Origin: Candidatus Poribacteria bacterium
GTDB lineage: Bacteria > Poribacteria > WGA-4E > WGA-3G
Assembly (NCBI GenBank): GCA_022821965.1
Contig: JAJECN010000046.1
Location: 1-64,000, forward strand
Length of the DNA stretch: 64,000 bases
Direction of reading: 5' to 3'
The position numbers and the translations under genes are program-made. The notes beneath the pieces are model-generated. The model saw only the letters and a list, made by a program, of their open reading frames with translations, did no database searches and was not told where the DNA came from. How positions within the stretch are numbered: position 1 is the stretch's first letter; each line of letters opens with the position of its first letter. Below are positions 1 through 64,000 of the stretch, piece after piece.

Positions 1-76
1 AAGGAAACAAACGATTAACAACGGGCTCAAAGCAGTCTGATTTCAGAGTGCTAACACGCCTTAACTTTAATTACAG
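1..76. other. Left edge, no gene seen
   Basis: I see no convincing reading frame, promoter or RNA gene in the first 76 bases. It ends at the hairpin just upstream of the first gene. Confidence 0.4.
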
Positions 77-79
77 GAG

Positions 80-124
80 CGGGCATTCCTCCCAAGTATA
101 AATACTTGGGGAGTTTCCTGCCCG
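80..124. repeat. Two-tier hairpin, possible insertion-sequence end
   Basis: A strong imperfect inverted repeat. The outer arms CGGGCA/TGCCCG (80-85 with 119-124) pair over 6 bp. The inner arms CCCAAGTA/TACTTGGG (91-98 with 103-110) pair over 8 bp around the loop TAAA. It ends 8 bases before the GTG start at 133, where a ribosome binding site would normally be. It has no U-tract, so it is not a classical terminator. Subterminal hairpins of this kind occur at IS200/IS605 ends; that link is inference only. Confidence 0.6.
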
Positions 125-132
125 AAGATTAG

Positions 133-3100
133 GTGAAAAAAGAGAGAAATAGAATCCAATCTGCAACCGGCGTGTTCAAAAACCACACGTCCGAGATAAC
201 AAGGCGAAGGTTCGTACTGACACTCTTCGTCTTGAGTCTACTCGCCCCTTGTGTTGGGTGGGCGCAAGGTTTTGGTTTCGGAAAAAATAAAATCACAGGA
301 CAACGCTTCGATTGGCACATCCACCGGACAGAGCATTTTGACATCCACTACTATCCGAGCGAAGCGAAACTTGTGCCGATTATGGCTGCCATCGCTGAAG
401 AGGCGTATGAGCAACACAGCGAGGATTTCGAGCATGAGCTGCGAGACAGAACACCCCTCATTCTTTACAAATCCCACAAGGATTTCCAAGAAACTAACAT
501 CATCCTCCAAGAACTTCACGAAGGAATAGGAGGGTTCGCAGAACTCTTTAAGCACCGTATCGTTATACCCTTTACCGGATCCCTTGAAGCGTTTCGAGAG
601 GTAATTTACCACGAACTGATTCATATCTTCCAATACGACATTATCTATCAGAAACCGCATGCGCGTATCTATAGCGGCGAATTTCTCTATTCTCCGCCAA
701 TTTGGTTTATAGAGGGAATGGCGGACCATTTCGCTGAAGACAACGACGCAATCGGAGAAATGGTCATCCGCGATGCCAGCATGAATAACAACATTGTGCC
801 GCTACCGCAACTCCACAATTTCAACCGACTTAGCTCACCCTATATTGGGTATAAGTTGGGGCAATTAGCGGTCGCATATCTCACAGAAACGTACGGACGC
901 GAGAAAATCCCTGAGATTTTGCAAGGGTTACGACAGAGCCGCACAAAGGACATCAACCGTGTTTTCAGGGAAGTGCTCGGTGTAGAACTCGAAGAATTTG
1001 ATAAGGCGTGGCGGCAGACAGTCCGAAAACGTTACTGGCCCCTCATAGAGGACAGAGAACTGCCCGACCTCGTCGCGAAGAACCTTACCGAAAAATCGCG
1101 ATATTCCCACAACATCAAACCCGTCTGGTCACCAAGTGGCGATATTATCGCGTATGTTACAGGAAATGAAGGGTTTCTGGAGATTGTCCTGATGTCCGCC
1201 AAAACGGGTGAACGTATTGAGCGGGTCACTAAGCGGTTTTTCCGTGAAAAATATGAGGAGATCCGAACCGATTTCGGCGGTTTCGGGAGAAGCCTCGCGT
1301 GGGCACCTGATGGCGATAGGATCGCCTTCGTCGCCAGACATCACGATGCAAACTATCTCCTTGAAGTCAATATTTTGACTGAGGAACTGACGCAGTATTT
1401 CAAACTCGATTTCGATAACGTTTCCTCCCCAGACTATGATGGCAGCGGTGAACGGATCGTTTTTTCCGCACTAAAAGAGGGGCAAACAGATCTTTACATA
1501 ATCGAACTACTAACGGGTGAAGTGGACAGGCTCACCTTCGATCCATTCAATGATACGCATCCATCGTGGCATTCGACAACTGGCGAAATTATCTACGCCT
1601 CCGAGCGAGGGGCGAAAAATAGACTCGTGCTGATAAACCTTAACCGCGGGACAGAACGCGTGCTGACCGACGGCACCTATAATGCTATCAGTCCAAGTTG
1701 GACACCAGACGGAAAATCAATTCTTTTCTGCTCCGATAGCCAAGGTATTTACGATATACACAAACTCGAAATTAATCGTCAACTGTCAGCTAACAGTGGT
1801 CAGTTAAAAAAGGGTTCAGTCAAATCAGATCAATCTTTAACCGATGACCGACAACTGAAAACTGATAACTATTCCTCTGATAGTTTCCGACAGCCAACGG
1901 TCTCCGACAGCCACAGCAACGAAGAAGTCACATCCACTGAAAACGACAGCAAAGAATCTACGGGTTCTCCATCTTTAGAAGTTGAACTAACCCGTCTAAC
2001 CAATATCATGACAGGCTGTTTCAATCCGAGTTTGTCTCCAGACGGGAAACATCTTCTGTTCAGTGCCTACCAAAACGGGAAATACGATGTTTGTGTGATG
2101 GAGATTGGCAAAACTGTTGAGGAAAAAATTGAGGTTCCACCCGTAGCGGAACCGTCCGTAATCTTAACAGAGGAAGAAGAGGAGAATTATAGGATCGCTA
2201 AGCGAAAATACAGCACAAAATCCTCTTTCGCCTTAGATGCGATCTTCCCAGATTTCAGTTTCGGTGCGGATGGTATTCTCAGAAGCACGGTGCAAATCGT
2301 CGGCAGTGATATGTTAGGGAACCATCGCATCGGGGTCAGTGTGATGAACCAATCGAGTTACCTCGCACCGGACTTTATCGCACAATACGGATTTCTAACA
2401 CACCGAACTGACATCGGCGCGGTAATTTACAACTACCATGAATACCACATCTTGGGCGGCATACAGAGAAGACGAGGGATTCTACAGCGAATTACCGGAC
2501 TCGGGGCGTTTGTGAATTATCCGTTTGACAGATACCATCGACTTGACCTCAATTTTTCGATGTACACAAAGCCGTTTTCTTTCAACTTCCAAACAAGCGA
2601 ACCTTTGGATCCGTATGATGATAGAGGTCTACTGACAACAGGGTCCATAGCGTTTGTTGGAGATACAACGATGTGGCGGGAGTGGACTCCTTATACCGGT
2701 TCAAGGTATCGTATCGAACTTGAGCAATCTTTTCCAGCACTCGGCAGTCAACTTTCGATCACAAACGTTATTTTCGACGCGCGACGTTATTTCGGACTCG
2801 GCAGACGTCCTACGATTGCAGCACGGTTGTTACTCGGCGGTAGTTTCGGTAGAGACAAATCTTACTTTTATCTCGGTGGTATTGATACGCTACGAGGCTA
2901 TAATTATGAAGAATTGGTTGGAACACGTATTGGACTCCTCAACTTGGAAGTCCGTGTCCCCTTCATAGATGTGCTGCATTTCGGATGGCCCATCCAATGG
3001 ACACTCGGTGGAATACGCGGGATCGCCTTCGCGGATGTCGGAGGGGCTTGGTCAGATTGGCAATATGGACCAGAAAATCCTTTCAAGATCTTCGCCCGAG

Positions 3101-3264
3101 AAGAAAATCGTATTCAACTTGCCGATGTCAAAGCCTCAATCGGTGCTGGGCTTCGCTTACAACTCGGGCTGTTTTCGATAGATTTCGCCGCAGCGTGGCA
3201 TACAGACCTCTCTCGAGTGGAACCCGGTATGAAATACCATCTCGGACTGGGGCAATCTTTTTAA
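133..3264 (+). CDS. Secreted metalloprotease-like / TolB beta-propeller / BamA-like barrel fusion
   Basis: A 1043-residue protein with three parts. After a hydrophobic export signal (about residues 24-45), a gluzincin-like (peptidase MA type) domain carries HELIH (H160, E161, H164) and a downstream WFIEGMADHF segment in which E194 is the likely third zinc ligand. Residues about 330-700 hold six TolB/WD-type repeats of the form SPDGKxLxFSA. The last 300 residues resemble the Omp85/bacterial surface antigen barrel (LGGIDTLRGY followed by a region typical of the last strands). It probably sits in the outer membrane with the protease and propeller in the periplasm. The GTG start has no clear Shine-Dalgarno and lies just after a hairpin. 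Residues about 549-581 are encoded by a copy of a dispersed repeat (1778-1872), which inserts low-complexity sequence between two propeller blades. Substrate unknown. Confidence 0.85.
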   Translation: MKKERNRIQSATGVFKNHTSEITRRRFVLTLFVLSLLAPCVGWAQGFGFGKNKITGQRFDWHIHRTEHFDIHYYPSEAKLVPIMAAIAEEAYEQHSEDFEHELRDRTPLILYKSHKDFQETNIILQELHEGIGGFAELFKHRIVIPFTGSLEAFREVIYHELIHIFQYDIIYQKPHARIYSGEFLYSPPIWFIEGMADHFAEDNDAIGEMVIRDASMNNNIVPLPQLHNFNRLSSPYIGYKLGQLAVAYLTETYGREKIPEILQGLRQSRTKDINRVFREVLGVELEEFDKAWRQTVRKRYWPLIEDRELPDLVAKNLTEKSRYSHNIKPVWSPSGDIIAYVTGNEGFLEIVLMSAKTGERIERVTKRFFREKYEEIRTDFGGFGRSLAWAPDGDRIAFVARHHDANYLLEVNILTEELTQYFKLDFDNVSSPDYDGSGERIVFSALKEGQTDLYIIELLTGEVDRLTFDPFNDTHPSWHSTTGEIIYASERGAKNRLVLINLNRGTERVLTDGTYNAISPSWTPDGKSILFCSDSQGIYDIHKLEINRQLSANSGQLKKGSVKSDQSLTDDRQLKTDNYSSDSFRQPTVSDSHSNEEVTSTENDSKESTGSPSLEVELTRLTNIMTGCFNPSLSPDGKHLLFSAYQNGKYDVCVMEIGKTVEEKIEVPPVAEPSVILTEEEEENYRIAKRKYSTKSSFALDAIFPDFSFGADGILRSTVQIVGSDMLGNHRIGVSVMNQSSYLAPDFIAQYGFLTHRTDIGAVIYNYHEYHILGGIQRRRGILQRITGLGAFVNYPFDRYHRLDLNFSMYTKPFSFNFQTSEPLDPYDDRGLLTTGSIAFVGDTTMWREWTPYTGSRYRIELEQSFPALGSQLSITNVIFDARRYFGLGRRPTIAARLLLGGSFGRDKSYFYLGGIDTLRGYNYEELVGTRIGLLNLEVRVPFIDVLHFGWPIQWTLGGIRGIAFADVGGAWSDWQYGPENPFKIFAREENRIQLADVKASIGAGLRLQLGLFSIDFAAAWHTDLSRVEPGMKYHLGLGQSF
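1778..1872. repeat. Dispersed CAGTTGTCAGTT-type repeat inside a coding region
   Basis: This stretch repeats short motifs (CAACTGTCAGC, GTGGTCAGTT, ACCGATGACCGACAACTG, AACTGATAAC). The same motifs form the arms of intergenic elements at 6542-6647, 6921-7007, 13633-13719 and 33734-33890. Here it is read through in frame by the propeller fusion gene, adding residues rich in R, Q, L, S, D and N. Confidence 0.75.
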
Positions 3265-3352
3265 TAGCATTCATAACCCAATGAGGGTTGGAATTAATCA
3301 GAAACCACCGTGAAACGAAGTGGAACGGTGACCGGAGGTTAACAATTAAAAA

Positions 3353-6300
3353 ATGGATTCACGAACCAAACGCTCTCTTATCACCATCGTCATCCTTGCA
3401 ATTATCGGGGGTTTAGGTGCCACTTGGGTCAACCTATATCCCGACTTTCTATGGTTTAAGGTGGTCGACTATTTCAGCGTCTACATCAAAATTCTCCAAA
3501 CAAAAATCTTCGTCGGTGTCATCGTTGGAATTTGCTATTTAGCAATCCTTCTGATAAATCTCGCCCTGATCTATCGACTCACACCAGAGCACCTCAGTCC
3601 TGCTTTTATGGGAGGTACCGAGTTTACAGGTGCTTCCACAAATAATCCCGGTGATACCCGAAAAATGATTTATGGCGTACTCATGCTCCTCGCGGTGCTT
3701 TTCAGCATCTTAATGGGTTACACAGCCAGTGACCGGTGGGAAATTTACCTACGCTACACCAACGCCGAAGACCTCACGTTCCGCGCTGCCACCCCGATTA
3801 TTGTCGAAGAGAGTCTCAACGCCACCGAAATCCCCGTCTCACAATTGGAACTCCAAGCGAAAAACATAAGAGTCGGCGATCAGATAAACGTACAGGTAAA
3901 TGGAACAAATCAGGACGCGACCATTGAAGCAGTGCTGGACAATGCCATCCGACTGAATACAGCCGTTCAGATAGAACCGGGGCAAAAAGCGTTCTTCACG
4001 TCTCCCGCACGCGACCCGATTTTCGACAAGGACATCTCCTACTACGTCTTCAAAATGCCAGTCGAGCGGTATGTTTGCGGGACACTTTTCGGTATATTCA
4101 TGCTGGTGACGATATTCGCAATTGTCATCTACTTTTTCCACGGATTAATCACAGGAGACACCAGCCAATTTCGATTCAGTCCACCTTTCAATGTGAAGGC
4201 GCATCTATTCACACTTGCAGGTATAACGCTTTTACTCCGAGCATGGAACTACCAGTTTGCCATGTTCGACTTGCTCTACGCCACAAACGATGTCGTCCGT
4301 GGCGGTGGTGGATACGCTGCAATGAAGGCGCGCCTCCCTATACTGTATATCATGATGGTGCTCACGGTTTTATGCGCTATTGTCTTCATCATCAGTATCT
4401 TCTTGAAGCGTAACACCTTCGCTTTCGGCGGACTTGCCGTGTTCATAATTGCTGGAATCCTCGGACAAGTTTACCCGGTCGCCATACAAAGATGGCAGGT
4501 TGAACCCAGAAAACAGGTGTTAGAGGCAGACTATATCAACTATAACATCAAAGCAACACTCCAAGCTTACGGCTTAGCCGAGAACACTGTGACGGAGGAG
4601 GAATATCCACTCACAGAGCAACTGAGTTATGACGACATAAGAAGCCCCGAAAACGCTCCTGTCTTCAATAGCATTCGCCTCTGGGATTGGCGACCCCTAC
4701 GCAGAACCTTCCGCCAACTCCAAGAACTCCGTACACAGTACGATTTCAATGATGTTGACATTGATCGCTACGTCGTTGACGGTGAAATTCGACAAGTGAT
4801 GCTGTCCGGACGGGAACTCAATATCAACGAACTTCCCATGGAAATCAGAAACGATTGGTACAAGCAAACCTATACCTATACACACGGATATGGTGCCGTT
4901 GTAAGCCCTGTTAACGAGATTGAGAACGGCAAACCCAATATGTACATTCAAGGATTGCCACCGATCGACTACAGCGAACAGTGGGAGCACCGGTTCAGCG
5001 ACACGCCGGGTCCACGTATCTACTACGGTGAACGGACAGATCGTTATGTTATCGTACACCCAGAACGGAGCCAAGGGCTTGAGTTCGACTACCCACAAGA
5101 AGGACAGCAGTATGCCGAATATGCCTACCAAGGGAAGGGTGGTGTCCAACTCAACTCTTTCTGGCGTAAAATGGTGTACATGCTCAAATTCAACAATGAG
5201 ATTAACTTCGTCTTACCGGGTGAAATTTCGTCGACCAGCAAGATCCTCTATGAACGGAACATCAAAAGACGAATTCAGAAAATCGCGCCTTTCTTGCGAT
5301 ACGACGGTGACCCCTATATCATCCTCCATAAAGGTAGATTGGTCTGGATGATTGATGCCTATACGATCACACATCGGTATCCGTATTCGGTGTCAATGAA
5401 AGAATTCGTCGGTGAGCGGAGGCAACAAGCCGCAAATACGCAACGAGACGGTGAACCGTGGGGGAACTACATCCGAAACTCCGTTAAAGTCATCCTCGAT
5501 GCTTACGATGGCACAGTCGATTTTTATATTATGGAACGGGAACAGGATCCAATTGTGGAATGTTATCGCAAAATCTTCCCAGACCTTTTCAAGTCGTTTG
5601 CGGAGATGCCTGATGAACTCAAGGCACACATTCGATATCCAACATCTATGTTTCTGATCCAAGCCCGCGTCTATCAAGATTACCACATGAAAGATCCGGT
5701 AACCTTCTACGCAGGCGAAGATAAATGGGAGATTGGCAGAGAACTCTATGACAATACAGATGCCCAAACACGACAAGTGGCACAACAGCCAAGAAGTCCA
5801 TTTACCCCACAACAACCGACAGTTCAACGCTCATCAGTAGAAGGACAACCCGTTGAACCTTACTATGTCATTATCAGGCTACCGGGGCTGGAAAACCCCG
5901 AATTCATGTTGATGCTGCCCTATACACCGTTCAAGAAACCGAATCTCACCGCATGGCTCGCCGCGCGATGTGATCTGCCCCAATATGGACAGCTCCTTGT
6001 CTACCGATTTCCGAAAGGGAAACAGGTCGCAGGTCCCATGCAGGTGGAGAACTTTATTAGTCAAGAACCGGAGATTTCGCAGCAGATTAGCCTTTGGAAC
6101 ACGCAGGGATCCCGAGTTTTACGCGGAAATCTGTTGATTCTGCCAATGAACAACTCCCTGCTCTATGTTGAACCTATCTACATACAATCCGAAGACGAAA
6201 CAACCGCTATTCCTGAATTGAGACGGGTCGTCATCGGATACGGAAACGAGGTCGTCTGGGGTGAAAGTCTTGATGAGGCACTTATTAAGATGTTCGGACA

Positions 6301-6520
6301 GGGAACGCGATTTCAGACCCCTGCCACGGCTACAACTGACGATCTAACTGCAGCCGATCCGGGCACAGCGCAAATCTCATTACGAGGGCTTGTTGAACAA
6401 GCAAACCGCTATTTCAATCAGGCACAAAGCGCACAACGCACCGGCGATTGGGCAGAATACGGACGCTCTCTCCAACTTTTAGAAGAAACTTTACGTCAAC
6501 TTGAAGGAAATACACAATGA
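3353..6520 (+). CDS. UPF0182 family membrane protein
   Basis: A 1055-residue protein with the layout of the UPF0182 (COG1615) family. About seven membrane segments lie in the first 375 residues (roughly 9-29, 51-75, 105-125, 242-265, 281-302, 327-350, 355-375). A large soluble region follows, with the family-typical stretches SIRLWDWRPLRRTFRQLQ, YGERTDRYVIVHP, FLRYDGDPYIILHKGRLVW and FMLMLPYTPFKKPNLTAWLA. Function is not established for the family. The C-terminal 40 residues are predicted helical and polar. The ATG follows CCGGAGGTTAAC with a rather long spacer. A proline/glutamine-rich linker interrupts the soluble part near residues 800-825. It stands alone between the protease fusion and the small TGA-containing gene. 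Confidence 0.88.
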   Translation: MDSRTKRSLITIVILAIIGGLGATWVNLYPDFLWFKVVDYFSVYIKILQTKIFVGVIVGICYLAILLINLALIYRLTPEHLSPAFMGGTEFTGASTNNPGDTRKMIYGVLMLLAVLFSILMGYTASDRWEIYLRYTNAEDLTFRAATPIIVEESLNATEIPVSQLELQAKNIRVGDQINVQVNGTNQDATIEAVLDNAIRLNTAVQIEPGQKAFFTSPARDPIFDKDISYYVFKMPVERYVCGTLFGIFMLVTIFAIVIYFFHGLITGDTSQFRFSPPFNVKAHLFTLAGITLLLRAWNYQFAMFDLLYATNDVVRGGGGYAAMKARLPILYIMMVLTVLCAIVFIISIFLKRNTFAFGGLAVFIIAGILGQVYPVAIQRWQVEPRKQVLEADYINYNIKATLQAYGLAENTVTEEEYPLTEQLSYDDIRSPENAPVFNSIRLWDWRPLRRTFRQLQELRTQYDFNDVDIDRYVVDGEIRQVMLSGRELNINELPMEIRNDWYKQTYTYTHGYGAVVSPVNEIENGKPNMYIQGLPPIDYSEQWEHRFSDTPGPRIYYGERTDRYVIVHPERSQGLEFDYPQEGQQYAEYAYQGKGGVQLNSFWRKMVYMLKFNNEINFVLPGEISSTSKILYERNIKRRIQKIAPFLRYDGDPYIILHKGRLVWMIDAYTITHRYPYSVSMKEFVGERRQQAANTQRDGEPWGNYIRNSVKVILDAYDGTVDFYIMEREQDPIVECYRKIFPDLFKSFAEMPDELKAHIRYPTSMFLIQARVYQDYHMKDPVTFYAGEDKWEIGRELYDNTDAQTRQVAQQPRSPFTPQQPTVQRSSVEGQPVEPYYVIIRLPGLENPEFMLMLPYTPFKKPNLTAWLAARCDLPQYGQLLVYRFPKGKQVAGPMQVENFISQEPEISQQISLWNTQGSRVLRGNLLILPMNNSLLYVEPIYIQSEDETTAIPELRRVVIGYGNEVVWGESLDEALIKMFGQGTRFQTPATATTDDLTAADPGTAQISLRGLVEQANRYFNQAQSAQRTGDWAEYGRSLQLLEETLRQLEGNTQ

Positions 6521-6541
6521 AAATCTGTTGTCAGAAGAAGA

Positions 6542-6647
6542 GTTATCAGTTTTCGGTTTTCAGTTTTCAGTTAAGAGACTCTTGTGGCAGTTGCATAAGT
6601 TTTGTCCGCCACAAACCAGTAACCGATAACCGACAACTGACAACTAT
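6542..6647. repeat. Dispersed inverted-repeat element, copy A
   Basis: The left arm begins GTTATCAGTTTTCGG. The right arm ends AACCGATAACCGACAACTG, roughly the reverse complement. Between them, CTTGTGGCAGTTGC and CCGCCACAA form an inner hairpin. It fills the gap between the UPF0182 gene and the next ribosome binding site. Confidence 0.75.
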
Positions 6648-6664
6648 TAAAGGAGGTGAAATAG

Positions 6665-6910
6665 ATGGCTCTCGATTGGAAACCGCGTCACCGAGATATG
6701 ATTATCGGCGATATCCCATGGTTAGCCAGAATCAGCGACAAAGCCAGTGCAAAACTGCAGGGTATCCTCGGTGAATATATCTACCCGTGACCACAAGATA
6801 AGCTGTTCCTGGAGGAACACGAGATAAGTGCTGAGGCATTCACTGAGATGGTAAAAAATAACCCCTCAGACGATGAGATGATCGCGGCAATGAAGAAATT
6901 GAATGGTTAG
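6665..6910 (+). CDS. DUF5069-like small protein, candidate selenoprotein (in-frame UGA at codon 42)
   Basis: An 81-codon frame starts at ATG 6665 behind a near-perfect ribosome binding site (AAAGGAGGTG, 8-base spacer) and ends at TAG 6908-6910. It is interrupted only by TGA at 6788-6790 (codon 42). The product resembles DUF5069: PWLARISDKASAKLQG, then LGEYIYP-(UGA)-PQDKLFLEE, then an EAF..MV helix and a final D-D-E-M helix. As I recall the family, Cys-Pro occupies this YxCPxD position, so UGA stands where Cys is expected. Nineteen bases after the UGA is a 6-bp stem with a UGGA loop (6804-6819), which fits the bacterial SECIS consensus. Both halves keep family-like sequence with no other lesion. 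The alternative is a recent Cys-to-stop mutation. Function of the family is unknown. Confidence 0.65.
6804..6819 (+). promoter_or_regulatory. SECIS-like hairpin downstream of in-frame UGA
   Basis: TGTTCC (6804-6809) pairs perfectly with GGAACA (6814-6819) around the loop TGGA (6810-6813). The loop begins 19 bases after the UGA and has G in its second position. This meets the published general bacterial SECIS description (apical loop 16-37 nt after UGA, a G among the first two loop bases, stem of at least 4 bp). The stem does not extend further, so thermodynamic support is modest. Confidence 0.5.
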
Positions 6911-6920
6911 TTTAAGAGGT

Positions 6921-7007
6921 GTCGGTTATCGGTTGTCAGTCCAGAGTGTGCTGTGGTCGTTACAAACGTTTGCAACAACCACACAAGTAACTGACAGCCG
7001 ATAGCCA
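6921..7007. repeat. Dispersed inverted-repeat element, copy B
   Basis: The left arm GTCGGTTATCGGTTGTCAGT and the right arm ACTGACAGCCGATAGCC are near reverse complements. The centre holds a second hairpin (TGTGGTCGTTACAAACG with CGTTTGCAACAACCACA). It lies between the TGA-containing gene and pheA and could fold into a long, terminator-like structure without a U-tract. Confidence 0.75.
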
Positions 7008-7029
7008 CGCTAAGGAATATTAGAAAGAA

Positions 7030-8097
7030 TTGGACTTAACAAAGTACCGAGACCAGATTAATGAGATTGACGACCAAATTTTAGCACTGCTACAGAAACG
7101 AGCTGATATTTCCAAGCAGGTCGGTGCTGTGAAAGCAGGGATAGACGATGTTCAGGTCTATGTTCCGCATCGGCAGAAACAGATTATTGAACGCTTGAAG
7201 GCGCAGAACCACGGTGAATTTCCTGAAGCCGCGCTTGAAGCAATCTGGACTGAGATTCTATCTGCCTCCCGTTCCTTACAGGATCCAGAACGGGTCGCCT
7301 TCCTCGGGCCTGTTGGTAGTTTCGGTCACTTAGCGGCACTATCTCATTTCGGTGCGTCAACTGAGATGATCCCTATCAGTCCGCAGACCGACATTTTTAC
7401 GGAGGTTGAAGCTGGTAGAGCGGACTACGGTGTGGTGGCTATTGAAAATTCAGCACAAGGCACTGTTCGTGATGTTTTGGAACGCTTCCAACGCACGCCG
7501 TTGTGGATTTGTGCCGAGACCTTTCAACCGATAAAACAGCACCTTTTATCAAAGTCACCGCTTTCAGAAATTCGGTGTGTCTACTCACATCCGCAACCCT
7601 TCGCGCAATGTAAGACATGGCTAAAGCGACATCTCAGTAATGCTGAACAGATTGAGGTTGTTAGTACGTCTGAAGCAGCACAACGCGCTGCACAAGAACT
7701 GTCAGCAGCCGCTATTGCGAGTGAACTCGCAGGCAAAATCTATGAGGTTCCAATCGTCGCCAATACCATTATGGATGAACCTGATAACACAACTCGCTTC
7801 TTTGTCATCGGAAGACACATGCCAGATCCAAGTGGACACGATCGGACCTCGATGTTCTTCGCAATTCGAGACAAGGTTGGTGCCCTGTACGAAGCCCTCA
7901 GCATTTTAAAGAAAGCAGAGCTGAATTTGAGTTATTTAGAATCTTTGCCATCGCGAGCCGGACTGTGGGAGTATGTCTTTTTTGTTGAGATGGAAGGTCA
8001 TATTGCCGACGAACGCGTCATCGTGGCACTTGAGCAGCTTGAAGAATTGTGTCGCAATGTCAACGTTCTCGGATCTTATCCGCGCGGGACTTGTTAA
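7030..8097 (+). CDS. pheA: Bifunctional chorismate mutase / prephenate dehydratase (P-protein)
   Basis: A 355-residue cytoplasmic enzyme that converts chorismate to prephenate and on to phenylpyruvate for phenylalanine synthesis. Residues about 1-85 are an AroQ-type chorismate mutase (INEIDDQILALLQKRADIS). Residues about 94-270 are prephenate dehydratase, with FLGPVGSFGHLAA, IENSAQGTVRDVLE and NTTRFFVIG (the TRF catalytic motif). The C-terminus is an ACT regulatory domain with YLESLPSR in place of the common ESRPS phenylalanine-binding motif, so feedback inhibition by Phe is likely but not certain. Start is TTG at 7030 after a weak AGAAAGAA. Its TAA stop overlaps the ATG of queG (TAATG), so the two are probably co-translated. 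Confidence 0.93.
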   Translation: MDLTKYRDQINEIDDQILALLQKRADISKQVGAVKAGIDDVQVYVPHRQKQIIERLKAQNHGEFPEAALEAIWTEILSASRSLQDPERVAFLGPVGSFGHLAALSHFGASTEMIPISPQTDIFTEVEAGRADYGVVAIENSAQGTVRDVLERFQRTPLWICAETFQPIKQHLLSKSPLSEIRCVYSHPQPFAQCKTWLKRHLSNAEQIEVVSTSEAAQRAAQELSAAAIASELAGKIYEVPIVANTIMDEPDNTTRFFVIGRHMPDPSGHDRTSMFFAIRDKVGALYEALSILKKAELNLSYLESLPSRAGLWEYVFFVEMEGHIADERVIVALEQLEELCRNVNVLGSYPRGTC

Positions 8098-9242
8098 TGT
8101 TAACACTAACACAGCAAATTCAGGCGCACGCAAATGAACTTGGATTTGAACTCGTCGGAGTCACACCCGCAGCGCACAGCGAGACAATCGCGCGATACCG
8201 AGAGTGGATAGAAAACGGGTACGCCGGGAAGATGCACTATCTCGAAAAGCATCTCGCCCTCAAGACGGATGTCCGGCAACTTTTGGCAGAAGCGAAATCC
8301 GTTATCAGTCTCGCGATGAACTATTATACACTCGATCCGCCGAAAGCACTCGCACAAGATCCAGGGCGAGGACAGATATCCCGCTATGCGTGGGGCGATG
8401 ATTATCACGAGCTTATTCGTGAACGTCTTTTAGAACTCGTTACTTTTATCAAACAGACCGCTGAAAGTGAATTGAAAACCCGTGTATGTGTCGATACCGC
8501 GCCTATTATCGAAAGGGAATACGCACAGAAAGCAGGTATCGGCTGGATCGGTAAGAACACAAACCTGATTCACTGGCGTTCCGGCTCTTGGTATTTCCTC
8601 GCGGAGGTACTCGTCAACATCGTGTTGGAATCAGACACACCGGAACTCCGGGGGAGTTGTGGCACTTGCACACGCTGCATTGAAGCATGTCCGACAGATG
8701 CAATCATCGAACCGAATCTTCTCGATTCTCGACGCTGCATCTCTTACCTGACGATCGAACTGAAGGAGAGCATCCCGAAGACACTTCGTCCCGAAATCGG
8801 AAACTGGATTTTTGGCTGCGACATCTGCCAAGAGGTCTGTCCATGGAACAGCAAAGCGGTCTCAACAACCGAAAAGGGGTTTCAACCACGCGATGGAAAC
8901 CTCATACCCAAGTTGCTCTCACTCGTCGGTATGACACAGGAAGAGTTTAGCCGACGATTCAAGGGCAGTCCAATCAAACGTGCCAAACGCAGGGGTTTCC
9001 TACGAAATGTATTGGTCGCCATTGGTAACTGGGGTACGCAGCATGCCGTTCCAGCACTCAAGAACGCATTAGCGGATGACGAACCTTTAGTCCGGAGCCA
9101 CGCCGCATGGGCATTAGGAAGAATTGGCGGTGATGCCGCCAAACGAACATTACAGAAGCGATTAACCGTTGAAACCGAACAGAATGTTATCACTGAAATT
9201 CAGGAAGCACTCTTAGAAACAGATTTTTATAGTAAAACCTGA
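8097..9242 (+). CDS. queG: Epoxyqueuosine reductase QueG with HEAT-repeat tail
   Basis: A 381-residue enzyme for the last step of queuosine synthesis, reducing epoxyqueuosine to queuosine in tRNA. It has the cobalamin-binding catalytic domain with VDTAPIIERE (the family's catalytic Asp) and GWIGKNTNLI. Two 4Fe-4S motifs follow, CGTCTRCIEACP and CDICQEVCPWN. A C-terminal HEAT-like segment (HAVPALKNALADDEPLVRSH) is known in the longer QueG form. I choose ATG 8097, which overlaps the pheA stop as TAATG, because the family begins near LTQQIQAHANELGFELVG; the frame is also open upstream to 8049 inside pheA. The next queuosine gene in the window, queF, lies 4 kb away. Confidence 0.95.
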   Translation: MLTLTQQIQAHANELGFELVGVTPAAHSETIARYREWIENGYAGKMHYLEKHLALKTDVRQLLAEAKSVISLAMNYYTLDPPKALAQDPGRGQISRYAWGDDYHELIRERLLELVTFIKQTAESELKTRVCVDTAPIIEREYAQKAGIGWIGKNTNLIHWRSGSWYFLAEVLVNIVLESDTPELRGSCGTCTRCIEACPTDAIIEPNLLDSRRCISYLTIELKESIPKTLRPEIGNWIFGCDICQEVCPWNSKAVSTTEKGFQPRDGNLIPKLLSLVGMTQEEFSRRFKGSPIKRAKRRGFLRNVLVAIGNWGTQHAVPALKNALADDEPLVRSHAAWALGRIGGDAAKRTLQKRLTVETEQNVITEIQEALLETDFYSKT

Positions 9243-9287
9243 AAATAAGTTGACAGTTTCTCAGCGAGTAGCACTCTCACCGCCGCT

Positions 9288-9308
9288 GGCGAGGATTGTA
9301 TCCTCGCC
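9288..9308. repeat. GGCGAGGAT/ATCCTCGCC hairpin
   Basis: A perfect 9-bp inverted repeat with a TGT loop, 46 bases after queG. It is flanked by GCT on the left and TCCTG on the right, much like the hairpin at 26730-26750. No U-tract follows, so it is better seen as a repeat element that may stabilise or end the transcript. Confidence 0.65.
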
Positions 9309-9406
9309 TCCTGTTAATGTCCAAGTAATTGTGGGCTTTGCTATAATTTATTAAATCTGAGCTGCCTTCCAGATCCTAATAACTAAAAAAGGGAGAAACG
9401 GAAAAA

Positions 9407-10024
9407 ATGAGCGAAACAACTGCACACCAACTTACAGCACCTGGTGCTGGCACAAATGGACTCGCATGGGACGGAACATCACTTTGGAGTGTTGAAGGGG
9501 TTGGACCTATCCACAAAATCAACCCTGAAACCGGCGAGGTTGAACTATCGCTTTCGCCTGACTACCCCGGCGGTGCTGGTATAGAATGGGATGGCGAGCA
9601 TCTCTGGTATAACAGTATCTGGCAACAAACCTTCTACAAACTTACGATTCCCGACCTGGAAGTCGTTACGACATTTAAATCGCCTGGAGAAGGTCCACAC
9701 GGATTGGCATGGAACGGCGAGCATCTCTGGAGCGTTGACATGAACACCGGTCGGTTTATCAAACAGTGCCCTGATACTGGCGAAATCCTCGCAGAACTCC
9801 AGACACCCGGGGGACGGGCACACGGACTCGCATGGGATGGCGAGGCACTTTGGAACGCTGATACGAACGACCATGTCGTTTACCGAATCGACCCTGAATC
9901 TGGTGAGGTACTCAATTCGGTTTCATGTCCAAGTGAACCGCACGGACTAACTTGGGATGGCACGGCGTTATGGTATGGCGAAGATAAAGCAAAAACAATC
10001 CATAGACTTAGTGTATCCGAGTAG
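9407..10024 (+). CDS. Small cytoplasmic beta-propeller protein (GLAWDG-LW repeats)
   Basis: A 205-residue protein made of five near-identical units of about 40 residues with the signature GLAWDGxxLW (GLAWDGTSLW, GIEWDGEHLW, GLAWNGEHLW, GLAWDGEALW, GLTWDGTALW). Each unit is followed by a hydrophobic strand and P(E/D)TGE turns. This resembles the NHL / streptogramin-lyase-like / glutaminyl-cyclase-like propellers. No signal peptide is visible. No catalytic residues of Vgb lyase or gluconolactonase can be assigned, so function is open. Strong start: AAAAAAGGGAGAAACGG just ahead of the ATG. It is monocistronic, with a terminator-like hairpin after it. Confidence 0.8.
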   Translation: MSETTAHQLTAPGAGTNGLAWDGTSLWSVEGVGPIHKINPETGEVELSLSPDYPGGAGIEWDGEHLWYNSIWQQTFYKLTIPDLEVVTTFKSPGEGPHGLAWNGEHLWSVDMNTGRFIKQCPDTGEILAELQTPGGRAHGLAWDGEALWNADTNDHVVYRIDPESGEVLNSVSCPSEPHGLTWDGTALWYGEDKAKTIHRLSVSE

Positions 10025-10063
10025 ACAACAGGAAAATTGAAAGATTGCAGATAACTACGTTAA

Positions 10064-10088
10064 CTCACGCGTATACGGGTGAGATTTT
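10064..10088 (+). terminator. Rho-independent terminator-like hairpin
   Basis: CTCACGCG and CGGGTGAG pair with one mismatch over a short TATA-like loop, followed directly by ATTTTTGG. It lies 40 bases after the propeller gene stop, a typical position for a terminator. Confidence 0.55.
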
Positions 10089-10117
10089 TGGAATGACAGG
10101 TTAATTCCCAACGTTAG

Positions 10118-10134
10118 TGTTCACCAAATGAACA
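10118..10134. promoter_or_regulatory. TGTTCA-N5-TGAACA palindrome, possible activator site
   Basis: A perfect 6-bp inverted repeat with a 5-base spacer, about 60 bases upstream of the -24 element of the sigma-54-type promoter at 10195. The distance and symmetry suit a dimeric enhancer-binding protein; which one is unknown. Confidence 0.4.
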
Positions 10135-10194
10135 ACACGATATAAATTATGTCAGAAATCGGTTGAAATTCTCCGATTTTATGCGGGTTTCCGG

Positions 10195-10211
10195 TTGGCA
10201 TACAATTTGCT
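10195..10211 (+). promoter_or_regulatory. Sigma-54 (RpoN) type promoter
   Basis: TTGGCA-N6-TTGCT places the invariant GG (10197-10198) and GC (10209-10210) exactly 10 bases apart, matching the -24/-12 consensus. The predicted transcript start is near 10222. The 150-base leader runs to the TTG start at 10372. Found by eye; the surrounding 347-base gap (10025-10371) otherwise holds the terminator and palindrome listed separately. Confidence 0.6.
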
Positions 10212-10371
10212 TATATGTGTAGTGTACAGTTGGCAGCCGCGTTCTGAAAACGCGTCGAATCAACATTGTTTACACAAGGGTAAAATTCAACGTAAAACGC
10301 TACTATGCCAAGCGGTCTATTCCTATAGCCACAAGCATATCGGGGTAACACCTAATAGTGGGGTAAGAGAA

Positions 10372-13149
10372 TTGAAGAAATTACAGATAATTATGCTAAC
10401 CCTCTTTTTGGGGATTGGGTTGGTAACACACAGCAGTGCCGATCGGGTACAACTCAACACGAGTGCCGCTGTTATCCAAGACAATCTCGGTGCGAGTGTC
10501 GGTATCAGCGGTAATTACGCGATGGTCGGTGTTCCCAAAGATGACACTGACGACGGCAGAGATGTTGGTTCAGTCCAAGTCTTTCTTCGCACCGAAGCAG
10601 GATGGGTGCAACATCAGAAACTGAACGCCAGTGACGCAGCCGACGGAGACGAATTCGCCACAAGAATCGCCATGAGCGGCGATTATGCCGTCATTGGTGC
10701 ACCAAGTAAAGACGGTGTCGGAAGGAACTCAGGTGCCGCTTATGTCTTTAGACGGCAAGGCACAGAATGGGTAGAGCACACCAAACTCGTTAGCTCCGAG
10801 GAAACGCCGGGCGACTTTTTCGGCACCTCAGTAACTATCGATGGAGATACTATCCTCGTTGGCGCTCATCGCACAAATGAACCCTTTGCAGACGGAGGTT
10901 CTGTCTACGTCTTTGAGCGGACCGGAGAAAACTGGGAAGAGACCGCGAAACTCAGTGCCCCAGATGGTACCAACTTCTCATATTTCGGCTATTCCGTTGG
11001 ACTTGATGCAGACACCGCTATCGTTGGTGCAATTCGTGATGATGAAGCCGGACTTGATGCCGGTGCGGCTTATATCTTTGTACGGAATCAATCCGCATGG
11101 ACACTTCAAACAAAACTTATCGGGAACAATACCAAATCGGAAGACTTTTACGGGTACGCAGTTGATGTTGACGGTGATTTCGCTATTGTGACCGCACCAC
11201 GTAACAGGGGCATTGGTGCCGCTTATATCTACAGACGCGAAGGTACTGTATGGGAACAAAAAAGAAACCGCATCCGGCACCGCATGATGCCGATTGACCC
11301 AGACGGTGCGACCTTTTTCGGTGTCTCTGTTGCCATTAGCGGGACAACCGCCGTTATCGGCGCAGTAGGTGCCCTTGTAGGGGAAGAAGAGTCTGGTGCT
11401 GCGTACGTCTTTACAGAGAATGAACCACCGTTTTGGAATCAACATGTAAAGTTAACAGCGGGCGATAGAAAGGCTGGCGATCAACTCGGATACGCCGTCG
11501 CCCTTAGTGGAAACGAAATTATCGCTGGTGCCCCGCTCCAAGACGCGGGCGGACGCTCTTCCGGTGCCGCCTACATTTTTCAAAAGAGTGAAGAGAGTGG
11601 GTGGGTAGAGAGTAGTAAGTTGAGTGACGGAGAAACCGCTTCCGAGGACCAGTTTGGAACTTCCGTCGCTATCAGCGGCAATATCGCTGTTTCTGGGGCA
11701 CAACAAGGCGATGATATCGCACCCAACGCTGGTGCTGCATACATCTTTGAGCGGAATCGTATCCTCTGGTTGCAACGCGGTAAACTCACCGCTGAGGACG
11801 GAAAAGCTGGAGATATGTTCGGAAACAGTGTTGCCATCAACGGCGAAACAATTCTTGTTGGCGCGCCCGGTGTTGATGACGCTGGACCTGAAGCCGGTGC
11901 AGTGTATGTTTTCATACGGGTAGATGGTGAATGGATTCAACAAGCGAAACTCATCGGTGCTGATATTGGAGGCTTCGATCAATTTGGATCAACTGTTGCA
12001 ATCCATGAAAATACCGCTATCATCGGTGCCTACGCGAAAGATGAAGTCGGAACGGATTCCGGTGCCGCTTATGTTTTTGTCCGAAACGGTAACACTTGGA
12101 CACAACAGGCAAAACTGACACCTCGAGATGCCGTACAGGGCGATCATTTTGGATTTTCTGTTTCTGTCCACGGCGATATGGCTCTCATCGGCGCACACCT
12201 GAGCAACGCAGCAGGACCGGATTCAGGCGCAGCGTATCTTTTCACACGCAACGGCACGACATGGAGACAAGAACTTCAACTCCTTTCAAATGACATCGGT
12301 ATTGGCGACGAATTCGGCTACGCTGTTGATCTAATTAAAGGTGCTGCAATTGTCGGCGCACCCAAGGAAAATCGACATCAGGAAAACATGGGAGCTGCCT
12401 ATGTTTTTGTCGAAACACGCGAAACTTGGGCACAACAGGCAAAACTCACTGCCTCCGATGCCGAGAGCGGTGATGAATTCGGCGCAGCCGTCGCGCTGCA
12501 CGAAGATACCGCAATTATTGGCTCATGGAAAGATGACCATCCACCAGTAGATCGCTTTGGAGATGACAACTTGCAAGTCGACAAAGGTTCCGCCTATTCT
12601 TTTTTACGCGACGGGTTATCTTGGGTGGAGAAACGTCGAATTACGGGGGGCGACACAAGCAGATCTGACCTGTTCGGTGCATCTGTCGCCATCAAAGGCT
12701 CATTTGCAATCGTCGGTGCCTCAGGCAGTGATAGCGCAGGCGGAAACTCAGGATCCGCTTTTATTTACAATCCAATCGACCTTGGATTCCGTTCCGCGGA
12801 TGTCCCCTTCTCTGTCGATCCATCGTCGCATCTACTCTCAACATTCGGACATATTAAACGGACGACGGTCTTTCAGAATTATCCGAATCCATTCAATCCA
12901 GAAACCTGGTTCCCCTACAATCTCGCAGAACAGGCAGAAGTCGTTCTGAAAATCTACGATGTCCGTGGCGGGCTTGTGCGTCAATTGAACATCGGGCTAC
13001 AGGCAGCTGGCAATTACCGTAGCCAAGAGAAAGCAGCATACTGGGATGGAAGAGACGCATTCGGAACGAAGGTCGCCAGCGGTATCTACTTCTATACATT
13101 TACCGCAGGCAATTTTGAAAGCACCCGTCGGATGGTAATTCTAAAGTAA
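10372..13149 (+). CDS. Secreted 14-unit FG-GAP (integrin-like) repeat protein with FlgD-like C-terminal tail
   Basis: About 925 residues. A signal peptide (KKLQIIMLTLFLGIGLVTHSSA) precedes 14 units of about 53-58 residues, each of the form FGxSVAISGDxAIVGAP..SGAAYVFxRxGxxW.QQAKL. They resemble FG-GAP/integrin-alpha-like or VCBS-type propeller blades, so 14 units could make two seven-bladed propellers. The tail from residue about 830 has NYPNPFNPETWFPY, then a FlgD-like Ig domain ending in STRRMVILK, as in type IX-like or Poribacteria sorting tails. I chose TTG 10372 because it starts the signal peptide; the longer open frame would begin inside the sigma-54-type promoter. The repeats are similar at DNA level too, which invites recombination. 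Likely surface or matrix protein; ligand unknown. Confidence 0.85.
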   Translation: MKKLQIIMLTLFLGIGLVTHSSADRVQLNTSAAVIQDNLGASVGISGNYAMVGVPKDDTDDGRDVGSVQVFLRTEAGWVQHQKLNASDAADGDEFATRIAMSGDYAVIGAPSKDGVGRNSGAAYVFRRQGTEWVEHTKLVSSEETPGDFFGTSVTIDGDTILVGAHRTNEPFADGGSVYVFERTGENWEETAKLSAPDGTNFSYFGYSVGLDADTAIVGAIRDDEAGLDAGAAYIFVRNQSAWTLQTKLIGNNTKSEDFYGYAVDVDGDFAIVTAPRNRGIGAAYIYRREGTVWEQKRNRIRHRMMPIDPDGATFFGVSVAISGTTAVIGAVGALVGEEESGAAYVFTENEPPFWNQHVKLTAGDRKAGDQLGYAVALSGNEIIAGAPLQDAGGRSSGAAYIFQKSEESGWVESSKLSDGETASEDQFGTSVAISGNIAVSGAQQGDDIAPNAGAAYIFERNRILWLQRGKLTAEDGKAGDMFGNSVAINGETILVGAPGVDDAGPEAGAVYVFIRVDGEWIQQAKLIGADIGGFDQFGSTVAIHENTAIIGAYAKDEVGTDSGAAYVFVRNGNTWTQQAKLTPRDAVQGDHFGFSVSVHGDMALIGAHLSNAAGPDSGAAYLFTRNGTTWRQELQLLSNDIGIGDEFGYAVDLIKGAAIVGAPKENRHQENMGAAYVFVETRETWAQQAKLTASDAESGDEFGAAVALHEDTAIIGSWKDDHPPVDRFGDDNLQVDKGSAYSFLRDGLSWVEKRRITGGDTSRSDLFGASVAIKGSFAIVGASGSDSAGGNSGSAFIYNPIDLGFRSADVPFSVDPSSHLLSTFGHIKRTTVFQNYPNPFNPETWFPYNLAEQAEVVLKIYDVRGGLVRQLNIGLQAAGNYRSQEKAAYWDGRDAFGTKVASGIYFYTFTAGNFESTRRMVILK

Positions 13150-13166
13150 CACTCCCCTTAATCAAT

Positions 13167-13189
13167 AGGCGCGCTTTTGCAGCGCGCCT
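13167..13189. terminator. GC-rich hairpin after the FG-GAP gene
   Basis: AGGCGCGC and GCGCGCCT form a perfect 8-bp stem around TTTTGCA, 18 bases after the stop. It lacks a U-tract, so its role as terminator is uncertain; it also resembles the other short intergenic hairpins of this genome. Confidence 0.45.
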
Positions 13190-13225
13190 AATACACTTAA
13201 AGAGAACAGAGGAGATAGACCCTCA

Positions 13226-13618
13226 ATGAATCATCAGACTGGCTATGACGATTTACAGACCCATATTCCTCAACTGAAAACACCTTCAATCGAGACATGG
13301 GAAAATCAATATAGCCACCGAGATTATACAATAGAAATCACCAATCTTGAGTTCACCGCCGTATGTCCTAAAACAGGACTCCCGGATTTCGCAACCCTCT
13401 GCATCACCTACGTGCCAGATCAACACTGTGTCGAACTGAAATCGTTGAAGGAGTATTTCCTCTTCTACCGAGATGTCGGCATCTTTCACGAGCATGTCGT
13501 GAATAAGGTATTAGAAGATTTTGTCGCAGCCTGCCAACCGCGGAAGGCAGAAGTTGTCGGCGATTTCAACATCCGCGGCGGCATCAAAACAGTCGTGCGG
13601 ACAAGCTATCAGTGTTAA
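13226..13618 (+). CDS. queF: NADPH-dependent 7-cyano-7-deazaguanine (preQ0) reductase QueF
   Basis: A 130-residue cytoplasmic enzyme reducing preQ0 to preQ1 in queuosine synthesis. It is the short, unimodular QueF type. It shows FTAVCPKTGLPDF with the catalytic Cys at residue 47, the substrate/NADPH segment LKSLKEYFLFYRDVGIFHE (family motif E-S-K-S-L-K), and a following NKVLEDF helix. Length fits the Bacillus-type enzyme. Start ATG 13226 follows AGAGGAGATAG. No preQ1 riboswitch is evident in the 76-base leader. Together with queG it shows the organism makes queuosine, but the two are not one operon. Confidence 0.95.
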   Translation: MNHQTGYDDLQTHIPQLKTPSIETWENQYSHRDYTIEITNLEFTAVCPKTGLPDFATLCITYVPDQHCVELKSLKEYFLFYRDVGIFHEHVVNKVLEDFVAACQPRKAEVVGDFNIRGGIKTVVRTSYQC

Positions 13619-13632
13619 GGTTGCCAGAAGAG

Positions 13633-13719
13633 TGGTTATCAGTTGTCAGTTAAATCTTGTGGCAGTTGCGTTTTGCATGAACTCCACAAGCATCTCTTGT
13701 CCGAAAACTGACAACCATT
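13633..13719. repeat. Dispersed inverted-repeat element, copy C
   Basis: The left arm GGTTATCAGTTGTCAGTT and the right arm AAACTGACAACCATTA are near reverse complements. The centre repeats the CTTGTGGCAGTTGC and CTCCACAAG hairpin seen in copy A. It lies between queF and the convergent Gfo/Idh gene and touches the latter's stop codon. Confidence 0.75.
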
Positions 13720-14755
13720 AAAAAATCGGAACGGAACGACCTATCCGCGCAGATTCATAGAGCGCATCAAAGATTTTTGCGACGTTCAGTACCTCTTCAG
13801 CAGGCACAGGAGACGGCAATCCCTCACGAACAGCCTTGTGGAACGATTCAAACTCACTCGGTAATCCGGTAAGAAGTTTCGGCGTGTAATTCACCATCTC
13901 ATCTTTCTTATCAAGATAAATCTGGAGCGGTTCATAAGTCGCACCCGCTAAATCTCCCATGAAGAACGTCCCACCGATGTTCTCAATATGCGATGCCCAA
14001 GCCGTCTCCAAGGTCACCGTCAAGCCACCCTCAAAGCGGATGGTGCCCATCGCGAAATCTTCCACCTCAAATTCTTCAGGATTCCATTTCCCCCACGGGT
14101 TGATAACATCCTTTTTATGTCCAAACTTCGTTGCCGTCATCCCGAACGCCTCAATCGGTTTCGGACAACCGATCATCCAGAGCAACACATCGAGAATATG
14201 CACACCGATATCAATCAGCGGTCCGCCACCCGCGATAGCTTTACTGAGAAAAGATGGCGAAGCAGGCACTCCACGCCGTCGCATCGCCATTGCCCGCGCA
14301 TAATAGATGTCACCGAAAAACCCTTCGTCATAGAGTTTCCGAAGCGTACGTGCCTCAGCACGAAACCGAGATTGTAAACCGATCTGTAGGACTTTACCAC
14401 TCGCTTTCTGGGCATCCACCATCGCTTGTCCGTCAATAGCATTGGCAGCGATCGGCTTTTCACAGATAACGTGTTTTCCCGCGTTCAACGCTGCAATAGT
14501 CGGTCCAGCGTGGAAGTTATTCGGTGTGCAGACACTCACCGCATCCAGTTCATCCATCGCAGCCAATTCCTCATAATCGCTGAAAACGTGTGGAATGTCG
14601 TGCTGTTTAGCGAACGCCTTTGCGCGTCCTTCGTCAATATCACACGCGGCGACAATCGAAACACCCTTGACCCCCTGATGACCCGGCAGGTGTTTACCAC
14701 CAGCAATACCACCACACCCAACAATACCTACCTTAACCACTTTAACTTTAGCCAT
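13718..14755 (-). CDS. Gfo/Idh/MocA family NAD(P)-dependent oxidoreductase
   Basis: A 345-residue cytoplasmic oxidoreductase. The Rossmann motif VGIVGCGGIAGGKHLPG is at the N-terminus, AVSVCTPNNFHAG and the hallmark ICEKPIA follow, and GGPLIDIGVHILDVLLW carries the family's catalytic D..H pair. Substrate is probably a sugar or inositol derivative, not predictable from sequence. Good ribosome binding site (AAGGAGCT) before ATG 14755. It lies 27 bases downstream of the start-distal end of a PhyH gene on the same strand, so the two may be co-transcribed with PhyH first. Confidence 0.9.
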   Translation of the reverse strand: MAKVKVVKVGIVGCGGIAGGKHLPGHQGVKGVSIVAACDIDEGRAKAFAKQHDIPHVFSDYEELAAMDELDAVSVCTPNNFHAGPTIAALNAGKHVICEKPIAANAIDGQAMVDAQKASGKVLQIGLQSRFRAEARTLRKLYDEGFFGDIYYARAMAMRRRGVPASPSFLSKAIAGGGPLIDIGVHILDVLLWMIGCPKPIEAFGMTATKFGHKKDVINPWGKWNPEEFEVEDFAMGTIRFEGGLTVTLETAWASHIENIGGTFFMGDLAGATYEPLQIYLDKKDEMVNYTPKLLTGLPSEFESFHKAVREGLPSPVPAEEVLNVAKIFDALYESARIGRSVPIF

Positions 14756-14782
14756 TTTAGCTCCTTCTTCACTCGCTTTTAT

Positions 14783-15631
14783 TTAAACAGTCACAACTTG
14801 CGGTGCCTGTTCCAAGTTCAGATTATGCGCCGTTGCCCACTCTGTACCAGCCCAATGAACACCGTTAGGGTCGCGTCTGCCCTGTGTATCTATCGATGCA
14901 CCAAGAAACTGTCTACCGAGATCGTCCAGATTTTCCACCAACGTTTCATTCGGTTGTAAAGTGTCATCGTAATACCGTAGGTAGTAATCGGGCTTAATCC
15001 AGCGATAATGGTATCCGTAGATGACAACCTTAGAGATGTTCTCTCTGAAATTCAGCCCTGCGGCATGATAGATACGGCTTTCAAACAGGAACGCATCTCC
15101 CGCGCGGAGCAGTGGTTCGTCATACTCAAGCGGATCAATTTCACCTTCACGGATGCCCAACGGTTCACCCCACTTATGGCTTTTTCGGATAAACCACGTC
15201 GCGCCTGAGTCCGGCACACTGAAATCTGTTAAGCAGTACCCAACCTTCAAACCGACACGCGGACACCCTTCGTGCCCAACATCTAAATGCACACCGACAT
15301 CTCGATGCCAATTGCGGTTGTCCGGCTTCTCAGGTGCCTGTGGATGTTTGTGGATAAGCGCGGTATTCGTAATATGAATATTCGTCCCAAGGAGTTGAAG
15401 TATTAACGGCACTGCCCTTGATTGCGTAGCGAGGGCGGCGAAGGCAGGCTCTTGGACCAACCCGTCCCGCCGATGGGCATAGTAGCCGTGGTATTCAAAC
15501 GACTCCATGAGTCGATCACCGGTTTCCGTTAAGCGAGCAATCATCTCGCTGTCAATTGCTGAACGCACGATGAGGTAGCCGTTTTCGTCAAATTCTTGGC
15601 GTTGCGCCTCGGTCAATTGAACAAATTCCAT
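14783..15631 (-). CDS. Phytanoyl-CoA dioxygenase (PhyH) family protein, copy 1
   Basis: A 282-residue Fe(II)/2-oxoglutarate-dependent oxygenase. The iron facial triad is visible as H109-R-D111 (NWHRDVG) and a distal H189 (SRIYHAAG). The frame is open to 15748, but I place the start at ATG 15631 (CAAGGAAAATTAG ahead of it) because the paralogue at 26791-27609 begins with the same MEFVQLT(E/D)AQ. Substrate unknown. It is followed on the same strand by a Gfo/Idh gene, a common pairing in catabolic clusters of this lineage (inference). Confidence 0.88.
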   Translation of the reverse strand: MEFVQLTEAQRQEFDENGYLIVRSAIDSEMIARLTETGDRLMESFEYHGYYAHRRDGLVQEPAFAALATQSRAVPLILQLLGTNIHITNTALIHKHPQAPEKPDNRNWHRDVGVHLDVGHEGCPRVGLKVGYCLTDFSVPDSGATWFIRKSHKWGEPLGIREGEIDPLEYDEPLLRAGDAFLFESRIYHAAGLNFRENISKVVIYGYHYRWIKPDYYLRYYDDTLQPNETLVENLDDLGRQFLGASIDTQGRRDPNGVHWAGTEWATAHNLNLEQAPQVVTV

Positions 15632-15819
15632 TTTTCTAATTTTCCTTGCGGTTAAGGCGAATGGGTGTCTTTGGTTGGGTGTTTCTGCGTATTTCCCCAG
15701 GGATTTGACGTTCCTTTCTCCGGAGCCGTCAAACCCTACAGGCTTCACTTGATTTCCTATGCTAATTCCAAGAAACTTTTCTTCATAGATGGACTTGCAA
15801 ACTACACCTCAATAGAGGG

Positions 15820-15848
15820 TTGATAGACACATGAAAGTATGCTATCAT
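15820..15848 (+). promoter_or_regulatory. Sigma-70-type promoter of the TPR gene
   Basis: TTGATA (15820-15825), a 17-base spacer and TATCAT (15843-15848). A transcript start near 15855 would give a leader of about 28 bases to ATG 15883. Confidence 0.55.
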
Positions 15849-15882
15849 AAATCTAAAATGATGTCCACCCATAAACAGAATC

Positions 15883-17025
15883 ATGAAAACGAACCTTCTT
15901 TGTCCTTCTTTATTAATCTTTCTATCAGCAGTGTGTCTGACATTAGCAAAACAGGACACATCTACTGAGGCAACACGCGCATACCAGGTAGGTATGCAAG
16001 CACTTGCGCAGAAAGATGACCGCACTGCACTTACAGCATTTCAGAGGGTAGTAAAGCTTGACGCATCACATGCTGAAGCACACTATCAACTCGGTGTGCT
16101 TCACGGCAAACAATCGCAATGGAGACCCGCGATTGATGCACTCCAAACTGCGATTAAACTCACTCCTAATTTCGCCGATGCATACCTTCGCCTCGGCGAG
16201 GCGTATCTCATCGGCACAGCGAATGCGAAAGATGCTATTGAACCGTTGCAACGCGCGCTCCATTTACAATCCGATCTCTTACGCGCCCAAAGGCTTTTAG
16301 GTGATGCCTATCTCCGTCAAAACCGAATCGGAGATGCGATCCATCAGCTCAAACAAGCGATGGAGGACAGTGAAGCCCGTTATTTGCTTGGGTTCGCTTA
16401 CTTCCAAACAGAAGACTTTATAGAAGCAATCGGACATTTTGAGGCAGTCATTAAACGCCAGAAACGGCACGCGAAGGCACATTTCAATCTTGGGAATTGT
16501 TACCTCCGCATAGGGAAGATCGCTGAAGGACGTGCCGCACTTCGGACATTCGAGACGCTTACCCGTGAAGAGGAACAACGGCGTACACTGCAACGTTTGA
16601 TTCTTGACAACCCGCAACACCTTCAACCGCGTTATCAACTCGCGGAACTGCACATCAAGCGGACAGAGTGGGAACTCGCCTCGGCAGAACTCAAGGCGTG
16701 CCTTGCAATCAAGCCGCACGATGAGAAAGCATCCGAACTCCTCGGTTATATCTATTTGCAAACAGAGACTTATCCAGAAGCAGTTGAAGTATATGGACAT
16801 CTCGTTGAGGCATATCCAGAGAGCGCGATATATCGGAATAGCCTCGGTATTGCTTATATGATGCTGAAAAAACCGCGGCAAGCGATAGCGCAGTTTGAAA
16901 CGGCAACACATCTTAACACGACAAACGCACAACTTTACCGCAACTTGGCAAACGCCTATCGGCAAGCCGGTGAACGCGAAAAAGCAGAACAGGCTTATCA
17001 ACGTTATCAATCCTTGACAAAGTAA
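15883..17025 (+). CDS. Exported tetratricopeptide-repeat protein
   Basis: A 380-residue protein. A signal peptide (LLCPSLLIFLSAVCLTLA, cleavage near residue 22) is followed by about ten TPR units, recognisable by A(x)YQLGVLHGKQ, AYLRLGEAYLIG, AHFNLGNCYLRIGK, YRNSLGIAYMMLKKP and LYRNLANAYRQAGE. It probably acts as a periplasmic scaffold. No enzymatic domain is seen. A sigma-70-type promoter lies 35 bases upstream. The next gene (GMC oxidoreductase) starts 37 bases later on the same strand, so the two may be linked. Confidence 0.85.
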   Translation: MKTNLLCPSLLIFLSAVCLTLAKQDTSTEATRAYQVGMQALAQKDDRTALTAFQRVVKLDASHAEAHYQLGVLHGKQSQWRPAIDALQTAIKLTPNFADAYLRLGEAYLIGTANAKDAIEPLQRALHLQSDLLRAQRLLGDAYLRQNRIGDAIHQLKQAMEDSEARYLLGFAYFQTEDFIEAIGHFEAVIKRQKRHAKAHFNLGNCYLRIGKIAEGRAALRTFETLTREEEQRRTLQRLILDNPQHLQPRYQLAELHIKRTEWELASAELKACLAIKPHDEKASELLGYIYLQTETYPEAVEVYGHLVEAYPESAIYRNSLGIAYMMLKKPRQAIAQFETATHLNTTNAQLYRNLANAYRQAGEREKAEQAYQRYQSLTK

Positions 17026-17062
17026 ACTTCAGCCGATCAAACGTTTTACAACTCTTAAAACT

Positions 17063-18613
17063 ATGAACACATCACAATCTCGGCTTTCAAATTCCACCAA
17101 TACCCGTTCTTCTCAACCAAGGAAAAAGAAATTACAGCAGAAAGAGCAAGCAGACGTATGTGTTATCGGTTCCGGTGCGGGTGGCGCGGTCGTGGCGAAG
17201 GAACTCGCAGCAGCAGGACTATCGGTCGTTATTTTAGAAGCGGGGGAAAATCACGATCCAAGCAGCTTCGGCACCTACGAACCGGAGATGCTGCGCCGTC
17301 TTTTTTGGGATAGCGGTTTACGACAAACACGCGATGGCGCGATCGTTATTTCACAAGGGAGAGGGGTCGGTGGCTCAACGGTGCACAACCTCTGCTACGC
17401 TGTCCGTCCACCACAAGCACCACTATATAAGTGGGGCGTTCCAGAGATCTGGCCCTACTTTGGACAAGTGGAACAGATTCTCGGCGTTACGCAGATACAA
17501 GAAACAAACGTAAATCAATTAAATGCCGTTATCCGACATGGATGCGAAGCAATGGGGTGGAAAGGCATCGTTCAAAGGCACAATCGAGGAGACTGTCCTA
17601 CGTGCGGTGCCCAGTGTCTTTTTGGATGTCCTGTTTCCAAACCCGCACAGAACAATTCAAGAACCGGGAAACAGAGCATGGCGGTCACATACATCCCCTT
17701 GGCACTTGCCGCTAACGCGAAACTTTACAGCGACTGCACGGCTGAGAAAATCCATCTGAAAAAAGGTAGAGTGACCGGTGTTTCCGCGAGTCTGCCGTCG
17801 GGCAAATTGGACGTTCAAAGCAAAATCGTTGTCCTCGCCGCCGGTGCGATCAACTCGCCACAACTTTGGCTAAAAAGCCGACTTCCAAATCCGAATCAGT
17901 GGGTTGGAAAAAATCTCCATCTGCATCCAGCTGTTTTTGTCGGTGGGGTTTTTAACGAGATTATTGACGGACATCGCGGTATTCCGCAGAGTTACTATAT
18001 TGAGCAGTTTCTCGACTTAAGGCGCGCTCCAGACAGCGGCTATCTGCTCATGCCCGCCTTCGGTTCACAGATGATAGTTGCGGCAAGTCTACCCGGGTTC
18101 GGTGAAAGCCATCGAGAATTAATGGAACGCTATCGCCACATCGCTGCGCTTCTCGTCCTCCTGCATGATCGCACAACCGGACGCGTATCGGTAAATTACA
18201 ACGGCACGCCAAACATCGCATACCGACTTCGGCGTTCGGATAAACAGGTGTTGGTTGAAGGGATAATCAACGCTGCTCGTCTGCTTTCCGCTGCAGGTGC
18301 AACAGAGATTTTGATGCCTTACACACAACATTTCCCCATTAAAACGGAGGCTGACCTTGAAATTATCCGCCGACGCGGTATCGTGCCGAACGACATTATG
18401 TTAGCCTCCAGTCATCCGCAAGGCACCCTCCGAATGGGTGAGAATCCGGGGAAAAGCGTCGTCAAACTCTCAGGAGAATCTCATCGCGTGAAAGGCTTAT
18501 TTGTCGCTGATGCAAGCCTCTTTCCCACCTCCATCGGCGTGCCACCAACGTTAACGATTGCGGCACTCGCGACGCATGTTGCCAAGCAGATAACCGAAAG
18601 CGGTATTGTCTAA
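17063..18613 (+). CDS. GMC-family FAD oxidoreductase with cysteine cluster
   Basis: A 516-residue flavoprotein. The FAD-binding GSGAGG (residues 36-41) sits in a Rossmann motif that starts at D31, with a charged, lysine-rich N-terminal tail before it. GRGVGGSTVHNLCYAVRPP is the second GMC signature. HPQGTLRMG and the C-terminal VADASLFPTSIGVPPTLTI segment complete the active-site half. A CPTCGAQCLFGCP segment near residues 176-188 holds four cysteines, as in GMC enzymes related to long-chain alcohol oxidases and some cholesterol oxidases. Likely substrate is an alcohol, sterol or sugar; undetermined. No signal peptide is visible. Confidence 0.88.
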   Translation: MNTSQSRLSNSTNTRSSQPRKKKLQQKEQADVCVIGSGAGGAVVAKELAAAGLSVVILEAGENHDPSSFGTYEPEMLRRLFWDSGLRQTRDGAIVISQGRGVGGSTVHNLCYAVRPPQAPLYKWGVPEIWPYFGQVEQILGVTQIQETNVNQLNAVIRHGCEAMGWKGIVQRHNRGDCPTCGAQCLFGCPVSKPAQNNSRTGKQSMAVTYIPLALAANAKLYSDCTAEKIHLKKGRVTGVSASLPSGKLDVQSKIVVLAAGAINSPQLWLKSRLPNPNQWVGKNLHLHPAVFVGGVFNEIIDGHRGIPQSYYIEQFLDLRRAPDSGYLLMPAFGSQMIVAASLPGFGESHRELMERYRHIAALLVLLHDRTTGRVSVNYNGTPNIAYRLRRSDKQVLVEGIINAARLLSAAGATEILMPYTQHFPIKTEADLEIIRRRGIVPNDIMLASSHPQGTLRMGENPGKSVVKLSGESHRVKGLFVADASLFPTSIGVPPTLTIAALATHVAKQITESGIV

Positions 18614-18624
18614 AAGTTAGAAAC

Positions 18625-18639
18625 CCCACCAGCGGTGGG
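18625..18639. repeat. Short CCCACC/GGTGGG hairpin
   Basis: A perfect 6-bp stem with an AGC loop, 11 bases after the GMC gene. There is no U-tract. Minor element. Confidence 0.35.
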
Positions 18640-18688
18640 AAGGACGTTATCTTATCCTCCATTTATTTTTGTAATTCATGATAAAAAA

Positions 18689-19651
18689 ATGATTGAATCA
18701 ATCCCGCACTTTCCACTCGGAAACTTCCCGACCCCCGTTGAGCGTCTTTCAAACCTTGAACGCGCCCTCGGCTTCAAGTCGCTCTGGATAAAGCGAGACG
18801 ATCTCAGCGGTCCGTTGGGTGGTGGCAATAAGGTACGCAAACTGGAGTATATGTTCGCAGCCGCATCGCAAGTGAACTTTAAAAAAAGGCTCTTCACAAT
18901 CGGTCCGACAGGTTCCAATCACGTCCGAGCGACAACGGTTTACGGTAAGACATCTGGATTCAATGTGGAATGCTTACTCTTCAAACAGCACCCGACGGAG
19001 TATTCCGAAACAAACTATCGCGTAATTTGTGAGCACGCTGCACAGGTCCACGAGGTCAAGCACATGCACACAATGTTCATCCGTTACGGGTATGAACAGA
19101 TGAAGACGGTTCTTGGTATTGGAGAGGAACGCTACTTCATCACGGCGGGTGGCTCTTCACCGCTCGGTTCCGTCGGTTACGTGAAAGCGGTTTTAGAACT
19201 CAAGGCACAAATTGAGGAAGGTCTCCTCCCCGAGCCACGATTCATCTTCGTCCCAGTAGGGACCTGTGGGACTATAGCAGGCTTGATCGTTGGCGTACGA
19301 CTTGCGGGGTTACGAACTCAGATTGTGGGTGTACGTGTTGCAGATTGGATAGTCGCAAACTCGTCGTCAATCTCTCGGATGGTGCGGCGGATTCTGCGTC
19401 TTATCGGCGCGGTGGACGCTAACGAGATCAATCCGCGCCGCATAGAACTCTGGCACGATGATTTTGGAAAAGGATATGCCATCCCGACAGAAGCGGGTAT
19501 GCGTGCAGTAGCGATGATGGCTGAACATGAAGGGATTAGACTTGAGAATACATACACAGGTAAGACGTTGGCGGGATTAGTTCACTACATAAAAGCACAA
19601 GAATGTGAAGGCGAACATATACTGTTCTGGAATACGTACGGTACAATATGA
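18689..19651 (+). CDS. D-cysteine desulfhydrase / ACC deaminase family PLP enzyme
   Basis: A 320-residue fold-type II pyridoxal-phosphate enzyme. WIKRDDLSGPLGGGNKVRKL (residues 33-52) carries the family PLP-lysine motif GGNKxRKLE. GPTGSNHVRATTVYGK matches the substrate-binding SNHxR region, and FVPVGTCGTIAGL is the phosphate-binding loop. The family includes D-cysteine desulfhydrase, ACC deaminase and L-cysteate lyase; the substrate cannot be separated here. I start it at ATG 18689 (first family-like residues PHFPLGNFPTPVERL); an in-frame GTG at 18635 is upstream. The stop overlaps an ATG at 19648 of a decayed frame. Confidence 0.85.
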   Translation: MIESIPHFPLGNFPTPVERLSNLERALGFKSLWIKRDDLSGPLGGGNKVRKLEYMFAAASQVNFKKRLFTIGPTGSNHVRATTVYGKTSGFNVECLLFKQHPTEYSETNYRVICEHAAQVHEVKHMHTMFIRYGYEQMKTVLGIGEERYFITAGGSSPLGSVGYVKAVLELKAQIEEGLLPEPRFIFVPVGTCGTIAGLIVGVRLAGLRTQIVGVRVADWIVANSSSISRMVRRILRLIGAVDANEINPRRIELWHDDFGKGYAIPTEAGMRAVAMMAEHEGIRLENTYTGKTLAGLVHYIKAQECEGEHILFWNTYGTI

Positions 19652-19743
19652 AAATCACCAAGGTAGGTACAGTTTGGAACCGCCCCGGACCCCAACAAAA
19701 ACCACTGGCTAAACGACAACCTCGCCTACACAGAGAACCTTGA
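19648..19743 (+). pseudogene. Decayed N-terminal gene fragment, possibly enolase superfamily
   Basis: ATG 19648 overlaps the previous stop (ATGA) and begins KITKVGTVWNRP, which looks like the N-terminus of a mandelate racemase/enolase-type enzyme. The frame ends after 31 codons. A one-base shift at about 19686 gives PDPNKNHWLNDNLAYTEN, a plausible continuation, before the sequence is lost. Nothing of the rest of such a gene is present. Assignment is by resemblance only. Confidence 0.3.
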
Positions 19744-19768
19744 TAAACAGGACAAAATCTGCTACAAT
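19740..19768 (+). promoter_or_regulatory. Sigma-70-type promoter of amidohydrolase 1
   Basis: TTGATA (19740-19745), exactly 17 bases, then TACAAT (19763-19768). A start near 19775 gives a leader of about 20 bases with AAAAGGAAAA before ATG 19796. Confidence 0.65.
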
Positions 19769-19795
19769 CGGACGATAAACGCAAAAGGAAAATAT

Positions 19796-20881
19796 ATGAC
19801 AGCCGAAAATTCCAAACCCAGTTTCGTTCAAGCTGGCATGTCCATAATCGACTGCGATCTCCACAATCGGCTACCCTCACATCGGATGCTCTATCCGTAC
19901 TTACCCGATTACTGGTGTGACTATTGCGAGGAATCCGGCTTTCCCGGACCGGATGCCAACGACTATCCAGACGGTGTTCCGACTTCATCACGCCCAGAAA
20001 TCTCACATCCCTCAGAAGACCGTCCCGCCTTGGATTTAGCACGCTTACGCACGCATGCACTCGATTTTTGGGAAGCCGAATACGGCATCCTCACCTGCGG
20101 GTATCGGGTGCAGAGCGTACACAATGAAGATTTAGCAGCAGCACTCGCTTCAGCAGTCAACGATTGGCAGATTGAACACTGGCTCGATCCAGAACCGCGT
20201 TTAAGGGGTTCATTGATCGTGCCAAGCCAGAATCCTGAACTCGCGGTAAGGGAAATTGAGCGTTTAGGTGGACATCCGGGGTTTGTACAGGTAATGCTAC
20301 CTGCCCGATCACAAGCACCGTATGGCAATAGACGCTATCATCCAATCTATGCAGCGGCTGTGCGCCATCAACTCGTCATCGGGATCCATTACGGTGGAGC
20401 CCCCGGACTGCCCCCGACATCTGTGGGATGGCCCTCAACCTACTTGGAAGAATATGTCGGCATGTCGCAGGTATTTCAAGCACAAGTGCTGAGCCTCGTC
20501 TCTGAGGGAGTTTTTGAGCAGTTCCCCGATCTACGCGTCGCACTCATAGAGACCGGTGTTACATGGATGCCATCGCTTATGTGGCGATTCGATAAAGAGT
20601 GGCGCGGCTTACGTAGCCTGACACCATGGGTCAAACAACCACCGTCAGCGTACATCCGCCAACATATCCGCATGACGCTTCAACCGATTGACGCACCACC
20701 CACCGCGGCAGAACTTCTTCAGATTGTCGGGCAGCTCGATTCCGAGGACATGTTGATGTTCTCAAGCGACTATCCGCACTGGCATTTCGATTCACCGGAA
20801 GAGGCTTTCCCCGCACAGTTGCCGCAATCCCTAACACGCAAAATCTTGTCCGAAAATGCACGGGAATTCTACCGATTCTAA
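19796..20881 (+). CDS. Amidohydrolase-2 (ACMSD-like) family protein, copy 1
   Basis: A 361-residue TIM-barrel metal hydrolase or decarboxylase of the PF04909 type. The N-terminal metal motif is reduced to D19-C-D-L-H23-N where the family often has DxHxH. Further landmarks are GHPGFVQVMLPAR, GIHYGG (histidine ligand region), and SSDYPHWHFDSPEEA near the C-terminus with the likely catalytic Asp. It is a clear paralogue of the gene at 25638-26717, sharing NDWQIE, EPRLR, EIERL, GHPGFVQ and the C-terminal DYPHW block. Substrate unknown. It has its own promoter. Confidence 0.85.
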   Translation: MTAENSKPSFVQAGMSIIDCDLHNRLPSHRMLYPYLPDYWCDYCEESGFPGPDANDYPDGVPTSSRPEISHPSEDRPALDLARLRTHALDFWEAEYGILTCGYRVQSVHNEDLAAALASAVNDWQIEHWLDPEPRLRGSLIVPSQNPELAVREIERLGGHPGFVQVMLPARSQAPYGNRRYHPIYAAAVRHQLVIGIHYGGAPGLPPTSVGWPSTYLEEYVGMSQVFQAQVLSLVSEGVFEQFPDLRVALIETGVTWMPSLMWRFDKEWRGLRSLTPWVKQPPSAYIRQHIRMTLQPIDAPPTAAELLQIVGQLDSEDMLMFSSDYPHWHFDSPEEAFPAQLPQSLTRKILSENAREFYRF

Positions 20882-20930
20882 ACAGGTGATGCGAAAATAA
20901 TGCCAAACCTTTCACGAAAAGGAAACAGTA

Positions 20931-22292
20931 ATGACAATCCACGAGATACTTGAAGCAAAAGTCGATCAACTGTTTGCAGAATGGAAAAAACCAGATTCTC
21001 CCGGTGCTGCCTTGGCGGTTACCAGGGACGGTGAAATCATCTATAAACAGAGCTACGGGATGGCGAACCTTGAATACGATATCTCGATTACAACGACAAG
21101 CATCTTCGACATCGCCTCAGTGTCCAAGCAATTCGCGGCGTTTGCCATCACCACGCTATCACACGATGGAAAACTGTCGTTAGATGATGATATCCGAACA
21201 TACCTGCCTGATGTCCCAGACTTCGGACCCACAATCACAATCCGACATCTCTTGCATCACACCAGCGGACTACGGGATTGGGTACAATCCCTTGTCATCG
21301 CGGGAGTTGCAATGGAGGACGTAATTTCGTTCAAACACATTTTGAAAATGGTCCGTCATCAGAAAGCACTCAATTTCGAGCCGGGGACAGCGTATTCATA
21401 CAGCAATACGGGTTACAACTTGCTCGCAGAAATCGTCGAAAGGGTGACTGGGAACTCCTTCAGAGAATGGACGGATGCCAACATCTTCAAGCCGCTCGCA
21501 ATGACAAATACCCACTTTCACGATGACCACCAAATGATTCTAAAGAACCGAGCGTATTCGTATCAAGCCGTCGAAAACGGCGAGTTTAAGCATGCTGTTA
21601 ACAATACAACCGCCCTCGGTTCAAGTTCTCTCTATTCAACGGTGGAAGATTTGGCAAAATGGATTCTGAATTTTGATAACACACAAATTGGCGAACAAAC
21701 AGTGATTGAGCAGATGCACCAGCGCGGCGTGCTAAACAACGGGGAGCAGATTAGCTACGCTTTTGGACTGAACATCGGTGAATATAGGGGATTGGAAACC
21801 GTCGGACACAGCGGTTCATGGCGGGGATTTCGGAGCCACTTGATGCGTTTTCCCGATCAGAAATTTGGCGTTGTTATCTTATGTAATCTGGATACCTTTA
21901 ATCCGCTGCGTTTAGCAGAAAAAGTCGCAGACCTCTATCTTGCCGATGCCCGCGCGCCTAAAGAAACATCTGAGCCAGAGAAGACAGTAGAACCTGCTGA
22001 GAACACTAAATCTGAACCATTAGCACCAGAACAGTTGACAAAATTCGAGGGTGATTATTACACCGAAGAACTCGATACAACCTACAGCATTCGCGTGCGT
22101 GGAAATCAACTCGTAGCACAACATATACGGCACGATGACATATTGCTAACCTACCCCGAAGGTCATTTCCACGGAGATTCCTGGTTTTTCCCAGAGGTGC
22201 GCTTTATACAAGACGACACTGGACACGTTACAGGGTTTAAGTTGACAGGAAACCGAGTCAGAAATCTACACTTTGAGAAAAAGACACGTTAA
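20931..22292 (+). CDS. Serine hydrolase, class C beta-lactamase / peptidase S12 type
   Basis: A 453-residue penicillin-binding-protein-like hydrolase without a visible signal peptide. Catalytic motifs are S63-V-S-K66 (DIASVSKQF), Y157-S-N159 (SYSNTGYNLL) and VGHSGSWRGF as the third (HxG) motif. A linker rich in E, P and K (about residues 344-365) leads to a C-terminal lipocalin-like domain common in Pab87-type S12 proteins (FEGDYYTEELDTTYSI). It probably hydrolyses a small amide or ester rather than beta-lactams. Start ATG 20931 follows GAAAAGGAAACAG. Confidence 0.88.
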   Translation: MTIHEILEAKVDQLFAEWKKPDSPGAALAVTRDGEIIYKQSYGMANLEYDISITTTSIFDIASVSKQFAAFAITTLSHDGKLSLDDDIRTYLPDVPDFGPTITIRHLLHHTSGLRDWVQSLVIAGVAMEDVISFKHILKMVRHQKALNFEPGTAYSYSNTGYNLLAEIVERVTGNSFREWTDANIFKPLAMTNTHFHDDHQMILKNRAYSYQAVENGEFKHAVNNTTALGSSSLYSTVEDLAKWILNFDNTQIGEQTVIEQMHQRGVLNNGEQISYAFGLNIGEYRGLETVGHSGSWRGFRSHLMRFPDQKFGVVILCNLDTFNPLRLAEKVADLYLADARAPKETSEPEKTVEPAENTKSEPLAPEQLTKFEGDYYTEELDTTYSIRVRGNQLVAQHIRHDDILLTYPEGHFHGDSWFFPEVRFIQDDTGHVTGFKLTGNRVRNLHFEKKTR

Positions 22293-22371
22293 GAGCCAGT
22301 TTCAGATTATCTGAATGCACGTCGCATTTGGGCGAGTACGCCGCAAATCACGGATTACGCGAATTCTAAGA

Positions 22372-22400
22372 TTGACAGTTCATAAAATTCATGGTATACT
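22372..22400 (+). promoter_or_regulatory. Consensus sigma-70-type promoter
   Basis: TTGACA (22372-22377), 17 bases, TATACT (22395-22400): the closest match to consensus in the window. It points at a broken small frame (22465) and further to hicAB. It lies in the 390-base gap 22293-22682. Confidence 0.7.
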
Positions 22401-22464
22401 TATCGGGACTATTGCTCCATCAACCCAGGACCGAATCGCAATATGTTCTTGGGAGATAATTAAA

Positions 22465-22575
22465 ATGAATCAGAAATTTGAGAAAAGTCAAAAACTGGAA
22501 AAATGGCTCAGATAGATGGAGGCAATTCACAACGAGATTCAGGCGTATCGAAATATCAACTTATACCATTTCTGA
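22465..22575 (+). pseudogene. Small broken frame with intact expression signals
   Basis: ATG 22465, preceded by GGGAGATAATTAAA, encodes MNQKFEKSQKLEKWLR. It meets TAG at 22513-22515 and continues in frame as MEAIHNEIQAYRNINLYHF to TGA 22573-22575. The second half reads like protein, so this is probably the 5' end of a larger gene that has been lost. Family not recognised. A consensus promoter lies 65 bases upstream. Confidence 0.3.
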
Positions 22576-22582
22576 TTGAAAT

Positions 22583-22635
22583 TGTAGCATAAACTTTTAG
22601 TTTGTGTCTTTGTAGCATAGACTGTTAGTCTGTGC
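22583..22635. repeat. TGTAGCATARACT palindromic repeat, two tandem units
   Basis: Two units begin TGTAGCATA: one with AAACTTTTAGTTTGTG, one with GACTGTTAGTCTGTG. Each is a small palindrome around TTT or GT. A related, more complete element is at 60168-60225. It lies just ahead of hicA. Confidence 0.65.
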
Positions 22636-22682
22636 ACTCAGGTGCGGTTAATGCGATATAAATTTTTAGAAATGGTATTATT

Positions 22683-22868
22683 ATGAAGGTTCGACAACTC
22701 ATAAAATTAATTCAAGATGATGGGTGGTATTTAGTCCGAACACGAGGAAGCCATAGGCAGTTTAAACATCCAACAAAACTTGGAACTGTGACAGTCTCTG
22801 GGAACATGGGCTTGGATGTCCCCAAGGGCAGACTCAATAGTGTACTGAGGCAAGCTGGTCTCAAGTAA
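22683..22868 (+). CDS. hicA: HicA-type mRNA interferase toxin
   Basis: A 61-residue double-stranded-RNA-binding-like toxin. HicA proteins cleave mRNA when free of their antitoxin. The family signature is clear: VRQLIKLIQDDGWYLVRTRG, then SHRQFKHP with the catalytic His at residue 24, then TVTVSGN and the terminal helix LNSVLRQAGL. It is followed after 15 bases by hicB on the same strand, the usual gene order. Ribosome binding site is poor, which fits a toxin kept low. A consensus promoter lies 280 bases upstream. Confidence 0.93.
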   Translation: MKVRQLIKLIQDDGWYLVRTRGSHRQFKHPTKLGTVTVSGNMGLDVPKGRLNSVLRQAGLK

Positions 22869-22883
22869 AGAGGTAAAAGACTC

Positions 22884-23126
22884 ATGGAATACGTCGTTAT
22901 TTTTGAAAAAGGAGAGAACAGTTACGGTGCTTCTGTCCCGGATCTTCCTGGATGCATCGCTGTAGGTGAAACGATGAAGGAAGTCAAAGAATTGATCGCT
23001 GAAGCCATAGCGTTTCATATTGAAGGACTACAGGAAGATGGAGATGTTGTGCCACCACCGTCGTCACATCTCCTCGTTCAAAGCGATCCAGATGTGTCCT
23101 CCGCCTTGATCGCGGTGCAGGTTTAG
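22884..23126 (+). CDS. hicB: HicB-type antitoxin
   Basis: An 80-residue partner of HicA. It has the partial RNase-H-like HicB fold: YVVIFEKGENSYGASVPDLPGC, then AVGETMKEVKELIAEAIAFHIE. The C-terminus is short and lacks an obvious DNA-binding helix-turn-helix or ribbon-helix-helix, so autoregulation is uncertain. Start ATG 22884 follows AAGAGGTAAAAGACTC. Confidence 0.92.
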   Translation: MEYVVIFEKGENSYGASVPDLPGCIAVGETMKEVKELIAEAIAFHIEGLQEDGDVVPPPSSHLLVQSDPDVSSALIAVQV

Positions 23127-23246
23127 ATGCCCCATAACTCCCGCGCGTAATCAAGACAAGCTTGAAGTGTTCTGTCAGGTTTATTTTCAGACACCGCACC
23201 GAAACGTTTTTTTCTATCAATACAAGCAATAGAAGGAAACCGACTT

Positions 23247-24509
23247 GTGAAAAAGAAAAGAGAGGCATTGCTACAACAGATCGTCAAAAACAGGAGAGAA
23301 TCTATAGTCCTCTTTGCGACGGAATATACTAACGAAGAACCAATTGAACTCTTGGAGGAATACGACGTACCGTCAACGTACATTGATACAGGCACCGGCT
23401 TCTTTGTAGAACCGGACAAAGTCGTGACGACTATTGAAGTTCTTGCAGGTGCCAATACTGTCTCCGCTATCCCTGCGAATCGTTTAAAAAAGGTAGTCAA
23501 CGATAGAAATATCCGGTCGTTCAATGAAGACAATCAATATCAAATTATCAAAGAAGCAAAGGTTGATATTGAAGGGGTTACCGCATTTGATCCGAGAAAC
23601 AACCTCGTGATTCTGAAAATTGCCGAGACAGGCACCGCACTTCCGCTTGAAGACAGTGATACGGCTCAGATAGATGAGACAGTTTATACCTTAGGTTATC
23701 AAGAGGAAATGAAATATATGGGGACAGCAGGCACGCTCCAGAACAGGTACAAGGACAATAAATGGCTCCAAATCAAAACACAATTCTATTCTGGTAACGG
23801 GGGCGGGCCCGTCCTAAATGGCAGTGGTGAAGTCATAGGCGTTGTTGCTTACGGTATAGGATCTGTTACCGGAGATAATAGTAGTGCAACAGTCGCAACC
23901 GCGATATCTTCAAACGTGCTTAAGGAATTGTTCGCGAATTCGGGAGAAATCATACCGCTGGAACAGCTGCAGAAGTACTCACGGATCCGTGCCTACTTCC
24001 TCGAAGCACAAGCCAACGCAATGGCGGAACTATACGACGACAGAGAAGCAATAAAATACTTTAATACCGCCATCAAGCTTAATCCGGATTTGGTTGAAAT
24101 CTACGCCAGACGCGGGGTCATAAAGGCGCGCCTTGATAATTTTGAAGGCGCGTTCAGGGATTTTGATAAAATGATCCAGATTAACCCAGGACATATCTTC
24201 GCTTACAACAACCGCGCCACATCAAAAGTTAATCTCGGAGATGAACAAGAAGCCCTTAATGACCTCAATAAAGCAATTGAACTTGCCCCTAATTATGTAA
24301 TGGCATATACTAATCTGGGGGGAACAAATCTCTACATGGTTGATAAGAAGATGGATGAAGGAGATATTGTTGAAGCACGACGATACTGTCAAGCAGCTAT
24401 TGACGCTTATAACAAGGCACTTGCATTAAATCCGAAAAATCGTGTGGTCCGTAGCCATCTAAAAGACGCTAAGCGTATGCTCAAATCATCAAGCTTGCGC
24501 ATGGAATAG
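23247..24509 (+). CDS. HtrA/trypsin-like pseudoprotease with TPR domain
   Basis: A 420-residue protein. Residues about 40-235 follow the trypsin-like S1C (HtrA) fold: GTGFFVEPDKVVTTIEVLAG, then DPRNNLVILKI, then GNGGGPVLNGSGEVIGVVAYG. At the three catalytic positions the usual His of the TNxHV motif, Asp of DLAxLK and Ser of GNSGGP appear as Glu, Asn and Gly, so proteolysis is not expected. Residues about 250-415 are four or five TPR units (EAIKYFNTAIKLNPDLVEIY, ALNDLNKAIELAPNYVMAY). There is no signal peptide, so it is probably cytosolic. Start is GTG 23247 behind AGAAGGAAAC. It lies between hicAB and a nuclease-like gene. Confidence 0.82.
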   Translation: MKKKREALLQQIVKNRRESIVLFATEYTNEEPIELLEEYDVPSTYIDTGTGFFVEPDKVVTTIEVLAGANTVSAIPANRLKKVVNDRNIRSFNEDNQYQIIKEAKVDIEGVTAFDPRNNLVILKIAETGTALPLEDSDTAQIDETVYTLGYQEEMKYMGTAGTLQNRYKDNKWLQIKTQFYSGNGGGPVLNGSGEVIGVVAYGIGSVTGDNSSATVATAISSNVLKELFANSGEIIPLEQLQKYSRIRAYFLEAQANAMAELYDDREAIKYFNTAIKLNPDLVEIYARRGVIKARLDNFEGAFRDFDKMIQINPGHIFAYNNRATSKVNLGDEQEALNDLNKAIELAPNYVMAYTNLGGTNLYMVDKKMDEGDIVEARRYCQAAIDAYNKALALNPKNRVVRSHLKDAKRMLKSSSLRME

Positions 24510-24564
24510 AGTAGCAAGGCAACCGAACGCGCGGGGCGTTAAAAAGGAAGGAATTTCTTAATCG

Positions 24565-25575
24565 ATGACACTTAAGGAACATATTGACGATATATCGGAT
24601 AGGTTGGAAAAAGGAGAATTTCCAAATGAGGCCGCAGTCTGTGATGACATTGTACGTAGGCTAATTCACGAGTTGGGTTGGCCAAGATTCCAATCACAAA
24701 TTGTCTATCCGCAGTACCCGGTCGAGGGAGGGAAAGTAGACTTTGCGCTGTGTCATCCACCGTCGGAACCTTGTGTTTTCATTGAGGTTAAACAAGTTGG
24801 AAATATTGAAGGCGCAGAGGAACAATTATTTAGATACGCTTTTCGCAGAGGCGTACCAATTGCTATCCTTACTGATGGACAGAAATGGCGTTTTTTCTAC
24901 CCAATCGGACAAGGAGATTACAGAGAGCGCAAGGTACATGAGATGGATCTAACTGAAGGTGATAGTGAGGAAAGTGCCAAACGTCTTGAGAGATACCTGA
25001 ACTACGAGGCAATATGTACAGGTGAAGCTGCTAAGGCAATTGAGGAAGACTACCGGAATGTTTCAAGGTAGAGACAAGTTGCAACTCGTTTACCAGAGGC
25101 ATGGAGTAAATTATTGGAGGAAGCGGATGAGTTTTTGTTACACGCCGTGGCAGAAAAAACTGAAAACCTATGTGGATATAGACCGAAAGACGAACAGGTT
25201 TTAGATTTCCTCAAGAGCCTAAAACAAGAAATCAAACCACCCCCTCCACCAAAAGGTGGTCACAAAAGGCGAGGCAGATCCCGCAAATACCTTGTTGTGA
25301 CCATGCCCAATAGAGAAAAGATTGATCACAATGTTGCAGCGACCACCTTCGCTGAGGTTATTGAAAAATTAGGAATAGAACGTGTAAGAAATCTCGAACG
25401 TATAGTAAGCGGTATTTCTCTTATATCAACTTCTAAGCACTCCATGTACGATCAACGCAAGTCTGGACGGTATTACATAATGACTAATACTGATACAAAA
25501 ACCAAAAAAAGACTTCTTGAGGAAATTGCATCAGAACTCGGTGAACCTCTGAAAATAGAAATAGTTGATAAATAG
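24565..25575 (+). pseudogene. HsdR_N-like PD-(D/E)XK nuclease gene split by in-frame TAG
   Basis: A single frame of 336 codons is broken by TAG at 25069-25071 (codon 169). The first 168 residues resemble the N-terminal domain of type I restriction R subunits, with a PD-(D/E)XK core: D59 in GGKVDFALC, then E74-V-K76 in FIEVKQ, and GAEEQLFRYAFRRGVPIAILTDG. The part after the stop continues smoothly (RQVATRLPEAWSKLLEEADEFLL, then a proline/lysine-rich linker and a C-terminal domain with NREKIDHNVAATTFAEVIEK). Either this is a young nonsense mutation leaving a truncated nuclease domain, or the stop is suppressed, or it is a sequence error. The downstream part could be re-initiated at TTG 25114. 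Confidence 0.7.
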
Positions 25576-25637
25576 TGAGATCGTCAAATATACTATTCTT
25601 GCTTGTTCCCTAAATTCCAGCCCGTGAGGACCTTAAG

Positions 25638-26717
25638 ATGAGTAAAATAGAAGTACCTAAACAACAAAAACCCGCAGTCATCGACTGTGATGTGCACAAC
25701 ACCCTCGCTTCCGAGACGGTGCTATACCCTTATCTTTCGGAACGTTGGCGGAAGCATCATAGCATGGTCGGCACAACCGATCGCGTCGGCGCATACATCC
25801 CGCGCGCCCATCCCTTCGGCGCAAGATACGATGCATGGACACCTTCCGGACACCGCCCAGGTTCCGATCTCGATTTCCTACGCGAGCAGCTACTGGATGC
25901 ATTCAACATCCAATTCGGTATCCTCAACTGCTTGACTCCGGTCTGTGAGATGCCCAACCTCGCTTATGCAGCAGCGTGGGCAAGTGCTGTAAACGACTGG
26001 CAAATCGAAAAATGGCTTGAAAAAGAACCGAGATTGCGTGCTTCCATGGTCGTCGCCTGCGATGATGCTGAATTTACAACAAGTGAGATTGAACGATTGG
26101 CAGGGCATCCGGGTTTCGTGCAAATACTACTGCTTGCACGCACGATGGAACCCTTGGGAAGACGTAAGTACTGGAAGATGTATGAAGCAGCGGTGCAGCA
26201 CGACCTTCCAATTGGCATCCACTTCACCGGTGTCGGCGTAGGACCCATCACCGCCGTCGGTAGACCCTCGCACTATATTGAGGACCACGCCGGTATGACA
26301 CAAGCGTTCCAAACACAGGTAACCAGCCTCGTCTGTGAAGGGGTCTTTGAACAATTCCCGACGCTCAAGGTCGTTCTCATTGAGGGCGGTTTCGCTTGGC
26401 TACCACCATTGATGTGGCGACTCGACCGCGCATGGAAAAAGCTGCACGATGAGGTGCCTGAGTTGAAACGGCTGCCTTCTGAATACATCCGGGAACATTT
26501 CTGGATTACAACGCAGCCGATTGAAGAACCGCCTAAAGAGGAATACTTTGATCAGCTGCTGGCGCAGCTCAACTTAGACGATAAGTTGATGTTCGCAACC
26601 GACTATCCGCATTGGGACTTCGACTCTCCCGATCAGGCACTCCCGAAAAGCCTCACACCGACGCTCAAGCGCAAGATCATGGCGGAAAATGCGCGTGCCT
26701 TCTACCAGTTTCAATAA
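25638..26717 (+). CDS. Amidohydrolase-2 (ACMSD-like) family protein, copy 2
   Basis: A 359-residue paralogue of the enzyme at 19796-20881. It has VIDCDVHNTL (D16, D18, H20) at the N-terminus, GHPGFVQILLLAR, GIHFTG and ATDYPHWDFDSPDQA at the C-terminus. It also reduces the DxHxH metal motif to DxH-N, so this is a feature of the subfamily and not a defect. ATG 25638 follows GTGAGGACCTTAAG. It converges on a PhyH gene across a perfect hairpin. Substrate unknown. Confidence 0.86.
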   Translation: MSKIEVPKQQKPAVIDCDVHNTLASETVLYPYLSERWRKHHSMVGTTDRVGAYIPRAHPFGARYDAWTPSGHRPGSDLDFLREQLLDAFNIQFGILNCLTPVCEMPNLAYAAAWASAVNDWQIEKWLEKEPRLRASMVVACDDAEFTTSEIERLAGHPGFVQILLLARTMEPLGRRKYWKMYEAAVQHDLPIGIHFTGVGVGPITAVGRPSHYIEDHAGMTQAFQTQVTSLVCEGVFEQFPTLKVVLIEGGFAWLPPLMWRLDRAWKKLHDEVPELKRLPSEYIREHFWITTQPIEEPPKEEYFDQLLAQLNLDDKLMFATDYPHWDFDSPDQALPKSLTPTLKRKIMAENARAFYQFQ

Positions 26718-26729
26718 CCCTCTTTTGCT

Positions 26730-26750
26730 GGCGAGGTTTGAAACCTCGCC
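26730..26750. terminator. GGCGAGGTTT/AAACCTCGCC hairpin between convergent genes
   Basis: A perfect 10-bp inverted repeat with a one-base centre, 13 bases after amidohydrolase 2 and 41 bases before the end of the convergent PhyH gene. It resembles the hairpin at 9288-9308, so it may be a dispersed element serving as a two-way transcript end. Confidence 0.6.
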
Positions 26751-26790
26751 AACAGGTTACAGGAGCGTTTCTCAATCTCGCTGAGTCTTG

Positions 26791-27609
26791 TTAGATCGTC
26801 ACGACGTGTGGTGCTTGTTCTAATGTCAGGTTATGTTTTGCTGCCCATTGTGCAGCTGCACCGCCGCCACCACCGAGAAACTGTTTCCCCAAGTCATCAA
26901 CGCGTTCTAACACATCTTCGTCGGGCTGCTGTCTGTCATTGTAATATAGCAGGTACCCTTCTGGTTTGAGCCACGCGTAATGGTATCCATAAATGACAAT
27001 CTTGGCAGTTTTATCTGTAAAGTTGAGTCCCGTCGTGTGGTAGATACGACTTTCAAAGAAATAAGCGTCTCCCGCGCGGAGCAATGGTTCGTCGTATGGT
27101 TCAATCGGATCAATTTTACCTTCGGGAATACCCAACGGTTCCCCCGACTTGTGGCTCTTTGGGATAAACAGCGTCGCACCAGAATTCGGCACATCGCAGT
27201 CCGTTAGGCAGTAAGCAACCTTCAAACCAACGCGCGGACAAGCCTTGTGTCCGAGATCCAAATGCAGACCGGCATCCCGGTGCCATCCACGGTGCTCTGG
27301 GAGTTCATGAGGCTGCGGATGTTTGTAGAGGAGCGCGGTATTGGTAATATGGATATTGGTGCCGAGGAGTTGAATGACTAAAGGTATCGCCTTTGTCCGC
27401 GATACAAGCTCCGCGAAGGCAGGCTCTTGTACCAATCCGTCTCGCCTGTGTCCATAATGTCCACCATTGAGATCTAACGATGCCATCAGGCGATCCCCCG
27501 CCTCAAGCAAGCGATCTATCATGTCCCTGTCAAGTACCGAACGCATGATGAAGTACCCATTCTCCTCAAATTCCTCACGCTGTGCGTCTGTCAACTGGAC
27601 GAATTCCAT
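26791..27609 (-). CDS. Phytanoyl-CoA dioxygenase (PhyH) family protein, copy 2
   Basis: A 272-residue Fe(II)/2-oxoglutarate oxygenase and close paralogue of the gene at 14783-15631. Both share the N-terminus MEFVQLT, the ENGY and RRDGLVQEPAFA blocks, and the C-terminal LEQAPxVVT(I/V) ending. Iron ligands are H110, D112 (GWHRDAG) and H191 (SRIYHTTG). It differs by a run of glycines near the C-terminus (GGGGGAA). Start at ATG 27609 follows AAAAGGAGTATACG. Substrate unknown. Confidence 0.88.
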   Translation of the reverse strand: MEFVQLTDAQREEFEENGYFIMRSVLDRDMIDRLLEAGDRLMASLDLNGGHYGHRRDGLVQEPAFAELVSRTKAIPLVIQLLGTNIHITNTALLYKHPQPHELPEHRGWHRDAGLHLDLGHKACPRVGLKVAYCLTDCDVPNSGATLFIPKSHKSGEPLGIPEGKIDPIEPYDEPLLRAGDAYFFESRIYHTTGLNFTDKTAKIVIYGYHYAWLKPEGYLLYYNDRQQPDEDVLERVDDLGKQFLGGGGGAAAQWAAKHNLTLEQAPHVVTI

Positions 27610-27913
27610 GCGTATACTCCTTTTGTCCTAAGAAATCGGGGTGATTATGAATGTCTAAATATGTTAACATAAATTGAAACGGGTGTCTACTATAAGGTCA
27701 GAGTCATTCAACTCTCCAATAATTTCGATTTCTGACGAAAGTCTCTTCATTGTAGGAGCGAGTTCCACTCGCGATGCCTTCGCTTTCTCGTTGTTCTGAA
27801 ATTATGCACCCTTTCTGCTCCAAAATAGCGTCCCTAATTAGTACAGGCAGACATCTATATATCTCGACATTTCACCATAAATAGTCTTAAATTGCAAGGA
27901 CAAGGAAAAGAAC
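27610..27913. other. Intergenic region between divergent PhyH and ABC genes
   Basis: A 304-base gap between divergent genes. Apart from the REP-like hairpin listed next and the ribosome binding sites at either end (AAAAGGAGTA on the minus strand, ACAAGGAAAAG on the plus), I see no clear promoter hexamers and no reading frame. Confidence 0.5.
27751..27778. repeat. REP-like sequence with GCGAGT/ACTCGC stem
   Basis: TGTAGGAGCGAGTTCCACTC continues GCGATGCC. The stem GCGAGT/ACTCGC (27758-27763 with 27767-27772) has a TCC loop. It strongly recalls Pseudomonas REP elements (GTAGGAGCGAG...CTCGCGATG). Single copy in this window. Confidence 0.5.
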
Positions 27914-28693
27914 ATGATTCACGTTTCACATCTCACAAAAAAATATGGACAAAACACGGCAGTTGACGACATTAACTTTGAAGTCCAACAAGGTGAAATC
28001 GTCGGCTATCTCGGTCCTAACGGCGCGGGGAAAAGCACAACCCTTAAAATGCTCGTCGGTTTGTTGCAACCGACCTCTGGCGAAATCTCAGTCGCAGGAT
28101 ACAACGCCGAAACCGAGCTGCTCGACCTAAAGCAGCACATCGGATACGTGCCAGAAGAAGCACAACTCTATGAACACCTCACGTTGGTAGAGCATCTTCA
28201 GTTAATGGGCAGACTCTATCAGTTAGAAGAACGCCTCATCGCGCAGAAGATAAAGGAACTCGCGAAACTGTTCGACATGGAATCGCAGGCAAGCCAGAGA
28301 ATAAGCAGTTTCTCACAAGGGATGCGTCAGAAGTGCCTCATTATGTCCGCGCTCATGCACAACCCGGATGTGCTATTTTTAGATGAACCCTTCACCAATC
28401 TGGATGTGGGAACGGTAACCCTCATGAAAGCACTACTACAACGCTTAGCGGATTTAGGGAAAACGATCCTTTACTGTACACACATTCTCGAAGTTGCTGA
28501 AACACTCTGTCCGAGAATTATGATTATCAATACTGGGAAGCTCATCGCCGATGCGCCAGTAGAAGAACTGCGACAGGAGACCAATCAGACAGCACTCAAT
28601 GAGATTTTCGCGCAACTGACGGAAACAACAGGGATTGACGAAAAAACCGAGGAAGCCATTCGGATTGTGACGGGGAGCACCCCAGATGTTTGA
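27914..28693 (+). CDS. ABC transporter ATP-binding protein (ABC-2 exporter type)
   Basis: A 259-residue ATPase. Walker A is GPNGAGKST, the Q-loop lies in GYVPEEAQLYEHLT, the signature is SSFSQGMRQK (a degenerate LSGGQ), Walker B is VLFLDEPF and the H-loop is YCTHILEVAE. This is the NatA/CcmA-like class that powers ABC-2-type exporters. It overlaps the first permease by 8 bases (ATGTTTGA), so translation is probably coupled. With the two permeases it forms a three-gene operon. The substrate is unknown. Confidence 0.93.
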   Translation: MIHVSHLTKKYGQNTAVDDINFEVQQGEIVGYLGPNGAGKSTTLKMLVGLLQPTSGEISVAGYNAETELLDLKQHIGYVPEEAQLYEHLTLVEHLQLMGRLYQLEERLIAQKIKELAKLFDMESQASQRISSFSQGMRQKCLIMSALMHNPDVLFLDEPFTNLDVGTVTLMKALLQRLADLGKTILYCTHILEVAETLCPRIMIINTGKLIADAPVEELRQETNQTALNEIFAQLTETTGIDEKTEEAIRIVTGSTPDV

Positions 28694-30362
28694 GTCTTCT
28701 AACAGCAAGTTTTCGGCTTGCAAGCTACGCCAAAAAATAGCGATAATGTTCGGTGCCTCTCCAACCCAGTACAGGTACCTCTTAGAAACAGAAAAGATAG
28801 TGGAGAAGCGGGCTCTTGAACAAAAAGGCGGCCCTCCCCACCTACCGCTTGTTGTGACTTGCGTTATCTGTTTTGCAATCAGTGCCTTTTTTACGTCTAT
28901 GCCGTTCCTTCTTCCGATGGACACATTCACCTACGCGCTTACCGGTATAACTATATCTATGATGATGATAGGACTCTGGACTATCCCATACTTCGATATT
29001 CTTCTCAGTCCTATAAACTACCCGGTTATAGCACACACACCAGTATCATCTCGGACCTACTTCCTTGTGAAACTAACGCAGGTTGCTACCTACACTGTCT
29101 GGTTATTAGCCTCCCTAAACCTGATGCCTGCTATCGGTGGTATTTGGATTCGCGGAGAGGAATCTTCTCCGTTTCAATTTCTTTTCCCCCTCGTTTATTT
29201 ACCGATCGTCTTTATGTCAGGTCTTTTCACAATCGGCGTGATGACGGTCTTCGCAGGGTATTTGACAAAACTATACACCAGACAGGCACTCCGAAATATC
29301 GCGCAATACGCGCAGTTTATATTTCCCGCGCTCTTCCCAGCGATATTGGTCATGCTTCCTCATCTATTACCAAGTCTTCCAAAGGATAAATTAACGTCTG
29401 CTCTGAAATGGTTCTACGCGCTTCCAAATGGCTGGTTCGCTGGGACGGTCTCACTCGTACTCGGGCAAATAGAACGGCATTTTTTGATTTTAGCAGGATT
29501 GGCTATTGCTTCAACCCTCTTTTTAGTACTGGTTCCGCTTCGGAGCATCGCAAAGAGTTATTCAGAGTATCTCTCTTACCTACTGGAATCAGGCAGCAGG
29601 CAAAAATCTAAACTGCGGGTGAAAATGTCGCTGTTTGCGAGAATGTTCCGAAATCGGACGATTCGTGCGGGGCTCTGTCTCGGTTGGGCATACATGCGCC
29701 GCGATAAGCACATATTACGACAATTTTTTGCTTCGCTTGGAACCGTCATCATGTTGGTAGTTTTATTTGCTCGGGACAGTTCATCTTATATGACATGGCC
29801 CCATAACGCCAATGCCATTGGGCTTAGCCCATGTTTCTCTGGTATGTTCTACTTTGTCGGCACGAGTGCTGTTACCGGTTTCATTGCACCCGTCAGATGT
29901 TCAGAACACTATAAAGCGTCGTGGATGTTAACATTTACGCCGGTTCCGGTACCAAAGGACTTGTGGCGAGGCGTGCAAGCGACTACTCTTCTCTACATTG
30001 TCGCGCCGTGTACGCTTCTCATGTTTGGCATTGCGACCATTTTCTGGGGGATCTTAGGCATATTTCACATCTTGCCGGGGTTAACAATTTTACTCTACTA
30101 TGTCATTCTTTACCCAAAGCCGGAATCTGGCTTGCCTCTCGCCGAAGAGTTCATTCAACAACAAGTGGCAGGTGACGGTTTGCTCCCTATGATAGCCAGT
30201 ATACATATCATTGGCTTTTTCGTGGGTATCCAACTTTTGACATTTTGGTGGAATATATGGGTGTACCACGGTTTTTATTGCGTCACGGTTGTGGGTGGTC
30301 TTATCGGTTTTGTCTATTTATTACGAAAAAATAAACGAGTGGAGGAAACCGTAGATGCTTGA
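28686..30362 (+). CDS. ABC-2-type exporter permease, tandem copy 1
   Basis: A 558-residue membrane protein with about 12 hydrophobic segments, arranged as groups separated by a cytoplasmic loop rich in K, R and Y (about residues 275-330). The core start region [21 protein letters not shown] is repeated almost exactly in the next gene, as are PYFDILLSPINYPVIAHTPV and [20 protein letters not shown]. The start at 28686 overlaps the ATPase stop; a second ATG at 28746 directly precedes the conserved [10 protein letters not shown]. No substrate-specific motif is recognised. Confidence 0.82.
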   Translation: MFESSNSKFSACKLRQKIAIMFGASPTQYRYLLETEKIVEKRALEQKGGPPHLPLVVTCVICFAISAFFTSMPFLLPMDTFTYALTGITISMMMIGLWTIPYFDILLSPINYPVIAHTPVSSRTYFLVKLTQVATYTVWLLASLNLMPAIGGIWIRGEESSPFQFLFPLVYLPIVFMSGLFTIGVMTVFAGYLTKLYTRQALRNIAQYAQFIFPALFPAILVMLPHLLPSLPKDKLTSALKWFYALPNGWFAGTVSLVLGQIERHFLILAGLAIASTLFLVLVPLRSIAKSYSEYLSYLLESGSRQKSKLRVKMSLFARMFRNRTIRAGLCLGWAYMRRDKHILRQFFASLGTVIMLVVLFARDSSSYMTWPHNANAIGLSPCFSGMFYFVGTSAVTGFIAPVRCSEHYKASWMLTFTPVPVPKDLWRGVQATTLLYIVAPCTLLMFGIATIFWGILGIFHILPGLTILLYYVILYPKPESGLPLAEEFIQQQVAGDGLLPMIASIHIIGFFVGIQLLTFWWNIWVYHGFYCVTVVGGLIGFVYLLRKNKRVEETVDA

Positions 30363-31962
30363 AAAAGTTATAGAAATGCTCGGTGCCTCTCCAACCCAAT
30401 ACAGGTATCTTTTAAAGGCAGAGAAATTGGTGGAGAAGCGTGCAACGCAAGGAACACTAAAATTTGGCGACTTATCACTCGGTATGACCTGCGGATTCTG
30501 TTTTATCATGAGTGCACTCGTCGCTACGATACCGTTTTTTCTCTCCACGGAGATATCTACGTTTACTTTCGCACTCTTAAACATAACCATGTCTATGTTT
30601 ATGGTAGGACTCTGGACGCTCCCCTACTTCGATATCCTTCTCAATCCCATAAACTATCCTGTTGTTGCACATACACCGGTTTCATCACGGACCTATTTTC
30701 TGGTGAAACTAACACAGGTGCTCACTTATACTGCGATGTTGTTAGTCAGTTTGAATCTGTTACCCGCCATCTGTGGTATCTGGATTCGTGTCGGCGAGAC
30801 CTCTCAACTCCAATTTCTTTTTCCCTTCGTTTATCTGCCTGTCGCCTTTATATCTGGCTTCTTCGCAATTGGCACGATGACAGCATTTGCAGGATATTTG
30901 ACAAAACTATACACCAAAAAAGGGCTCCGAAATATCGCACAATACGCCCAATTTGTATTACCGGCTCTTTTCCCGTCATTAATTTACTTATTACCGATCG
31001 ACCCCACAATATATAAATCGGTTATGAAATGGCTATACGCCCTTCCGAACGGTTGGTTTGCTGGTGTCGTTTCGCTCGCGCTGGGCGGTCCAGAGCAATC
31101 TGAGATGATGAGAGATTTGATTTTAACTGGGCTTGCGGTCGTTTCTGTGCTTCTTTTGATCGTGATCCCGCTTCGGAGTATTGCGAAAGGTTATTCAAAG
31201 TATCTTACCTATCTGTTAGAATCTGGAAATAGGCAAAAAGCCAAGCTCCGAGTGAAACCTTCGCTACTCGCGCGATTCTGCCGATCCCGCACCACCTACG
31301 CCGGGTTTTGTCTCTGTGCTGCCTACATGCGACGCGACAAGTATATCTTGAACGGGCTTATCTCTGCGCTTGGCGGTTTGGTCATGCTTGTAGTTCTCTT
31401 TATTCAGGACAGATTTTCTATGCAGTGGTTTGACTATTCCCCCACGACTGGAATGAGCCCGACATTCACCACCTGTTTTTCTCTTTTGGGTATATCCTTC
31501 GTCAGTGCTCTCCTAATACGGGTAAAACATTCGGAACACTATAAAGCATCTTGGATGCTATCGCTTGCACCGCTTGAAGTACCAAGTCAATTATGGCGAG
31601 GCGTGCTGCTGACCAGTTTTCTCTACATTGTTACGCCCTATACACTGCTGCTGTTTTGTGTCGCCAGCGTTCTTTGGGGAGCTATGGCACTGTTTTATAT
31701 CTTACCCGGACTAATTATTCTGCTCTATTACGCTGTCCTCTTTCCAAAACCGCAATCTGGCACCCCTCTCTCCTTAGAAGTCGTCCAAAAATCCAGAAAT
31801 TTTGATTGGCTCTCGTTTGTTTTCGGGCTCCTTGCCTGTGGAATCTTAGTAGGCATCCAACTTTTGGCGTTCTGGCTGAACATCTGGGTTTACATTGCAG
31901 TCTATTGTGTTATAGTTATAGGTGGGTTTATCGGTTTTATCTACCTTTTCAGCAAAAAATGA
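30355..31962 (+). CDS. ABC-2-type exporter permease, tandem copy 2
   Basis: A 535-residue paralogue of the preceding permease, alike along its whole length ([61 protein letters not shown]). It overlaps the previous gene by 8 bases at ATGCTTGA, the same arrangement as the ATPase/permease-1 junction at ATGTTTGA, so the duplication probably included the junction. The two may form a heterodimeric transmembrane unit. The C-terminus ends in FSKK and overlaps a DUF5131 fragment. Confidence 0.82.
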
Positions 31963-32215
31963 TCGGATAGACGCGCTCCGTCAAACCAGCGCACATATCA
32001 AATTTCTCTTACTTGAACCGTTACTTGGCGCGCTTCCAAATTTAGAATTGGATGGAATAGATTGGGTTATCGTAGGAGGTGAGTCCGGTCCCGGCGCACG
32101 CGAAATGGAGAAAAAATGGGTTATTGACATCCGCGAGCGGTGTGCGGATGCCAAAGTGCCATTTTTCTTTAAGCAGTGGGGTGGCAACGTAAATCAAAAA
32201 CAGGGCGAGAATTAG
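31958..32215 (+). pseudogene. C-terminal remnant of a DUF5131 (phage Gp37/Gp68-like) protein
   Basis: About 85 codons starting inside the permease stop. [35 protein letters not shown] and [10 protein letters not shown] are the C-terminal landmarks of DUF5131 proteins, which are usually around 250 residues. The N-terminal two thirds, including the radical-SAM-like cysteines, are absent and the fragment has no own start signal. It marks an old deletion or insertion breakpoint exactly at the end of the ABC operon. Confidence 0.75.
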
Positions 32216-32232
32216 ACGGGCGGACTTACGAT

Positions 32233-32271
32233 GAGATGCCGGATTGAAATTTTCATCATGTCCGGCATCTC
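32233..32271. terminator. Long inverted repeat between convergent genes
   Basis: GAGATGCCGGA and TCCGGCATCTC form a perfect 11-bp stem with a 17-base loop. It lies between the DUF5131 remnant and the convergent gene ending at 32284. It has no clear U-tract; it may end transcription from both sides. Confidence 0.5.
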
Positions 32272-32283
32272 GAAACTTCGTCC

Positions 32284-32721
32284 TTATACTCTCGGCAAAT
32301 CGTCAGCAAGCAGAGCCTCAGAAACAGATTTTTTCGTCGTTTCGCGTTCCGGACGCTCAACATGAAAATGACGGAACCAATCTTTAAAATCTTCAGCAGG
32401 GAAGTTCCCGTCATAGCTTTCTTTGAACTGATCGTGGAAGTCCTCCATATAGACGCGTAGATAGCCACTCGCTCGTTCAAGTGCTTTCCAATCAAAGATA
32501 TTTAAAGGCATCTCAACAACGCCCCCCTCAAGCATATTACGCCGCATCTCCAAGTAGTAAGAATAACGAGTGCCCATCATGAGGTCAACGAGCCTGTCAA
32601 AGATTTTTGAAGGAATCTGCCACACGCGTCCCTTCAACAACTTGTGCCGAATGCCGATCTCTTTTTCTAAGTCTCGATTAAGCATAAACCCAACAACCAT
32701 ATCAAAGATTCTGTCCAACAT
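32284..32721 (-). CDS. Hypothetical protein with two internal repeats
   Basis: A 145-residue, charged, probably cytosolic protein of no family I recognise. Residues about 3-42 and 42-77 look like a duplicated unit: D-R-(I/L)-(F/V)-D-x-(V/M), then R-x-x-(L/M)-L-(K/E)-G-x-V-x-x-(I/M)-P, ending in IFD. The C-terminal half is rich in aromatic and acidic residues (EDFHDQF, FKDWFRHFHV). I place the start at ATG 32721 because AAAGGAAAAATAAAA precedes it; the frame is open 24 bases further upstream. It stands alone, minus strand, between the ABC operon and a transporter. Confidence 0.6.
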   Translation of the reverse strand: MLDRIFDMVVGFMLNRDLEKEIGIRHKLLKGRVWQIPSKIFDRLVDLMMGTRYSYYLEMRRNMLEGGVVEMPLNIFDWKALERASGYLRVYMEDFHDQFKESYDGNFPAEDFKDWFRHFHVERPERETTKKSVSEALLADDLPRV

Positions 32722-32949
32722 TTTTATTTTTCCTTTATCATACAATCAATTATAAATTTAACGCCCACTCGGGCGCAGTTCACGCGAATTCGTACGTTGT
32801 GAAAGCCAATTTTAGCATTAATACACAAATACGTCAACAAAAAAATCAGGCAAAAGCATTGAATCTTTCATTATTGAATTTCGTGTAGATGACATGTTTA
32901 CAGAAAACGTCTTTCTCCTCTTTAGTAATACGGCTGCACGGAATTTAGA

Positions 32950-32978
32950 TTGCATTACAATCCAAATTCTGTTATAGT
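32950..32978 (+). promoter_or_regulatory. Sigma-70-type promoter, apparently leaderless
   Basis: TTGCAT (32950-32955), 17 bases, TATAGT (32973-32978). The ATG of the next gene is at 32986, the usual distance for the transcript start itself, and no Shine-Dalgarno is present. Confidence 0.55.
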
Positions 32979-32985
32979 TTATACT

Positions 32986-33732
32986 ATGCTTACATTTTAT
33001 CTGGCAATTGCGGTGGTGACGGTTCCACTCGGAGCGGGTATTGCTTTCGTCTCACGAGTGCAGCAGAGACACTTCGGAAACATTTTCGGGTTGACTGCCG
33101 GCGCAGTGCTCGGCATCGTCTTGGTAATGATGATGCACCTTTACACCGCGGTAGGTTACGTCACAATCCTTGTGATGTGGGGAGGGTTTCTCTTAATCGC
33201 AGCCGTGGAATACCTCACAACGCATCGGCACGATGCAACCGAGAGGAACACCGACAGTAAGGATACCAACTGGAGCGTCAACTTAACAGTCCTCGGCTTA
33301 TCACTTCATTCATTGACAGATGGACTTAATTTGGTAATCGCGGCAAGAGAGGAGACGCTTGGATGGGCACTCGCATCCGGCATATTGATCCATCGTCTGC
33401 CAGTCGGGACGCTTATCACCGTCGCGCTTCTTCGGAGCCAGACCTTTGTTAAAGCACTGATAAGACTGATCCCCTTGATACTTGGACCAGTTATCGGGGC
33501 GGTACTGGGAGAGCAATTGCTACGTGGAACTTTCGCGGAATTGACAGATTACTTGACGGCATTCGCTGTCGGCACACTGCTTCACGTTGTGATGGATGGG
33601 TTTCGTGGAAACTATACTTCCAAAAGCACAAGCTTGAGTCGGGTTGCGAAAGTGTTGTTTGTCATCGGTTTCGTCCTAACCTTTTGTGCTATCTATTTTT
33701 TTCAGGGATTTGAGGGTGAACATCTCCATTAA
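32986..33732 (+). CDS. ZIP-like metal transporter family membrane protein
   Basis: A 248-residue inner-membrane protein with about eight hydrophobic segments. The paired motifs SLHSLTDGLNL and LIHRLPVGTLI sit where ZIP transporters have HNxxEG and HxxPEG in membrane helices 4 and 5, which bind the metal; here the Glu residues are Asp or missing, so metal and direction are unsure. A histidine-containing loop (TTHRHDATERN) lies between helices 3 and 4, as in ZIPs. I start it at ATG 32986, which the promoter makes a leaderless start; TTG 32950 lies in the -35 element. Confidence 0.72.
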   Translation: MLTFYLAIAVVTVPLGAGIAFVSRVQQRHFGNIFGLTAGAVLGIVLVMMMHLYTAVGYVTILVMWGGFLLIAAVEYLTTHRHDATERNTDSKDTNWSVNLTVLGLSLHSLTDGLNLVIAAREETLGWALASGILIHRLPVGTLITVALLRSQTFVKALIRLIPLILGPVIGAVLGEQLLRGTFAELTDYLTAFAVGTLLHVVMDGFRGNYTSKSTSLSRVAKVLFVIGFVLTFCAIYFFQGFEGEHLH

Positions 33733-33733
33733 A

Positions 33734-33890
33734 TGGCTATCGACGAGAATAGCAGTCAGCAGTCAGCAGTCAGCAGTCGGCTTTCAGCGGGTGCTCTTTC
33801 GGTTTTCCAAAACTCTCAAACCAAACAGGAAACTGCAGGTTTTCAGAAAAGACGCTTTGCTGATGACTGACAACCGACAACCGATAGCCA
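33734..33890. repeat. Dispersed inverted-repeat element, copy D
   Basis: TGGCTATCG (33734-33742) and CGATAGCCA (33882-33890) are perfect 9-bp ends. Inside them is a run of AGCAGTC heptamers (33751-33778) and, on the right, ATGACTGACAACCGACAACC. It is the largest copy in the window. The ATG at 33863 that starts the next gene is inside it. Confidence 0.75.
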
Positions 33891-36361
33891 CTCTGCTGAT
33901 GGCTATCTTCTGCTTTGTGGTGTTTGTTGCATCGGCGAAGAGTAATCAAATCCCTATTGCGGTATCAGGCGAACCAAGGGCAACACTCCAAATTGGCGCG
34001 AATGCCTCGGAACAGGAAGAATTTGCAGCCACAGAAATTCAAACTTTTATCCAGAAATTCACAGGTGCCAAACTCGACATCCGTACCAATCGGCAAGAGA
34101 CAGAAACACAGACAGTGATTGTACTGGGCACCCCAAAATCGAATCCGACGATCGCCACATTACAGGCAAATGTAGAACTTACGTTAGCAGAAGGACTCGG
34201 AGATGACGGTTATCGCATCAAGACGGTAGAGGTCGGCACCGAAATCGTCATAGTTGTGACAGCACACACCGAAAGAGGGGTTATCTATGGTGCGTACGCT
34301 TTCATTGAGCAATGTATCACGGCGTTGACAGGCTTGACACCCGTGCATCCAGACATTCCGGTTGCTAAGGCGCAAGCCCTACTTGTCCCGTTCATAAACG
34401 AAACCTCAGCACCATTTTATCCGGTGCGCGCTGTCTTGGAGATCGAGGACCCGAATTGGCTCGCACGCCACCGTATCAATATGAGCGGCGGGGAAGGCGT
34501 TTGGACCGGCACAGGCATCGAAGACGGATTTGGAACAGCGTTTAAATATGTAGACACACCTGCTTTTGAAGCATTACAAGACGAACCGATAGGTCAGCGA
34601 AGAGAACGTATCGCAACACTCCAAAAACGGTTCAATGCACTTAAACGACGCGGCATCGATGCCTATCTGTTTATGTACGTGACCGGCGAACCGACAGAAG
34701 CACTCATCCAACAGCGTCCTGATGTCTTAGGACCAGCGGTGCTTTACGGTGCATCGCGGAATGAAGTCTCTTATCGCCCGTTTTGTTGGTCTAAACCAGC
34801 ATTTCACACACTCGCAAAAGAACTAACGCAGGCGATTCTGCGGACCTACCCGGCACTTTCAGGTCTTCATCTCCGCTCTTGGGGACATGAAACGCGGGCA
34901 TGTGATTGCCCCGACTGCGGCGACAGAACGGAACAAGGACAAGCAAAACTCTGGCAGGTCTATTTTACGATTATCAAAGCAGCGCGGGAGGTACGCCCGG
35001 ATTTCAAATTTTATATCTCCGGATATGATAGCAGCTGGCTCAAAGATGCTGCAGGTGTTTACGCTCGGCAGTTGCCGAAAGGGACTATTTTCTCGCGAAA
35101 GTGGGGCGCAGACGGCGAACCGGTTGCGGATGCAGGTGTGCCTATTCCACAGATCAGAGCACTTGGAGAAATCGGGCATAACTTTATCGTTCTCTCACAC
35201 GAAGTAGAGGAGGTCATGCCCCTCTGGATGCTGGAGAGCGATCTGTTCGTGCAAGGTGTTCGGCAACTCGCTAACAATCCAGAGGTAATCGGTCTCGGTG
35301 GATTCACCGTCCAAGGCGCGACACAAGGTTTAGGGTATCTCGATCGGCTTGTGAGTGCCCGCCTCAACTGGGATATTAAACTCGATCACCTTCAACTGCT
35401 CCGAAACGAATTAATAGCCCGATACGGTGCTGAAGCCGCGCCACACATTCTAAACGCCTTACGGGTAAACGGATGGAACATGGCGAGTTATTTCTCAGAT
35501 TATGCTGGTTCCTTAACCGTAGGTGGCACTTACGGCAGCGGCTCTGCGGGACTCGCAACGCGACTCTGGACGCTGATTGGACCGAGAGCCGTCGAGGATA
35601 CGTTAGCCATCCCTGAATTGGAGATAGCGAAACTCTCGGTAAACCGTTTCACCGCCCTTTTGGCACCACAACAACAAGCTGCAAACCAGATACGGGCAGC
35701 AAGCGAGATCGCAGAACCCTTCGATCAAGAGGCAACTGAGGATTTGCGGGACGCTGTTCACGTGATGGAATTGTGGGTGCCATTTTTTGAAAGTCGAGCT
35801 AAATTAGTTGAAGCGATAACACTCGGCTACGAGCCTGGTACCAATGAGGCAATCCGTGCGAAATTCACAAGCGCGATAGAGTTTTCAAAATCCATACAAC
35901 CGCATATAAAAGGGATTGAGGAGTTTATTCCACTCTTTGGATACTCACATCAGACGATTGAAGCCGAGTTGTTAAGTACCTTAAACGCAGAAGTCGCTTG
36001 GCTAACGAGTTTCGATTATCAGGTGCTTCAGAAGCACGATGGAGAATTTTCACCGGAGGAGACACCTTTCCGAATCTGGGATGTCCACAACTTTCCGAAT
36101 CCTTTGAAGCGAGAAACAATATTTACCTATCAGCTATCGTTAGATGCGGATGAAGTCTCTATCACAATTTACACAAAATCCGGACGGACGGTAAATGTCT
36201 TAAAAGAGGCTTCAGGAAAAGAAGGCTATAACGAGTTTATGTGGGATGCGCGAGATGCTGACGGTATACTGCTTCCTAATGATGTCTATTTTTACAAGAT
36301 ACGCGCTGTCGCCGGAGACCAAACAGCACAGACACTCGGACGCTTAGCAGTGTTAAGATAA
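33863..36361 (+). CDS. Secreted glycoside-hydrolase-like protein with FlgD-like C-terminal tail
   Basis: About 832 residues. A signal peptide (PIATLLMAIFCFVVFVASA) leads to a domain like the N-terminal region of alpha-glucuronidases and GH20 enzymes (ASEQEEFAATEIQTFIQKFT, GVIYGAYAFIEQ). A TIM-barrel-like middle follows (ALKRRGIDAYLFM, LHLRSWGHETRACDCPDCGD with three Cys). The C-terminus has NFPNPLKRETIF and a FlgD-like Ig domain ending in QTLGRLAVLR. Catalytic acids cannot be assigned with confidence. The start codon and first residues (MTDNRQP) are encoded by the right arm of the dispersed repeat. The frame is open upstream to 33686 through the repeat, but that would bury the signal peptide. 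Confidence 0.72.
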   Translation: MTDNRQPIATLLMAIFCFVVFVASAKSNQIPIAVSGEPRATLQIGANASEQEEFAATEIQTFIQKFTGAKLDIRTNRQETETQTVIVLGTPKSNPTIATLQANVELTLAEGLGDDGYRIKTVEVGTEIVIVVTAHTERGVIYGAYAFIEQCITALTGLTPVHPDIPVAKAQALLVPFINETSAPFYPVRAVLEIEDPNWLARHRINMSGGEGVWTGTGIEDGFGTAFKYVDTPAFEALQDEPIGQRRERIATLQKRFNALKRRGIDAYLFMYVTGEPTEALIQQRPDVLGPAVLYGASRNEVSYRPFCWSKPAFHTLAKELTQAILRTYPALSGLHLRSWGHETRACDCPDCGDRTEQGQAKLWQVYFTIIKAAREVRPDFKFYISGYDSSWLKDAAGVYARQLPKGTIFSRKWGADGEPVADAGVPIPQIRALGEIGHNFIVLSHEVEEVMPLWMLESDLFVQGVRQLANNPEVIGLGGFTVQGATQGLGYLDRLVSARLNWDIKLDHLQLLRNELIARYGAEAAPHILNALRVNGWNMASYFSDYAGSLTVGGTYGSGSAGLATRLWTLIGPRAVEDTLAIPELEIAKLSVNRFTALLAPQQQAANQIRAASEIAEPFDQEATEDLRDAVHVMELWVPFFESRAKLVEAITLGYEPGTNEAIRAKFTSAIEFSKSIQPHIKGIEEFIPLFGYSHQTIEAELLSTLNAEVAWLTSFDYQVLQKHDGEFSPEETPFRIWDVHNFPNPLKRETIFTYQLSLDADEVSITIYTKSGRTVNVLKEASGKEGYNEFMWDARDADGILLPNDVYFYKIRAVAGDQTAQTLGRLAVLR

Positions 36362-36414
36362 TAAGCATTAAATTAAACATACAATTCATTTCTCAAAGAC
36401 AGAGAGGACAAATA

Positions 36415-36654
36415 ATGGAACACCAAGTCACACTTAATATTCCCGATGCCGTGTATCAACGCGCTCATCAGATTGCAAAAAAGCAAGGGGTCCAGTTAGA
36501 AAACGTTCTTATTGATGTACTGAACGCGCACTGGTCTTCTACTGACGGGCCGCTCACGGATGAAGAAAAACTTGCATCCATCACATCGAGTATAGAATCA
36601 ACAGATTGGTGGGATGCCGAAGGTGATAAGGAGTGGGATGAATGGACACCTTGA
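36415..36654 (+). CDS. Putative antitoxin of a MazF-type pair
   Basis: A 79-residue protein. The N-terminus has a ribbon-helix-helix-like pattern (QVTLNIPDAVYQRAHQIAKKQ), suitable for binding its own promoter. The C-terminus is acidic and tryptophan-rich (STDWWDAEGDKEWDEW), like the toxin-wrapping tails of MazE-type antitoxins. It overlaps the toxin gene by 13 bases. Start ATG 36415 follows AGAGAGGACAAATA. Function is judged mainly from position and size. Confidence 0.78.
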   Translation: MEHQVTLNIPDAVYQRAHQIAKKQGVQLENVLIDVLNAHWSSTDGPLTDEEKLASITSSIESTDWWDAEGDKEWDEWTP

Positions 36655-36977
36655 AATCTGGAGATGTGATCATCGCTGATTTTCCAGGCATCACGCGTGT
36701 TAAAAGACGACCAGCAGTGGTTATTTCAACCGTGGATTACCATACTGCCCTTAGAGATGTGATTCTTGGAGCAGTAACAACTAATTTAGCCATTGCGACC
36801 ACTCCAACAGATCACTTGATCGCTAACTGGACAGAAGCTGGCTTACGTCGACCAAGCGCATTTAGAACTTTTCTCGTGACACTTCCACAGAGCGAAGTAC
36901 TGGCAGTCATTGGGCAGTTATCATCTTCAGACTGGGAAATGGTAAAACAATGTATCCGCATAGCGATTGTTGTGTAA
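36642..36977 (+). CDS. MazF/PemK-family mRNA interferase toxin
   Basis: A 111-residue toxin of the MazF/PemK/CcdB fold, which cuts mRNA. It shows the family opening SGDVIIADFPG, KRRPAVVIST, then a conserved Leu/Thr core (LGAVTTNLA), and a C-terminal VIGQLSSSDWEMVKQCI (family: G-x-L-x-x-x-x-x-x-x-V-x-x-A). The ATG lies 13 bases inside the antitoxin gene, so translation is coupled. Confidence 0.88.
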   Translation: MDTLKSGDVIIADFPGITRVKRRPAVVISTVDYHTALRDVILGAVTTNLAIATTPTDHLIANWTEAGLRRPSAFRTFLVTLPQSEVLAVIGQLSSSDWEMVKQCIRIAIVV

Positions 36978-37061
36978 ATGCTCAAGGATTCAATACTTTG
37001 TTAATAGCACACTCTTAAAGCCTTTGGTACGAGAACACATCAAGTGCAAAGGAGGTTAACG

Positions 37062-38156
37062 ATGCTTCGTATATGTATATGTCTGACGCTTTTGCTTTCA
37101 GTGATAGGTTGTAAATCGCAAACTTTGCAGGAACATCTTTTAGAACCACCACCGCCTCTCATCAATTTCGCACTGAGCCAAAATGGTGCAACCGCTGAAG
37201 CATCACAGTCTGTGCCAAACCATCGCGCAGCGGAAATAATTGATGGCGACACCAATTCCGAGACGTGGGATGAAGGCAGTGGATGGGGAAGTAGTTTAGA
37301 ACATTTACGCACCTCGGATCTGAACAAACGTCCTTATGTTTCCGTGACGCTCCCCAAACCGGTTGACATCCGCAAAATTGTTATGTGGACAATCGATTCT
37401 GAAAAATACCCCGCACCGCAATTCGGATTGAAAGACTATCGGATTGAGTATTGGCACGGCACCGGTTGGGGGCTTATTCCATCTGAGAACACAAAAGATA
37501 AGCAGTACACAGCACGAGATAACATCAAAGGTAAACGGATTCACGAAATCCGTCAACGCCTCATTGCGAGCAAAGTCCGGCTCGTCCCGGTTTCCTCAAA
37601 TGATACAGTGCGTAACTACCAACACATGGCGGGTAAGCGACCCGTATACGAAGTGGAAGGCATTGCACGGGTTATGGAATTAGAGGTGTGGGGTTACGCC
37701 GCACCGGAGGTACACACGCTCAAGCAGATTGCGCAAGGTATACCACCAGAATCAGTAGGGCATCCTGTATCAACCGAGACACAAAATAACCAAGAAGAAC
37801 CAACAATCAAAGAGACAATTCAAGGCGTTCTAAATCAATATGAACTCGGATACGATATGGCGGATCTGGCGAAGGTTATGTCCTGTTTTTCAGAGACATA
37901 TTTATCCAACGGACGGACCTATCAAGATGTTAAGATGAAGGCAGCGCAATTTTTTGAGGCACATCATCAGATTGACATGACGCTGACCGACATCAACATC
38001 CACCCCAACATAGTTGACGACACAGCGATTGTGACGGGCGGGTATACACTGCAATACGCCCCGAAAGCGAATGGACAGGTTGAACAAACATCTGGCAAAT
38101 TGACGCTCGTTTTCGCCAATGAAGCGGAGACGTGGCGGATCATCCGAGCGGAATAA
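37062..38156 (+). CDS. Lipoprotein with discoidin-like and SnoaL/NTF2-like domains
   Basis: A 364-residue protein with a lipoprotein signal MLRICICLTLLLSVIGC (lipobox VIGC, Cys17). Residues about 45-215 look like a galactose-binding/discoidin (F5/8 C) fold: NHRAAEIIDGDTNSETWDEG, then VTLPKPVDIRKIVMW and RIEYWHGTGWGLI. The last 120 residues resemble a SnoaL/DUF4440 NTF2-like domain (QGVLNQYELGYDMADLAKVM). It probably binds sugars at the periplasmic membrane face. The start ATG 37062 has a very strong AAAGGAGGTTAACG; the frame is open 18 bases upstream. It precedes two PhyH genes. Confidence 0.78.
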   Translation: MLRICICLTLLLSVIGCKSQTLQEHLLEPPPPLINFALSQNGATAEASQSVPNHRAAEIIDGDTNSETWDEGSGWGSSLEHLRTSDLNKRPYVSVTLPKPVDIRKIVMWTIDSEKYPAPQFGLKDYRIEYWHGTGWGLIPSENTKDKQYTARDNIKGKRIHEIRQRLIASKVRLVPVSSNDTVRNYQHMAGKRPVYEVEGIARVMELEVWGYAAPEVHTLKQIAQGIPPESVGHPVSTETQNNQEEPTIKETIQGVLNQYELGYDMADLAKVMSCFSETYLSNGRTYQDVKMKAAQFFEAHHQIDMTLTDINIHPNIVDDTAIVTGGYTLQYAPKANGQVEQTSGKLTLVFANEAETWRIIRAE

Positions 38157-38193
38157 TTAGAGGATCTAAACAACTCCCATAAAGGATCTGAAA

Positions 38194-39018
38194 ATGGAAC
38201 AAGGGCAGCCTAATCTTTGGGCGAAATCTTATATCAACGATGGATATTTAATGCTTCCAGACCTCATTACATCGGAAGAATGTGATACCCTGAAAGCAGA
38301 GATGCTGAAAATCTTTCGTGGGGATTATCCGTGTGAGGCGATCCCACCGATGCCGGAAACGACAAGCGAGACAGAAGTATTAGATAGAATCATGTGTGTC
38401 GGCGAACCGCACGTCTTTAGTCCGTTGGTTCGGCGTTACGTTGAACATCCAAAAATCTGTGAAGTCCTCCGAACGATTGTCGGGGCACATATCCCATTTT
38501 GGGACGGCGGTGTGAAGTGTATGCAGACGATGATGTTGGGTAAAGTACCCGGACATACCGGTAACCCGTGGCACCAAGACGAACATCCGATTCCGACACG
38601 GGACAGGTCGCTCATCGGCGTTTGGATCACGTTAGATGATGCCACAATTGAGAACGGTTGTCTCTGGGTTCTACCGAATAGCCATCGCTCCGGTGTAATC
38701 TACGACCGCTTTCCACACAACAAACGTCACGAATTCGACAGCTGCCACGAAGCCTCTGGTTTTGATGATACCGAGGAGATTCCGATTGAGATGTCAGCTG
38801 GCAGCGTCCTCTTTTTCAACGGCTACCTCTTACACCGCTCGAAAAAGAACCGAAGCGATACATTTCGGCGTATCCTCGTGAGTCACTACTGTTCAACAGC
38901 ATCATGGTTGGGTTGGAAAGGGCAGCGAAATTATCGTGGTATTATCACCGTCGCAGGCGAAGACCCATACATCGACGAAGGGCATGTCACACCAAACGTC
39001 TGGGCGCGATGGGAGTAG
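38194..39018 (+). CDS. Phytanoyl-CoA dioxygenase (PhyH) family protein, copy 3
   Basis: A 274-residue Fe(II)/2-oxoglutarate oxygenase. Iron ligands are H127 and D129 (NPWHQDEHP) and H214 (GYLLHRSKKNRS), with the downstream Arg that binds 2-oxoglutarate. ENGCLWVLPNSHRSG is the typical central strand. It is more like copy 5 (58046) than the copies 1/2 pair. It starts 38 bases after the lipoprotein gene and may share its transcript. Substrate unknown. Confidence 0.9.
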   Translation: MEQGQPNLWAKSYINDGYLMLPDLITSEECDTLKAEMLKIFRGDYPCEAIPPMPETTSETEVLDRIMCVGEPHVFSPLVRRYVEHPKICEVLRTIVGAHIPFWDGGVKCMQTMMLGKVPGHTGNPWHQDEHPIPTRDRSLIGVWITLDDATIENGCLWVLPNSHRSGVIYDRFPHNKRHEFDSCHEASGFDDTEEIPIEMSAGSVLFFNGYLLHRSKKNRSDTFRRILVSHYCSTASWLGWKGQRNYRGIITVAGEDPYIDEGHVTPNVWARWE

Positions 39019-39035
39019 TATAAACAACTTGTAGC

Positions 39036-39300
39036 GGAAACGCACTCAACCGAACCGCGAGCAAGGATTCTTTCCTGATTTTAGAGAACCTGTAGTCCGT
39101 AATGAAATAGAGAACAGATATACGGAAACGGACTGCTTAACCTAAACACATCTGACCAAACCGCAAGAAGGATTCTTGTCTTCTTTGTAGAGAGTTTGTA
39201 GTCCGTAATGAAATGGAGGAGTTTTTGCTTGGGCGTTTCTTCAGATATACGGAAACGGACTGTTTAACCCAAACGCATCTGACCGAACCACAAGGAAATT
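39036..39300. repeat. Decayed tandem repeat between two PhyH genes
   Basis: Three units begin GGAAACG(C/G)ACT at about 39036, 39124 and 39251. They share CATCTGACC(A/G)AACC(G/A)CAAG, AAGGATTCTT and GTAGTCCGTAATGAAAT. Unit lengths are about 88, 127 and 50 bases (the last is cut off by the ribosome binding site of the next gene). No reading frame is plausible. Confidence 0.65.
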
Positions 39301-39306
39301 TAAAAA

Positions 39307-40122
39307 ATGAAACTGACAGAACATCAAGTCAATTTTTTCAATACGTTTGGCTATCTCGCAATACCGGGTATGTTCTCGCCGAGCGAGATAGAATGGATTA
39401 TCGAGGAATTTGAGATATCGATTCAGGAATTTGGCGGTGGTAAAGACCATGATGGCACAAGCCGCACAATGTTCGGGGGGCCAATTGAGCATCGCCCTCG
39501 ACTCTGTACCCTGCTCGATGATGAACGAGTTAAAGGACTCATCGGTGGCGTACTCGGTGAAGATTTCAACTACGCCGGTGGCGACGGGAACTATTATAGC
39601 GGAGATACGGGTTGGCATCCCGATGGCGGTTGGGGACGGCTCTTCGCCTGTAAGGTGACGTTTTACCTCGACCGGTTGACGAAAGACACGGGATGTCTAC
39701 GCGTCATTCCGGGCAGCCAAAACCCTGCACACTTTGTCAGAGCAGGGAAGATTGATCCGAACCAATCAGAATCACTGTACGGTATCCCGGCGCGCGACTT
39801 TCCAACCAGTATTGCCTTGGAAAACACGCCCGGTGATGTGGTGATTTTCAATCACGATACTTACCACGCAGCGTTTGGCGGCGGGACCCGGCGACGGATG
39901 TTCACGATGAATTGTACACAACATTGCACAACTGAACCGGATTTAGAGACACTGCATCAATACTTGAGCGTCCATTCACCCGGTGGATATAAACTTGAGA
40001 CAGGTGCGGGCATGTACTTCCCCACAATGGTTGATACGGCGGACGAGAAACGGCAAACTCATCTCCAGCAATGTAGTGACATTCACGATGAAATGTTCCC
40101 ACAATACGCTCGGCGTTCTTAG
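39307..40122 (+). CDS. Phytanoyl-CoA dioxygenase (PhyH) family protein, copy 4
   Basis: A 271-residue Fe(II)/2-oxoglutarate oxygenase. Iron ligands are H104 and D106 (GWHPDGGWG) and H187 (DTYHAAFGGG). DTGCLRVIPGSQ is the central strand. It differs from the other four by a glycine-rich segment before the ligands (GGDGNYYSGDTG). ATG 39307 follows CAAGGAAATTT. It is separated from copy 3 by the decayed tandem repeat. Confidence 0.88.
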   Translation: MKLTEHQVNFFNTFGYLAIPGMFSPSEIEWIIEEFEISIQEFGGGKDHDGTSRTMFGGPIEHRPRLCTLLDDERVKGLIGGVLGEDFNYAGGDGNYYSGDTGWHPDGGWGRLFACKVTFYLDRLTKDTGCLRVIPGSQNPAHFVRAGKIDPNQSESLYGIPARDFPTSIALENTPGDVVIFNHDTYHAAFGGGTRRRMFTMNCTQHCTTEPDLETLHQYLSVHSPGGYKLETGAGMYFPTMVDTADEKRQTHLQQCSDIHDEMFPQYARRS

Positions 40123-40137
40123 GATACAGCATTTCGG

Positions 40138-40166
40138 TTGCAATCCCCACTGTTTTGTGGTATCCT
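40138..40166 (+). promoter_or_regulatory. Sigma-70-type promoter of the sppA-like operon
   Basis: TTGCAA (40138-40143), 17 bases, TATCCT (40161-40166). A second AT-rich block TATAGT follows at once. It lies 59 bases before ATG 40225. Confidence 0.45.
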
Positions 40167-40224
40167 ATAGTATAGGTTTATACTGCGAGTAGGCACTCTT
40201 CGAGCTTGCGAATTCATATTTTAA

Positions 40225-42696
40225 ATGGAAATCATATTTATGGTTCCACCTTCATTTAACAAGCACTTAGGGCATATCAGCAAAAACATTATCTCGGCGG
40301 CATTCATCTATGGGATGAGCACGCTTTGTGCTATTGCTATGCCACCAAAGGCACGCACCCACTTGCCTTCAAGCTCCATTGCCATGAGCGATGATGCCTT
40401 AGCCACCTTCTTTAACCCGTCCGGACTCGGTGCAGGGCGCGGCTTAAACCTATACTACCTCCGAACATATCAGAGTGATTGGGCAGGCGATGATGCTTTC
40501 TTCCTCGCTGTTCCCGGCGCAGGCTTTGGCATGGAATTCGTTACTGCTGATGCAGATACCGACTTCACACGCTATACACTTTCCGGCGGATACCATTTGG
40601 GAAGCTCACTCTACTGGGGCACGAGTTACAGTTGGATGAATTCTGACAATAAAGGCTACGACAGATTCCGTTCACTCGCTATGGGCTTGATGTACCGGAG
40701 GCGATACATCTCAATTGGCGCAACAGCGCACGATCTCAACCGCCCCAAATTGCTCGGTGAGAGACTCGGCAGAAGTTACGCTGTAGGATTGGCACTTCGT
40801 CCCGGAACATGGCGAACAACACTCTCCATTGACCTACAGAAAACCCAAGGCATTGAAGGCATAGAACTCCACTACGGGTTAGAGGTTCGTCCTATTCGCG
40901 AAGTTATACTCCGTGGGAGCATAAACAGTGATCGGAGTTTCGATGTCCGCTTCGGTATTAACATTGGGAACTGGGGATTCGGCACAGGCAACACCTTCGA
41001 CAGAAATCGAGAAGCGCAGTTCGGTGTCGGCTATTTTCACTTTTCCAACGCGCTTAAAACCAAGCCAGTGCCTCGCCGCCGCATATTCCTTGACCTGTCG
41101 ATGTCCTACCTTAAACAGGTACTTCCGATCGCGAAATGGGATGATGATGTCGCTGGCATTCTCATCCGTATCAACGGGAGTAATTACGGTATGGCGCAAC
41201 TCCAAGAGATGTCAGATGCCATTTTGGACTTCAGAGAATCGGGACGCGTTGTTCTCTGTTATCTCTCCAACTGTTCCACCGGCGACTACATCGTCGCAGC
41301 TACATGCGATGGCATCCTAATCCATCCGTCCGCTGAAGTCCGGTTAATCGGTTTACGCACAGAACGTTCCTTCTACAAAGGCGCATTAGACATGCTCGGT
41401 ATTCGGGCGGACCTTGAACACACCGGCAAGTATAAATCCGCATCAGAGGCATTCACACGGAAGGAGATGTCCGAAGCACACCGCGAGATCCAGAACATTA
41501 TTCTCGACGACCTTTACGAACAACTCGTAGATGCGATCGCAGACGGAAGGGGATGGACACACGAAAACGTCAAGAAACGCATTAACGACGGACCTTACAC
41601 CGCACGTCAAGCCTTCACCACTGAACTCGTTGACCGGATGGTCTATGAAGATGAGTTGTTAGAGGTCGTAGCCGAACTCACCGATCCCAGAACCGATTTG
41701 GTGTCGCTCAACGAATACGCAAAAAACGAACTCTATGCGCAAGATTGGAAAGTCCCACAACCGAAGGTCGCTATCATTGAAGCGAAAGGATTGATGCTAA
41801 CTGGCGATAGTTTTGTGGATCCGTTCCTTGGGACAGAAGTGATGGGAGCGGATACAATCTCAGATGCCGTCAGGAAGGTAAAAGACGACAACTCTATCAA
41901 AGCAGTTGTTCTGCGGATTGACAGCGGTGGTGGACTCGTCGCCGCCGCCGACATTATATGGCGAGAATTGGTACGACTTAGAGAGGTTAAACCGCTCGTC
42001 GTGTCAATGGGGGATGTTGCAGCATCAGGTGGTTACTATATCGCAGCCCCTGCAGACACAATCGTTGCTGAACCGGGAACGATTACGGGTTCTATCGGCG
42101 TTGTTGGTGGTAAGTACAGTTTCAAGGGACTCTATGAAAAATTCGGCATCCATAAAGAGATCCTCAAACGCGGTGAACACGCCGATTTTTATACAGACTA
42201 CGGAGACTATCCACCTGCCGAACAAGCAATCGTCCGGAAACAGATTAAAGAGATTTACGACGATTTCGTCGAAAAAGTGGCACTTGGGCGAACCGATTTG
42301 ACAGTGGAAGACGTAGACAGACTTGGACAGGGACGCATCTGGTCAGGTAGACAAGCAAAAGAAAACGGACTTGTAGACGAGTTAGGCGGTTTCAGCCTCG
42401 CGCTTGCCATCGCACGAGAACGCGCAGGATTGGAAAAAAAGCCAATTGAGATCGTCGAATTTCCTAAAAAGACATGGTTATCACAAATCTTCAACAATAT
42501 CAGGCTTCCACTCACACCGCTACTTCGCGGTAGGTCTGAAAACAAAAGCAGGGAAAACGAGCGTGTGGGAACGGAATCTCGCTTACAGTTCATCGCACGG
42601 TATAGTGGCTTGAGCACCACTGCAAGACTCCTAAACACAATCAGAAAACATAGGCTCTTTCTTCTCATGCCTTATCATATAAGTGTAGGGAATTAA
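40225..42696 (+). CDS. sppA: SppA-type signal peptide peptidase fused to an N-terminal beta-barrel-like domain
   Basis: An 823-residue protein. After a hydrophobic N-terminus (about 21-39), residues 50-275 look like a PorV/FadL-type outer-membrane barrel: SDDALATFFNPSGLGAGRGL, then alternating hydrophobic strands with many Tyr, Gly and Arg. Residues 290-750 are a tandem S49 (67K-type) SppA: HTGKYKSASEAF with the catalytic Lys (K404 by comparison with E. coli K209) and GDVAASGGYYIA with Ser601. GSIGVVGGKYSFKGLYEKFG is also typical. SppA degrades leftover signal peptides in the inner membrane; a barrel partner is unusual. It may head an operon with pcm (46-base gap), the PorV-like gene and the Fn3 protein. 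Confidence 0.85.
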   Translation: MEIIFMVPPSFNKHLGHISKNIISAAFIYGMSTLCAIAMPPKARTHLPSSSIAMSDDALATFFNPSGLGAGRGLNLYYLRTYQSDWAGDDAFFLAVPGAGFGMEFVTADADTDFTRYTLSGGYHLGSSLYWGTSYSWMNSDNKGYDRFRSLAMGLMYRRRYISIGATAHDLNRPKLLGERLGRSYAVGLALRPGTWRTTLSIDLQKTQGIEGIELHYGLEVRPIREVILRGSINSDRSFDVRFGINIGNWGFGTGNTFDRNREAQFGVGYFHFSNALKTKPVPRRRIFLDLSMSYLKQVLPIAKWDDDVAGILIRINGSNYGMAQLQEMSDAILDFRESGRVVLCYLSNCSTGDYIVAATCDGILIHPSAEVRLIGLRTERSFYKGALDMLGIRADLEHTGKYKSASEAFTRKEMSEAHREIQNIILDDLYEQLVDAIADGRGWTHENVKKRINDGPYTARQAFTTELVDRMVYEDELLEVVAELTDPRTDLVSLNEYAKNELYAQDWKVPQPKVAIIEAKGLMLTGDSFVDPFLGTEVMGADTISDAVRKVKDDNSIKAVVLRIDSGGGLVAAADIIWRELVRLREVKPLVVSMGDVAASGGYYIAAPADTIVAEPGTITGSIGVVGGKYSFKGLYEKFGIHKEILKRGEHADFYTDYGDYPPAEQAIVRKQIKEIYDDFVEKVALGRTDLTVEDVDRLGQGRIWSGRQAKENGLVDELGGFSLALAIARERAGLEKKPIEIVEFPKKTWLSQIFNNIRLPLTPLLRGRSENKSRENERVGTESRLQFIARYSGLSTTARLLNTIRKHRLFLLMPYHISVGN

Positions 42697-42742
42697 CAAT
42701 ACAGTAAAGTCGCGAAAATTGATGCCTCGGAGTTGAGTTAAA

Positions 42743-43405
42743 ATGCTATTCGCCAAGAACTACGTAACACTGCGTCGTAAAATGGTGCAAAACCAAATCA
42801 AAGCGCGTGGCATTGACAACCCTGATGTGCTCGCTGTTATGCGAAAGGTAGAGCGACATCTATTCGTAAAACCCGAACACCTCAATGTGGCGTATCAGGA
42901 TGGCGCACTACCGATCGATTGCGACCAAACAATCTCGCAACCGTATATCGTTGCACTGATGACAGACCTGCTGGAACTCACCCCAACTTCAAAAGTTCTT
43001 GAGATTGGAACAGGCTGCGGTTATCAAACAGCGATATTAGCAGAACTTGCGCGGGATGTCTATTCTATTGAGATCATATCGGGGCTTGCCAAAAGCGCGA
43101 AAGCACGGTTGGAGGCACTCAATTATCAAAACATTCATTTCAAGAAAGGGAACGGATATTACGGTTGGCAAGAACACGCGCCTTATGATGCCATGCTTGT
43201 CGCTGCCGCACCTGTGGACATCCCTGAACGGCTCATTCAGCAACTGGAACCGGGTGGCAGGATGGTGATTCCCGTCGGTGGTTCTGACCAAAACCTCCTT
43301 TTAATTCGGAAAGGACTTCAAACTGATGAGAATTCAGCACCATCTCTCGAAACTACCGAGATTATCCCAGTTCGTTTTGTTCCAATGACAGGTGAACTAA
43401 ATTGA
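42743..43405 (+). CDS. pcm: Protein-L-isoaspartate O-methyltransferase
   Basis: A 220-residue SAM-dependent repair enzyme that methylates L-isoaspartyl residues of aged proteins. It shows VLEIGTGCGYQTAILAELA (SAM motif I), PIDCDQTISQPYIVALM (family block before motif I), YSIEI and LEPGGRMVIPVG. Length is standard. It is placed 46 bases after the SppA fusion and 31 bases before the PorV-like gene, suggesting an envelope-stress operon (inference). Confidence 0.95.
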   Translation: MLFAKNYVTLRRKMVQNQIKARGIDNPDVLAVMRKVERHLFVKPEHLNVAYQDGALPIDCDQTISQPYIVALMTDLLELTPTSKVLEIGTGCGYQTAILAELARDVYSIEIISGLAKSAKARLEALNYQNIHFKKGNGYYGWQEHAPYDAMLVAAAPVDIPERLIQQLEPGGRMVIPVGGSDQNLLLIRKGLQTDENSAPSLETTEIIPVRFVPMTGELN

Positions 43406-43436
43406 ATCCGTTTATCAGAATGAAGGAATAATAGAT

Positions 43437-44384
43437 TTGAAACACACATTCCATCTAATTCTACTCATCATGATGCTTTTCCCGACTGCTGCTTTCGCTA
43501 CGTTTAACGATATTGGTGTTGGAGCGAGACCGCTCGGTTTAGGGGGTGCATTCGTCGCGCTCGCCGATGATAGCAATGCAGCGAATTACAACGCCGCAGG
43601 GTTAGGTTATATTGATAAAATCCATCTCGGTGGAACACACGCGCAACGCTTTAATGGACTCATTACTTATAACGCGGTCAGTGGCATTATCCCTTTCGGG
43701 CGAGCAGGTTCGATCGGAGCAAGTCTTGGTGTTTTGGGAGAAGATTCCGAAATCTATCGTGAACAGACGGTGCGTATCTCTTACGGAAATGCACTTTTCA
43801 AACAATTCGCAATCGGTGCAAATCTGAAACTTTTCGGCATCTCCTTTGATGCAGCAAACGAATTTGTTGCCGAGAACCAATATTTTGCCCAGACCTCCAG
43901 CTCAGCCGTTTCGTTAGACGTAGGTGTTATTGCAAAGCCGTTTCAAAGTCTGAGTCTCGGTGCATCGGTAGAGAATTTACTTCCCGCAGATATGAGCATC
44001 TCTGACACTCAAACGGACCCGGTACCGTTGAACATCCGGGCAGGCTTGGCATACAGACTCGAATCTATTGCGGAAATGAGCGCGCAGGGTGCAGCAGTTA
44101 GCAACTTGTTGAAAGGCAGTTTAGTTACCCTTGAGGTTGCATCACGCAATAGTGAAATCCATATCCGTACAGGCGCAGAAGTCTGGTTAAATAAATCCAT
44201 CGCCGTCCGTGGCGGTTATGGCGTGAAAAATGGCAACAGTTCTGCTACAACTCTCAACTTTGGCGGAAGTGTCAAACTCCCCATTAGTAGTACCAAACTC
44301 CAACTTGACTACGGATTTCAACTACTGAGCGGAAACCTTCAAGACAATACAACACAGCGGTTCTCCCTCAATCTGCTATTCTAA
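43437..44384 (+). CDS. PorV/UPF0164-like outer-membrane beta-barrel protein
   Basis: A 315-residue protein with a signal peptide ending near FPTAAFA. The mature N-terminus FNDIGVGARPLGLGGAFVAL followed by ALADDSNAANYNAAGLG is the hallmark of the PorV/PorQ/UPF0164 (FadL-like) group; PorV shuttles cargo in the type IX secretion system. Amphipathic strands run to the end, with the last residues RFSLNLLF ending in Phe as in outer-membrane barrels. Start is TTG 43437 with GAAGGAATAA ahead. It is followed after 16 bases by a protein with a FlgD-like sorting tail, a likely cargo. Confidence 0.82.
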   Translation: MKHTFHLILLIMMLFPTAAFATFNDIGVGARPLGLGGAFVALADDSNAANYNAAGLGYIDKIHLGGTHAQRFNGLITYNAVSGIIPFGRAGSIGASLGVLGEDSEIYREQTVRISYGNALFKQFAIGANLKLFGISFDAANEFVAENQYFAQTSSSAVSLDVGVIAKPFQSLSLGASVENLLPADMSISDTQTDPVPLNIRAGLAYRLESIAEMSAQGAAVSNLLKGSLVTLEVASRNSEIHIRTGAEVWLNKSIAVRGGYGVKNGNSSATTLNFGGSVKLPISSTKLQLDYGFQLLSGNLQDNTTQRFSLNLLF

Positions 44385-44400
44385 GGAAAGGTCTCGCCCA

Positions 44401-45780
44401 ATGAAAAACATAGTCATCGCTTTGATAATTATTGGTAGTTTGCTCATCGCCAACAACAACTACGGCGCGGTTACCTCTGTCGGGGAGATCAACGTCGTAG
44501 GTCAAACGAGAGGCGTTGTTCCTGCCAACTCAACGGTGCCACTGATTGTGACACTTTCAATTGATCGGTCGTTGGCAGAACCGGGAGAAGAAATTAAAAC
44601 AATTGAGATCGCAATGCCGTTGGGATTCCTGACCCAATCATCTTACTTCAAAGGCATCTTGCGGGACCGAAATGAAATCCCAGCAAGACCCGTCGTCTCC
44701 GGGGGAAATGTCCTGCGCGTTGAACTGGCAGATGCCATCGTCGACTTCCAGAATTCAATCTATGAAATCATCTTTGAGTGCCGCACACCGAACACGATTA
44801 CCTTAAAAGCAGTGTTCAGAGCACGCTTACGCAATCGTGACGATGCACCTATTGGTGAATTTATCCGAGAAGGGCAGGCGGATAGTAAACTCAACAACGA
44901 TGATTTCAACTTGGAAGTAATTCAGAATGTCCCTCCCGATCCAGTTATAGGTTTTGCTGCTGAAGCCGATGGAACCGGAGAGAACGATGTGACCCTCCGT
45001 TGGCAAAAATCGGGAGACCCGGATGTCAACGGCTATCTCATCTACAGAAATAACGAAAATACTGTTACTGAGGACGATACCATTAATGTCGAAAACCGCT
45101 CCTCAACCACATTTCGTGATGTAAACGTTCCGCCGGGAAGCTACACTTATCAGATTGTCGCTTACAAGACGATTTTCTTGCAATCGGAACGCTCATCCAA
45201 ACAAACAGTGGTGGTATCACCAGACACCGCTGCACCAGAGCCTCCGACAATGCTCAGCATCACCCCTTCAAGTGATGGTATCGAAATTTTCTGGAAGCCA
45301 AGCAGCAGTCGTGATGTAACAACGTACCGAATTACTGAGGGATCTACCATACTTGCAGAAATCAATGAGTCAAAAACAGAATACAAATTTATAGACGACC
45401 GCCCACTCCCTACAGGCAGTTTTATTTATGCTGTCATCGCTATTGACGAGGCAAATAACGAATCCATTCCGTTAGAAAAAAGGCTTCGTATTCTTGATGA
45501 ACCCTATCCAAACCCGTTCACACCGCTCTCTCCAGACGAGGATTTCAATCAAGTTGTCTTCCCCGCTCGCGCGCTTGAAGAAGCTTCGGGTGAATTCACA
45601 GTCCTCATCTTTGACATCGATGGCATGCTTGTCAGGAGCTTAACCGCATCACCCGGTGAAACGGAATTGATTTGGGATGGACGCAACGAAGCTGGCGAAA
45701 TTGTGGAAAGCGGTGTTTATGTTTATCAACTTCAAGTCGGGGAGAGTTTTAAGACAGGTACTCTAATCGCCGCTAAGTAG
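44401..45780 (+). CDS. Secreted fibronectin-type III protein with FlgD-like C-terminal tail
   Basis: A 459-residue protein. A signal peptide (about 1-22) is followed by a beta-rich domain at residues about 28-175 resembling cohesin-like or pilin-type adhesive folds. Two fibronectin type III domains follow (VTLRWQKSGDPDVNGYLIYR; IEIFWKPSSSRDVTTYRI). The C-terminal tail has DEPYPNPFTPLSPDE and a FlgD-like Ig domain (IWDGRNEAGEIVESGVYVYQ). The tail architecture matches the FG-GAP protein (10372-13149) and glycosidase-like protein (33863-36361). It follows the PorV-like gene by 16 bases. Surface-exposed or secreted. Confidence 0.82.
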   Translation: MKNIVIALIIIGSLLIANNNYGAVTSVGEINVVGQTRGVVPANSTVPLIVTLSIDRSLAEPGEEIKTIEIAMPLGFLTQSSYFKGILRDRNEIPARPVVSGGNVLRVELADAIVDFQNSIYEIIFECRTPNTITLKAVFRARLRNRDDAPIGEFIREGQADSKLNNDDFNLEVIQNVPPDPVIGFAAEADGTGENDVTLRWQKSGDPDVNGYLIYRNNENTVTEDDTINVENRSSTTFRDVNVPPGSYTYQIVAYKTIFLQSERSSKQTVVVSPDTAAPEPPTMLSITPSSDGIEIFWKPSSSRDVTTYRITEGSTILAEINESKTEYKFIDDRPLPTGSFIYAVIAIDEANNESIPLEKRLRILDEPYPNPFTPLSPDEDFNQVVFPARALEEASGEFTVLIFDIDGMLVRSLTASPGETELIWDGRNEAGEIVESGVYVYQLQVGESFKTGTLIAAK

Positions 45781-45879
45781 TAAATTGACTTTATAGCGGG
45801 ATGGAACAACTAAATTTTTTCTGGACGCGAACGCTGCTGTTGTGAAAGCAGTCGCACCTTGGACGATCAAAAAAACTAT

Positions 45880-45909
45880 TTGACTTAATTTTCTATTCAA
45901 GGTTATATT
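45880..45909 (+). promoter_or_regulatory. Sigma-70-type promoter of the Ycf48-like gene
   Basis: TTGACT (45880-45885), 18 bases, TATATT (45904-45909). Downstream, two near-copies of AATAGCAA-N2-CTTGGTYCGC lie in the leader at 45919 and 45960. Confidence 0.55.
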
Positions 45910-46045
45910 ATAAGTTTAATAGCAAGCACTTGGTTCGCTAAGCCATATCAAACTATATAATAGCAAACTCTTGGTCCGCAAACTGACCTAAAAAAGAGCT
46001 CGCTCTCGACAGAACATCTTTATGAAAAAAGGAGATACAACAACA

Positions 46046-47065
46046 ATGAACAAACTTGTGTCACGCCCACGATTGGGGACAATACTACTTGCGATCGTCG
46101 GCATCTTGGCAATCGTTTTACCGGCGGCAGGAAATTGGAGCATTTTACAGGAACGCGATCCAGAGGTTAGGGACTACATGTCTATTGCTTTCACAAGCAA
46201 GAACATCGGCTGGGTAGTCGGTGCTGCATCGTTTGAAGATTTTGAAAATCCTGGCTTTATCGGTTATACCATGGATGGCGGAAAGACGTGGCAAAAATCG
46301 GAAATCAAAATCGGCTATGATTTAGCCGAAGTCTACTTCTTGGATGCTGAACACGGGTGGGCGGTCGGTGCAAACGGCACAATCGCCACCACTGCTAACG
46401 GTAGAGACTGGGAGTTACAAACAAGCAAAGTCGGCAACGGACTCAAGGGCATCTACTTTGTTAACAAAGACATCGGGTACGCCGTTGGAGAGAGTGACAC
46501 CATTCTTTCTACAAAAAATGGTGGAGATTCATGGAAGGTCCTCCAAGGCGGGCAACTCGGTGCCGTTGGTGATGACGATGCGAATATGTACAGCGCAATT
46601 CAGTTTCTTGACGAAGAAACCGGATGGATTGCCGGTGTCCGCGTTAGCCCCACGACAAAAAGCCAATTTGCCTTAATTCAGAAAACGACGGATGGCGGAC
46701 AGAACTGGGTCACACAAGCAACTGGTAAAGAGGATATTCTTGAAGACATCTTTTTCCTTGATGCATCAATGGGATGGGCAGTCGGTGAAAACGGCGTAAT
46801 TCTTCACACCAATGATGGCGGCGAAACATGGAAAGAGCAAGCCAGTGGCACACAAGAAACACTACGCAGCGTCGGATTCGCAGATGAGAAGAACGGATGG
46901 GCAGTCGGTGGTGACTTTGGTGTTGGTGCCATTCTACACACCAGCGATGGTGGTAAAACTTGGGAACTCAAAGATTCCAAGGAAAAAATAGTCAAAGTTT
47001 TTGTGCTTGATGGACAAAATGTGTGGGTAGCGAGTTCCACTGGTGCTATCATGCAGGCACAATAG
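46046..47065 (+). CDS. Exported Ycf48/BNR-type beta-propeller protein
   Basis: A 339-residue protein with an N-terminal signal (LGTILLAIVGILAIVLPAAG). Repeats of the form GWAVGxNGxIxxTxDGGxxW (at least six, such as GWAVGANGTIATTANGRDW and GWAVGENGVILHTNDGGETW) form a Ycf48/HCF136-like seven-bladed propeller. In plants and cyanobacteria the family assists photosystem II assembly; here it is more likely an envelope scaffold or assembly factor. I start it at ATG 46046 because AAAAAAGGAG lies at 46024-46033; the longer ATG 46022 overlaps that site. A terminator follows. Confidence 0.85.
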   Translation: MNKLVSRPRLGTILLAIVGILAIVLPAAGNWSILQERDPEVRDYMSIAFTSKNIGWVVGAASFEDFENPGFIGYTMDGGKTWQKSEIKIGYDLAEVYFLDAEHGWAVGANGTIATTANGRDWELQTSKVGNGLKGIYFVNKDIGYAVGESDTILSTKNGGDSWKVLQGGQLGAVGDDDANMYSAIQFLDEETGWIAGVRVSPTTKSQFALIQKTTDGGQNWVTQATGKEDILEDIFFLDASMGWAVGENGVILHTNDGGETWKEQASGTQETLRSVGFADEKNGWAVGGDFGVGAILHTSDGGKTWELKDSKEKIVKVFVLDGQNVWVASSTGAIMQAQ

Positions 47066-47078
47066 AACGAACAGACAA

Positions 47079-47118
47079 GGGAGTAGTAATTTCCAATACC
47101 ACTACTCCCTGGGTTTAT
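47079..47118 (+). terminator. Hairpin terminator after the Ycf48-like gene
   Basis: GGGAGTAGT (47079-47087) pairs perfectly with ACTACTCCC (47101-47109). A T-rich tail (GGGTTTATATTTT) follows, 14 bases downstream of the stop. Confidence 0.65.
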
Positions 47119-47214
47119 ATTTTCATTAATACTGAGTTGTAGGTTAAAGCAGAACCCCACGCCGTAACCATGCAACATTTTATGAAATGATTTTGTTGAA
47201 GCGGAGGTATAATT

Positions 47215-48387
47215 TTGGAAGTATCCACATTCGCGACGCGGATGAACCGATTGGGAACAGAATCCGCCTTTGAGGTGCTCGCCAAAGCAAAACAACTGGA
47301 AGCACAAGGCAAAGACATCATCCATCTGGAAATAGGACAGCCGGATTTCCCAACACCGATGAACATCATTGAGGCGGCATATAAAGCAATGAAGGACGGA
47401 CACACTGGCTACTGTCCATCCGCTGGCGTGCCGGAATTCCGCGAGGTCGTCGCGCAACACATAACAGAAACACGCGGTGTTACCATCCATCCAGATGAAG
47501 TCACGGTGACTCCCGGAGCGAAACCGATTATCTTTTTCACGATCTTGGCACTCATTGATGATGGCGACGAAGTCATTTATCCCGAACCCGGTTTCCCAGT
47601 CTACGAATCCGTTATCGACTTCATCGGCGGAAAAGCAGTGCCGCTGCACCTTCGCGAGGAAGTGGATTTCCGGTTCCGTCTTGAAGACCTTGAGGAAGCA
47701 ATCTCTGACCGAACGAAACTCCTAATTCTCAACTCACCCCAGAACCCCACAGGCGGCACGCTAACCATTGAAGACCTTGAAGCAATAGCAGAACTCGCAC
47801 AGAAACACAATTTTTATGTGTTGACAGACGAAGTCTATTCACGTATTCTCTATGAAGGTCAACACCACAGCGTCCTCAGCCTACCTGGTATGAAGGAACG
47901 AACAATTCTGATTGAAGGGCATTCCAAAACCTACGCAATGACCGGATGGCGGTTGGGCTACGGGATCGCTCCCCAAGCAATCGCGGACAAGATTACACAG
48001 TTAACTATTAACTCCAATTCCTGTACCGCAACTTTTACACAACTCGCTGGGATAGAAGCATTAACAGGACAGCAAGTCTCTGTTACAGAAATGGTTTCGG
48101 AATTCCAGAAACGACGTGATGCAATTGTGGATGGACTGAACGCTATTGAGGGCATCAGTTGTATCAAACCGCTCGGTGCTTTCTATGTGTTCCCGAACGT
48201 TACACAACTGCCGCTTTCGTGTGAACCCCTCGCTGACTATCTGATGGAGGAGGCAGATGTCGCCCTACTGCCCGGGACTTCTTTCGGCAAATACGGCGAT
48301 GGTTATCTCCGTCTCTCATACGCCAATTCGTTAGAAAACATCCAAGAGGCATTAAGTAGAATGGAAACTGCAATCTCAAAATTGTAG
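47215..48387 (+). CDS. Class I/II PLP-dependent aminotransferase (AspC type)
   Basis: A 390-residue cytoplasmic aminotransferase. Landmarks are HLEIGQPDFPTP at the N-terminus, TVTPGAKPIIFF, ILNSPQNPTGGT with the carboxylate-binding Asn, LTDEVYSRILYEG, and HSKTYAMTGWRLGYG with the PLP lysine K238. The C-terminal Arg is in YLRLSYANS. It probably uses aspartate or aromatic amino acids as donors. Start is TTG 47215 behind GCGGAGGTATAAT. It precedes thrB and the pseudo-ATPase gene on the same strand. Confidence 0.92.
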   Translation: MEVSTFATRMNRLGTESAFEVLAKAKQLEAQGKDIIHLEIGQPDFPTPMNIIEAAYKAMKDGHTGYCPSAGVPEFREVVAQHITETRGVTIHPDEVTVTPGAKPIIFFTILALIDDGDEVIYPEPGFPVYESVIDFIGGKAVPLHLREEVDFRFRLEDLEEAISDRTKLLILNSPQNPTGGTLTIEDLEAIAELAQKHNFYVLTDEVYSRILYEGQHHSVLSLPGMKERTILIEGHSKTYAMTGWRLGYGIAPQAIADKITQLTINSNSCTATFTQLAGIEALTGQQVSVTEMVSEFQKRRDAIVDGLNAIEGISCIKPLGAFYVFPNVTQLPLSCEPLADYLMEEADVALLPGTSFGKYGDGYLRLSYANSLENIQEALSRMETAISKL

Positions 48388-48487
48388 TCCCTTTAATAGC
48401 ACGTCTTTCGACTGTAAACAGCACCCCAAAAAGTAACGAGTGGATATAAACTTTCAAGTCGCAACCGATTCTATAGGAATCTTTTGT

Positions 48488-49417
48488 ATGCTTCCTACTT
48501 TTAACCAAAAAGCTACCGCACGGATCCCCGCAAGCACAACGAACCTAGGACCTGGGTTCGACGTGTTAGGGCTTGCCCTTCAACTCTATAGCACAGTTAC
48601 GCTCGAACGCTCCGAAACCAATACTGAAGTTGTTGTGAGTGGCGTAGATGCGGATAAAATACCGAATACGCCAGAGCATATAGCGTTCCAAGCGGTAGAA
48701 CTTGTTTTTAATCGAAGTGGGACGGAACATCCAAAAGGCTTCAAATTGCAGATAGAAAATGGAATACCCGCCATCCGCGGACTCGGTGGTAGTGGAACAG
48801 CGATCCTCGGTGGATTGCTAACTGCAAACGCACTCTGCGACACCCCATTCTCTGACACAGAACTCCTCAATTTTGCGACCGAACTCGAAGGGCACCCAGA
48901 CAACGTCGCTGCCTCATTGTACGGTGGACTCGTCGTCTCAGCACAAGAGAACGATCGAGTACATACCGTTCGGTTAGAATGTCCACCCATCCTTTCGATT
49001 GTGCTGGCAATTCCCGATTTCCCACTGTCAACAGAACAGGCGCGCGGTGTGCTACCGACATCGGTAGGTTTCGCTGATGCAATCTACAACACAAGCCGAA
49101 GTACGCTGCTAATTGCCAGCATCGCCACGAAGCAATTTGAGATGTTACGCGTTGCGATGAAAGACAGGCTGCATCAACCTTACCGGACCTCGTTGATTCC
49201 AGGATTTGATGATGTCGCAGAAGCTGCGACCGCTGCCGGTGCGCTTAGCGTCGCATTGAGCGGCGCGGGCCCGACCGTTGCAGCCTATTGTTTAGAACAT
49301 ACAGAACAGATCGCTGAAAAAATGAAGACTGCCTTCAAAAAGCATCAAATCGCATCCGATATTAAAATTTTAAAGCCGGATGCTTGCGGCGCGAGTGTAC
49401 ACGTTGAGGACAATTGA
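48488..49417 (+). CDS. thrB: Homoserine kinase
   Basis: A 309-residue GHMP kinase, phosphorylating L-homoserine in threonine synthesis. The N-terminal RIPASTTNLGPGFDVLGLAL, the ATP-binding GIPAIRGLGGSGTAILGG (family: P-x-x-x-G-L-G-S-S-x-A) and LSGAGPTVAA near the C-terminus are all GHMP signatures. I place the start at ATG 48488, where AGGAATC lies at a sound distance and the family N-terminus begins; GTG 48440 is also in frame. It lies 100 bases after the aminotransferase and 33 bases before the pseudo-ATPase gene. Confidence 0.93.
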   Translation: MLPTFNQKATARIPASTTNLGPGFDVLGLALQLYSTVTLERSETNTEVVVSGVDADKIPNTPEHIAFQAVELVFNRSGTEHPKGFKLQIENGIPAIRGLGGSGTAILGGLLTANALCDTPFSDTELLNFATELEGHPDNVAASLYGGLVVSAQENDRVHTVRLECPPILSIVLAIPDFPLSTEQARGVLPTSVGFADAIYNTSRSTLLIASIATKQFEMLRVAMKDRLHQPYRTSLIPGFDDVAEAATAAGALSVALSGAGPTVAAYCLEHTEQIAEKMKTAFKKHQIASDIKILKPDACGASVHVEDN

Positions 49418-49450
49418 ATAGTCTATTACACCGGTTATTTTAAATAAAAG

Positions 49451-52312
49451 ATGTCAAATTTTCATGCAGAGAACCTTGCATCAATACTGAATAAATTCGA
49501 CTGCAAAATGGATCAGGGGTTGAGTGCCGAAGCCATTGAGAAAGCGAGAGCACAGTATGGCAAGAATGAATTCGGTACGGAGGAAAGGGCTTTTTCCCTT
49601 CAGGCGTTGCTGAAACCACTGCTCACGTGGCGTATTCTCGTTTTGGCACTTACGACAGCCATCCTCATCTTCTCATTCATCACAGATGCAAGTCAGGTTT
49701 CCCTTTACACAGTAGGTATTGTCGGCGCAGCTTTGATCATCCACATCGCATGGGCATGGATAAAAGAATATCGAATCCGCAGCCGAGACATTTATGCGAA
49801 CAAACTCACAGCCCATAAGATCAAGGTTATGCGACAAGGGAAATTTGACACATGTACGCCAAAGGATATAGTTCCTGGTGATTTACTCTCCTTCAGTGCG
49901 GGTGACTACATACCCGCCGATGCCAGAATTATTGAATCCGAAGGGCTGATGATTGACGAATCCGTGCTCTTTGGAACTGAAGGACCTGTGCAAAAAGTAA
50001 GCATAGATATTCCAGATAGTTCTATTCCTCCACAAAAGCAAAAAAACATGGCGTTCGGGGGCACATACGTCACAGCGGGCCACGGTTTTGCAATTGTTGT
50101 GCAGACGGGAAAACAACTGGAAATATGGAAGCAGCGTCGAGATACACCGCCAACGCCTATCACGAACACCCGTGCCGAAAACGAGACGAGTGACTTGCAC
50201 ACCGTTATAAAGATTGTAGGTATAACTGGGGCATGCGTAACCCTTGCAATCACATGGTGGTTTGAATATCAGAATCAGGCGACCGATTGGCAATCTCTAT
50301 TCTATCTCGGCATGTTATTTATTATCGCATCTACGCCACAAAATCCGAGTGGACTCCTTCAATTTTTCTTTTCTAAGCACTCCCAAAAATTGCTGAAAAA
50401 AGGGATTATAATACGAAATTCACGCAGCCTCGAAAAATTGAGTCGCATCACCACACTTCTCGCGAATGAAGATGGACTCTCTACCACACGCGATCTGACA
50501 ATTTCAAGCCTTTTCGTTGATGAACAATTGGTCGACGGTAAAACATGGCAGACGTGGTTGGACTCTCTGAAAGACCTCACCCCCGCAAAACGGCAAGAAG
50601 CGGTTGCAGTAATGTCGCCGAGCGGGAAAATTCCACAAGGTGCCCCACATTTAGTGTTCACAGCTGGACTCGGTGTCTCAGATGGGCAAGATACGAATGA
50701 TGCGCTATCCGCTAATGGGCGGATTGCCTCAACAACCTCAGCCGACGATGTGGTGCTGCCCCCTCAGGCTACCATCCAAGAGAACATGAGAAAACTCGGG
50801 TACCAATCCGACAGTGTGAGTGCCAAGTTACCCTTGGTGAACACATATCCTTCCACACATAACTATCGGTATCAAATGCAAGTGTTCGAGTCAGCACCAG
50901 AAAACTATCTCAACATAATCTTTGGAGATGCCCGAACTGTGCTTGACACTTGTGGCTATGTGCTTATTAATGGCGAAACCACACCGTTAGTAGACGACAA
51001 ATACGAAATGTATCATGACATCATAGACTATCTACTAAGCACCAAATCCCAAGTCTATGGTGTAGCCTTTCACTCTTCTGATGTCATTCTGAAACCACAG
51101 GAGATGGAAGACAATCCAATTTTTTTAGGGTTCATCAGCTTTTCCGTCAGCAATGACGAACACACAAAGGCAATCCTGAAATCCAGCCTTGATACTGGAC
51201 TTAAAATTGTTCTCGTTACTGAGAACAAAGAGCAAGAAACAGTCGACCTTGCGAAAGACCTTGGGTTAATCCACAATCGAAAAGCAGTAGTATCAAGGGA
51301 AGAGCTTGAGAAAGTACCACGTGAACAATTCGACAACGAAACGGCAAAATGGCTCGCCTATTCGGAACCAACTTGGGAACAGCGTCGAAATATCGTTCTT
51401 AGTTTAAAACGCCAAGGGCACGCCGTCGGGTTTTTGGGTCAAAACAGCGAAGACCTTCGGGCAATGACTGTTGCTGACATAACCCTTGCAAATAGAACCG
51501 ATGCGTTGCACGTCGTTCAAGCCGCTGCTGATGGATTGATTAATAAGTTTGAAGCCGTGAGAGACGCGCTGCTTTACACGCGCGAGGCATATCATAACGC
51601 CGCTGGCTTTTTACGATGGAACTTCTCATGTACGCTCTCTTTGCTTCTCACGCTCACCTTCGGCACCGTGCTACACTACCTCTATAAAATGCCTATGCCG
51701 TTGACGTTAACGCAGATAATTTGGATCCAACTTCTCTCGACTTTACTACCATCGTTCGCTATAGGTACGGAAAAGATATTCGCTGACGAAAAACACCACC
51801 GTCCGACGCTATTTTCAGGGTCACGCTTCCTTTCAAGGACAACCAATATAGACATCATTTGCCGGGCAGTGACTATGAGTTTAATGACAATCATTCCGTT
51901 CTTATTTATACTGTGGCGTTCGCCTGCTCTGTCCGATACACTCGGTGTTTCAACACTCATGCAAGATGTACTTTCCACTGGAAATACTGAGAATCCAAAT
52001 ACGTCAGTGATAGCGATTGCACGAACGGCGGCGTGTACGACGCTCATCTTCACGCAGTTAACGACATGCTGGCAAGCCTTGCGGTATCCATGGGAATCGC
52101 TCGCCCAAAGAATTTTAGCGAACCCTGGACTCATCATTATCTCCTTCCTCGTCATAGTGTTTCACTTGACAGCAATTTATGTTGAACCTGTCGCGCAATT
52201 CTTAGGAATGGGATACCTCAAATGGGAATGGCAGTGGACGCTTCTGTTTAGTCTCGCAGTACTCCTGTTACCCCTGAACCTGGCAATAAATACGCGCCCA
52301 GACAACGACTAA
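49451..52312 (+). CDS. P-type-ATPase-like membrane protein lacking the catalytic motifs (pseudoenzyme)
   Basis: A 953-residue protein with the whole plan of a P2-type cation ATPase: N-terminal cation-ATPase region (LSAEAIEKARAQYGKNEF), M1-M2, an A-domain with VPGDLLSFSAGDYIPADARI, M3-M4, a large cytoplasmic loop, and six C-terminal helices ending in the LTQIIWIQLLSTLLPSFA region (typical LLWINLVTDGLPALA). Every functional motif is altered: TGES is FGTE (174-177), the DKTGTLT aspartate is Asn339 in NEDGLST, TGDN is TEN (590-592), GDGxND is GQNSED (663-668), PEGLP in M4 is absent, and the ion-binding N and D of M6 are Q and T. It cannot work as a pump by the known mechanism; a sensor or regulatory role is possible. 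It sits 33 bases after thrB. Confidence 0.85.
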   Translation: MSNFHAENLASILNKFDCKMDQGLSAEAIEKARAQYGKNEFGTEERAFSLQALLKPLLTWRILVLALTTAILIFSFITDASQVSLYTVGIVGAALIIHIAWAWIKEYRIRSRDIYANKLTAHKIKVMRQGKFDTCTPKDIVPGDLLSFSAGDYIPADARIIESEGLMIDESVLFGTEGPVQKVSIDIPDSSIPPQKQKNMAFGGTYVTAGHGFAIVVQTGKQLEIWKQRRDTPPTPITNTRAENETSDLHTVIKIVGITGACVTLAITWWFEYQNQATDWQSLFYLGMLFIIASTPQNPSGLLQFFFSKHSQKLLKKGIIIRNSRSLEKLSRITTLLANEDGLSTTRDLTISSLFVDEQLVDGKTWQTWLDSLKDLTPAKRQEAVAVMSPSGKIPQGAPHLVFTAGLGVSDGQDTNDALSANGRIASTTSADDVVLPPQATIQENMRKLGYQSDSVSAKLPLVNTYPSTHNYRYQMQVFESAPENYLNIIFGDARTVLDTCGYVLINGETTPLVDDKYEMYHDIIDYLLSTKSQVYGVAFHSSDVILKPQEMEDNPIFLGFISFSVSNDEHTKAILKSSLDTGLKIVLVTENKEQETVDLAKDLGLIHNRKAVVSREELEKVPREQFDNETAKWLAYSEPTWEQRRNIVLSLKRQGHAVGFLGQNSEDLRAMTVADITLANRTDALHVVQAAADGLINKFEAVRDALLYTREAYHNAAGFLRWNFSCTLSLLLTLTFGTVLHYLYKMPMPLTLTQIIWIQLLSTLLPSFAIGTEKIFADEKHHRPTLFSGSRFLSRTTNIDIICRAVTMSLMTIIPFLFILWRSPALSDTLGVSTLMQDVLSTGNTENPNTSVIAIARTAACTTLIFTQLTTCWQALRYPWESLAQRILANPGLIIISFLVIVFHLTAIYVEPVAQFLGMGYLKWEWQWTLLFSLAVLLLPLNLAINTRPDND

Positions 52313-52314
52313 CA

Positions 52315-54294
52315 CTACACCCAAAATCCGTAAGTAGGAATACCAGCGATAATCCCTAAGATCGTCCAGAGACTCCCTACTGTAAACTCTCCCAAGATTA
52401 ATCCCAGAAAGAAGGGGGCTATCTTGCGATGCCGCACAACACCACCATATTGCAAAATTAACCACTTGATTAACCAACTCATGAAAAGACAACTCCACGT
52501 CACATGCATGCCCCAACTCGTAGAGATTGCAAACCCAGCGGGATGAAAAGGCCACCACACAAACCGCATCCGAAAAAACATCAGCACTGCTGTTATCAAA
52601 AAGCCGATGCCCATAAATCCACTTTCCGGTATGAGTGTCGCTTCTGGTGCCTGTAACCACCGCGCAAGACGACGATACGGTTCTATTCCGAAAGCACTTA
52701 AAGAGGGCCAATAGGCACGTACCTCCATCCCCAGACGATACCCCCGATCAATCAATGCCCAAAACCCTGCTAACGATCCCAAAACAGTTGCAAGCGTTAA
52801 AGCAAAAATGATGCGATGCATCGTCATGTTCGTTCGTTCCATGATTTTAAAGCCTTCCAACTGATGCGGCATTGGATGGCTCCGATGGGCACGATTAATG
52901 AACCAAAACATAGAGAACATAATGAGGTTGTCTCTTCCCAATCGGCGTGTGCCAACTGTCCGAGTCAGAATTTCATCAGGACCAGAATAGTGCAAATCAT
53001 GCACAGGTGTACCGAGTTCGGCGCGCATCCGGGTAATTGCAATAGAAATCATGTAATAGATAACAAAAAAGACGAACATCACCCACAACTCAGCACCGCC
53101 ATAGTAGCAAAAAAGCACAAGGAATGCCATCACTGCGATGAGCCCAAGCATCGCCCCGCGATAGGACATTGCTTCCCGCGTTTCGCGTCCCGAAGCACTG
53201 ACGACAGTATTGTCCTGTTGGGTATTTAGACCCACAACGGTCCTCGCGACATGCAATAGATGCCTGCGACTCGCCCAAATTGCCAAAACGCACAGCGCGA
53301 GGTAACCACCCGCGGCTTGCTCATTCATATATGGAAAGCGGGGTAGGCTACGCAACCCAAGCGCAGCACCGAGAACACGCATAAACCGCCAATACCAAAA
53401 GAAAAACCAACACGAAAATGAAAGATCTAACGGAATAAAGAAACCGAGTCCGATTGCAAACGGATAGAGTGAAAACGGGATTCTGCCCATCGCGTTCCAC
53501 GGGCTTTCTGTAAAGACTTGGAAACTCCGTATCCGTGTCCGAAATTCGGGTAAAACCGGATACAGAAAGTTAAGACCATTCCAGAGCGCAAGCCCGCCAG
53601 CAATCCCAAAGCCGAGCCACATCAACCTGCTGTGGAAAAGACGATTCTGCGGAGTCTCTGTCAACTGGAGTGGAAGCTGGATGATCGGATAACTTAACTT
53701 CTCATGTTCAATCCACTGTTTACGAACAATTATGTTGATGCAAAGCATGCCAAAAATCAACACAGTAATAAAGGCAGTCCACCAAAGCACAGGCGTTGCC
53801 CACCCAAGCAATGCCTCAGCAGTATAAAGCGGAAGCTCGCCTTCATAATAGCCTTGTAAAAGCGATGGATCGCTCACAGTGAGCCATGTCGGTAGAAACT
53901 GAACAAACAACTGCTGCCACTCATTTTCGGGGGTAGCAAAGCGGAACGCATGCCCCAGCATCGGCACCAAAATCTCAAGCATATCGTGCCCAGTAACACC
54001 CGAAGCAATAGATAGCATGAGGTAAACAATGATTAACTCACTCTGTGCCAACGCGAATCTTGGTATAAAACGACGCAACAGATAGTTCGCAACAATAACC
54101 ACAAACAGACTGAAAATCACATTAAAAAAGAGGGAGATCGTTACAGGATGACCCGAATACCGAATAACCTCCATCTCAATAACCCAATAGCAGTTAATCG
54201 GTATTAGAATAACAGCAATAAGAATAGATTTGAGCGTGACACCGTGGGCAGGAATTCGTGATGATGCAAACGAAGGGGAAGTTTCAACTTCCAT
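52315..54294 (-). CDS. DUF6785-type polytopic membrane protein
   Basis: A 659-residue inner-membrane protein with around 14 hydrophobic segments, belonging as far as I recall to the DUF6785/DUF6784 family seen in Poribacteria, Planctomycetes and related phyla. Family-like blocks include LGHAFRFATPENEWQQLFVQ, FLPTWLTVSDP, EHEKLSYPIIQLPLQLTE and RMRAELGTPVHDLHYSGPDE. It may be distantly related to OPT-like transporters, but function is not known. It converges on the pseudo-ATPase gene with only two bases between the stop codons. Start at ATG 54294 follows CGGAG on the minus strand. Confidence 0.75.
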   Translation of the reverse strand: MEVETSPSFASSRIPAHGVTLKSILIAVILIPINCYWVIEMEVIRYSGHPVTISLFFNVIFSLFVVIVANYLLRRFIPRFALAQSELIIVYLMLSIASGVTGHDMLEILVPMLGHAFRFATPENEWQQLFVQFLPTWLTVSDPSLLQGYYEGELPLYTAEALLGWATPVLWWTAFITVLIFGMLCINIIVRKQWIEHEKLSYPIIQLPLQLTETPQNRLFHSRLMWLGFGIAGGLALWNGLNFLYPVLPEFRTRIRSFQVFTESPWNAMGRIPFSLYPFAIGLGFFIPLDLSFSCWFFFWYWRFMRVLGAALGLRSLPRFPYMNEQAAGGYLALCVLAIWASRRHLLHVARTVVGLNTQQDNTVVSASGRETREAMSYRGAMLGLIAVMAFLVLFCYYGGAELWVMFVFFVIYYMISIAITRMRAELGTPVHDLHYSGPDEILTRTVGTRRLGRDNLIMFSMFWFINRAHRSHPMPHQLEGFKIMERTNMTMHRIIFALTLATVLGSLAGFWALIDRGYRLGMEVRAYWPSLSAFGIEPYRRLARWLQAPEATLIPESGFMGIGFLITAVLMFFRMRFVWWPFHPAGFAISTSWGMHVTWSCLFMSWLIKWLILQYGGVVRHRKIAPFFLGLILGEFTVGSLWTILGIIAGIPTYGFWV

Positions 54295-54597
54295 ACAAAA
54301 TGTGACTCCGATGAACGCGAGAAGATTTTAGATCTATTTTGAGAATGAATCAGGAGGAGTGCTCTGATTCTTGAGTTTACGTCCTAAAACACACGGACGC
54401 ATATTTTCACATAAATTTATCACAATCGCCATAACATGTCAACTTTATTATCAAAACCGCCCGATCCAGAGATTGCCTTGAAATCAACGAAGACTAAAGT
54501 TAGGGCAGAAAAATAGACTTTTTTTTATAACGTTCCCATGTTATAATAAACATTGCAGTATAGCCTGAGCAGGCTTACAACAACTCAGGATGCAAAT
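54295..54597. other. Intergenic region between divergent DUF6785 and uppS genes
   Basis: A 303-base gap. It holds a 7-bp hairpin (GAATCAG/CTGATTC at 54347-54370) and, close to uppS, TATAAT at 54542-54547 with no good -35 hexamer. No reading frame or RNA gene is recognised in the rest. Confidence 0.5.
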
Positions 54598-55401
54598 ATG
54601 AAGCCATTCCGCTATATTAAAAATCGAATTGAAAGATTTTTTTATAAGATTTACCAGCAGCGTTTAGAATCCGAAGCCAACACGTGGAAGATCCCCCGCC
54701 ATATTGGCGTAATTTTAGACGGAAACCGCCGTTACGCTAAAGCCAGTGGACTTGACAACGTTATCAAGGGGCACCACGACGGGGCAGATAAACTCGAAGA
54801 GGTGCTTCATTGGTGCGACGAACTTGGCGTTGAAATTTTCTCAATCTGGATTTTCTCGCTTGATAATTTTAAGCGCGCAGCGCATGAAGTCGAAGGAATC
54901 CTTGGGCTTATTGAGGGAAAGATGCGGGAACTCGTCACAATTGAAGGACTGCACGCGAACCAGATTAAGGTACGCGCAATGGGGCAGATAGAACTACTAC
55001 CACCGAGTCTTCAAGAAGCGATTCGGGAAGCAGAAGAAGCGACACGAAATTACGATAAGTTTATCTTAAACGTGGCTGTTGCTTATGGAGGACGAGAGGA
55101 AATTATTGAAGCATTCCGGGGACACCTAAAAGCTGAAAGTGAGAGTGGGAAACCGATTCATCAAATTGTAGATGAACTCACAGTGGACAAGATTACACCC
55201 TATCTGTACACTTCAAATCTCCCAGACCCCGAGCTAATCATTCGCACCAGTGGCGAGGTTCGATTATCAGGATTTCTCCTCTGGCAGAGCGTTTACTCAG
55301 AATTCTATTTCTGTGATACATATTGGCCCTCGTTTCGGAAGATCGACTTTCTCCGTGCCTTGCGCGCCTATAGCCAGCGAAAACGACGATTCGGGAAATA
55401 A
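54598..55401 (+). CDS. uppS: Undecaprenyl-diphosphate synthase (cis-prenyltransferase)
   Basis: A 267-residue enzyme that builds the C55 (or similar) polyprenyl diphosphate lipid carrier for cell-wall and polysaccharide synthesis. It has HIGVILDGNRRYAKASG with the Mg-binding Asp41 (LDGNRR resembles the archaeal/long-chain type), NVAVAYGGREEIIEA, and DPELIIRTSGEVRLSGFLLW, then YSEFYF with the conserved Glu. Start is ATG 54598 after AACTCAGGA, where the family N-terminus fits; the frame is open upstream to 54553. The N-terminal 30 residues are basic and amphipathic, as in membrane-associated homologues. Confidence 0.92.
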   Translation: MKPFRYIKNRIERFFYKIYQQRLESEANTWKIPRHIGVILDGNRRYAKASGLDNVIKGHHDGADKLEEVLHWCDELGVEIFSIWIFSLDNFKRAAHEVEGILGLIEGKMRELVTIEGLHANQIKVRAMGQIELLPPSLQEAIREAEEATRNYDKFILNVAVAYGGREEIIEAFRGHLKAESESGKPIHQIVDELTVDKITPYLYTSNLPDPELIIRTSGEVRLSGFLLWQSVYSEFYFCDTYWPSFRKIDFLRALRAYSQRKRRFGK

Positions 55402-55498
55402 AATATACAACGTAAGCACATCCTGGCACCAATCACGATCCTTGAAAATGTGTTATATTTTTTCTAATTCCGTAGGTACATGTAAAAGGAGCAAATGC

Positions 55499-56266
55499 AT
55501 GCGATTTGGGATCTGTACCAGTTTAGAAAACGTTAATCGGCTCGCAGAAGTTGGGTATGATTACATCGAATTAGGGGTTCGTCCGGCGTTGATGCCCGAA
55601 GCAGACGAAGCCGAATTTCAGAAAATTCGCCAGCAAGCAACGCAAGCACCCTTAAAGGCGGAGTCGTATTCCGGATTCATCCCCGGTGACCTGCGTGTGG
55701 TAGGCGACACTGTGGATATGCCGCGCTTGTCTCGTTATGTAGAGAACGCGTGCCGTAGAGGCAGCGAAATTGGTGGTGCGGTTATTGTCTACGGCAGCAG
55801 CGGTTCCCGGAGTATCGAGGACGGCTACTCGCGCGAACGCGCGTTAGCACAAATCGCTGAATTCCTTGATATGGCGGCAGATCACGCCGAAACACACAAC
55901 ATGACGATTGTCATTGAACCAATCTGCTGGCGAGAGGGAAATATCCTCCGTACCGTCGCGGATGGTGTCGCTATGGCAAAACGCGTGAATCGTCCGGGTA
56001 TCAAGGCGTTGGCGGATCTTTACCATATCTGGCAAGAAGAAGAACCGATGCAGAACATTATTGACGCTGCTGAGTGGCTCGAACATGTCCACATAGCGGA
56101 ACCCGTCAAACGCTCCTATCCGGGAAACGACGATTTCGACTTCACTGATTTCTTTTCGGCATTACAAAAAGCAGGCTACGACGGCCGCGTCTCGTGCGAG
56201 TGCAAGTTTGACAATTTTGATGAAGATATTGAGGTCGCTTTAAAAACCATGAAGGCTTACGTCTGA
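55499..56266 (+). CDS. Sugar phosphate isomerase/epimerase (xylose-isomerase-like TIM barrel)
   Basis: A 255-residue protein of the AP-endonuclease-2 / xylose-isomerase-like family. Landmarks are GYDYIELGVRPAL, GGAVIVYGSSGSR, MTIVIEPICWREGN, the metal-binding D-x-Y-H of KALADLYHIW, EHVHIAEPVK (metal ligand His and Glu) and GRVSCECKF. Start is ATG 55499 with AAAAGGAGCAA at proper distance; the frame is open further upstream to 55250 inside uppS but that is not plausible. It lies 23 bases before the rsgA start. Substrate unknown, perhaps a keto-sugar. Confidence 0.88.
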   Translation: MRFGICTSLENVNRLAEVGYDYIELGVRPALMPEADEAEFQKIRQQATQAPLKAESYSGFIPGDLRVVGDTVDMPRLSRYVENACRRGSEIGGAVIVYGSSGSRSIEDGYSRERALAQIAEFLDMAADHAETHNMTIVIEPICWREGNILRTVADGVAMAKRVNRPGIKALADLYHIWQEEEPMQNIIDAAEWLEHVHIAEPVKRSYPGNDDFDFTDFFSALQKAGYDGRVSCECKFDNFDEDIEVALKTMKAYV

Positions 56267-56288
56267 TAGATTCTTGGAGGTGTTGTTT

Positions 56289-57233
56289 ATCCTTACACGC
56301 GAACAAGGCAGAGTCATCCGAGCACGAACAGGATTTTATGACGTGCAGCACGGTGGTATTGTCCTGCGTTGCACGCTCCGTGGTACACTTAAACGGCGAC
56401 ACCGCTCAGCAACTGGACGTAGATTATACGCGGACCCAGTTGCTGTCGGCGATCAAGTTATTTTCACGCAGCTTGACGCTGAAGAAGGAGTGGTAGAGGA
56501 CATTCTGCCTCGCGAGACGAAATTCTCGCGACAATACGCAGGAAAACACGGCGACATCGAACAGGTTATCGTCGCTAATGCCCATCAAATCGTTGCTGTC
56601 GTCGCGACACTGATGCCACCTCTTAATTTCAGAACGTTGGACAGGTTCCTCATCTTGGCTGAGGCAGGGGACATGGAGGCTGTGATATGCGTGAATAAGA
56701 TGGATTTGGTGGACGCAACCCAACGCGATGAACTCACCGAGACCTTTACCAATTATGAGAAACTCGGCTATCAAATTCTCTATACGAGTATCCACATATC
56801 TGAAAGTTTGGACACACTTCAGCACATCTTAAGAGATAAATTCAGTGTTATCATCGGTGCGTCGGGGGTTGGGAAATCCAGTCTACTGAACGCACTCCAA
56901 CCGGACTTAGGTTTGCGAACGGGTGAAGTCGGTATCAGAACCCAAAAGGGCAAACATACAACAACACTCGTCGAACTCTTCTCATTAGATTTTGGCGGCG
57001 AAGTTGCGGATACCCCCGGTATCCGAGAAGTTGGACTGTGGGGCGTGAATACTGAGAACTTAGAACACTATTTCCCTGAGATGGAACCTCACCTCGGTCA
57101 GTGTAAATACAACGATTGCGCCCATGTCGCAGAACCCGATTGTGCTATCCAGAATGCTGTCGAAGCCGGTGAGATACATGCGGAACGGTATCGGAGTTAT
57201 GTTGTGTTGCGAACAGAAGGAACAGCGGAGTAG
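56289..57233 (+). CDS. rsgA: Small ribosomal subunit biogenesis GTPase RsgA, probable non-canonical start
   Basis: About 314 residues. An OB-fold N-terminal domain (GRVIRARTGFYDV) is followed by a circularly permuted GTPase (G4 NKMD, then G1 GASGVGKSS, then G3 DTPG) and a zinc-binding tail with CKYNDCAH..C. RsgA tests the 30S subunit late in maturation. The frame has no ATG in a good place. GGAGG (56276-56280) is 8 bases before ATC 56289, which starts just where the family does (LTREQGRV). TTG 56283 is only two bases from GGAGG, and TTG 56274 overlaps it. I therefore favour ATC, with TTG 56274 as the alternative. Confidence 0.85.
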   Translation: MLTREQGRVIRARTGFYDVQHGGIVLRCTLRGTLKRRHRSATGRRLYADPVAVGDQVIFTQLDAEEGVVEDILPRETKFSRQYAGKHGDIEQVIVANAHQIVAVVATLMPPLNFRTLDRFLILAEAGDMEAVICVNKMDLVDATQRDELTETFTNYEKLGYQILYTSIHISESLDTLQHILRDKFSVIIGASGVGKSSLLNALQPDLGLRTGEVGIRTQKGKHTTTLVELFSLDFGGEVADTPGIREVGLWGVNTENLEHYFPEMEPHLGQCKYNDCAHVAEPDCAIQNAVEAGEIHAERYRSYVVLRTEGTAE

Positions 57234-57236
57234 CGG

Positions 57237-57938
57237 TCAACAAGGAAAATTAGAAAACGGGAAATGCTCACGCGCGTAGTCTAATCGTTCTGGCACTCCG
57301 ATATCGATCCAGTCAGCATCCGTTTGTAACGCGTAAAGATTAGAAACACATGGAAAAACGTCTCGTTCCATAGAGAAATTTTCCTGCCCTCTCGGAAACG
57401 CGTCAGCAATGTCTCGATCGAAAAGATAGACTCCGCCGTTGACATACCCAGCACGACAGGTAGGTTGCTTCTCACGAAACGCCTGAATTTTTCCATCACT
57501 ATCCGATACGATTTCGCCGTAAGGGCGGATATCCGATACATGTACACTCAAAAGCACCCCCGCCATTCCACGATCAAACCGACCTAACATTTCCTGCAAT
57601 GAAAAGTCCGCGAGCAGGATATCGCCATTCAGGACAAAAAAAGGCGATGTCCCAATCTGTTTCATGGCATTCTGAATCGCGCCGCCGGTACCGAGTCTTT
57701 TCTCCTCTTTGGCATAACGGACGCGTATTCCAGCGTAATTGTCTCCCACCTGCCCATAAAGCACATCGTGCAAGTGCCCGGACGCGAGAACTGCCTCGGT
57801 AACGCCTGCCTCCATCAACAGTCGGATCTGCCACTCCAGCACCGTTTTCCCGGCGATCTCCAGCAAAACCTTAGGCACCGTTTTCGCCGCCTCACCGAGT
57901 CGTGTCGCAAGACCGCCGCACAGAATAATCGCTTGCAT
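57237..57938 (-). CDS. Sugar-nucleotidyltransferase (mannose-1-P/heptose-1-P guanylyltransferase type)
   Basis: A 233-residue nucleotidyltransferase of the GT-A fold. It has ILCGGLATRLGEAAKTVPK (the G-G-x-x-T-R-L signature with the catalytic Lys), LGTGGAIQNA, and FVLNGDILLADF with the metal-binding Asp. The best guess is an HddC-like D-glycero-D-manno-heptose-1-phosphate or mannose-1-phosphate guanylyltransferase; the nucleotide is not certain. It is downstream of a PhyH gene on the same strand and converges on rsgA with three bases between stops. No obvious strong ribosome binding site. Confidence 0.85.
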   Translation of the reverse strand: MQAIILCGGLATRLGEAAKTVPKVLLEIAGKTVLEWQIRLLMEAGVTEAVLASGHLHDVLYGQVGDNYAGIRVRYAKEEKRLGTGGAIQNAMKQIGTSPFFVLNGDILLADFSLQEMLGRFDRGMAGVLLSVHVSDIRPYGEIVSDSDGKIQAFREKQPTCRAGYVNGGVYLFDRDIADAFPRGQENFSMERDVFPCVSNLYALQTDADWIDIGVPERLDYAREHFPFSNFPC

Positions 57939-58045
57939 TTTTTAATTTTACCTTGCGGGGAACAGCGTGCGTTTAGACTTTTACGTGTGTTCCGTAAATC
58001 CGCCTGCGCCGTTGTTGCAGGCTACCGGTTCCCAACCGCTGACGG

Positions 58046-58927
58046 CTATACCGACCTATGTCCTGCAAAGCCGCGCGGATTTTCAAAAGCATCCACCCAC
58101 AAATCACACCACTCTTGGTGTTCGGACAGGACGCTGTCAGGATTTTTCCGGCTACGTACAATGAAGTCAGGATGCGCTGTCCGCCCCGTGTGATGTCCTG
58201 TCGTCTGATACCGCAAATCCAACGACCAACGGCACCGGTCAGACGTGTTCGGTTCCGAACGATGCGGTGTAAAACGACTTAACAAGATGACATCACCGCT
58301 GGAACATTCCAGCATGAGCGGTTCGACCTCCGGCATTAACTCCGGCTTGATCATCGTCCCGCCCTCTTTCTGATGGATCAGATACCCTATATCTTCAGTA
58401 ATACCGGGCAATGCTTGAAGGCACCCCATCTCTACTGTGCTGTCCCCTAACGGAAGCCAACACGTGATGATAATAGAATCTTCCGCCTCCGGCATCATAA
58501 CACCAGCATCCTGATGCCACGGCACACCGCCTGCCCAACTCGCGTTCCCATCTATAACCGGTGGTTTTGCACGCAGATGTTGAATAGGGTTGCAGGTAAT
58601 CTCCGGTCCAACAATTCCTTCAACAACATCTAAAAGGTTATCGTTCTTCAGGAATTCAAAGATGGCTTTACCGCGGTAATGCATAATATCCAACCCGCCC
58701 GACATCTCACCGGACTGCGCGAGTAACTTGCCAAACCGCTTATCAAAGGGTTCACCTTCATACAGATTCTCGATTTTACCTTCCTGTTTTAAGGCAAGGG
58801 CGCGTTCCGAAATCCAATCCGAGATTTCGTCAATTACGGGCTGTAGATCCGCGTCAGTCAAAGCATCTTTGACTATTAGGACACCCTGTGTCCGAAAGGT
58901 TTCACACTGCTCTTGCGTGAGTCTCAT
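58046..58927 (-). CDS. Phytanoyl-CoA dioxygenase (PhyH) family protein, copy 5
   Basis: A 293-residue Fe(II)/2-oxoglutarate oxygenase with ligands H138, D140 (VPWHQDAGV) and H222 (RFTPHRSEPN). MGCLQALPGI is the central strand. It carries a helical insert near residues 44-75 that copies 1-4 lack. Divergent from an MDR dehydrogenase 92 bases away, so the two may share regulation. Start at ATG 58927 follows AAAAGGGAGATAT. Substrate unknown. Confidence 0.88.
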   Translation of the reverse strand: MRLTQEQCETFRTQGVLIVKDALTDADLQPVIDEISDWISERALALKQEGKIENLYEGEPFDKRFGKLLAQSGEMSGGLDIMHYRGKAIFEFLKNDNLLDVVEGIVGPEITCNPIQHLRAKPPVIDGNASWAGGVPWHQDAGVMMPEAEDSIIITCWLPLGDSTVEMGCLQALPGITEDIGYLIHQKEGGTMIKPELMPEVEPLMLECSSGDVILLSRFTPHRSEPNTSDRCRWSLDLRYQTTGHHTGRTAHPDFIVRSRKNPDSVLSEHQEWCDLWVDAFENPRGFAGHRSV

Positions 58928-59019
58928 AAAGAAATATCTCCCTTTTCATGAAACTTGCTATAAAAAATCCTATAGATATGATACCATAATAGAGAAAATT
59001 CAACAAGGAGCACTACAAA

Positions 59020-60024
59020 ATGAAAGGCAAACAGATTGTGATGCCAGCGAAACGTTCAGCAACGCTGGAAGATTTTGAACTTGATGAGACACTCACACCG
59101 AACCAAATTCTACTGAAAACGCACTACAGCTTGATTAGTCCAGGCACCGAAGGCGCAGGCTATACCGGACTTGAAAGCGGCACCCGATTCCCGCACGGTT
59201 CGGGCTACACAGCGATCGGTGAAGTTTTGAAAGTTGGTGAAAACGTAACAAAATGTGCCGTTGGCGATCTCGCCTTCTGTTATAGTCCACACGCCTCTAT
59301 CGTTAAAACTGAGGCAGTGCTTTTGGCGTTCAAACCCCCGTTAGATATAGACGAGAAACTGGTCCCCTTCGTCCGAATGGCAACGGTCGCGATGACATCT
59401 CTGCGGGTATCGTCTGCCGAATTCGGGGACACTGTTGCTATTATCGGCTTGGGATTGGTAGGGAACTCCGCATCGCAGCTTTTCAATTTGGCTGGCATGA
59501 AAGTCATCAGCATTGAGCGAGTGCCGCGTCGACTCGAAATCGCCAAGCAGTGCGGTATCCAACACCTGATTAATCCTGACGAAGAAGATGCACTGGAACG
59601 CGTGATTGCGTTGACAAATGGCGAAAAAACCGCCGTCACCGTTGAAGCCATCGGAAACCCGCGGCTCGTCCAAACCGCCTACCAGTTGACCGGTAGAAAG
59701 GGTGAAGTTATCTTACTCGGCTCACCACGCGGCGAATACGTCACCAATGCAACAGAAATTTTGAACTACAGCCACAGTATCGGCTTAGGCGCGATTACAC
59801 TCAGAAGTGCACATGAATGGGTTTACCCGACAATGCACTCTGGCGAATCGAAGCACTCGCTTGAACGCAACTCGCGCTTGATATATTCATTGATGTGTGA
59901 AGGTAAATTCAAAGTAGAAGAACTATTGACGCACGTCATTGATCCAGAAGACGCACAATCCGCTTACGATGGATTGACAGATCGGAAGGATGAGTACTTA
60001 GGCGTTATCATGGACTGGACGTAG
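59020..60024 (+). CDS. MDR-superfamily (zinc-type) dehydrogenase
   Basis: A 334-residue medium-chain dehydrogenase/reductase. The N-terminal GroES-like domain has LLKTHYSLISPGTEGAGYTG and AIGEVLKVGENVTKCAVGD; the Rossmann motif is VAIIGLGLVGNSASQLF. The cysteine and histidine zinc ligands of classical alcohol dehydrogenases are missing, as in the threonine-dehydrogenase-like sugar group (for example the Bacillus YdjJ/IolX-like type), so a zinc-free mode is likely. Start is ATG 59020 after AACAAGGAGCAC. It is divergent from a PhyH gene and followed by two intergenic hairpin elements. Confidence 0.85.
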   Translation: MKGKQIVMPAKRSATLEDFELDETLTPNQILLKTHYSLISPGTEGAGYTGLESGTRFPHGSGYTAIGEVLKVGENVTKCAVGDLAFCYSPHASIVKTEAVLLAFKPPLDIDEKLVPFVRMATVAMTSLRVSSAEFGDTVAIIGLGLVGNSASQLFNLAGMKVISIERVPRRLEIAKQCGIQHLINPDEEDALERVIALTNGEKTAVTVEAIGNPRLVQTAYQLTGRKGEVILLGSPRGEYVTNATEILNYSHSIGLGAITLRSAHEWVYPTMHSGESKHSLERNSRLIYSLMCEGKFKVEELLTHVIDPEDAQSAYDGLTDRKDEYLGVIMDWT

Positions 60025-60053
60025 TGCTTCATTCCAGTTTGAATTTTAGGATA

Positions 60054-60121
60054 GGTTCGTAGTCGTGCAATTTATCGCACGCAGGAACGGGAGACTATGA
60101 ATGGTTTCCCTACTACGAACC
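60054..60121. repeat. Nested inverted repeat with GGTTCGTAGT/ACTACGAACC ends
   Basis: A perfect 10-bp terminal inverted repeat (60054-60063 with 60112-60121) encloses a second perfect stem, CGTGC/GCACG (60064-60068 with 60077-60081), and a less perfect one on the right (GGAACGGG with GGTTTCCC). It could fold as a branched RNA. It lies 30 bases after the dehydrogenase gene. Confidence 0.65.
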
Positions 60122-60167
60122 GAGTTTACTTTTAATTAGAACTTACGCAACTCATCAAAATTTAAAC

Positions 60168-60225
60168 TGTAGCACAAACTTTTAGTTTGTGTCGAGGGAA
60201 GCGCAAACTAAAAGTTCGCGCTACA
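60168..60225. repeat. TGTAGC...GCTACA hairpin repeat
   Basis: TGTAGCACAAACTTTTAGTT is followed by TGTG, a 10-base turn, and GCAAACTAAAAGTTCGCGC to the end TACA. It has both an outer inverted repeat (TGTAGC/GCTACA) and an inner palindrome (CACAAACT-TTT-AGTTTGTG). It shares its first half with the elements at 22583-22635. It ends 10 bases before the stop of the convergent sulfatase-like gene. Confidence 0.7.
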
Positions 60226-60234
60226 ATTCCTTAG

Positions 60235-61593
60235 TTAATCCCGCCACCGATCTTGGAATTGGGTAACCATCGCTTCCGGTGCGCCGTGCTGCGCCAAGAA
60301 GTCCAAAAATGCTTGGTAGAGCCGACGCGCCTCTGTCGTATCCGATTCAAACCGATTATTCATCTGCTCCGGATCGGAGGGTAGATGGAACAATTGCTTC
60401 GGGGCACCTTGGTTCTCTAAAAGCAGAGACCAAGTACCATCGGTGATACTTCCATGCGGGCTACCACCATCAGGGCTCCATCCGCCGACCCAAGCACCGT
60501 GCGTAACCGCATACTCGCGTCCTGTGTCGGTATCCCCTGTGATGACGGGCAGCAGACTGTTACCTTCCACTTGTGCCCCGCGTTCCGCACCGAACACATC
60601 AATGACGGTCGGTGGAATATCAACAATGCTGGTGAGTGCATCGGTGTGACGCGGTGTCGCTTCTGGATGATAAACCATGAGTGGGATATGGATAACCTCC
60701 TCATACATGCTCAGATTCTTAGCGAGCAGTCCGTGTTCACCCAACAGGAAACCGTGATCCGCCATGAAAATCACCATCGTGTTTTCCATCAAGCCCATAT
60801 AGTCAATTTTCCGTAAGAGTTGCCCGATCCAGTTGTCAACCAGTGACGCTTCTGCGCGGTAGAGCGCGTTGAGGCGTTCCGTTTCTCGTTCATTCATCGG
60901 ATTAGGACCGTAGGGCGGATAGATCGGTTCGGGTCCGTCGTAGTCGCTTGCATCGAAACGCTTTAGATACCATTCAGGGGCATCCCACGGCTCGTGCGGA
61001 TCGAAGGTGTCCACCATCAGATAAAAATTTTCGTGCTGATGGTTCCGCTCTAACCAGTCACAAGCCGTCTGCATAGTCTGCGCGACGAACGTGTCTGCTT
61101 CGGTTTGCCGAAACGCTATATTTCTCAGGTGGTTGCCGAGTCCACCGGGCAATTTGTTCGGATGTGTTCGTGTGTACTCGCGATACTGCAACGATTTTTT
61201 CGATTCATTATCGTAGGGCTGCGTCTCTAAATGATCACCCTCTTGCCCGCGAATCCATTTCCAACCGGTGAACCCACGATTGTAAAAGAAACCGTTGTTG
61301 ATGTGGTGCGGCGTATCCGCAATCATCATACTCACAATTCCAGCGTTCGTTAAGTCATCAGCGATGACGGGGACATCTCGTTTGAGAGGTTCCCATCCTC
61401 TCCGACAGATGCTGACTTGCCCTGTCACGAGCTCGCCTCGGATCGGAACAGTCGGAAAACCACAGACATACGCTTTGTTGAAAACGACACATTTTTCTGC
61501 GAAGGCGTTCAGGGAGGGTGTATATCCCTTTCCGCCATAGATAGCGAGGTTATCACGCCGAAATGTATCTGAAATAATGTGGATAATGTTCAT
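60235..61593 (-). CDS. Sulfatase-family hydrolase with Thr at the formylglycine position
   Basis: A 452-residue alkaline-phosphatase-superfamily enzyme, no signal peptide. The sulfatase landmarks are present: metal-binding D9 (IISDTFRRDNL), the FPTVPIRGELVTG block, DTFDPHEPWD, FMADHGFLLGEHGLLAKN and YEEVIHIPL. The C/S-x-P-x-R site that is turned into formylglycine reads T48-V-P-I-R52. Without Cys or Ser, formylglycine cannot form, so it may be a phosphodiesterase-like enzyme using Thr as nucleophile, as NPP-type members do. It lies downstream of an O-antigen ligase gene on the same strand (68-base gap). Confidence 0.85.
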   Translation of the reverse strand: MNIIHIISDTFRRDNLAIYGGKGYTPSLNAFAEKCVVFNKAYVCGFPTVPIRGELVTGQVSICRRGWEPLKRDVPVIADDLTNAGIVSMMIADTPHHINNGFFYNRGFTGWKWIRGQEGDHLETQPYDNESKKSLQYREYTRTHPNKLPGGLGNHLRNIAFRQTEADTFVAQTMQTACDWLERNHQHENFYLMVDTFDPHEPWDAPEWYLKRFDASDYDGPEPIYPPYGPNPMNERETERLNALYRAEASLVDNWIGQLLRKIDYMGLMENTMVIFMADHGFLLGEHGLLAKNLSMYEEVIHIPLMVYHPEATPRHTDALTSIVDIPPTVIDVFGAERGAQVEGNSLLPVITGDTDTGREYAVTHGAWVGGWSPDGGSPHGSITDGTWSLLLENQGAPKQLFHLPSDPEQMNNRFESDTTEARRLYQAFLDFLAQHGAPEAMVTQFQDRWRD

Positions 61594-61661
61594 ATCAATT
61601 TTTTCTCCGTTGGTAAAGCCTGTTACGGCACACGGCGTGTGCCTACTACTTTCACTTTACA

Positions 61662-63053
61662 TTATACACTGTCTTCGGTTTCTGATGTATTCTTTTCATG
61701 GGCAGCCATCTGCACCACAGCCGGCAACAACCCGTAAATTCCCCAGAAAGGAACCCCAATAGCATCGCCGTTCAAGAGATTGTTCACCGTGAAATGCACC
61801 ATCAGTGAGATTTCTGCTGCCATCAATCCAATAACAATAGCACGGTAAAAACCATCGTCCAGCGTTTTGAGTGCACGAAAACCGTAGCGCAGGAAGGCAA
61901 GATTCAGCCAGATCCACACGGCTAACCCAACGATCCCCAATTCCGCCATAACCTGAAGGTATTCACTATGTGCACCGAGTTGATACTGCGCTGTATAACT
62001 CCCAACAAGCGCGACATCCTCCTCATACAGCATCGCAAACGCCCCATAGCCCTTCCCCAAAATAGGGCTTTCAACGAACATCACGAATGCTTGTCCCCAC
62101 CGCAGGAGACGCGCCCGGTTTGAAGCATAACTAAGATCCACTGTGGACGAAATCCGTTCAACAAAGATGTTATAAATACTGGGTAAACTCAAGCACGCCA
62201 ATAAGATGAGGCACGCCGCCCCAATAAACAGAACCTTTTTATGCGTAACGCCTCGCCCAAGTTGTAACAGCATAAAGCCGACCGCGGCAATAACAGAGAG
62301 CCAGACCCCGCGCGAAAAGCACATCAGGAGTCCCACACCAAAGCAGACGAACCACACCGTCCACAACACGCGATCGTACGGACCATTATCAAATAAGAAA
62401 CGACTGAGGCAAATAAGAAAGAAAAGTGCCGTGAATGCCCCGTAGACAGAGTAATTCGTGAACGGCGCGCTCCGATAAGCACTCGTCCACTGCCATGCAT
62501 CAATGTGATAGATTAAGACAATAACTGTCCAGATAACGGCAACCGCTGCAGACGGAAAACTCGCAATAAAAAGCCGTTTCAGTGCAGTCCTATTTTGAAC
62601 CACAGCGTACACGACAACACTAAACAACACGTAAACTGTCGCCCGGAGTGTTCCTTTAAGTGTACCAAACAGATCCGGTGTGTTGATTGCCGAGAGGAAC
62701 ATGATGAAGATGTATAAGCAAATTGGGAAGAAAAAAGGGAAGGTGTTTTCCGATTTACGCTTCTGGAGTGTCCGGTCAATTATCTTTCGCACACAATAAA
62801 CGGTGGCAAGCATGCCTAATAGGGGTTCTGTCGGCGTTTGAATCTCGAAAATACGACCGGGGAGAATGTAGCGAAATGAAAACGGCAGGGCAATTAACAG
62901 CAGATACACTGCAATATCCATGCCGAGAAAGACGAAAGTTCCTGTTGCGATCAACAAAAAGAGAAACGGAAGCGGAGTATCCGAGTAGCCACCGATAATG
63001 CCACCGACCACAAGACAGATGAAAAAGGGGAGGATTCGCTTACCAGATTTCAA
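61662..63053 (-). CDS. O-antigen ligase / polymerase family (WaaL/Wzy-like) membrane protein
   Basis: A 463-residue membrane protein with about 12 hydrophobic segments and the PF04932-type core: GVGLLMCFSRGVWLSVIAAV, then a periplasmic loop with ILGKGYGAFAMLYEED and GAHSEYLQVMAELGIVGLAV, which has the conserved His that such enzymes use. It either ligates glycans onto lipid A core or polymerises them. It is 20 bases after a small barrel-like gene and 68 bases before the sulfatase-like gene, so the three could be one minus-strand operon. Confidence 0.88.
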   Translation of the reverse strand: MKSGKRILPFFICLVVGGIIGGYSDTPLPFLFLLIATGTFVFLGMDIAVYLLLIALPFSFRYILPGRIFEIQTPTEPLLGMLATVYCVRKIIDRTLQKRKSENTFPFFFPICLYIFIMFLSAINTPDLFGTLKGTLRATVYVLFSVVVYAVVQNRTALKRLFIASFPSAAVAVIWTVIVLIYHIDAWQWTSAYRSAPFTNYSVYGAFTALFFLICLSRFLFDNGPYDRVLWTVWFVCFGVGLLMCFSRGVWLSVIAAVGFMLLQLGRGVTHKKVLFIGAACLILLACLSLPSIYNIFVERISSTVDLSYASNRARLLRWGQAFVMFVESPILGKGYGAFAMLYEEDVALVGSYTAQYQLGAHSEYLQVMAELGIVGLAVWIWLNLAFLRYGFRALKTLDDGFYRAIVIGLMAAEISLMVHFTVNNLLNGDAIGVPFWGIYGLLPAVVQMAAHEKNTSETEDSV

Positions 63054-63073
63054 ATTTCAGAGGTTACTGAAAA

Positions 63074-63757
63074 CTAAAATTTCATTTTGACACCCAGTCC
63101 GACAGCAGTCCCGTCTAAAATCAGGTCAAGCGGTGTATCACCCGTTGTTTCTACTGTTTTAAGTATCCGTTTCAACTCAAAGTTGAGTGAAAGATTATGG
63201 TCCCATTGGAAGAGTTCTACCCCGATGAAGGCAAATCCGGTCGGACCTGAAGAACTGTCATTGAAACTGATGCCTTGCTGTTCAACTAAATCGACTGCAT
63301 TACCGCTAAAACTCGCCCCTAAAAAGCCGACACCGCCGCCCACATAGATCGGGATATATTCCGACAGAAGGACCGGACGATAGATAAACTGATAGGAAAT
63401 AGGGATAAGGGTTGTAGAGAGATTCGCTGAGATAGGTGGTGGGATGTCAAGTTCCATCCGCCAATAGCCAAGTTCTATACGTGAATCCAACACCGGACTA
63501 TGTTCAAATACAACCGACAACGTAGGTAACATTGCCCCTGGAACGCGTGATACCCCAACGCTCTGGAGGATATCAACCAAACCACCTAACTCCGGTTTAT
63601 ATGAAAATAGAGAGAGTTGGAAAGATGGGAATTGCAGATGTTGCGCTAAAAACTCTCGAACTGGTGATGGACGTAAGGGTTGCCCATCAGTGGTATCCGC
63701 AAGTGTTAGACTGGGAATCAACAACAGAAGCAAAAAACTGGCAAATACCAAACGCAT
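63074..63757 (-). CDS. Exported outer-membrane beta-barrel-like protein
   Basis: A 227-residue protein with a signal peptide (FASFLLLLLIPSLTLA) and alternating strands in its mature part (RIELGYWRMELDIP, PISYQFIYRPVLL, IPIYVGGGVGFLGASFSG). It ends GVKMKF with a C-terminal Phe, as expected for an outer-membrane barrel. Family not recognised; the general OmpW/OprF-type eight-strand barrel is a fair comparison. It is the first of three minus-strand genes (barrel, O-antigen ligase, sulfatase-like). Confidence 0.68.
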   Translation of the reverse strand: MRLVFASFLLLLLIPSLTLADTTDGQPLRPSPVREFLAQHLQFPSFQLSLFSYKPELGGLVDILQSVGVSRVPGAMLPTLSVVFEHSPVLDSRIELGYWRMELDIPPPISANLSTTLIPISYQFIYRPVLLSEYIPIYVGGGVGFLGASFSGNAVDLVEQQGISFNDSSSGPTGFAFIGVELFQWDHNLSLNFELKRILKTVETTGDTPLDLILDGTAVGLGVKMKF

Positions 63758-63811
63758 AACGATAATGTCCTCATCCGACTTGCGGTATTGGGCAGTAATA
63801 TGACAACGATA

Positions 63812-63831
63812 GGCGGGTCCAGTGACCCGCC
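63812..63831. terminator. GGCGGGTC/GACCCGCC hairpin
   Basis: A perfect 8-bp stem with a CAGT loop between the barrel gene and the OmpA-like gene. No U-tract; probably a repeat-type hairpin. Confidence 0.5.
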
Positions 63832-63865
63832 TCCACGTTGATACGAAAATACTTGGGCTGCATGC

Positions 63866-63901
63866 ATTGGGTCAGGGGAACTCAGATAACTGCGACCCAA
63901 T
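63866..63901 (-). terminator. ATTGGGTC/GACCCAAT inverted repeat
   Basis: A perfect 8-bp stem with a 20-base loop, starting 14 bases after the stop of the minus-strand OmpA-like gene. Its position fits transcript end processing; no U-tract is evident. Confidence 0.45.
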
Positions 63902-63914
63902 GAATCGTTTGGAA

Positions 63915-64000
63915 TTAATGTGGATGACTATGGCTATGCGCCGGAACCATAATGATTTCGACCCTACGATTCATCGCTCTGCCTGCAGCGGTATTCTGCG
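63915..64000 (-). CDS. OmpA/MotB-family protein, C-terminal end (partial)
   Basis: Only the last 27 codons lie in the window: QNTAAGRAMNRRVEIIMVPA, then a His/Ser tail (HSHSHPH) and TAA at 63915. The block GRxxNRRVEI is the end of the OmpA-like peptidoglycan-binding domain. The rest, upstream of 64000 on the minus strand, is not in view, so OmpA, Pal and MotB cannot be separated. The terminal HSHSHPH could bind metal. Confidence 0.8.
   Translation of the reverse strand, partial: QNTAAGRAMNRRVEIIMVPAHSHSHPH

What the first reader, a model, noticed from the sequence alone, without database searches (positions are those of the whole stretch)
6665..6910. Candidate selenoprotein: DUF5069-like protein with UGA at the conserved Cys position and a SECIS-like hairpin
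Seen: a strong ribosome binding site, one 81-codon frame, a single in-frame TGA (6788-6790) inside YIYP-(UGA)-PQD, and a 6-bp stem with UGGA loop starting 19 nt after it. Known: bacterial SECIS elements lie just after UGA with a small G-containing loop, and DUF5069 proteins, as I recall them, have Cys-Pro there. Inference: Sec is inserted. If so, it gives the otherwise unknown DUF5069 family a redox-type active site.
Basis: partly seen in the sequence, partly recalled or inferred. Interest (0 to 1): 0.9.

Follow-up and report, generated by a model that had tools for sequence, protein, structure and literature searches.

The report
New small selenoprotein family (DUF5069)
This 81-codon gene of a sponge-associated bacterium (Candidatus Poribacteria) almost certainly reads its internal UGA stop codon as the rare amino acid selenocysteine, which makes the uncharacterised protein family DUF5069 a selenoprotein family that is missing from a 2026 inventory of such families.

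Summary
Frame 6665-6910 has a strong ribosome-binding site and one in-frame UGA (6788-6790, codon 42), followed by a hairpin whose UGGA loop lies 19 nt after the UGA. The host genome (Candidatus Poribacteria) carries tRNA-Sec next to selB, plus selA and a selD that itself has an in-frame UGA. The UGA is present in 71 Poribacteria genomes and in 36 of 43 Latescibacterota-group genomes with the gene; all other short-form members read have Cys there, as does the solved DUF5069 structure 3omd. Both sides of the UGA are under strong purifying selection (dN/dS about 0.05 and 0.07-0.09). The only frozen degenerate codons are 48-51 (TTC-CTG-GAG-GAA), the hairpin's inner stem and loop. Its outer pairs covary: the basal core pair is G-C, C-G or A-U and is never broken in 36 distinct sequences. 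The hairpin fits all four published bacterial SECIS rules. DUF5069 is absent from a May 2026 inventory of 119 prokaryotic selenoprotein families. I conclude that Sec is inserted (0.96). The biochemical role is not shown; my best guess is selenol redox chemistry at a helix N-terminus in a small helical domain without a conserved second Cys.

The parts
6650..6659 (+). ribosome-binding site AAGGAGGTGA, 5 nt before the ATG
   Evidence: read directly; similar AGGAGG stretches precede the start in relatives
6665..6910 (+). selenoprotein gene, 81 codons with UGA at codon 42, ending in TAG 6908-6910; short DUF5069 protein
   Evidence: orthologues in 77 Poribacteria genomes; dN/dS 0.047 before and 0.072-0.087 after the UGA
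6788..6790 (+). UGA codon read as selenocysteine (residue 42)
   Evidence: UGA in all 107 distinct UGA-type coding sequences compared, Cys codon in all other short-form members read; Cys in PDB 3omd
6804..6819 (+). bacterial SECIS hairpin UGUUCC-UGGA-GGAACA (loop 6810-6813)
   Evidence: frozen codons 48-51; covariation; meets the four published bSECIS constraints; fold

Best explanation
window:6665-6910 is a functional selenoprotein gene. SelB carrying Sec-tRNA-Sec recognises the UGUUCC-UGGA-GGAACA hairpin that follows codon 42 and directs selenocysteine insertion at UGA 6788-6790, giving an 81-residue protein. The protein is a short, single-domain DUF5069 member in which Sec takes the place of a conserved Cys. 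Most likely the Sec is the reactive residue: it is predicted to sit immediately before a helix that starts at the next residue, where a selenolate would be stabilised, and there is no conserved second Cys, which favours a one-Sec reaction (peroxide or disulfide chemistry) completed by an external thiol. Shown by comparative sequence evidence: translation past the UGA, the SECIS, the Sec/Cys exchange and the presence of the machinery. Inferred: the selenol redox role (about 0.5). Not shown: substrate, and Sec in the purified protein.
For: Complete Sec machinery in the same genome: tRNA-Sec beside selB, selA, and a selD with UGA in a UxxK motif. UGA in 71 Poribacteria and 36 Latescibacterota-group genomes; Cys in 6 and 7 others of those groups and in 7 Bacillota loci. 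Purifying selection on both sides of the UGA. Codons 48-51 are the only degenerate codons frozen at the nucleotide level. Compensatory changes: basal core pair GC 27, CG 8, AU 1, never unpaired; 35 doubly changed cells against 15.2 in shuffles, 0 of 500 as high; covariation score 0.311 against at most 0.116 when slid. In L141 a one-codon insertion moves the hairpin and the stem is again fully paired by different bases. Among UGA-bearing Poribacteria only four genomes lack a SelB hit, all 73-83% complete. Position of Sec before a helix; invariant neighbours.
Against: No experiment. The hairpin energy is ordinary against shuffles. Not every UGA-bearing genome yields SelB (G034, G052, G057, G064, G102, G105), though the four of known completeness are incomplete MAGs. 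For the redox role: no conserved second Cys, no fold match to a known oxidoreductase, and no conserved neighbour genes across phyla.
Confidence: 0.96

Rival explanations
1. The gene is a pseudogene or carries an assembly error: a sense codon became a stop and the downstream half is decaying.
For: A single in-frame stop in an otherwise normal frame, seen alone, would look like this.
Against: The same UGA, never UAA or UAG, is found at the same codon in over 100 independently assembled genomes; downstream dN/dS is 0.07-0.09.
Confidence: 0.01
2. UGA is read through as Trp or another amino acid by a changed genetic code or a near-cognate tRNA, without Sec.
For: UGA is read as sense at this site.
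Against: UGA still ends other genes here, e.g. the neighbouring gene 3353-6520; the only other residue at this codon is Cys; a UGA-linked hairpin is conserved and the Sec machinery is present.
Confidence: 0.02
3. Sec is inserted, but its role is not redox catalysis: the protein binds or carries a metal, metalloid or selenium species through Sec/Cys42.
For: No conserved resolving Cys and a small helical domain; several known selenoproteins are metal-binding or transport proteins (list in PMC13188914).
Against: Only one Sec/Cys and no invariant His; the invariant residues around it are R22, D25, K26, Y38 and D45.
Confidence: 0.3
4. The conserved hairpin is a regulatory element or the UGA a programmed stop giving a 41-residue product, with only occasional read-through.
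For: UGA recoding is partial in general (known for E. coli; PMC4513850 reports 30-40%, abstract shown).
Against: Selection on the residues after the UGA is about as strong as before it, and Cys-form orthologues make the full-length protein without any stop.
Confidence: 0.03

Closest known systems
DUF5069 family (Pfam PF16798), solved member 3omd from Leptospirillum rubarum
   Same: Same domain by sequence (50.8 bits; phmmer 1.6e-10) and by predicted fold (TM 0.84 on the query); Cys at the Sec column in 3omd (YNCPLD).
   Different: The window protein is about half the length (81 against 145 residues), covers profile positions 4-75 of 133, and has Sec; 3omd has Cys and unknown function.
Bacterial selenoproteins with bSECIS (119 families in PMC13188914)
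   Same: UGA followed by a short G-loop hairpin, SelB, tRNA-Sec, SelA, SelD, Cys homologues.
   Different: DUF5069 is not in the inventory; the domain is helical and not thioredoxin-like, and there is no CxxU or UxxC motif.
Sec-type SelD of the same genome (L025)
   Same: Also a UGA-containing gene; supports that recoding is used elsewhere in this genome.
   Different: Unrelated protein family, and a different sequence after the UGA.

Membership tests
Bacterial selenoprotein | Sec machinery (tRNA-Sec, SelB, SelA, SelD) in the same genome | tested here: met
Bacterial selenoprotein | in-frame UGA aligned with Cys in homologues | tested here: met
Bacterial selenoprotein | bSECIS: 3-9 nt loop, 4-16 bp stem, G in the first two loop positions, 16-37 nt from UGA, energy at most -7.5 kcal/mol | tested here: met
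   loop of 4, stem of 6, UGGA, 19 nt, -9.2 (53 nt) or -7.8 (45 nt) kcal/mol (rules); covariation
Bacterial selenoprotein | Sec found in the protein | not testable with these tools
   needs 75Se labelling or mass spectrometry
DUF5069 (PF16798) | profile score over the curated cut-off | tested here: met
   50.8 bits against 27, profile positions 4-75 of 133
DUF5069 (PF16798) | full domain length (133 profile positions) | tested here: not met
   the C-terminal part is absent from this whole short clade, 80-94 residues; it is a short subfamily
Thioredoxin-fold selenoproteins | thioredoxin-like fold with CxxU or UxxC | tested here: not met
   four-helix model without CxxC-type motif; only 3omd matches with E below 0.001, and the Dsb hit 7pq8 is chance-level (E 5.1, prob 0.02)

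The most novel reading that the evidence does not exclude
Short DUF5069 proteins are a new class of selenoenzyme: a helical, non-thioredoxin domain of 80-94 residues with one Sec and no conserved resolving Cys, maintained across Poribacteria and Latescibacterota, with a chemistry not represented among known selenoproteins.
Probability: 0.4. Interest if true: 0.78.

Novelty: new member of a known kind. Interest (0 to 1): 0.62.

Why it matters
It adds a family to the prokaryotic selenoproteome with unusually clean comparative evidence. It marks one residue as functionally central in a domain of unknown function. It also gives a concrete protein to connect with the reported enrichment of selA and selB in sponge symbionts (PMC5649159). 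Standard gene callers would be expected to truncate such genes at codon 41 or miss them, so the family is probably under-annotated in these phyla.

Tried and rejected
Pseudogene, assembly error, code change and programmed stop: rejected (see rivals). Hairpin energy as evidence: not usable, z = -0.16. Rfam scan of 6600-7000: nothing at E up to 1. Gene neighbourhood as a guide to function: in Poribacteria the gene 3353-6520 and a PheA-like gene (7030-8097) flank the locus in most loci read, but relatives of these window neighbours were not found around the Latescibacterota-group or Limnochordia loci, so context gives no functional clue (no family search was run on the neighbours, their names are from my own reading). 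Fold search: only 3omd, itself of unknown function. The UGA gene in an 'Alphaproteobacteria' MAG (L124) is probably misbinned: 20 kb contig, no SelB found in that genome, and the only hit among 398 genomes of its phylum.

Full report
Observation. The frame at 6665-6910 is as described: ATG 6665, TAG 6908-6910, one TGA at 6788-6790, preceded by AAGGAGGTGA at 6650-6659. The hairpin UGUUCC-UGGA-GGAACA lies at 6804-6819; the loop, not the stem, starts 19 nt after the UGA. With U read as Cys the protein scores 50.8 bits with PF16798 (DUF5069; cut-off 27) but covers only the first half of the profile.

Host. The nearest loci are from Candidatus Poribacteria MAGs. The window's own genome (G000, 5.69 Mb, 95% complete) has a tRNA-Sec gene (78 bits; ARAGORN also calls it tRNA-SeC with anticodon TCA), selB directly beside it on contig C20, selA on C54, and a selD on C15 with an in-frame TGA. 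The selD UGA reads KCAG-U-ASK, which fits the UxxK motif listed for Sec-type SelD. UGA is also an ordinary stop here: the neighbouring gene 3353-6520 ends in TGA.

Distribution of Sec and Cys. Of 98 genomes searched around the host, 71 Poribacteria genomes have the gene with exactly one internal TGA; for those fetched as loci the TGA was read at codon 42, for the rest I rely on the search's stop count. Six genomes, all in one family (f5), have it without a stop, and those read Cys. In the phylum that holds the Latescibacterota hits, 43 of 64 genomes have the gene, 36 with TGA and 7 with Cys, all read. Seven Bacillota loci (three named Limnochordia) carry Cys. PDB entry 3omd has Cys at the aligned residue. 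No short-form member that I read had anything but Sec or Cys there. The host's longer DUF5069 proteins lack Cys at this column, so the Sec/Cys trait marks part of the Pfam family. A tree of 64 proteins, with the Sec column masked, needs at least four changes between Sec and Cys (bootstrap range 3-5); the alignment is short and many forks are unresolved.

Selection. Over 800 pairs of UGA-type sequences, dN/dS is 0.047 before the UGA and 0.087 after it, or 0.072 without codons 48-51 (the script stopped with a division by zero after printing these values, because codons 48-51 held no synonymous change). Translation past the UGA is therefore under selection.

SECIS. Among 107 distinct UGA-type coding sequences the only degenerate sense codons with more than 95% one synonymous form are 48-51: TTC 107 of 107, CTG 107 of 107, GAG 106 of 106, GAA 104 of 104, although elsewhere in these genes TTC is 50% of Phe codons and CTG 23% of Leu codons. 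These codons form the inner stem and loop. The flanking pairs covary: the basal core pair is GC in 27, CG in 8 and AU in 1 of 36 distinct sequences and never broken; the next pair is UA, AU, GU or GC with 5 exceptions. Cells with both sides changed number 35 against 15.2 in shuffles (0 of 500 reach it), and sliding one strand lowers the covariation score from 0.311 to 0.116 or less. Shuffles do not correct for relatedness, but the slid control does. In L141 a one-codon insertion shifts the hairpin by 3 nt and the stem there is GTATTCC/GGAATAC, again fully paired. In L166-L168 the protein motif changes (FLDG, FLEG) while the stem is largely kept through wobble and new outer pairs; L166 has one broken inner pair. 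The Cys homologue L157 keeps the stem but has UACA in the loop, which looks like a relic of a SECIS. The window's element meets all four published bSECIS rules (PMC13188914). Folding energy alone would not have singled it out.

Gene and machinery. Of the UGA-bearing Poribacteria only G034, G052, G057 and G064 lack a SelB hit, and they are 73-83% complete; G073 and G077 lack both the gene and SelB. Five of six Cys-form Poribacteria genomes keep SelB, so the Cys form is not simply a result of losing the machinery. Of 15 other genomes tested (Latescibacterota-group, Limnochordia and L124), 12 have SelB.

Protein and likely action. Invariant residues over 35 diverse members are P7, R8, G15, R22, D25, K26, A29, Y38, U/C42, D45, F59 and D69. 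The AlphaFold2 model (pLDDT 86, pTM 0.72) has four helices, with the Sec immediately before the helix that begins at P43. Its only good PDB match is 3omd, of unknown function. A selenocysteine at a helix N-terminus is a typical setting for a reactive selenolate (general knowledge). No second Cys is conserved, so a one-Sec reaction completed by an external thiol, or metal or metalloid binding, are the plausible modes. Neither is shown.

Novelty. The May 2026 inventory of 119 prokaryotic selenoprotein families does not contain DUF5069 or PF16798. No paper in the held library mentions DUF5069 or PF16798, and no NCBIfam model matches. Subscription papers and supplements are not covered, including the 2026 groundwater survey cited in that review. 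A study of sponge symbionts noted that SelA and SelB co-occur in most symbiont bins but not in their relatives. I rate this a new family of a known kind.

Noticed in passing
window 6542-6645, 6917-7008 and 1839-1863: The gene is flanked by related short repeats (inverted arms 6621-6638 and 6917-6934, 94% complementary; a 20-nt palindrome at 6952-6983). A near copy (2 mismatches in 25) lies at 1839-1863 inside the open frame 133-3264, so these repeats can sit in frame within a coding sequence.
   Followed up: partly
G000:C57:4621-5868 (L001-L003) and G000:C46:42405-42719 (L004): The host also has a protein with three tandem DUF5069 domains (428-codon open frame) and a single-domain one; the copies read have no Cys at the Sec column.
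   Followed up: partly
L157 (G160:C79): A Cys-form homologue that keeps the hairpin stem CGCTTCC/GGAAGTG but has TACA instead of TGGA in the loop: a likely relic SECIS after a Sec-to-Cys change.
   Followed up: partly
L025 around 1531 (G000:C15): The host's selD is itself a UGA gene, KCAG-U-ASK.
   Followed up: partly
L124 (JAJDWH010000054.1, G105): A UGA-form gene in a MAG labelled Alphaproteobacteria without a SelB hit; the only hit in 398 genomes of its phylum, so probably misbinned.
   Followed up: yes
G072, G076, G078-G081 (Poribacteria family f5): These genomes use Cys at codon 42 although five of the six have SelB: a Sec/Cys exchange in a lineage that still has the Sec machinery.
   Followed up: partly

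Follow-up and report, generated by a model that had tools for sequence, protein, structure and literature searches.

The window, by which we mean the whole stretch of 64,000 nucleotides of Candidatus Poribacteria DNA analysed here, belongs to a genome of 5.69 Mb in 62 contigs. One open reading frame on its forward strand joins a predicted 14-stranded barrel of the FadL/PorV type to an intact two-domain S49 protease in a single polypeptide. The parts of this gene and the three genes that follow it are listed below.

40225–42696, + strand: fused gene, signal peptide plus FadL/PorV-type barrel plus two-domain S49 (SppA) protease; 823 aa in one frame
40225–40338, + strand: probable Sec signal peptide, residues 1–38; read by eye from a positive n-region, a hydrophobic stretch and AIA at 36–38
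40336–40446, + strand: N-terminal hatch of the barrel, residues 38–74, with the FadL-family-like NP motif N64-P65; AF2 model and conservation
40447–41046, + strand: predicted 14-stranded beta barrel, residues 75–274; AF2 model, nearest solved folds FadL and PorV
41047–41079, + strand: barrel–protease linker, residues 275–285; full-length model, pLDDT ~62
41080–42474, + strand: two-domain S49 protease of the SppA 67K type, residues 286–750; family profiles and Foldseek
41434–41436, + strand: Lys404, aligned to the general-base Lys of E. coli SppA; 43/43
42025–42027, + strand: Ser601, aligned to the nucleophile Ser of E. coli SppA; 43/43
42475–42693, + strand: C-terminal tail, mostly of low model confidence, with an LxLMPYxI-type end; full-length model and alignments
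42743–43405, + strand: protein-L-isoaspartate methyltransferase (PCMT) gene; PF01135, 206 bits
43437–44384, + strand: separate PorV/PorQ-family barrel gene; NF033709, 98.2 bits, cut-off 90
44401–45780, + strand: protein with a FlgD_ig/type IX (T9SS) type-A-like C-terminal domain; PF13860, 32.7 bits, and TIGR04183, 21.6 bits, below the cut-off of 23

An earlier note on this DNA had read the gene as an SppA protease fused to a PorV/FadL-like barrel, and this reading is borne out by the open reading frame, the S49 profile match and the FadL-fold model of the barrel. The extent that it gave for the barrel, residues 1–275, is in need of correction: a barrel is present, but it covers approximately residues 38–274, because residues 1–38 resemble a signal peptide. 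The AF2 model of the full-length protein (43 sequences; pLDDT 84.3, pTM 0.73) comprises the barrel and, after a linker, both S49 domains and a tail without structure. The linker is poorly placed (pLDDT ~62), and the pose of barrel and protease relative to each other is uncertain in this model. The LxLMPYxIxI-like end of the tail (42640–42693 of the window) is kept across phyla in fused and unfused SppA alike and was thus discarded as a motif specific to the fusion. The title of a B. subtilis SppA structure (4kwb) refers to C-termini bound in the active sites, to which the conserved tail may be compared.

Residues 38–300 were modelled separately on the basis of 52 aligned sequences, giving two short helices followed by 14 strands at a mean pLDDT of 90.5 and a pTM of 0.82. 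A Foldseek search of the PDB with this model returned TbuX, FadL and other barrels as best matches (best E 7.8e-06), and the type IX secretion protein PorV (8gl6_F) at 4.2e-05. When the candidates supplied by Foldseek were re-aligned with VIA-align, the top 26 rows (Z ≥19.2) went to channels of the FadL type and to chains from BAM and type IX complexes, the first other barrel following at Z 17.2. Among them, FadL (2r88) aligned over 231 residues with Z 24.6 and an rmsd of 2.7, and PorV (8gl6_F) over 242 residues with Z 24.2 and an rmsd of 3.0. Structure prediction of residues 40–280 had been proposed as a check on the barrel, with a soluble fold or one belonging to S49 itself counting against it; given the pLDDT of 90.5 and the Z scores of 24.6 and 24.2, the domain is predicted to be a 14-stranded FadL/PorV-type barrel, neither soluble nor S49-like. 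The model has the 14 strands, the N-terminal hatch and the NP motif that mark the FadL fold, N64 and P65 being identical in 43/43 fused sequences at the position of that motif. The motif presumably plays a role in the FadL family, as is also suggested by the titles of entries for FadL N33A, P34A and delta NPA.

At the sequence level, the barrel matches curated models weakly. Searched against NCBIfam, the first 282 residues gave no match, and Pfam returned PagL alone for the window barrel (E 0.083, below cut-off), so that no curated family in either collection is matched above cut-off by this barrel. The PorV/PorQ model NF033709 did not match it either, and at E ≤1 reached only 5 of the 52 fused barrels, the best of them at 0.0036; the equivalog models for type IX PorV and PorQ and the BamG model NF053685 found no match among the same 52. 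The families matched by most relatives are outer-membrane barrels, namely PorP/SprF, TraF_2, PagL and PorV_fam, with best E values from 8.1e-07 to 0.021, the lower value being that of the best single member against PorP_SprF. A few unrelated families, each matched by a single member at E 0.01 or worse, were disregarded. In a comparison of alignments, hhalign relates the fused barrel to the family of the PorV-like neighbour with 99.1% probability over 191 columns. On these profile comparisons the fused barrel is classed as a distant relative of the PorV/PorQ family (NF033709), not as a member.

The protease part is readily assigned. TIGR00705 (SppA_67K) scores 337.5 bits against a cut-off of 311.45 over residues 292–760, covering both S49 domains, and PF01343 matches two stretches in the C-terminal part. 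In a phmmer search of the PDB, residues 300–759 align to E. coli SppA (3bez, E 4.2e-58), and Foldseek with the full-length model likewise ranks E. coli SppA first (3bez_D, E 8.7e-41, TMt 0.82). The active-site Lys and Ser of 3bez, which we take to be K209 and S409 in native numbering, are matched in the alignment by Lys404 and Ser601; the latter two are kept in all 43 fused sequences from several phyla, in agreement with the earlier statement that both residues are retained. The protease thus appears to be an intact two-domain S49 enzyme with its dyad, putatively active as a peptidase and putatively tetrameric. By profile and model, the fusion is filed under the S49/SppA proteases and not as an inner-membrane SppA, because the barrel stands where E. 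coli SppA has its N-terminal transmembrane helix.

The orientation of the protease follows from the strand count. With 14 strands, an even number, both ends of the strand set lie on one side of the membrane, and as both are periplasmic in FadL-type barrels the protease would point into the periplasm rather than towards the cell surface. If the barrel model is given a periplasmic start, its seven outer loops sum to 45 residues and its inner turns to 20; outer loops that exceed inner turns are the usual pattern of outer-membrane barrels. The last strand carries G-x-x-aromatic in 39/52 fused barrels, which we take to be part of the BAM beta-signal. Related PorV-type barrels carry C-terminal TPR, secretin or ComEA-like helix-hairpin-helix domains, the periplasm being the expected location of ComEA-type domains and of the N-domains of secretins. 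In BamG, a FadL-family protein of Bacteroidota, the C-tail contacts BamD, a periplasmic or partly periplasmic subunit (available text of PMC12611786). From the model and these analogies, we infer that the protease is periplasmic and held on an outer-membrane barrel anchor.

The fused gene is widespread. A full-length protein search matched 60/60 genomes, the window's own among them, and barrel profile A1 matched 83/84 Poribacteria genomes, including 55/55 good ones, every strong match lying within a frame of 683–914 aa; the sole genome without a match is 73% complete. Because 83/84 genomes of the phylum have the barrel within such a frame, the fusion is real, neither a chance product nor a chimaera. 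A profile scan of contigs kept 78 loci. Three of these (L118, L121 and L126; truncated or split) were left out of the structure alignments, as were six in which the match lay in the protease only and no barrel was aligned (L125, L127, L128, L130, L132 and L133); of the remaining 69, 51 entered the barrel alignment and 42 the full-length alignment, the rest being mostly near-duplicates. Outside Poribacteria, complete fused frames of 779–946 aa occur in Zixibacteria, Cloacimonadota, Calditrichaeota, Sericytochromatia and further bacteria.

Profile A5 was used to gauge frequency in these groups. In the Zixibacteria group (G093) 128/132 genomes matched at E ≤0.001, and a hand count among the matches listed, which extend to E ~7e-12, puts at least 101/132 in frames of ≥700 aa, all with E ≤4e-21. 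At E ≤1e-12, the Calditrichota group (G090) gave 35/39 genomes (34/39 in frames of ≥700 aa, hand count), the Cloacimonadota group (G089) 39/60 (36/60 in frames of ≥680 aa, hand count) and the phylum containing Sericytochromatia (G098) 17/79 (16/79 in frames of ≥750 aa), while the same query and threshold found 0/99 in an Acidobacteriota-type group (G101, Bryobacterales). The phylum of G099 comprised 2 genomes only. As frame length alone is no proof of fusion, 20 loci drawn from the Zixibacteria, Calditrichota and Cloacimonadota lists were fetched, and barrel and S49 domains were found in one frame in 20/20, one of them an open-ended frame of 577 aa (L172). A search for the same domain pair, suggested as a further check, therefore shows it to recur across Poribacteria and in Zixibacteria, Calditrichota, Cloacimonadota and the Sericytochromatia-containing phylum.

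Several related architectures were encountered in the same searches. Some genomes of the Zixibacteria group have a stand-alone barrel of ~280–320 aa close to the fused barrel; two such barrels of 286–300 aa (L150 and L156) come from genomes that also have a fused copy. In a 778-aa protein from the same group (L148:472-2805, − strand), the N-terminus resembles a PorV-type barrel (PorV_fam, 57.9 bits, below cut-off) and the C-terminus is a secretin (PF00263, 159.8 bits). In L145, L146 and L147, PorV/FadL-type barrels are followed by TPR repeats in proteins of ~620 aa. In L153:1233-2324 (+ strand) and L136:1063-2595 (− strand), ComEA-like helix-hairpin-helix repeats come after a PorV/FadL-like barrel stretch, and these two may be receptors for DNA uptake tethered to the outer membrane. 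A Poribacteria protein (L149:1578-4001, + strand) has a PorV-family barrel (93.7 bits) and a C-terminal part that matches antiphage_ProA weakly, far below cut-off.

The window's genome holds two further S49 genes without a barrel, one of 295 aa with a strongly hydrophobic N-terminus (anchor) and one of 622 aa with a signal-peptide-like start. The earlier note had suspected a role beyond signal-peptide clean-up; this much is reasonable, since two other S49 genes, one with a hydrophobic N-terminal anchor, are at hand in the genome. In the S49 tree, Poribacteria paralogues of the 600-aa kind group apart from the fused genes. Across its 53 sequences (41 fused, 12 unfused), fused and unfused proteins are interleaved with 5 label changes, only 1 of them required by the starred branches. 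The AU test does not reject a grouping of all fused proteins in one clade (p-AU 0.165). The tree is thus compatible with one fusion event or with several.

Gene context varies. In the window, the fusion is followed on the same strand by the PCMT gene, the PorV-family barrel and the FlgD_ig/T9SS-like protein, the separate PorV-like gene at 43437 being present as noted before (NF033709, 98.2 bits). Among 20 divergent Poribacteria loci from other families (L036–L055), some on short stretches, PCMT neighbours the fusion in 13 and PorV in 2. A conserved operon with PorV and secretion genes was accordingly rejected beyond near relatives. Elsewhere the neighbours include two downstream M16 peptidase genes in Zixibacteria (L113), Rho (L119), UvrC with a release-factor-like gene (L116) and an Alginate_exp barrel (L122), and, at further loci, GARS, AMMECR1 and enolase among others; a scan of 20 neighbour proteins showed no defence genes. 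As this context is not conserved between phyla, any substrate of the fusion is a guess. A divergent SprA-like translocon protein is detected in 80/81 Poribacteria genomes at E ≤0.001 and above the family cut-off in 1/81, so a link of the fusion to type IX secretion may exist. The one protein above cut-off scores 508 bits (G058:C30:112-4146). In the window's genome PorV_fam matches 17 stretches, and a divergent SprA-like frame of 2250 aa (G000:C42:63305-66790) shares its contig with a PorV_fam gene at 103086–104069.

Taken together, the data are best explained by an outer-membrane-tethered SppA, its protease facing the periplasm and serving peptide and protein clean-up at the outer membrane and in the periplasm, a reading that we consider probable. 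The protein would be exported by Sec and its barrel inserted into the outer membrane with both ends periplasmic, so that the protease hangs from the inner face of that membrane, presumably as a tetramer like E. coli SppA in which each subunit's barrel replaces the inner-membrane helix. In the periplasm it would break down peptides, as well as those parts of outer-membrane, secreted or incoming polypeptides that are unfolded or have stalled. With its very short loops, the barrel would act mainly as an anchor and positioning device rather than as a transporter, and the two S49 relatives without a barrel could serve the inner membrane and periplasm. The PCMT neighbour in Poribacteria and the M16 genes at L113 are counted as clean-up context. 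In the available text of PMC9360617, E. coli SppA is presented as a tetramer with an inner-membrane anchor, which breaks down signal peptides after their release. According to the available part of PMC7568657, B. subtilis SppA assembles into octamers in which neighbours share active sites, is inhibited by SppI and confers lantibiotic resistance, sppA mutants having no secretion defect; a self-cleaved C-terminal propeptide is discussed. In F. columnare, cells that have lost a helix-anchored SppA no longer glide, and their vesicle output is increased 3.8-fold (available part of PMC13236525). These roles in B. subtilis and F. columnare make outer-membrane homeostasis or peptide defence plausible for the tethered form, the choice between them being ours.

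Peptide defence may be taken further, the tethered protease being a shield that destroys antimicrobial peptides as they cross the outer membrane. The lantibiotic resistance of B. subtilis, with no secretion defect in its mutants, speaks for such a function, and a protease just beneath the outer membrane would be the first to meet incoming peptides; yet B. subtilis SppA functions without a barrel, the gene is kept across several phyla and no defence genes appear among the 20 neighbour proteins, and we regard the shield as unlikely. The suggestion of the earlier note that the protease is associated with surface secretion fares no better. It would have the PorV-like barrel receive type IX-type cargo and the S49 domain trim it during export, and can draw on the hhalign homology to the PorV family, the likeness in fold to type IX PorV, the PorV-like and FlgD_ig/T9SS-like genes downstream in the window and the SprA-like protein in 80/81 genomes. 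The FadL-type topology, however, puts the protease in the periplasm, the PorV neighbour was not found in 18/20 divergent loci and the context in other phyla is unrelated. Moreover, the type IX PorV/PorQ equivalogs find no match, PorV_fam reaches only 5/52 barrels (best E 0.0036) and the SprA matches lie mostly below the family cut-off (1/81 above). This type IX reading is quite unlikely in our view, and the association with surface secretion is not upheld.

The closest solved folds, FadL and the toluene and hydrocarbon channels among them, invite the idea that the barrel is a true channel for FadL-like uptake of hydrophobic peptides or lipids, feeding or draining the protease chamber. We hold this to be very unlikely in view of the seven very short outer loops, 45 residues in all, the FadL-like N-terminal hatch and the structural nature of the conserved features that were found (NP motif). 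An ordinary signal-peptide peptidase whose barrel-like N-terminus lies outside the outer membrane would account for the score of the protease part above the SppA_67K cut-off, but hardly for a high-confidence 14-strand barrel with a FadL-like hatch, and the genome already has two other S49 genes; it is the least credible of the readings, and extremely improbable. Conversely, the tethered SppA could be extended to an outer-membrane quality-control station, in which the barrel docks laterally on BamA, as BamG does in Bacteroidota, or on a type IX translocon, and the bowl of the SppA tetramer rests against the inner face of the membrane; the membrane would thus close off a chamber in which outer-membrane or secreted proteins that have stalled are destroyed. 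On a wider view, FadL/PorV barrels in these phyla would be general plug-in anchors for machines of the periplasm, be it a protease, a TPR scaffold, a secretin or a DNA-binding domain. This extended picture is rather doubtful.

SppA has been described as an inner-membrane remover of spent signal peptides; throughout Poribacteria, and in many genomes of several other phyla, there is in addition a form of it joined to an outer-membrane-type barrel. Annotation pipelines would probably label the fusion "signal peptide peptidase SppA", because its protease part passes the family cut-off. No description of a barrel–SppA fusion was found in a literature search that left subscription journals and preprints largely outside; both parts are known, whereas the combination, its spread and the implied location were not found there, and others may have seen the architecture in domain databases. 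If confirmed, the fusion would be an integral outer-membrane serine protease facing the periplasm, it would become testable by location whether SppA serves signal-peptide removal, quality control or peptide resistance, and FadL/PorV barrels would be reusable anchors for periplasmic domains. The recurrence of the fusion in several little-studied phyla suggests that some of the protein clean-up of the cell takes place at the outer membrane.

Among known systems, E. coli SppA (protease IV; S49, 67K; 3bez, 3bf0) shares with the fusion its tandem S49 domains, Lys-Ser dyad and fold (TMt 0.82–0.84, 30% identity), but an N-terminal helix holds it in the inner membrane (available text of PMC9360617) where the fusion has a predicted 14-stranded barrel. 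The SppA proteins of B. subtilis (36K; 3rst, 4kwb) and Flavobacterium columnare likewise share the S49 fold, and differ in having an N-terminal transmembrane helix and no barrel, as far as the available parts of PMC7568657 and PMC13236525 go. BamG of the Bacteroidota BAM resembles the fused barrel as a FadL-family protein that is part of an outer-membrane machine and is not known as a transporter (available text of PMC12611786). The fused barrel aligns with 9n2d_B at Z 22.3, an entry titled as the F. johnsoniae BAM complex, of which chain B is probably BamG. Unlike the fusion, BamG has no protease, and its model is without a match among the 52 fused barrels. The FadL, TodX and TbuX channels have the 14 strands, hatch and NP motif of the fused barrel, with Z 20.8–24.6 over 226–236 of 263 model residues; their 360–444 residues compare with 263, the loops of the fusion are much shorter, identity is 12–17% and the fusion has a C-terminal protease. 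PorV/PorQ (NF033709, including type IX PorV) is close to the fused barrel in fold (Z 24.2 to 8gl6_F) and in the hhalign comparison with the neighbour's family (99.1%), whereas the window barrel falls below the family model and the fusion carries an S49 protease.
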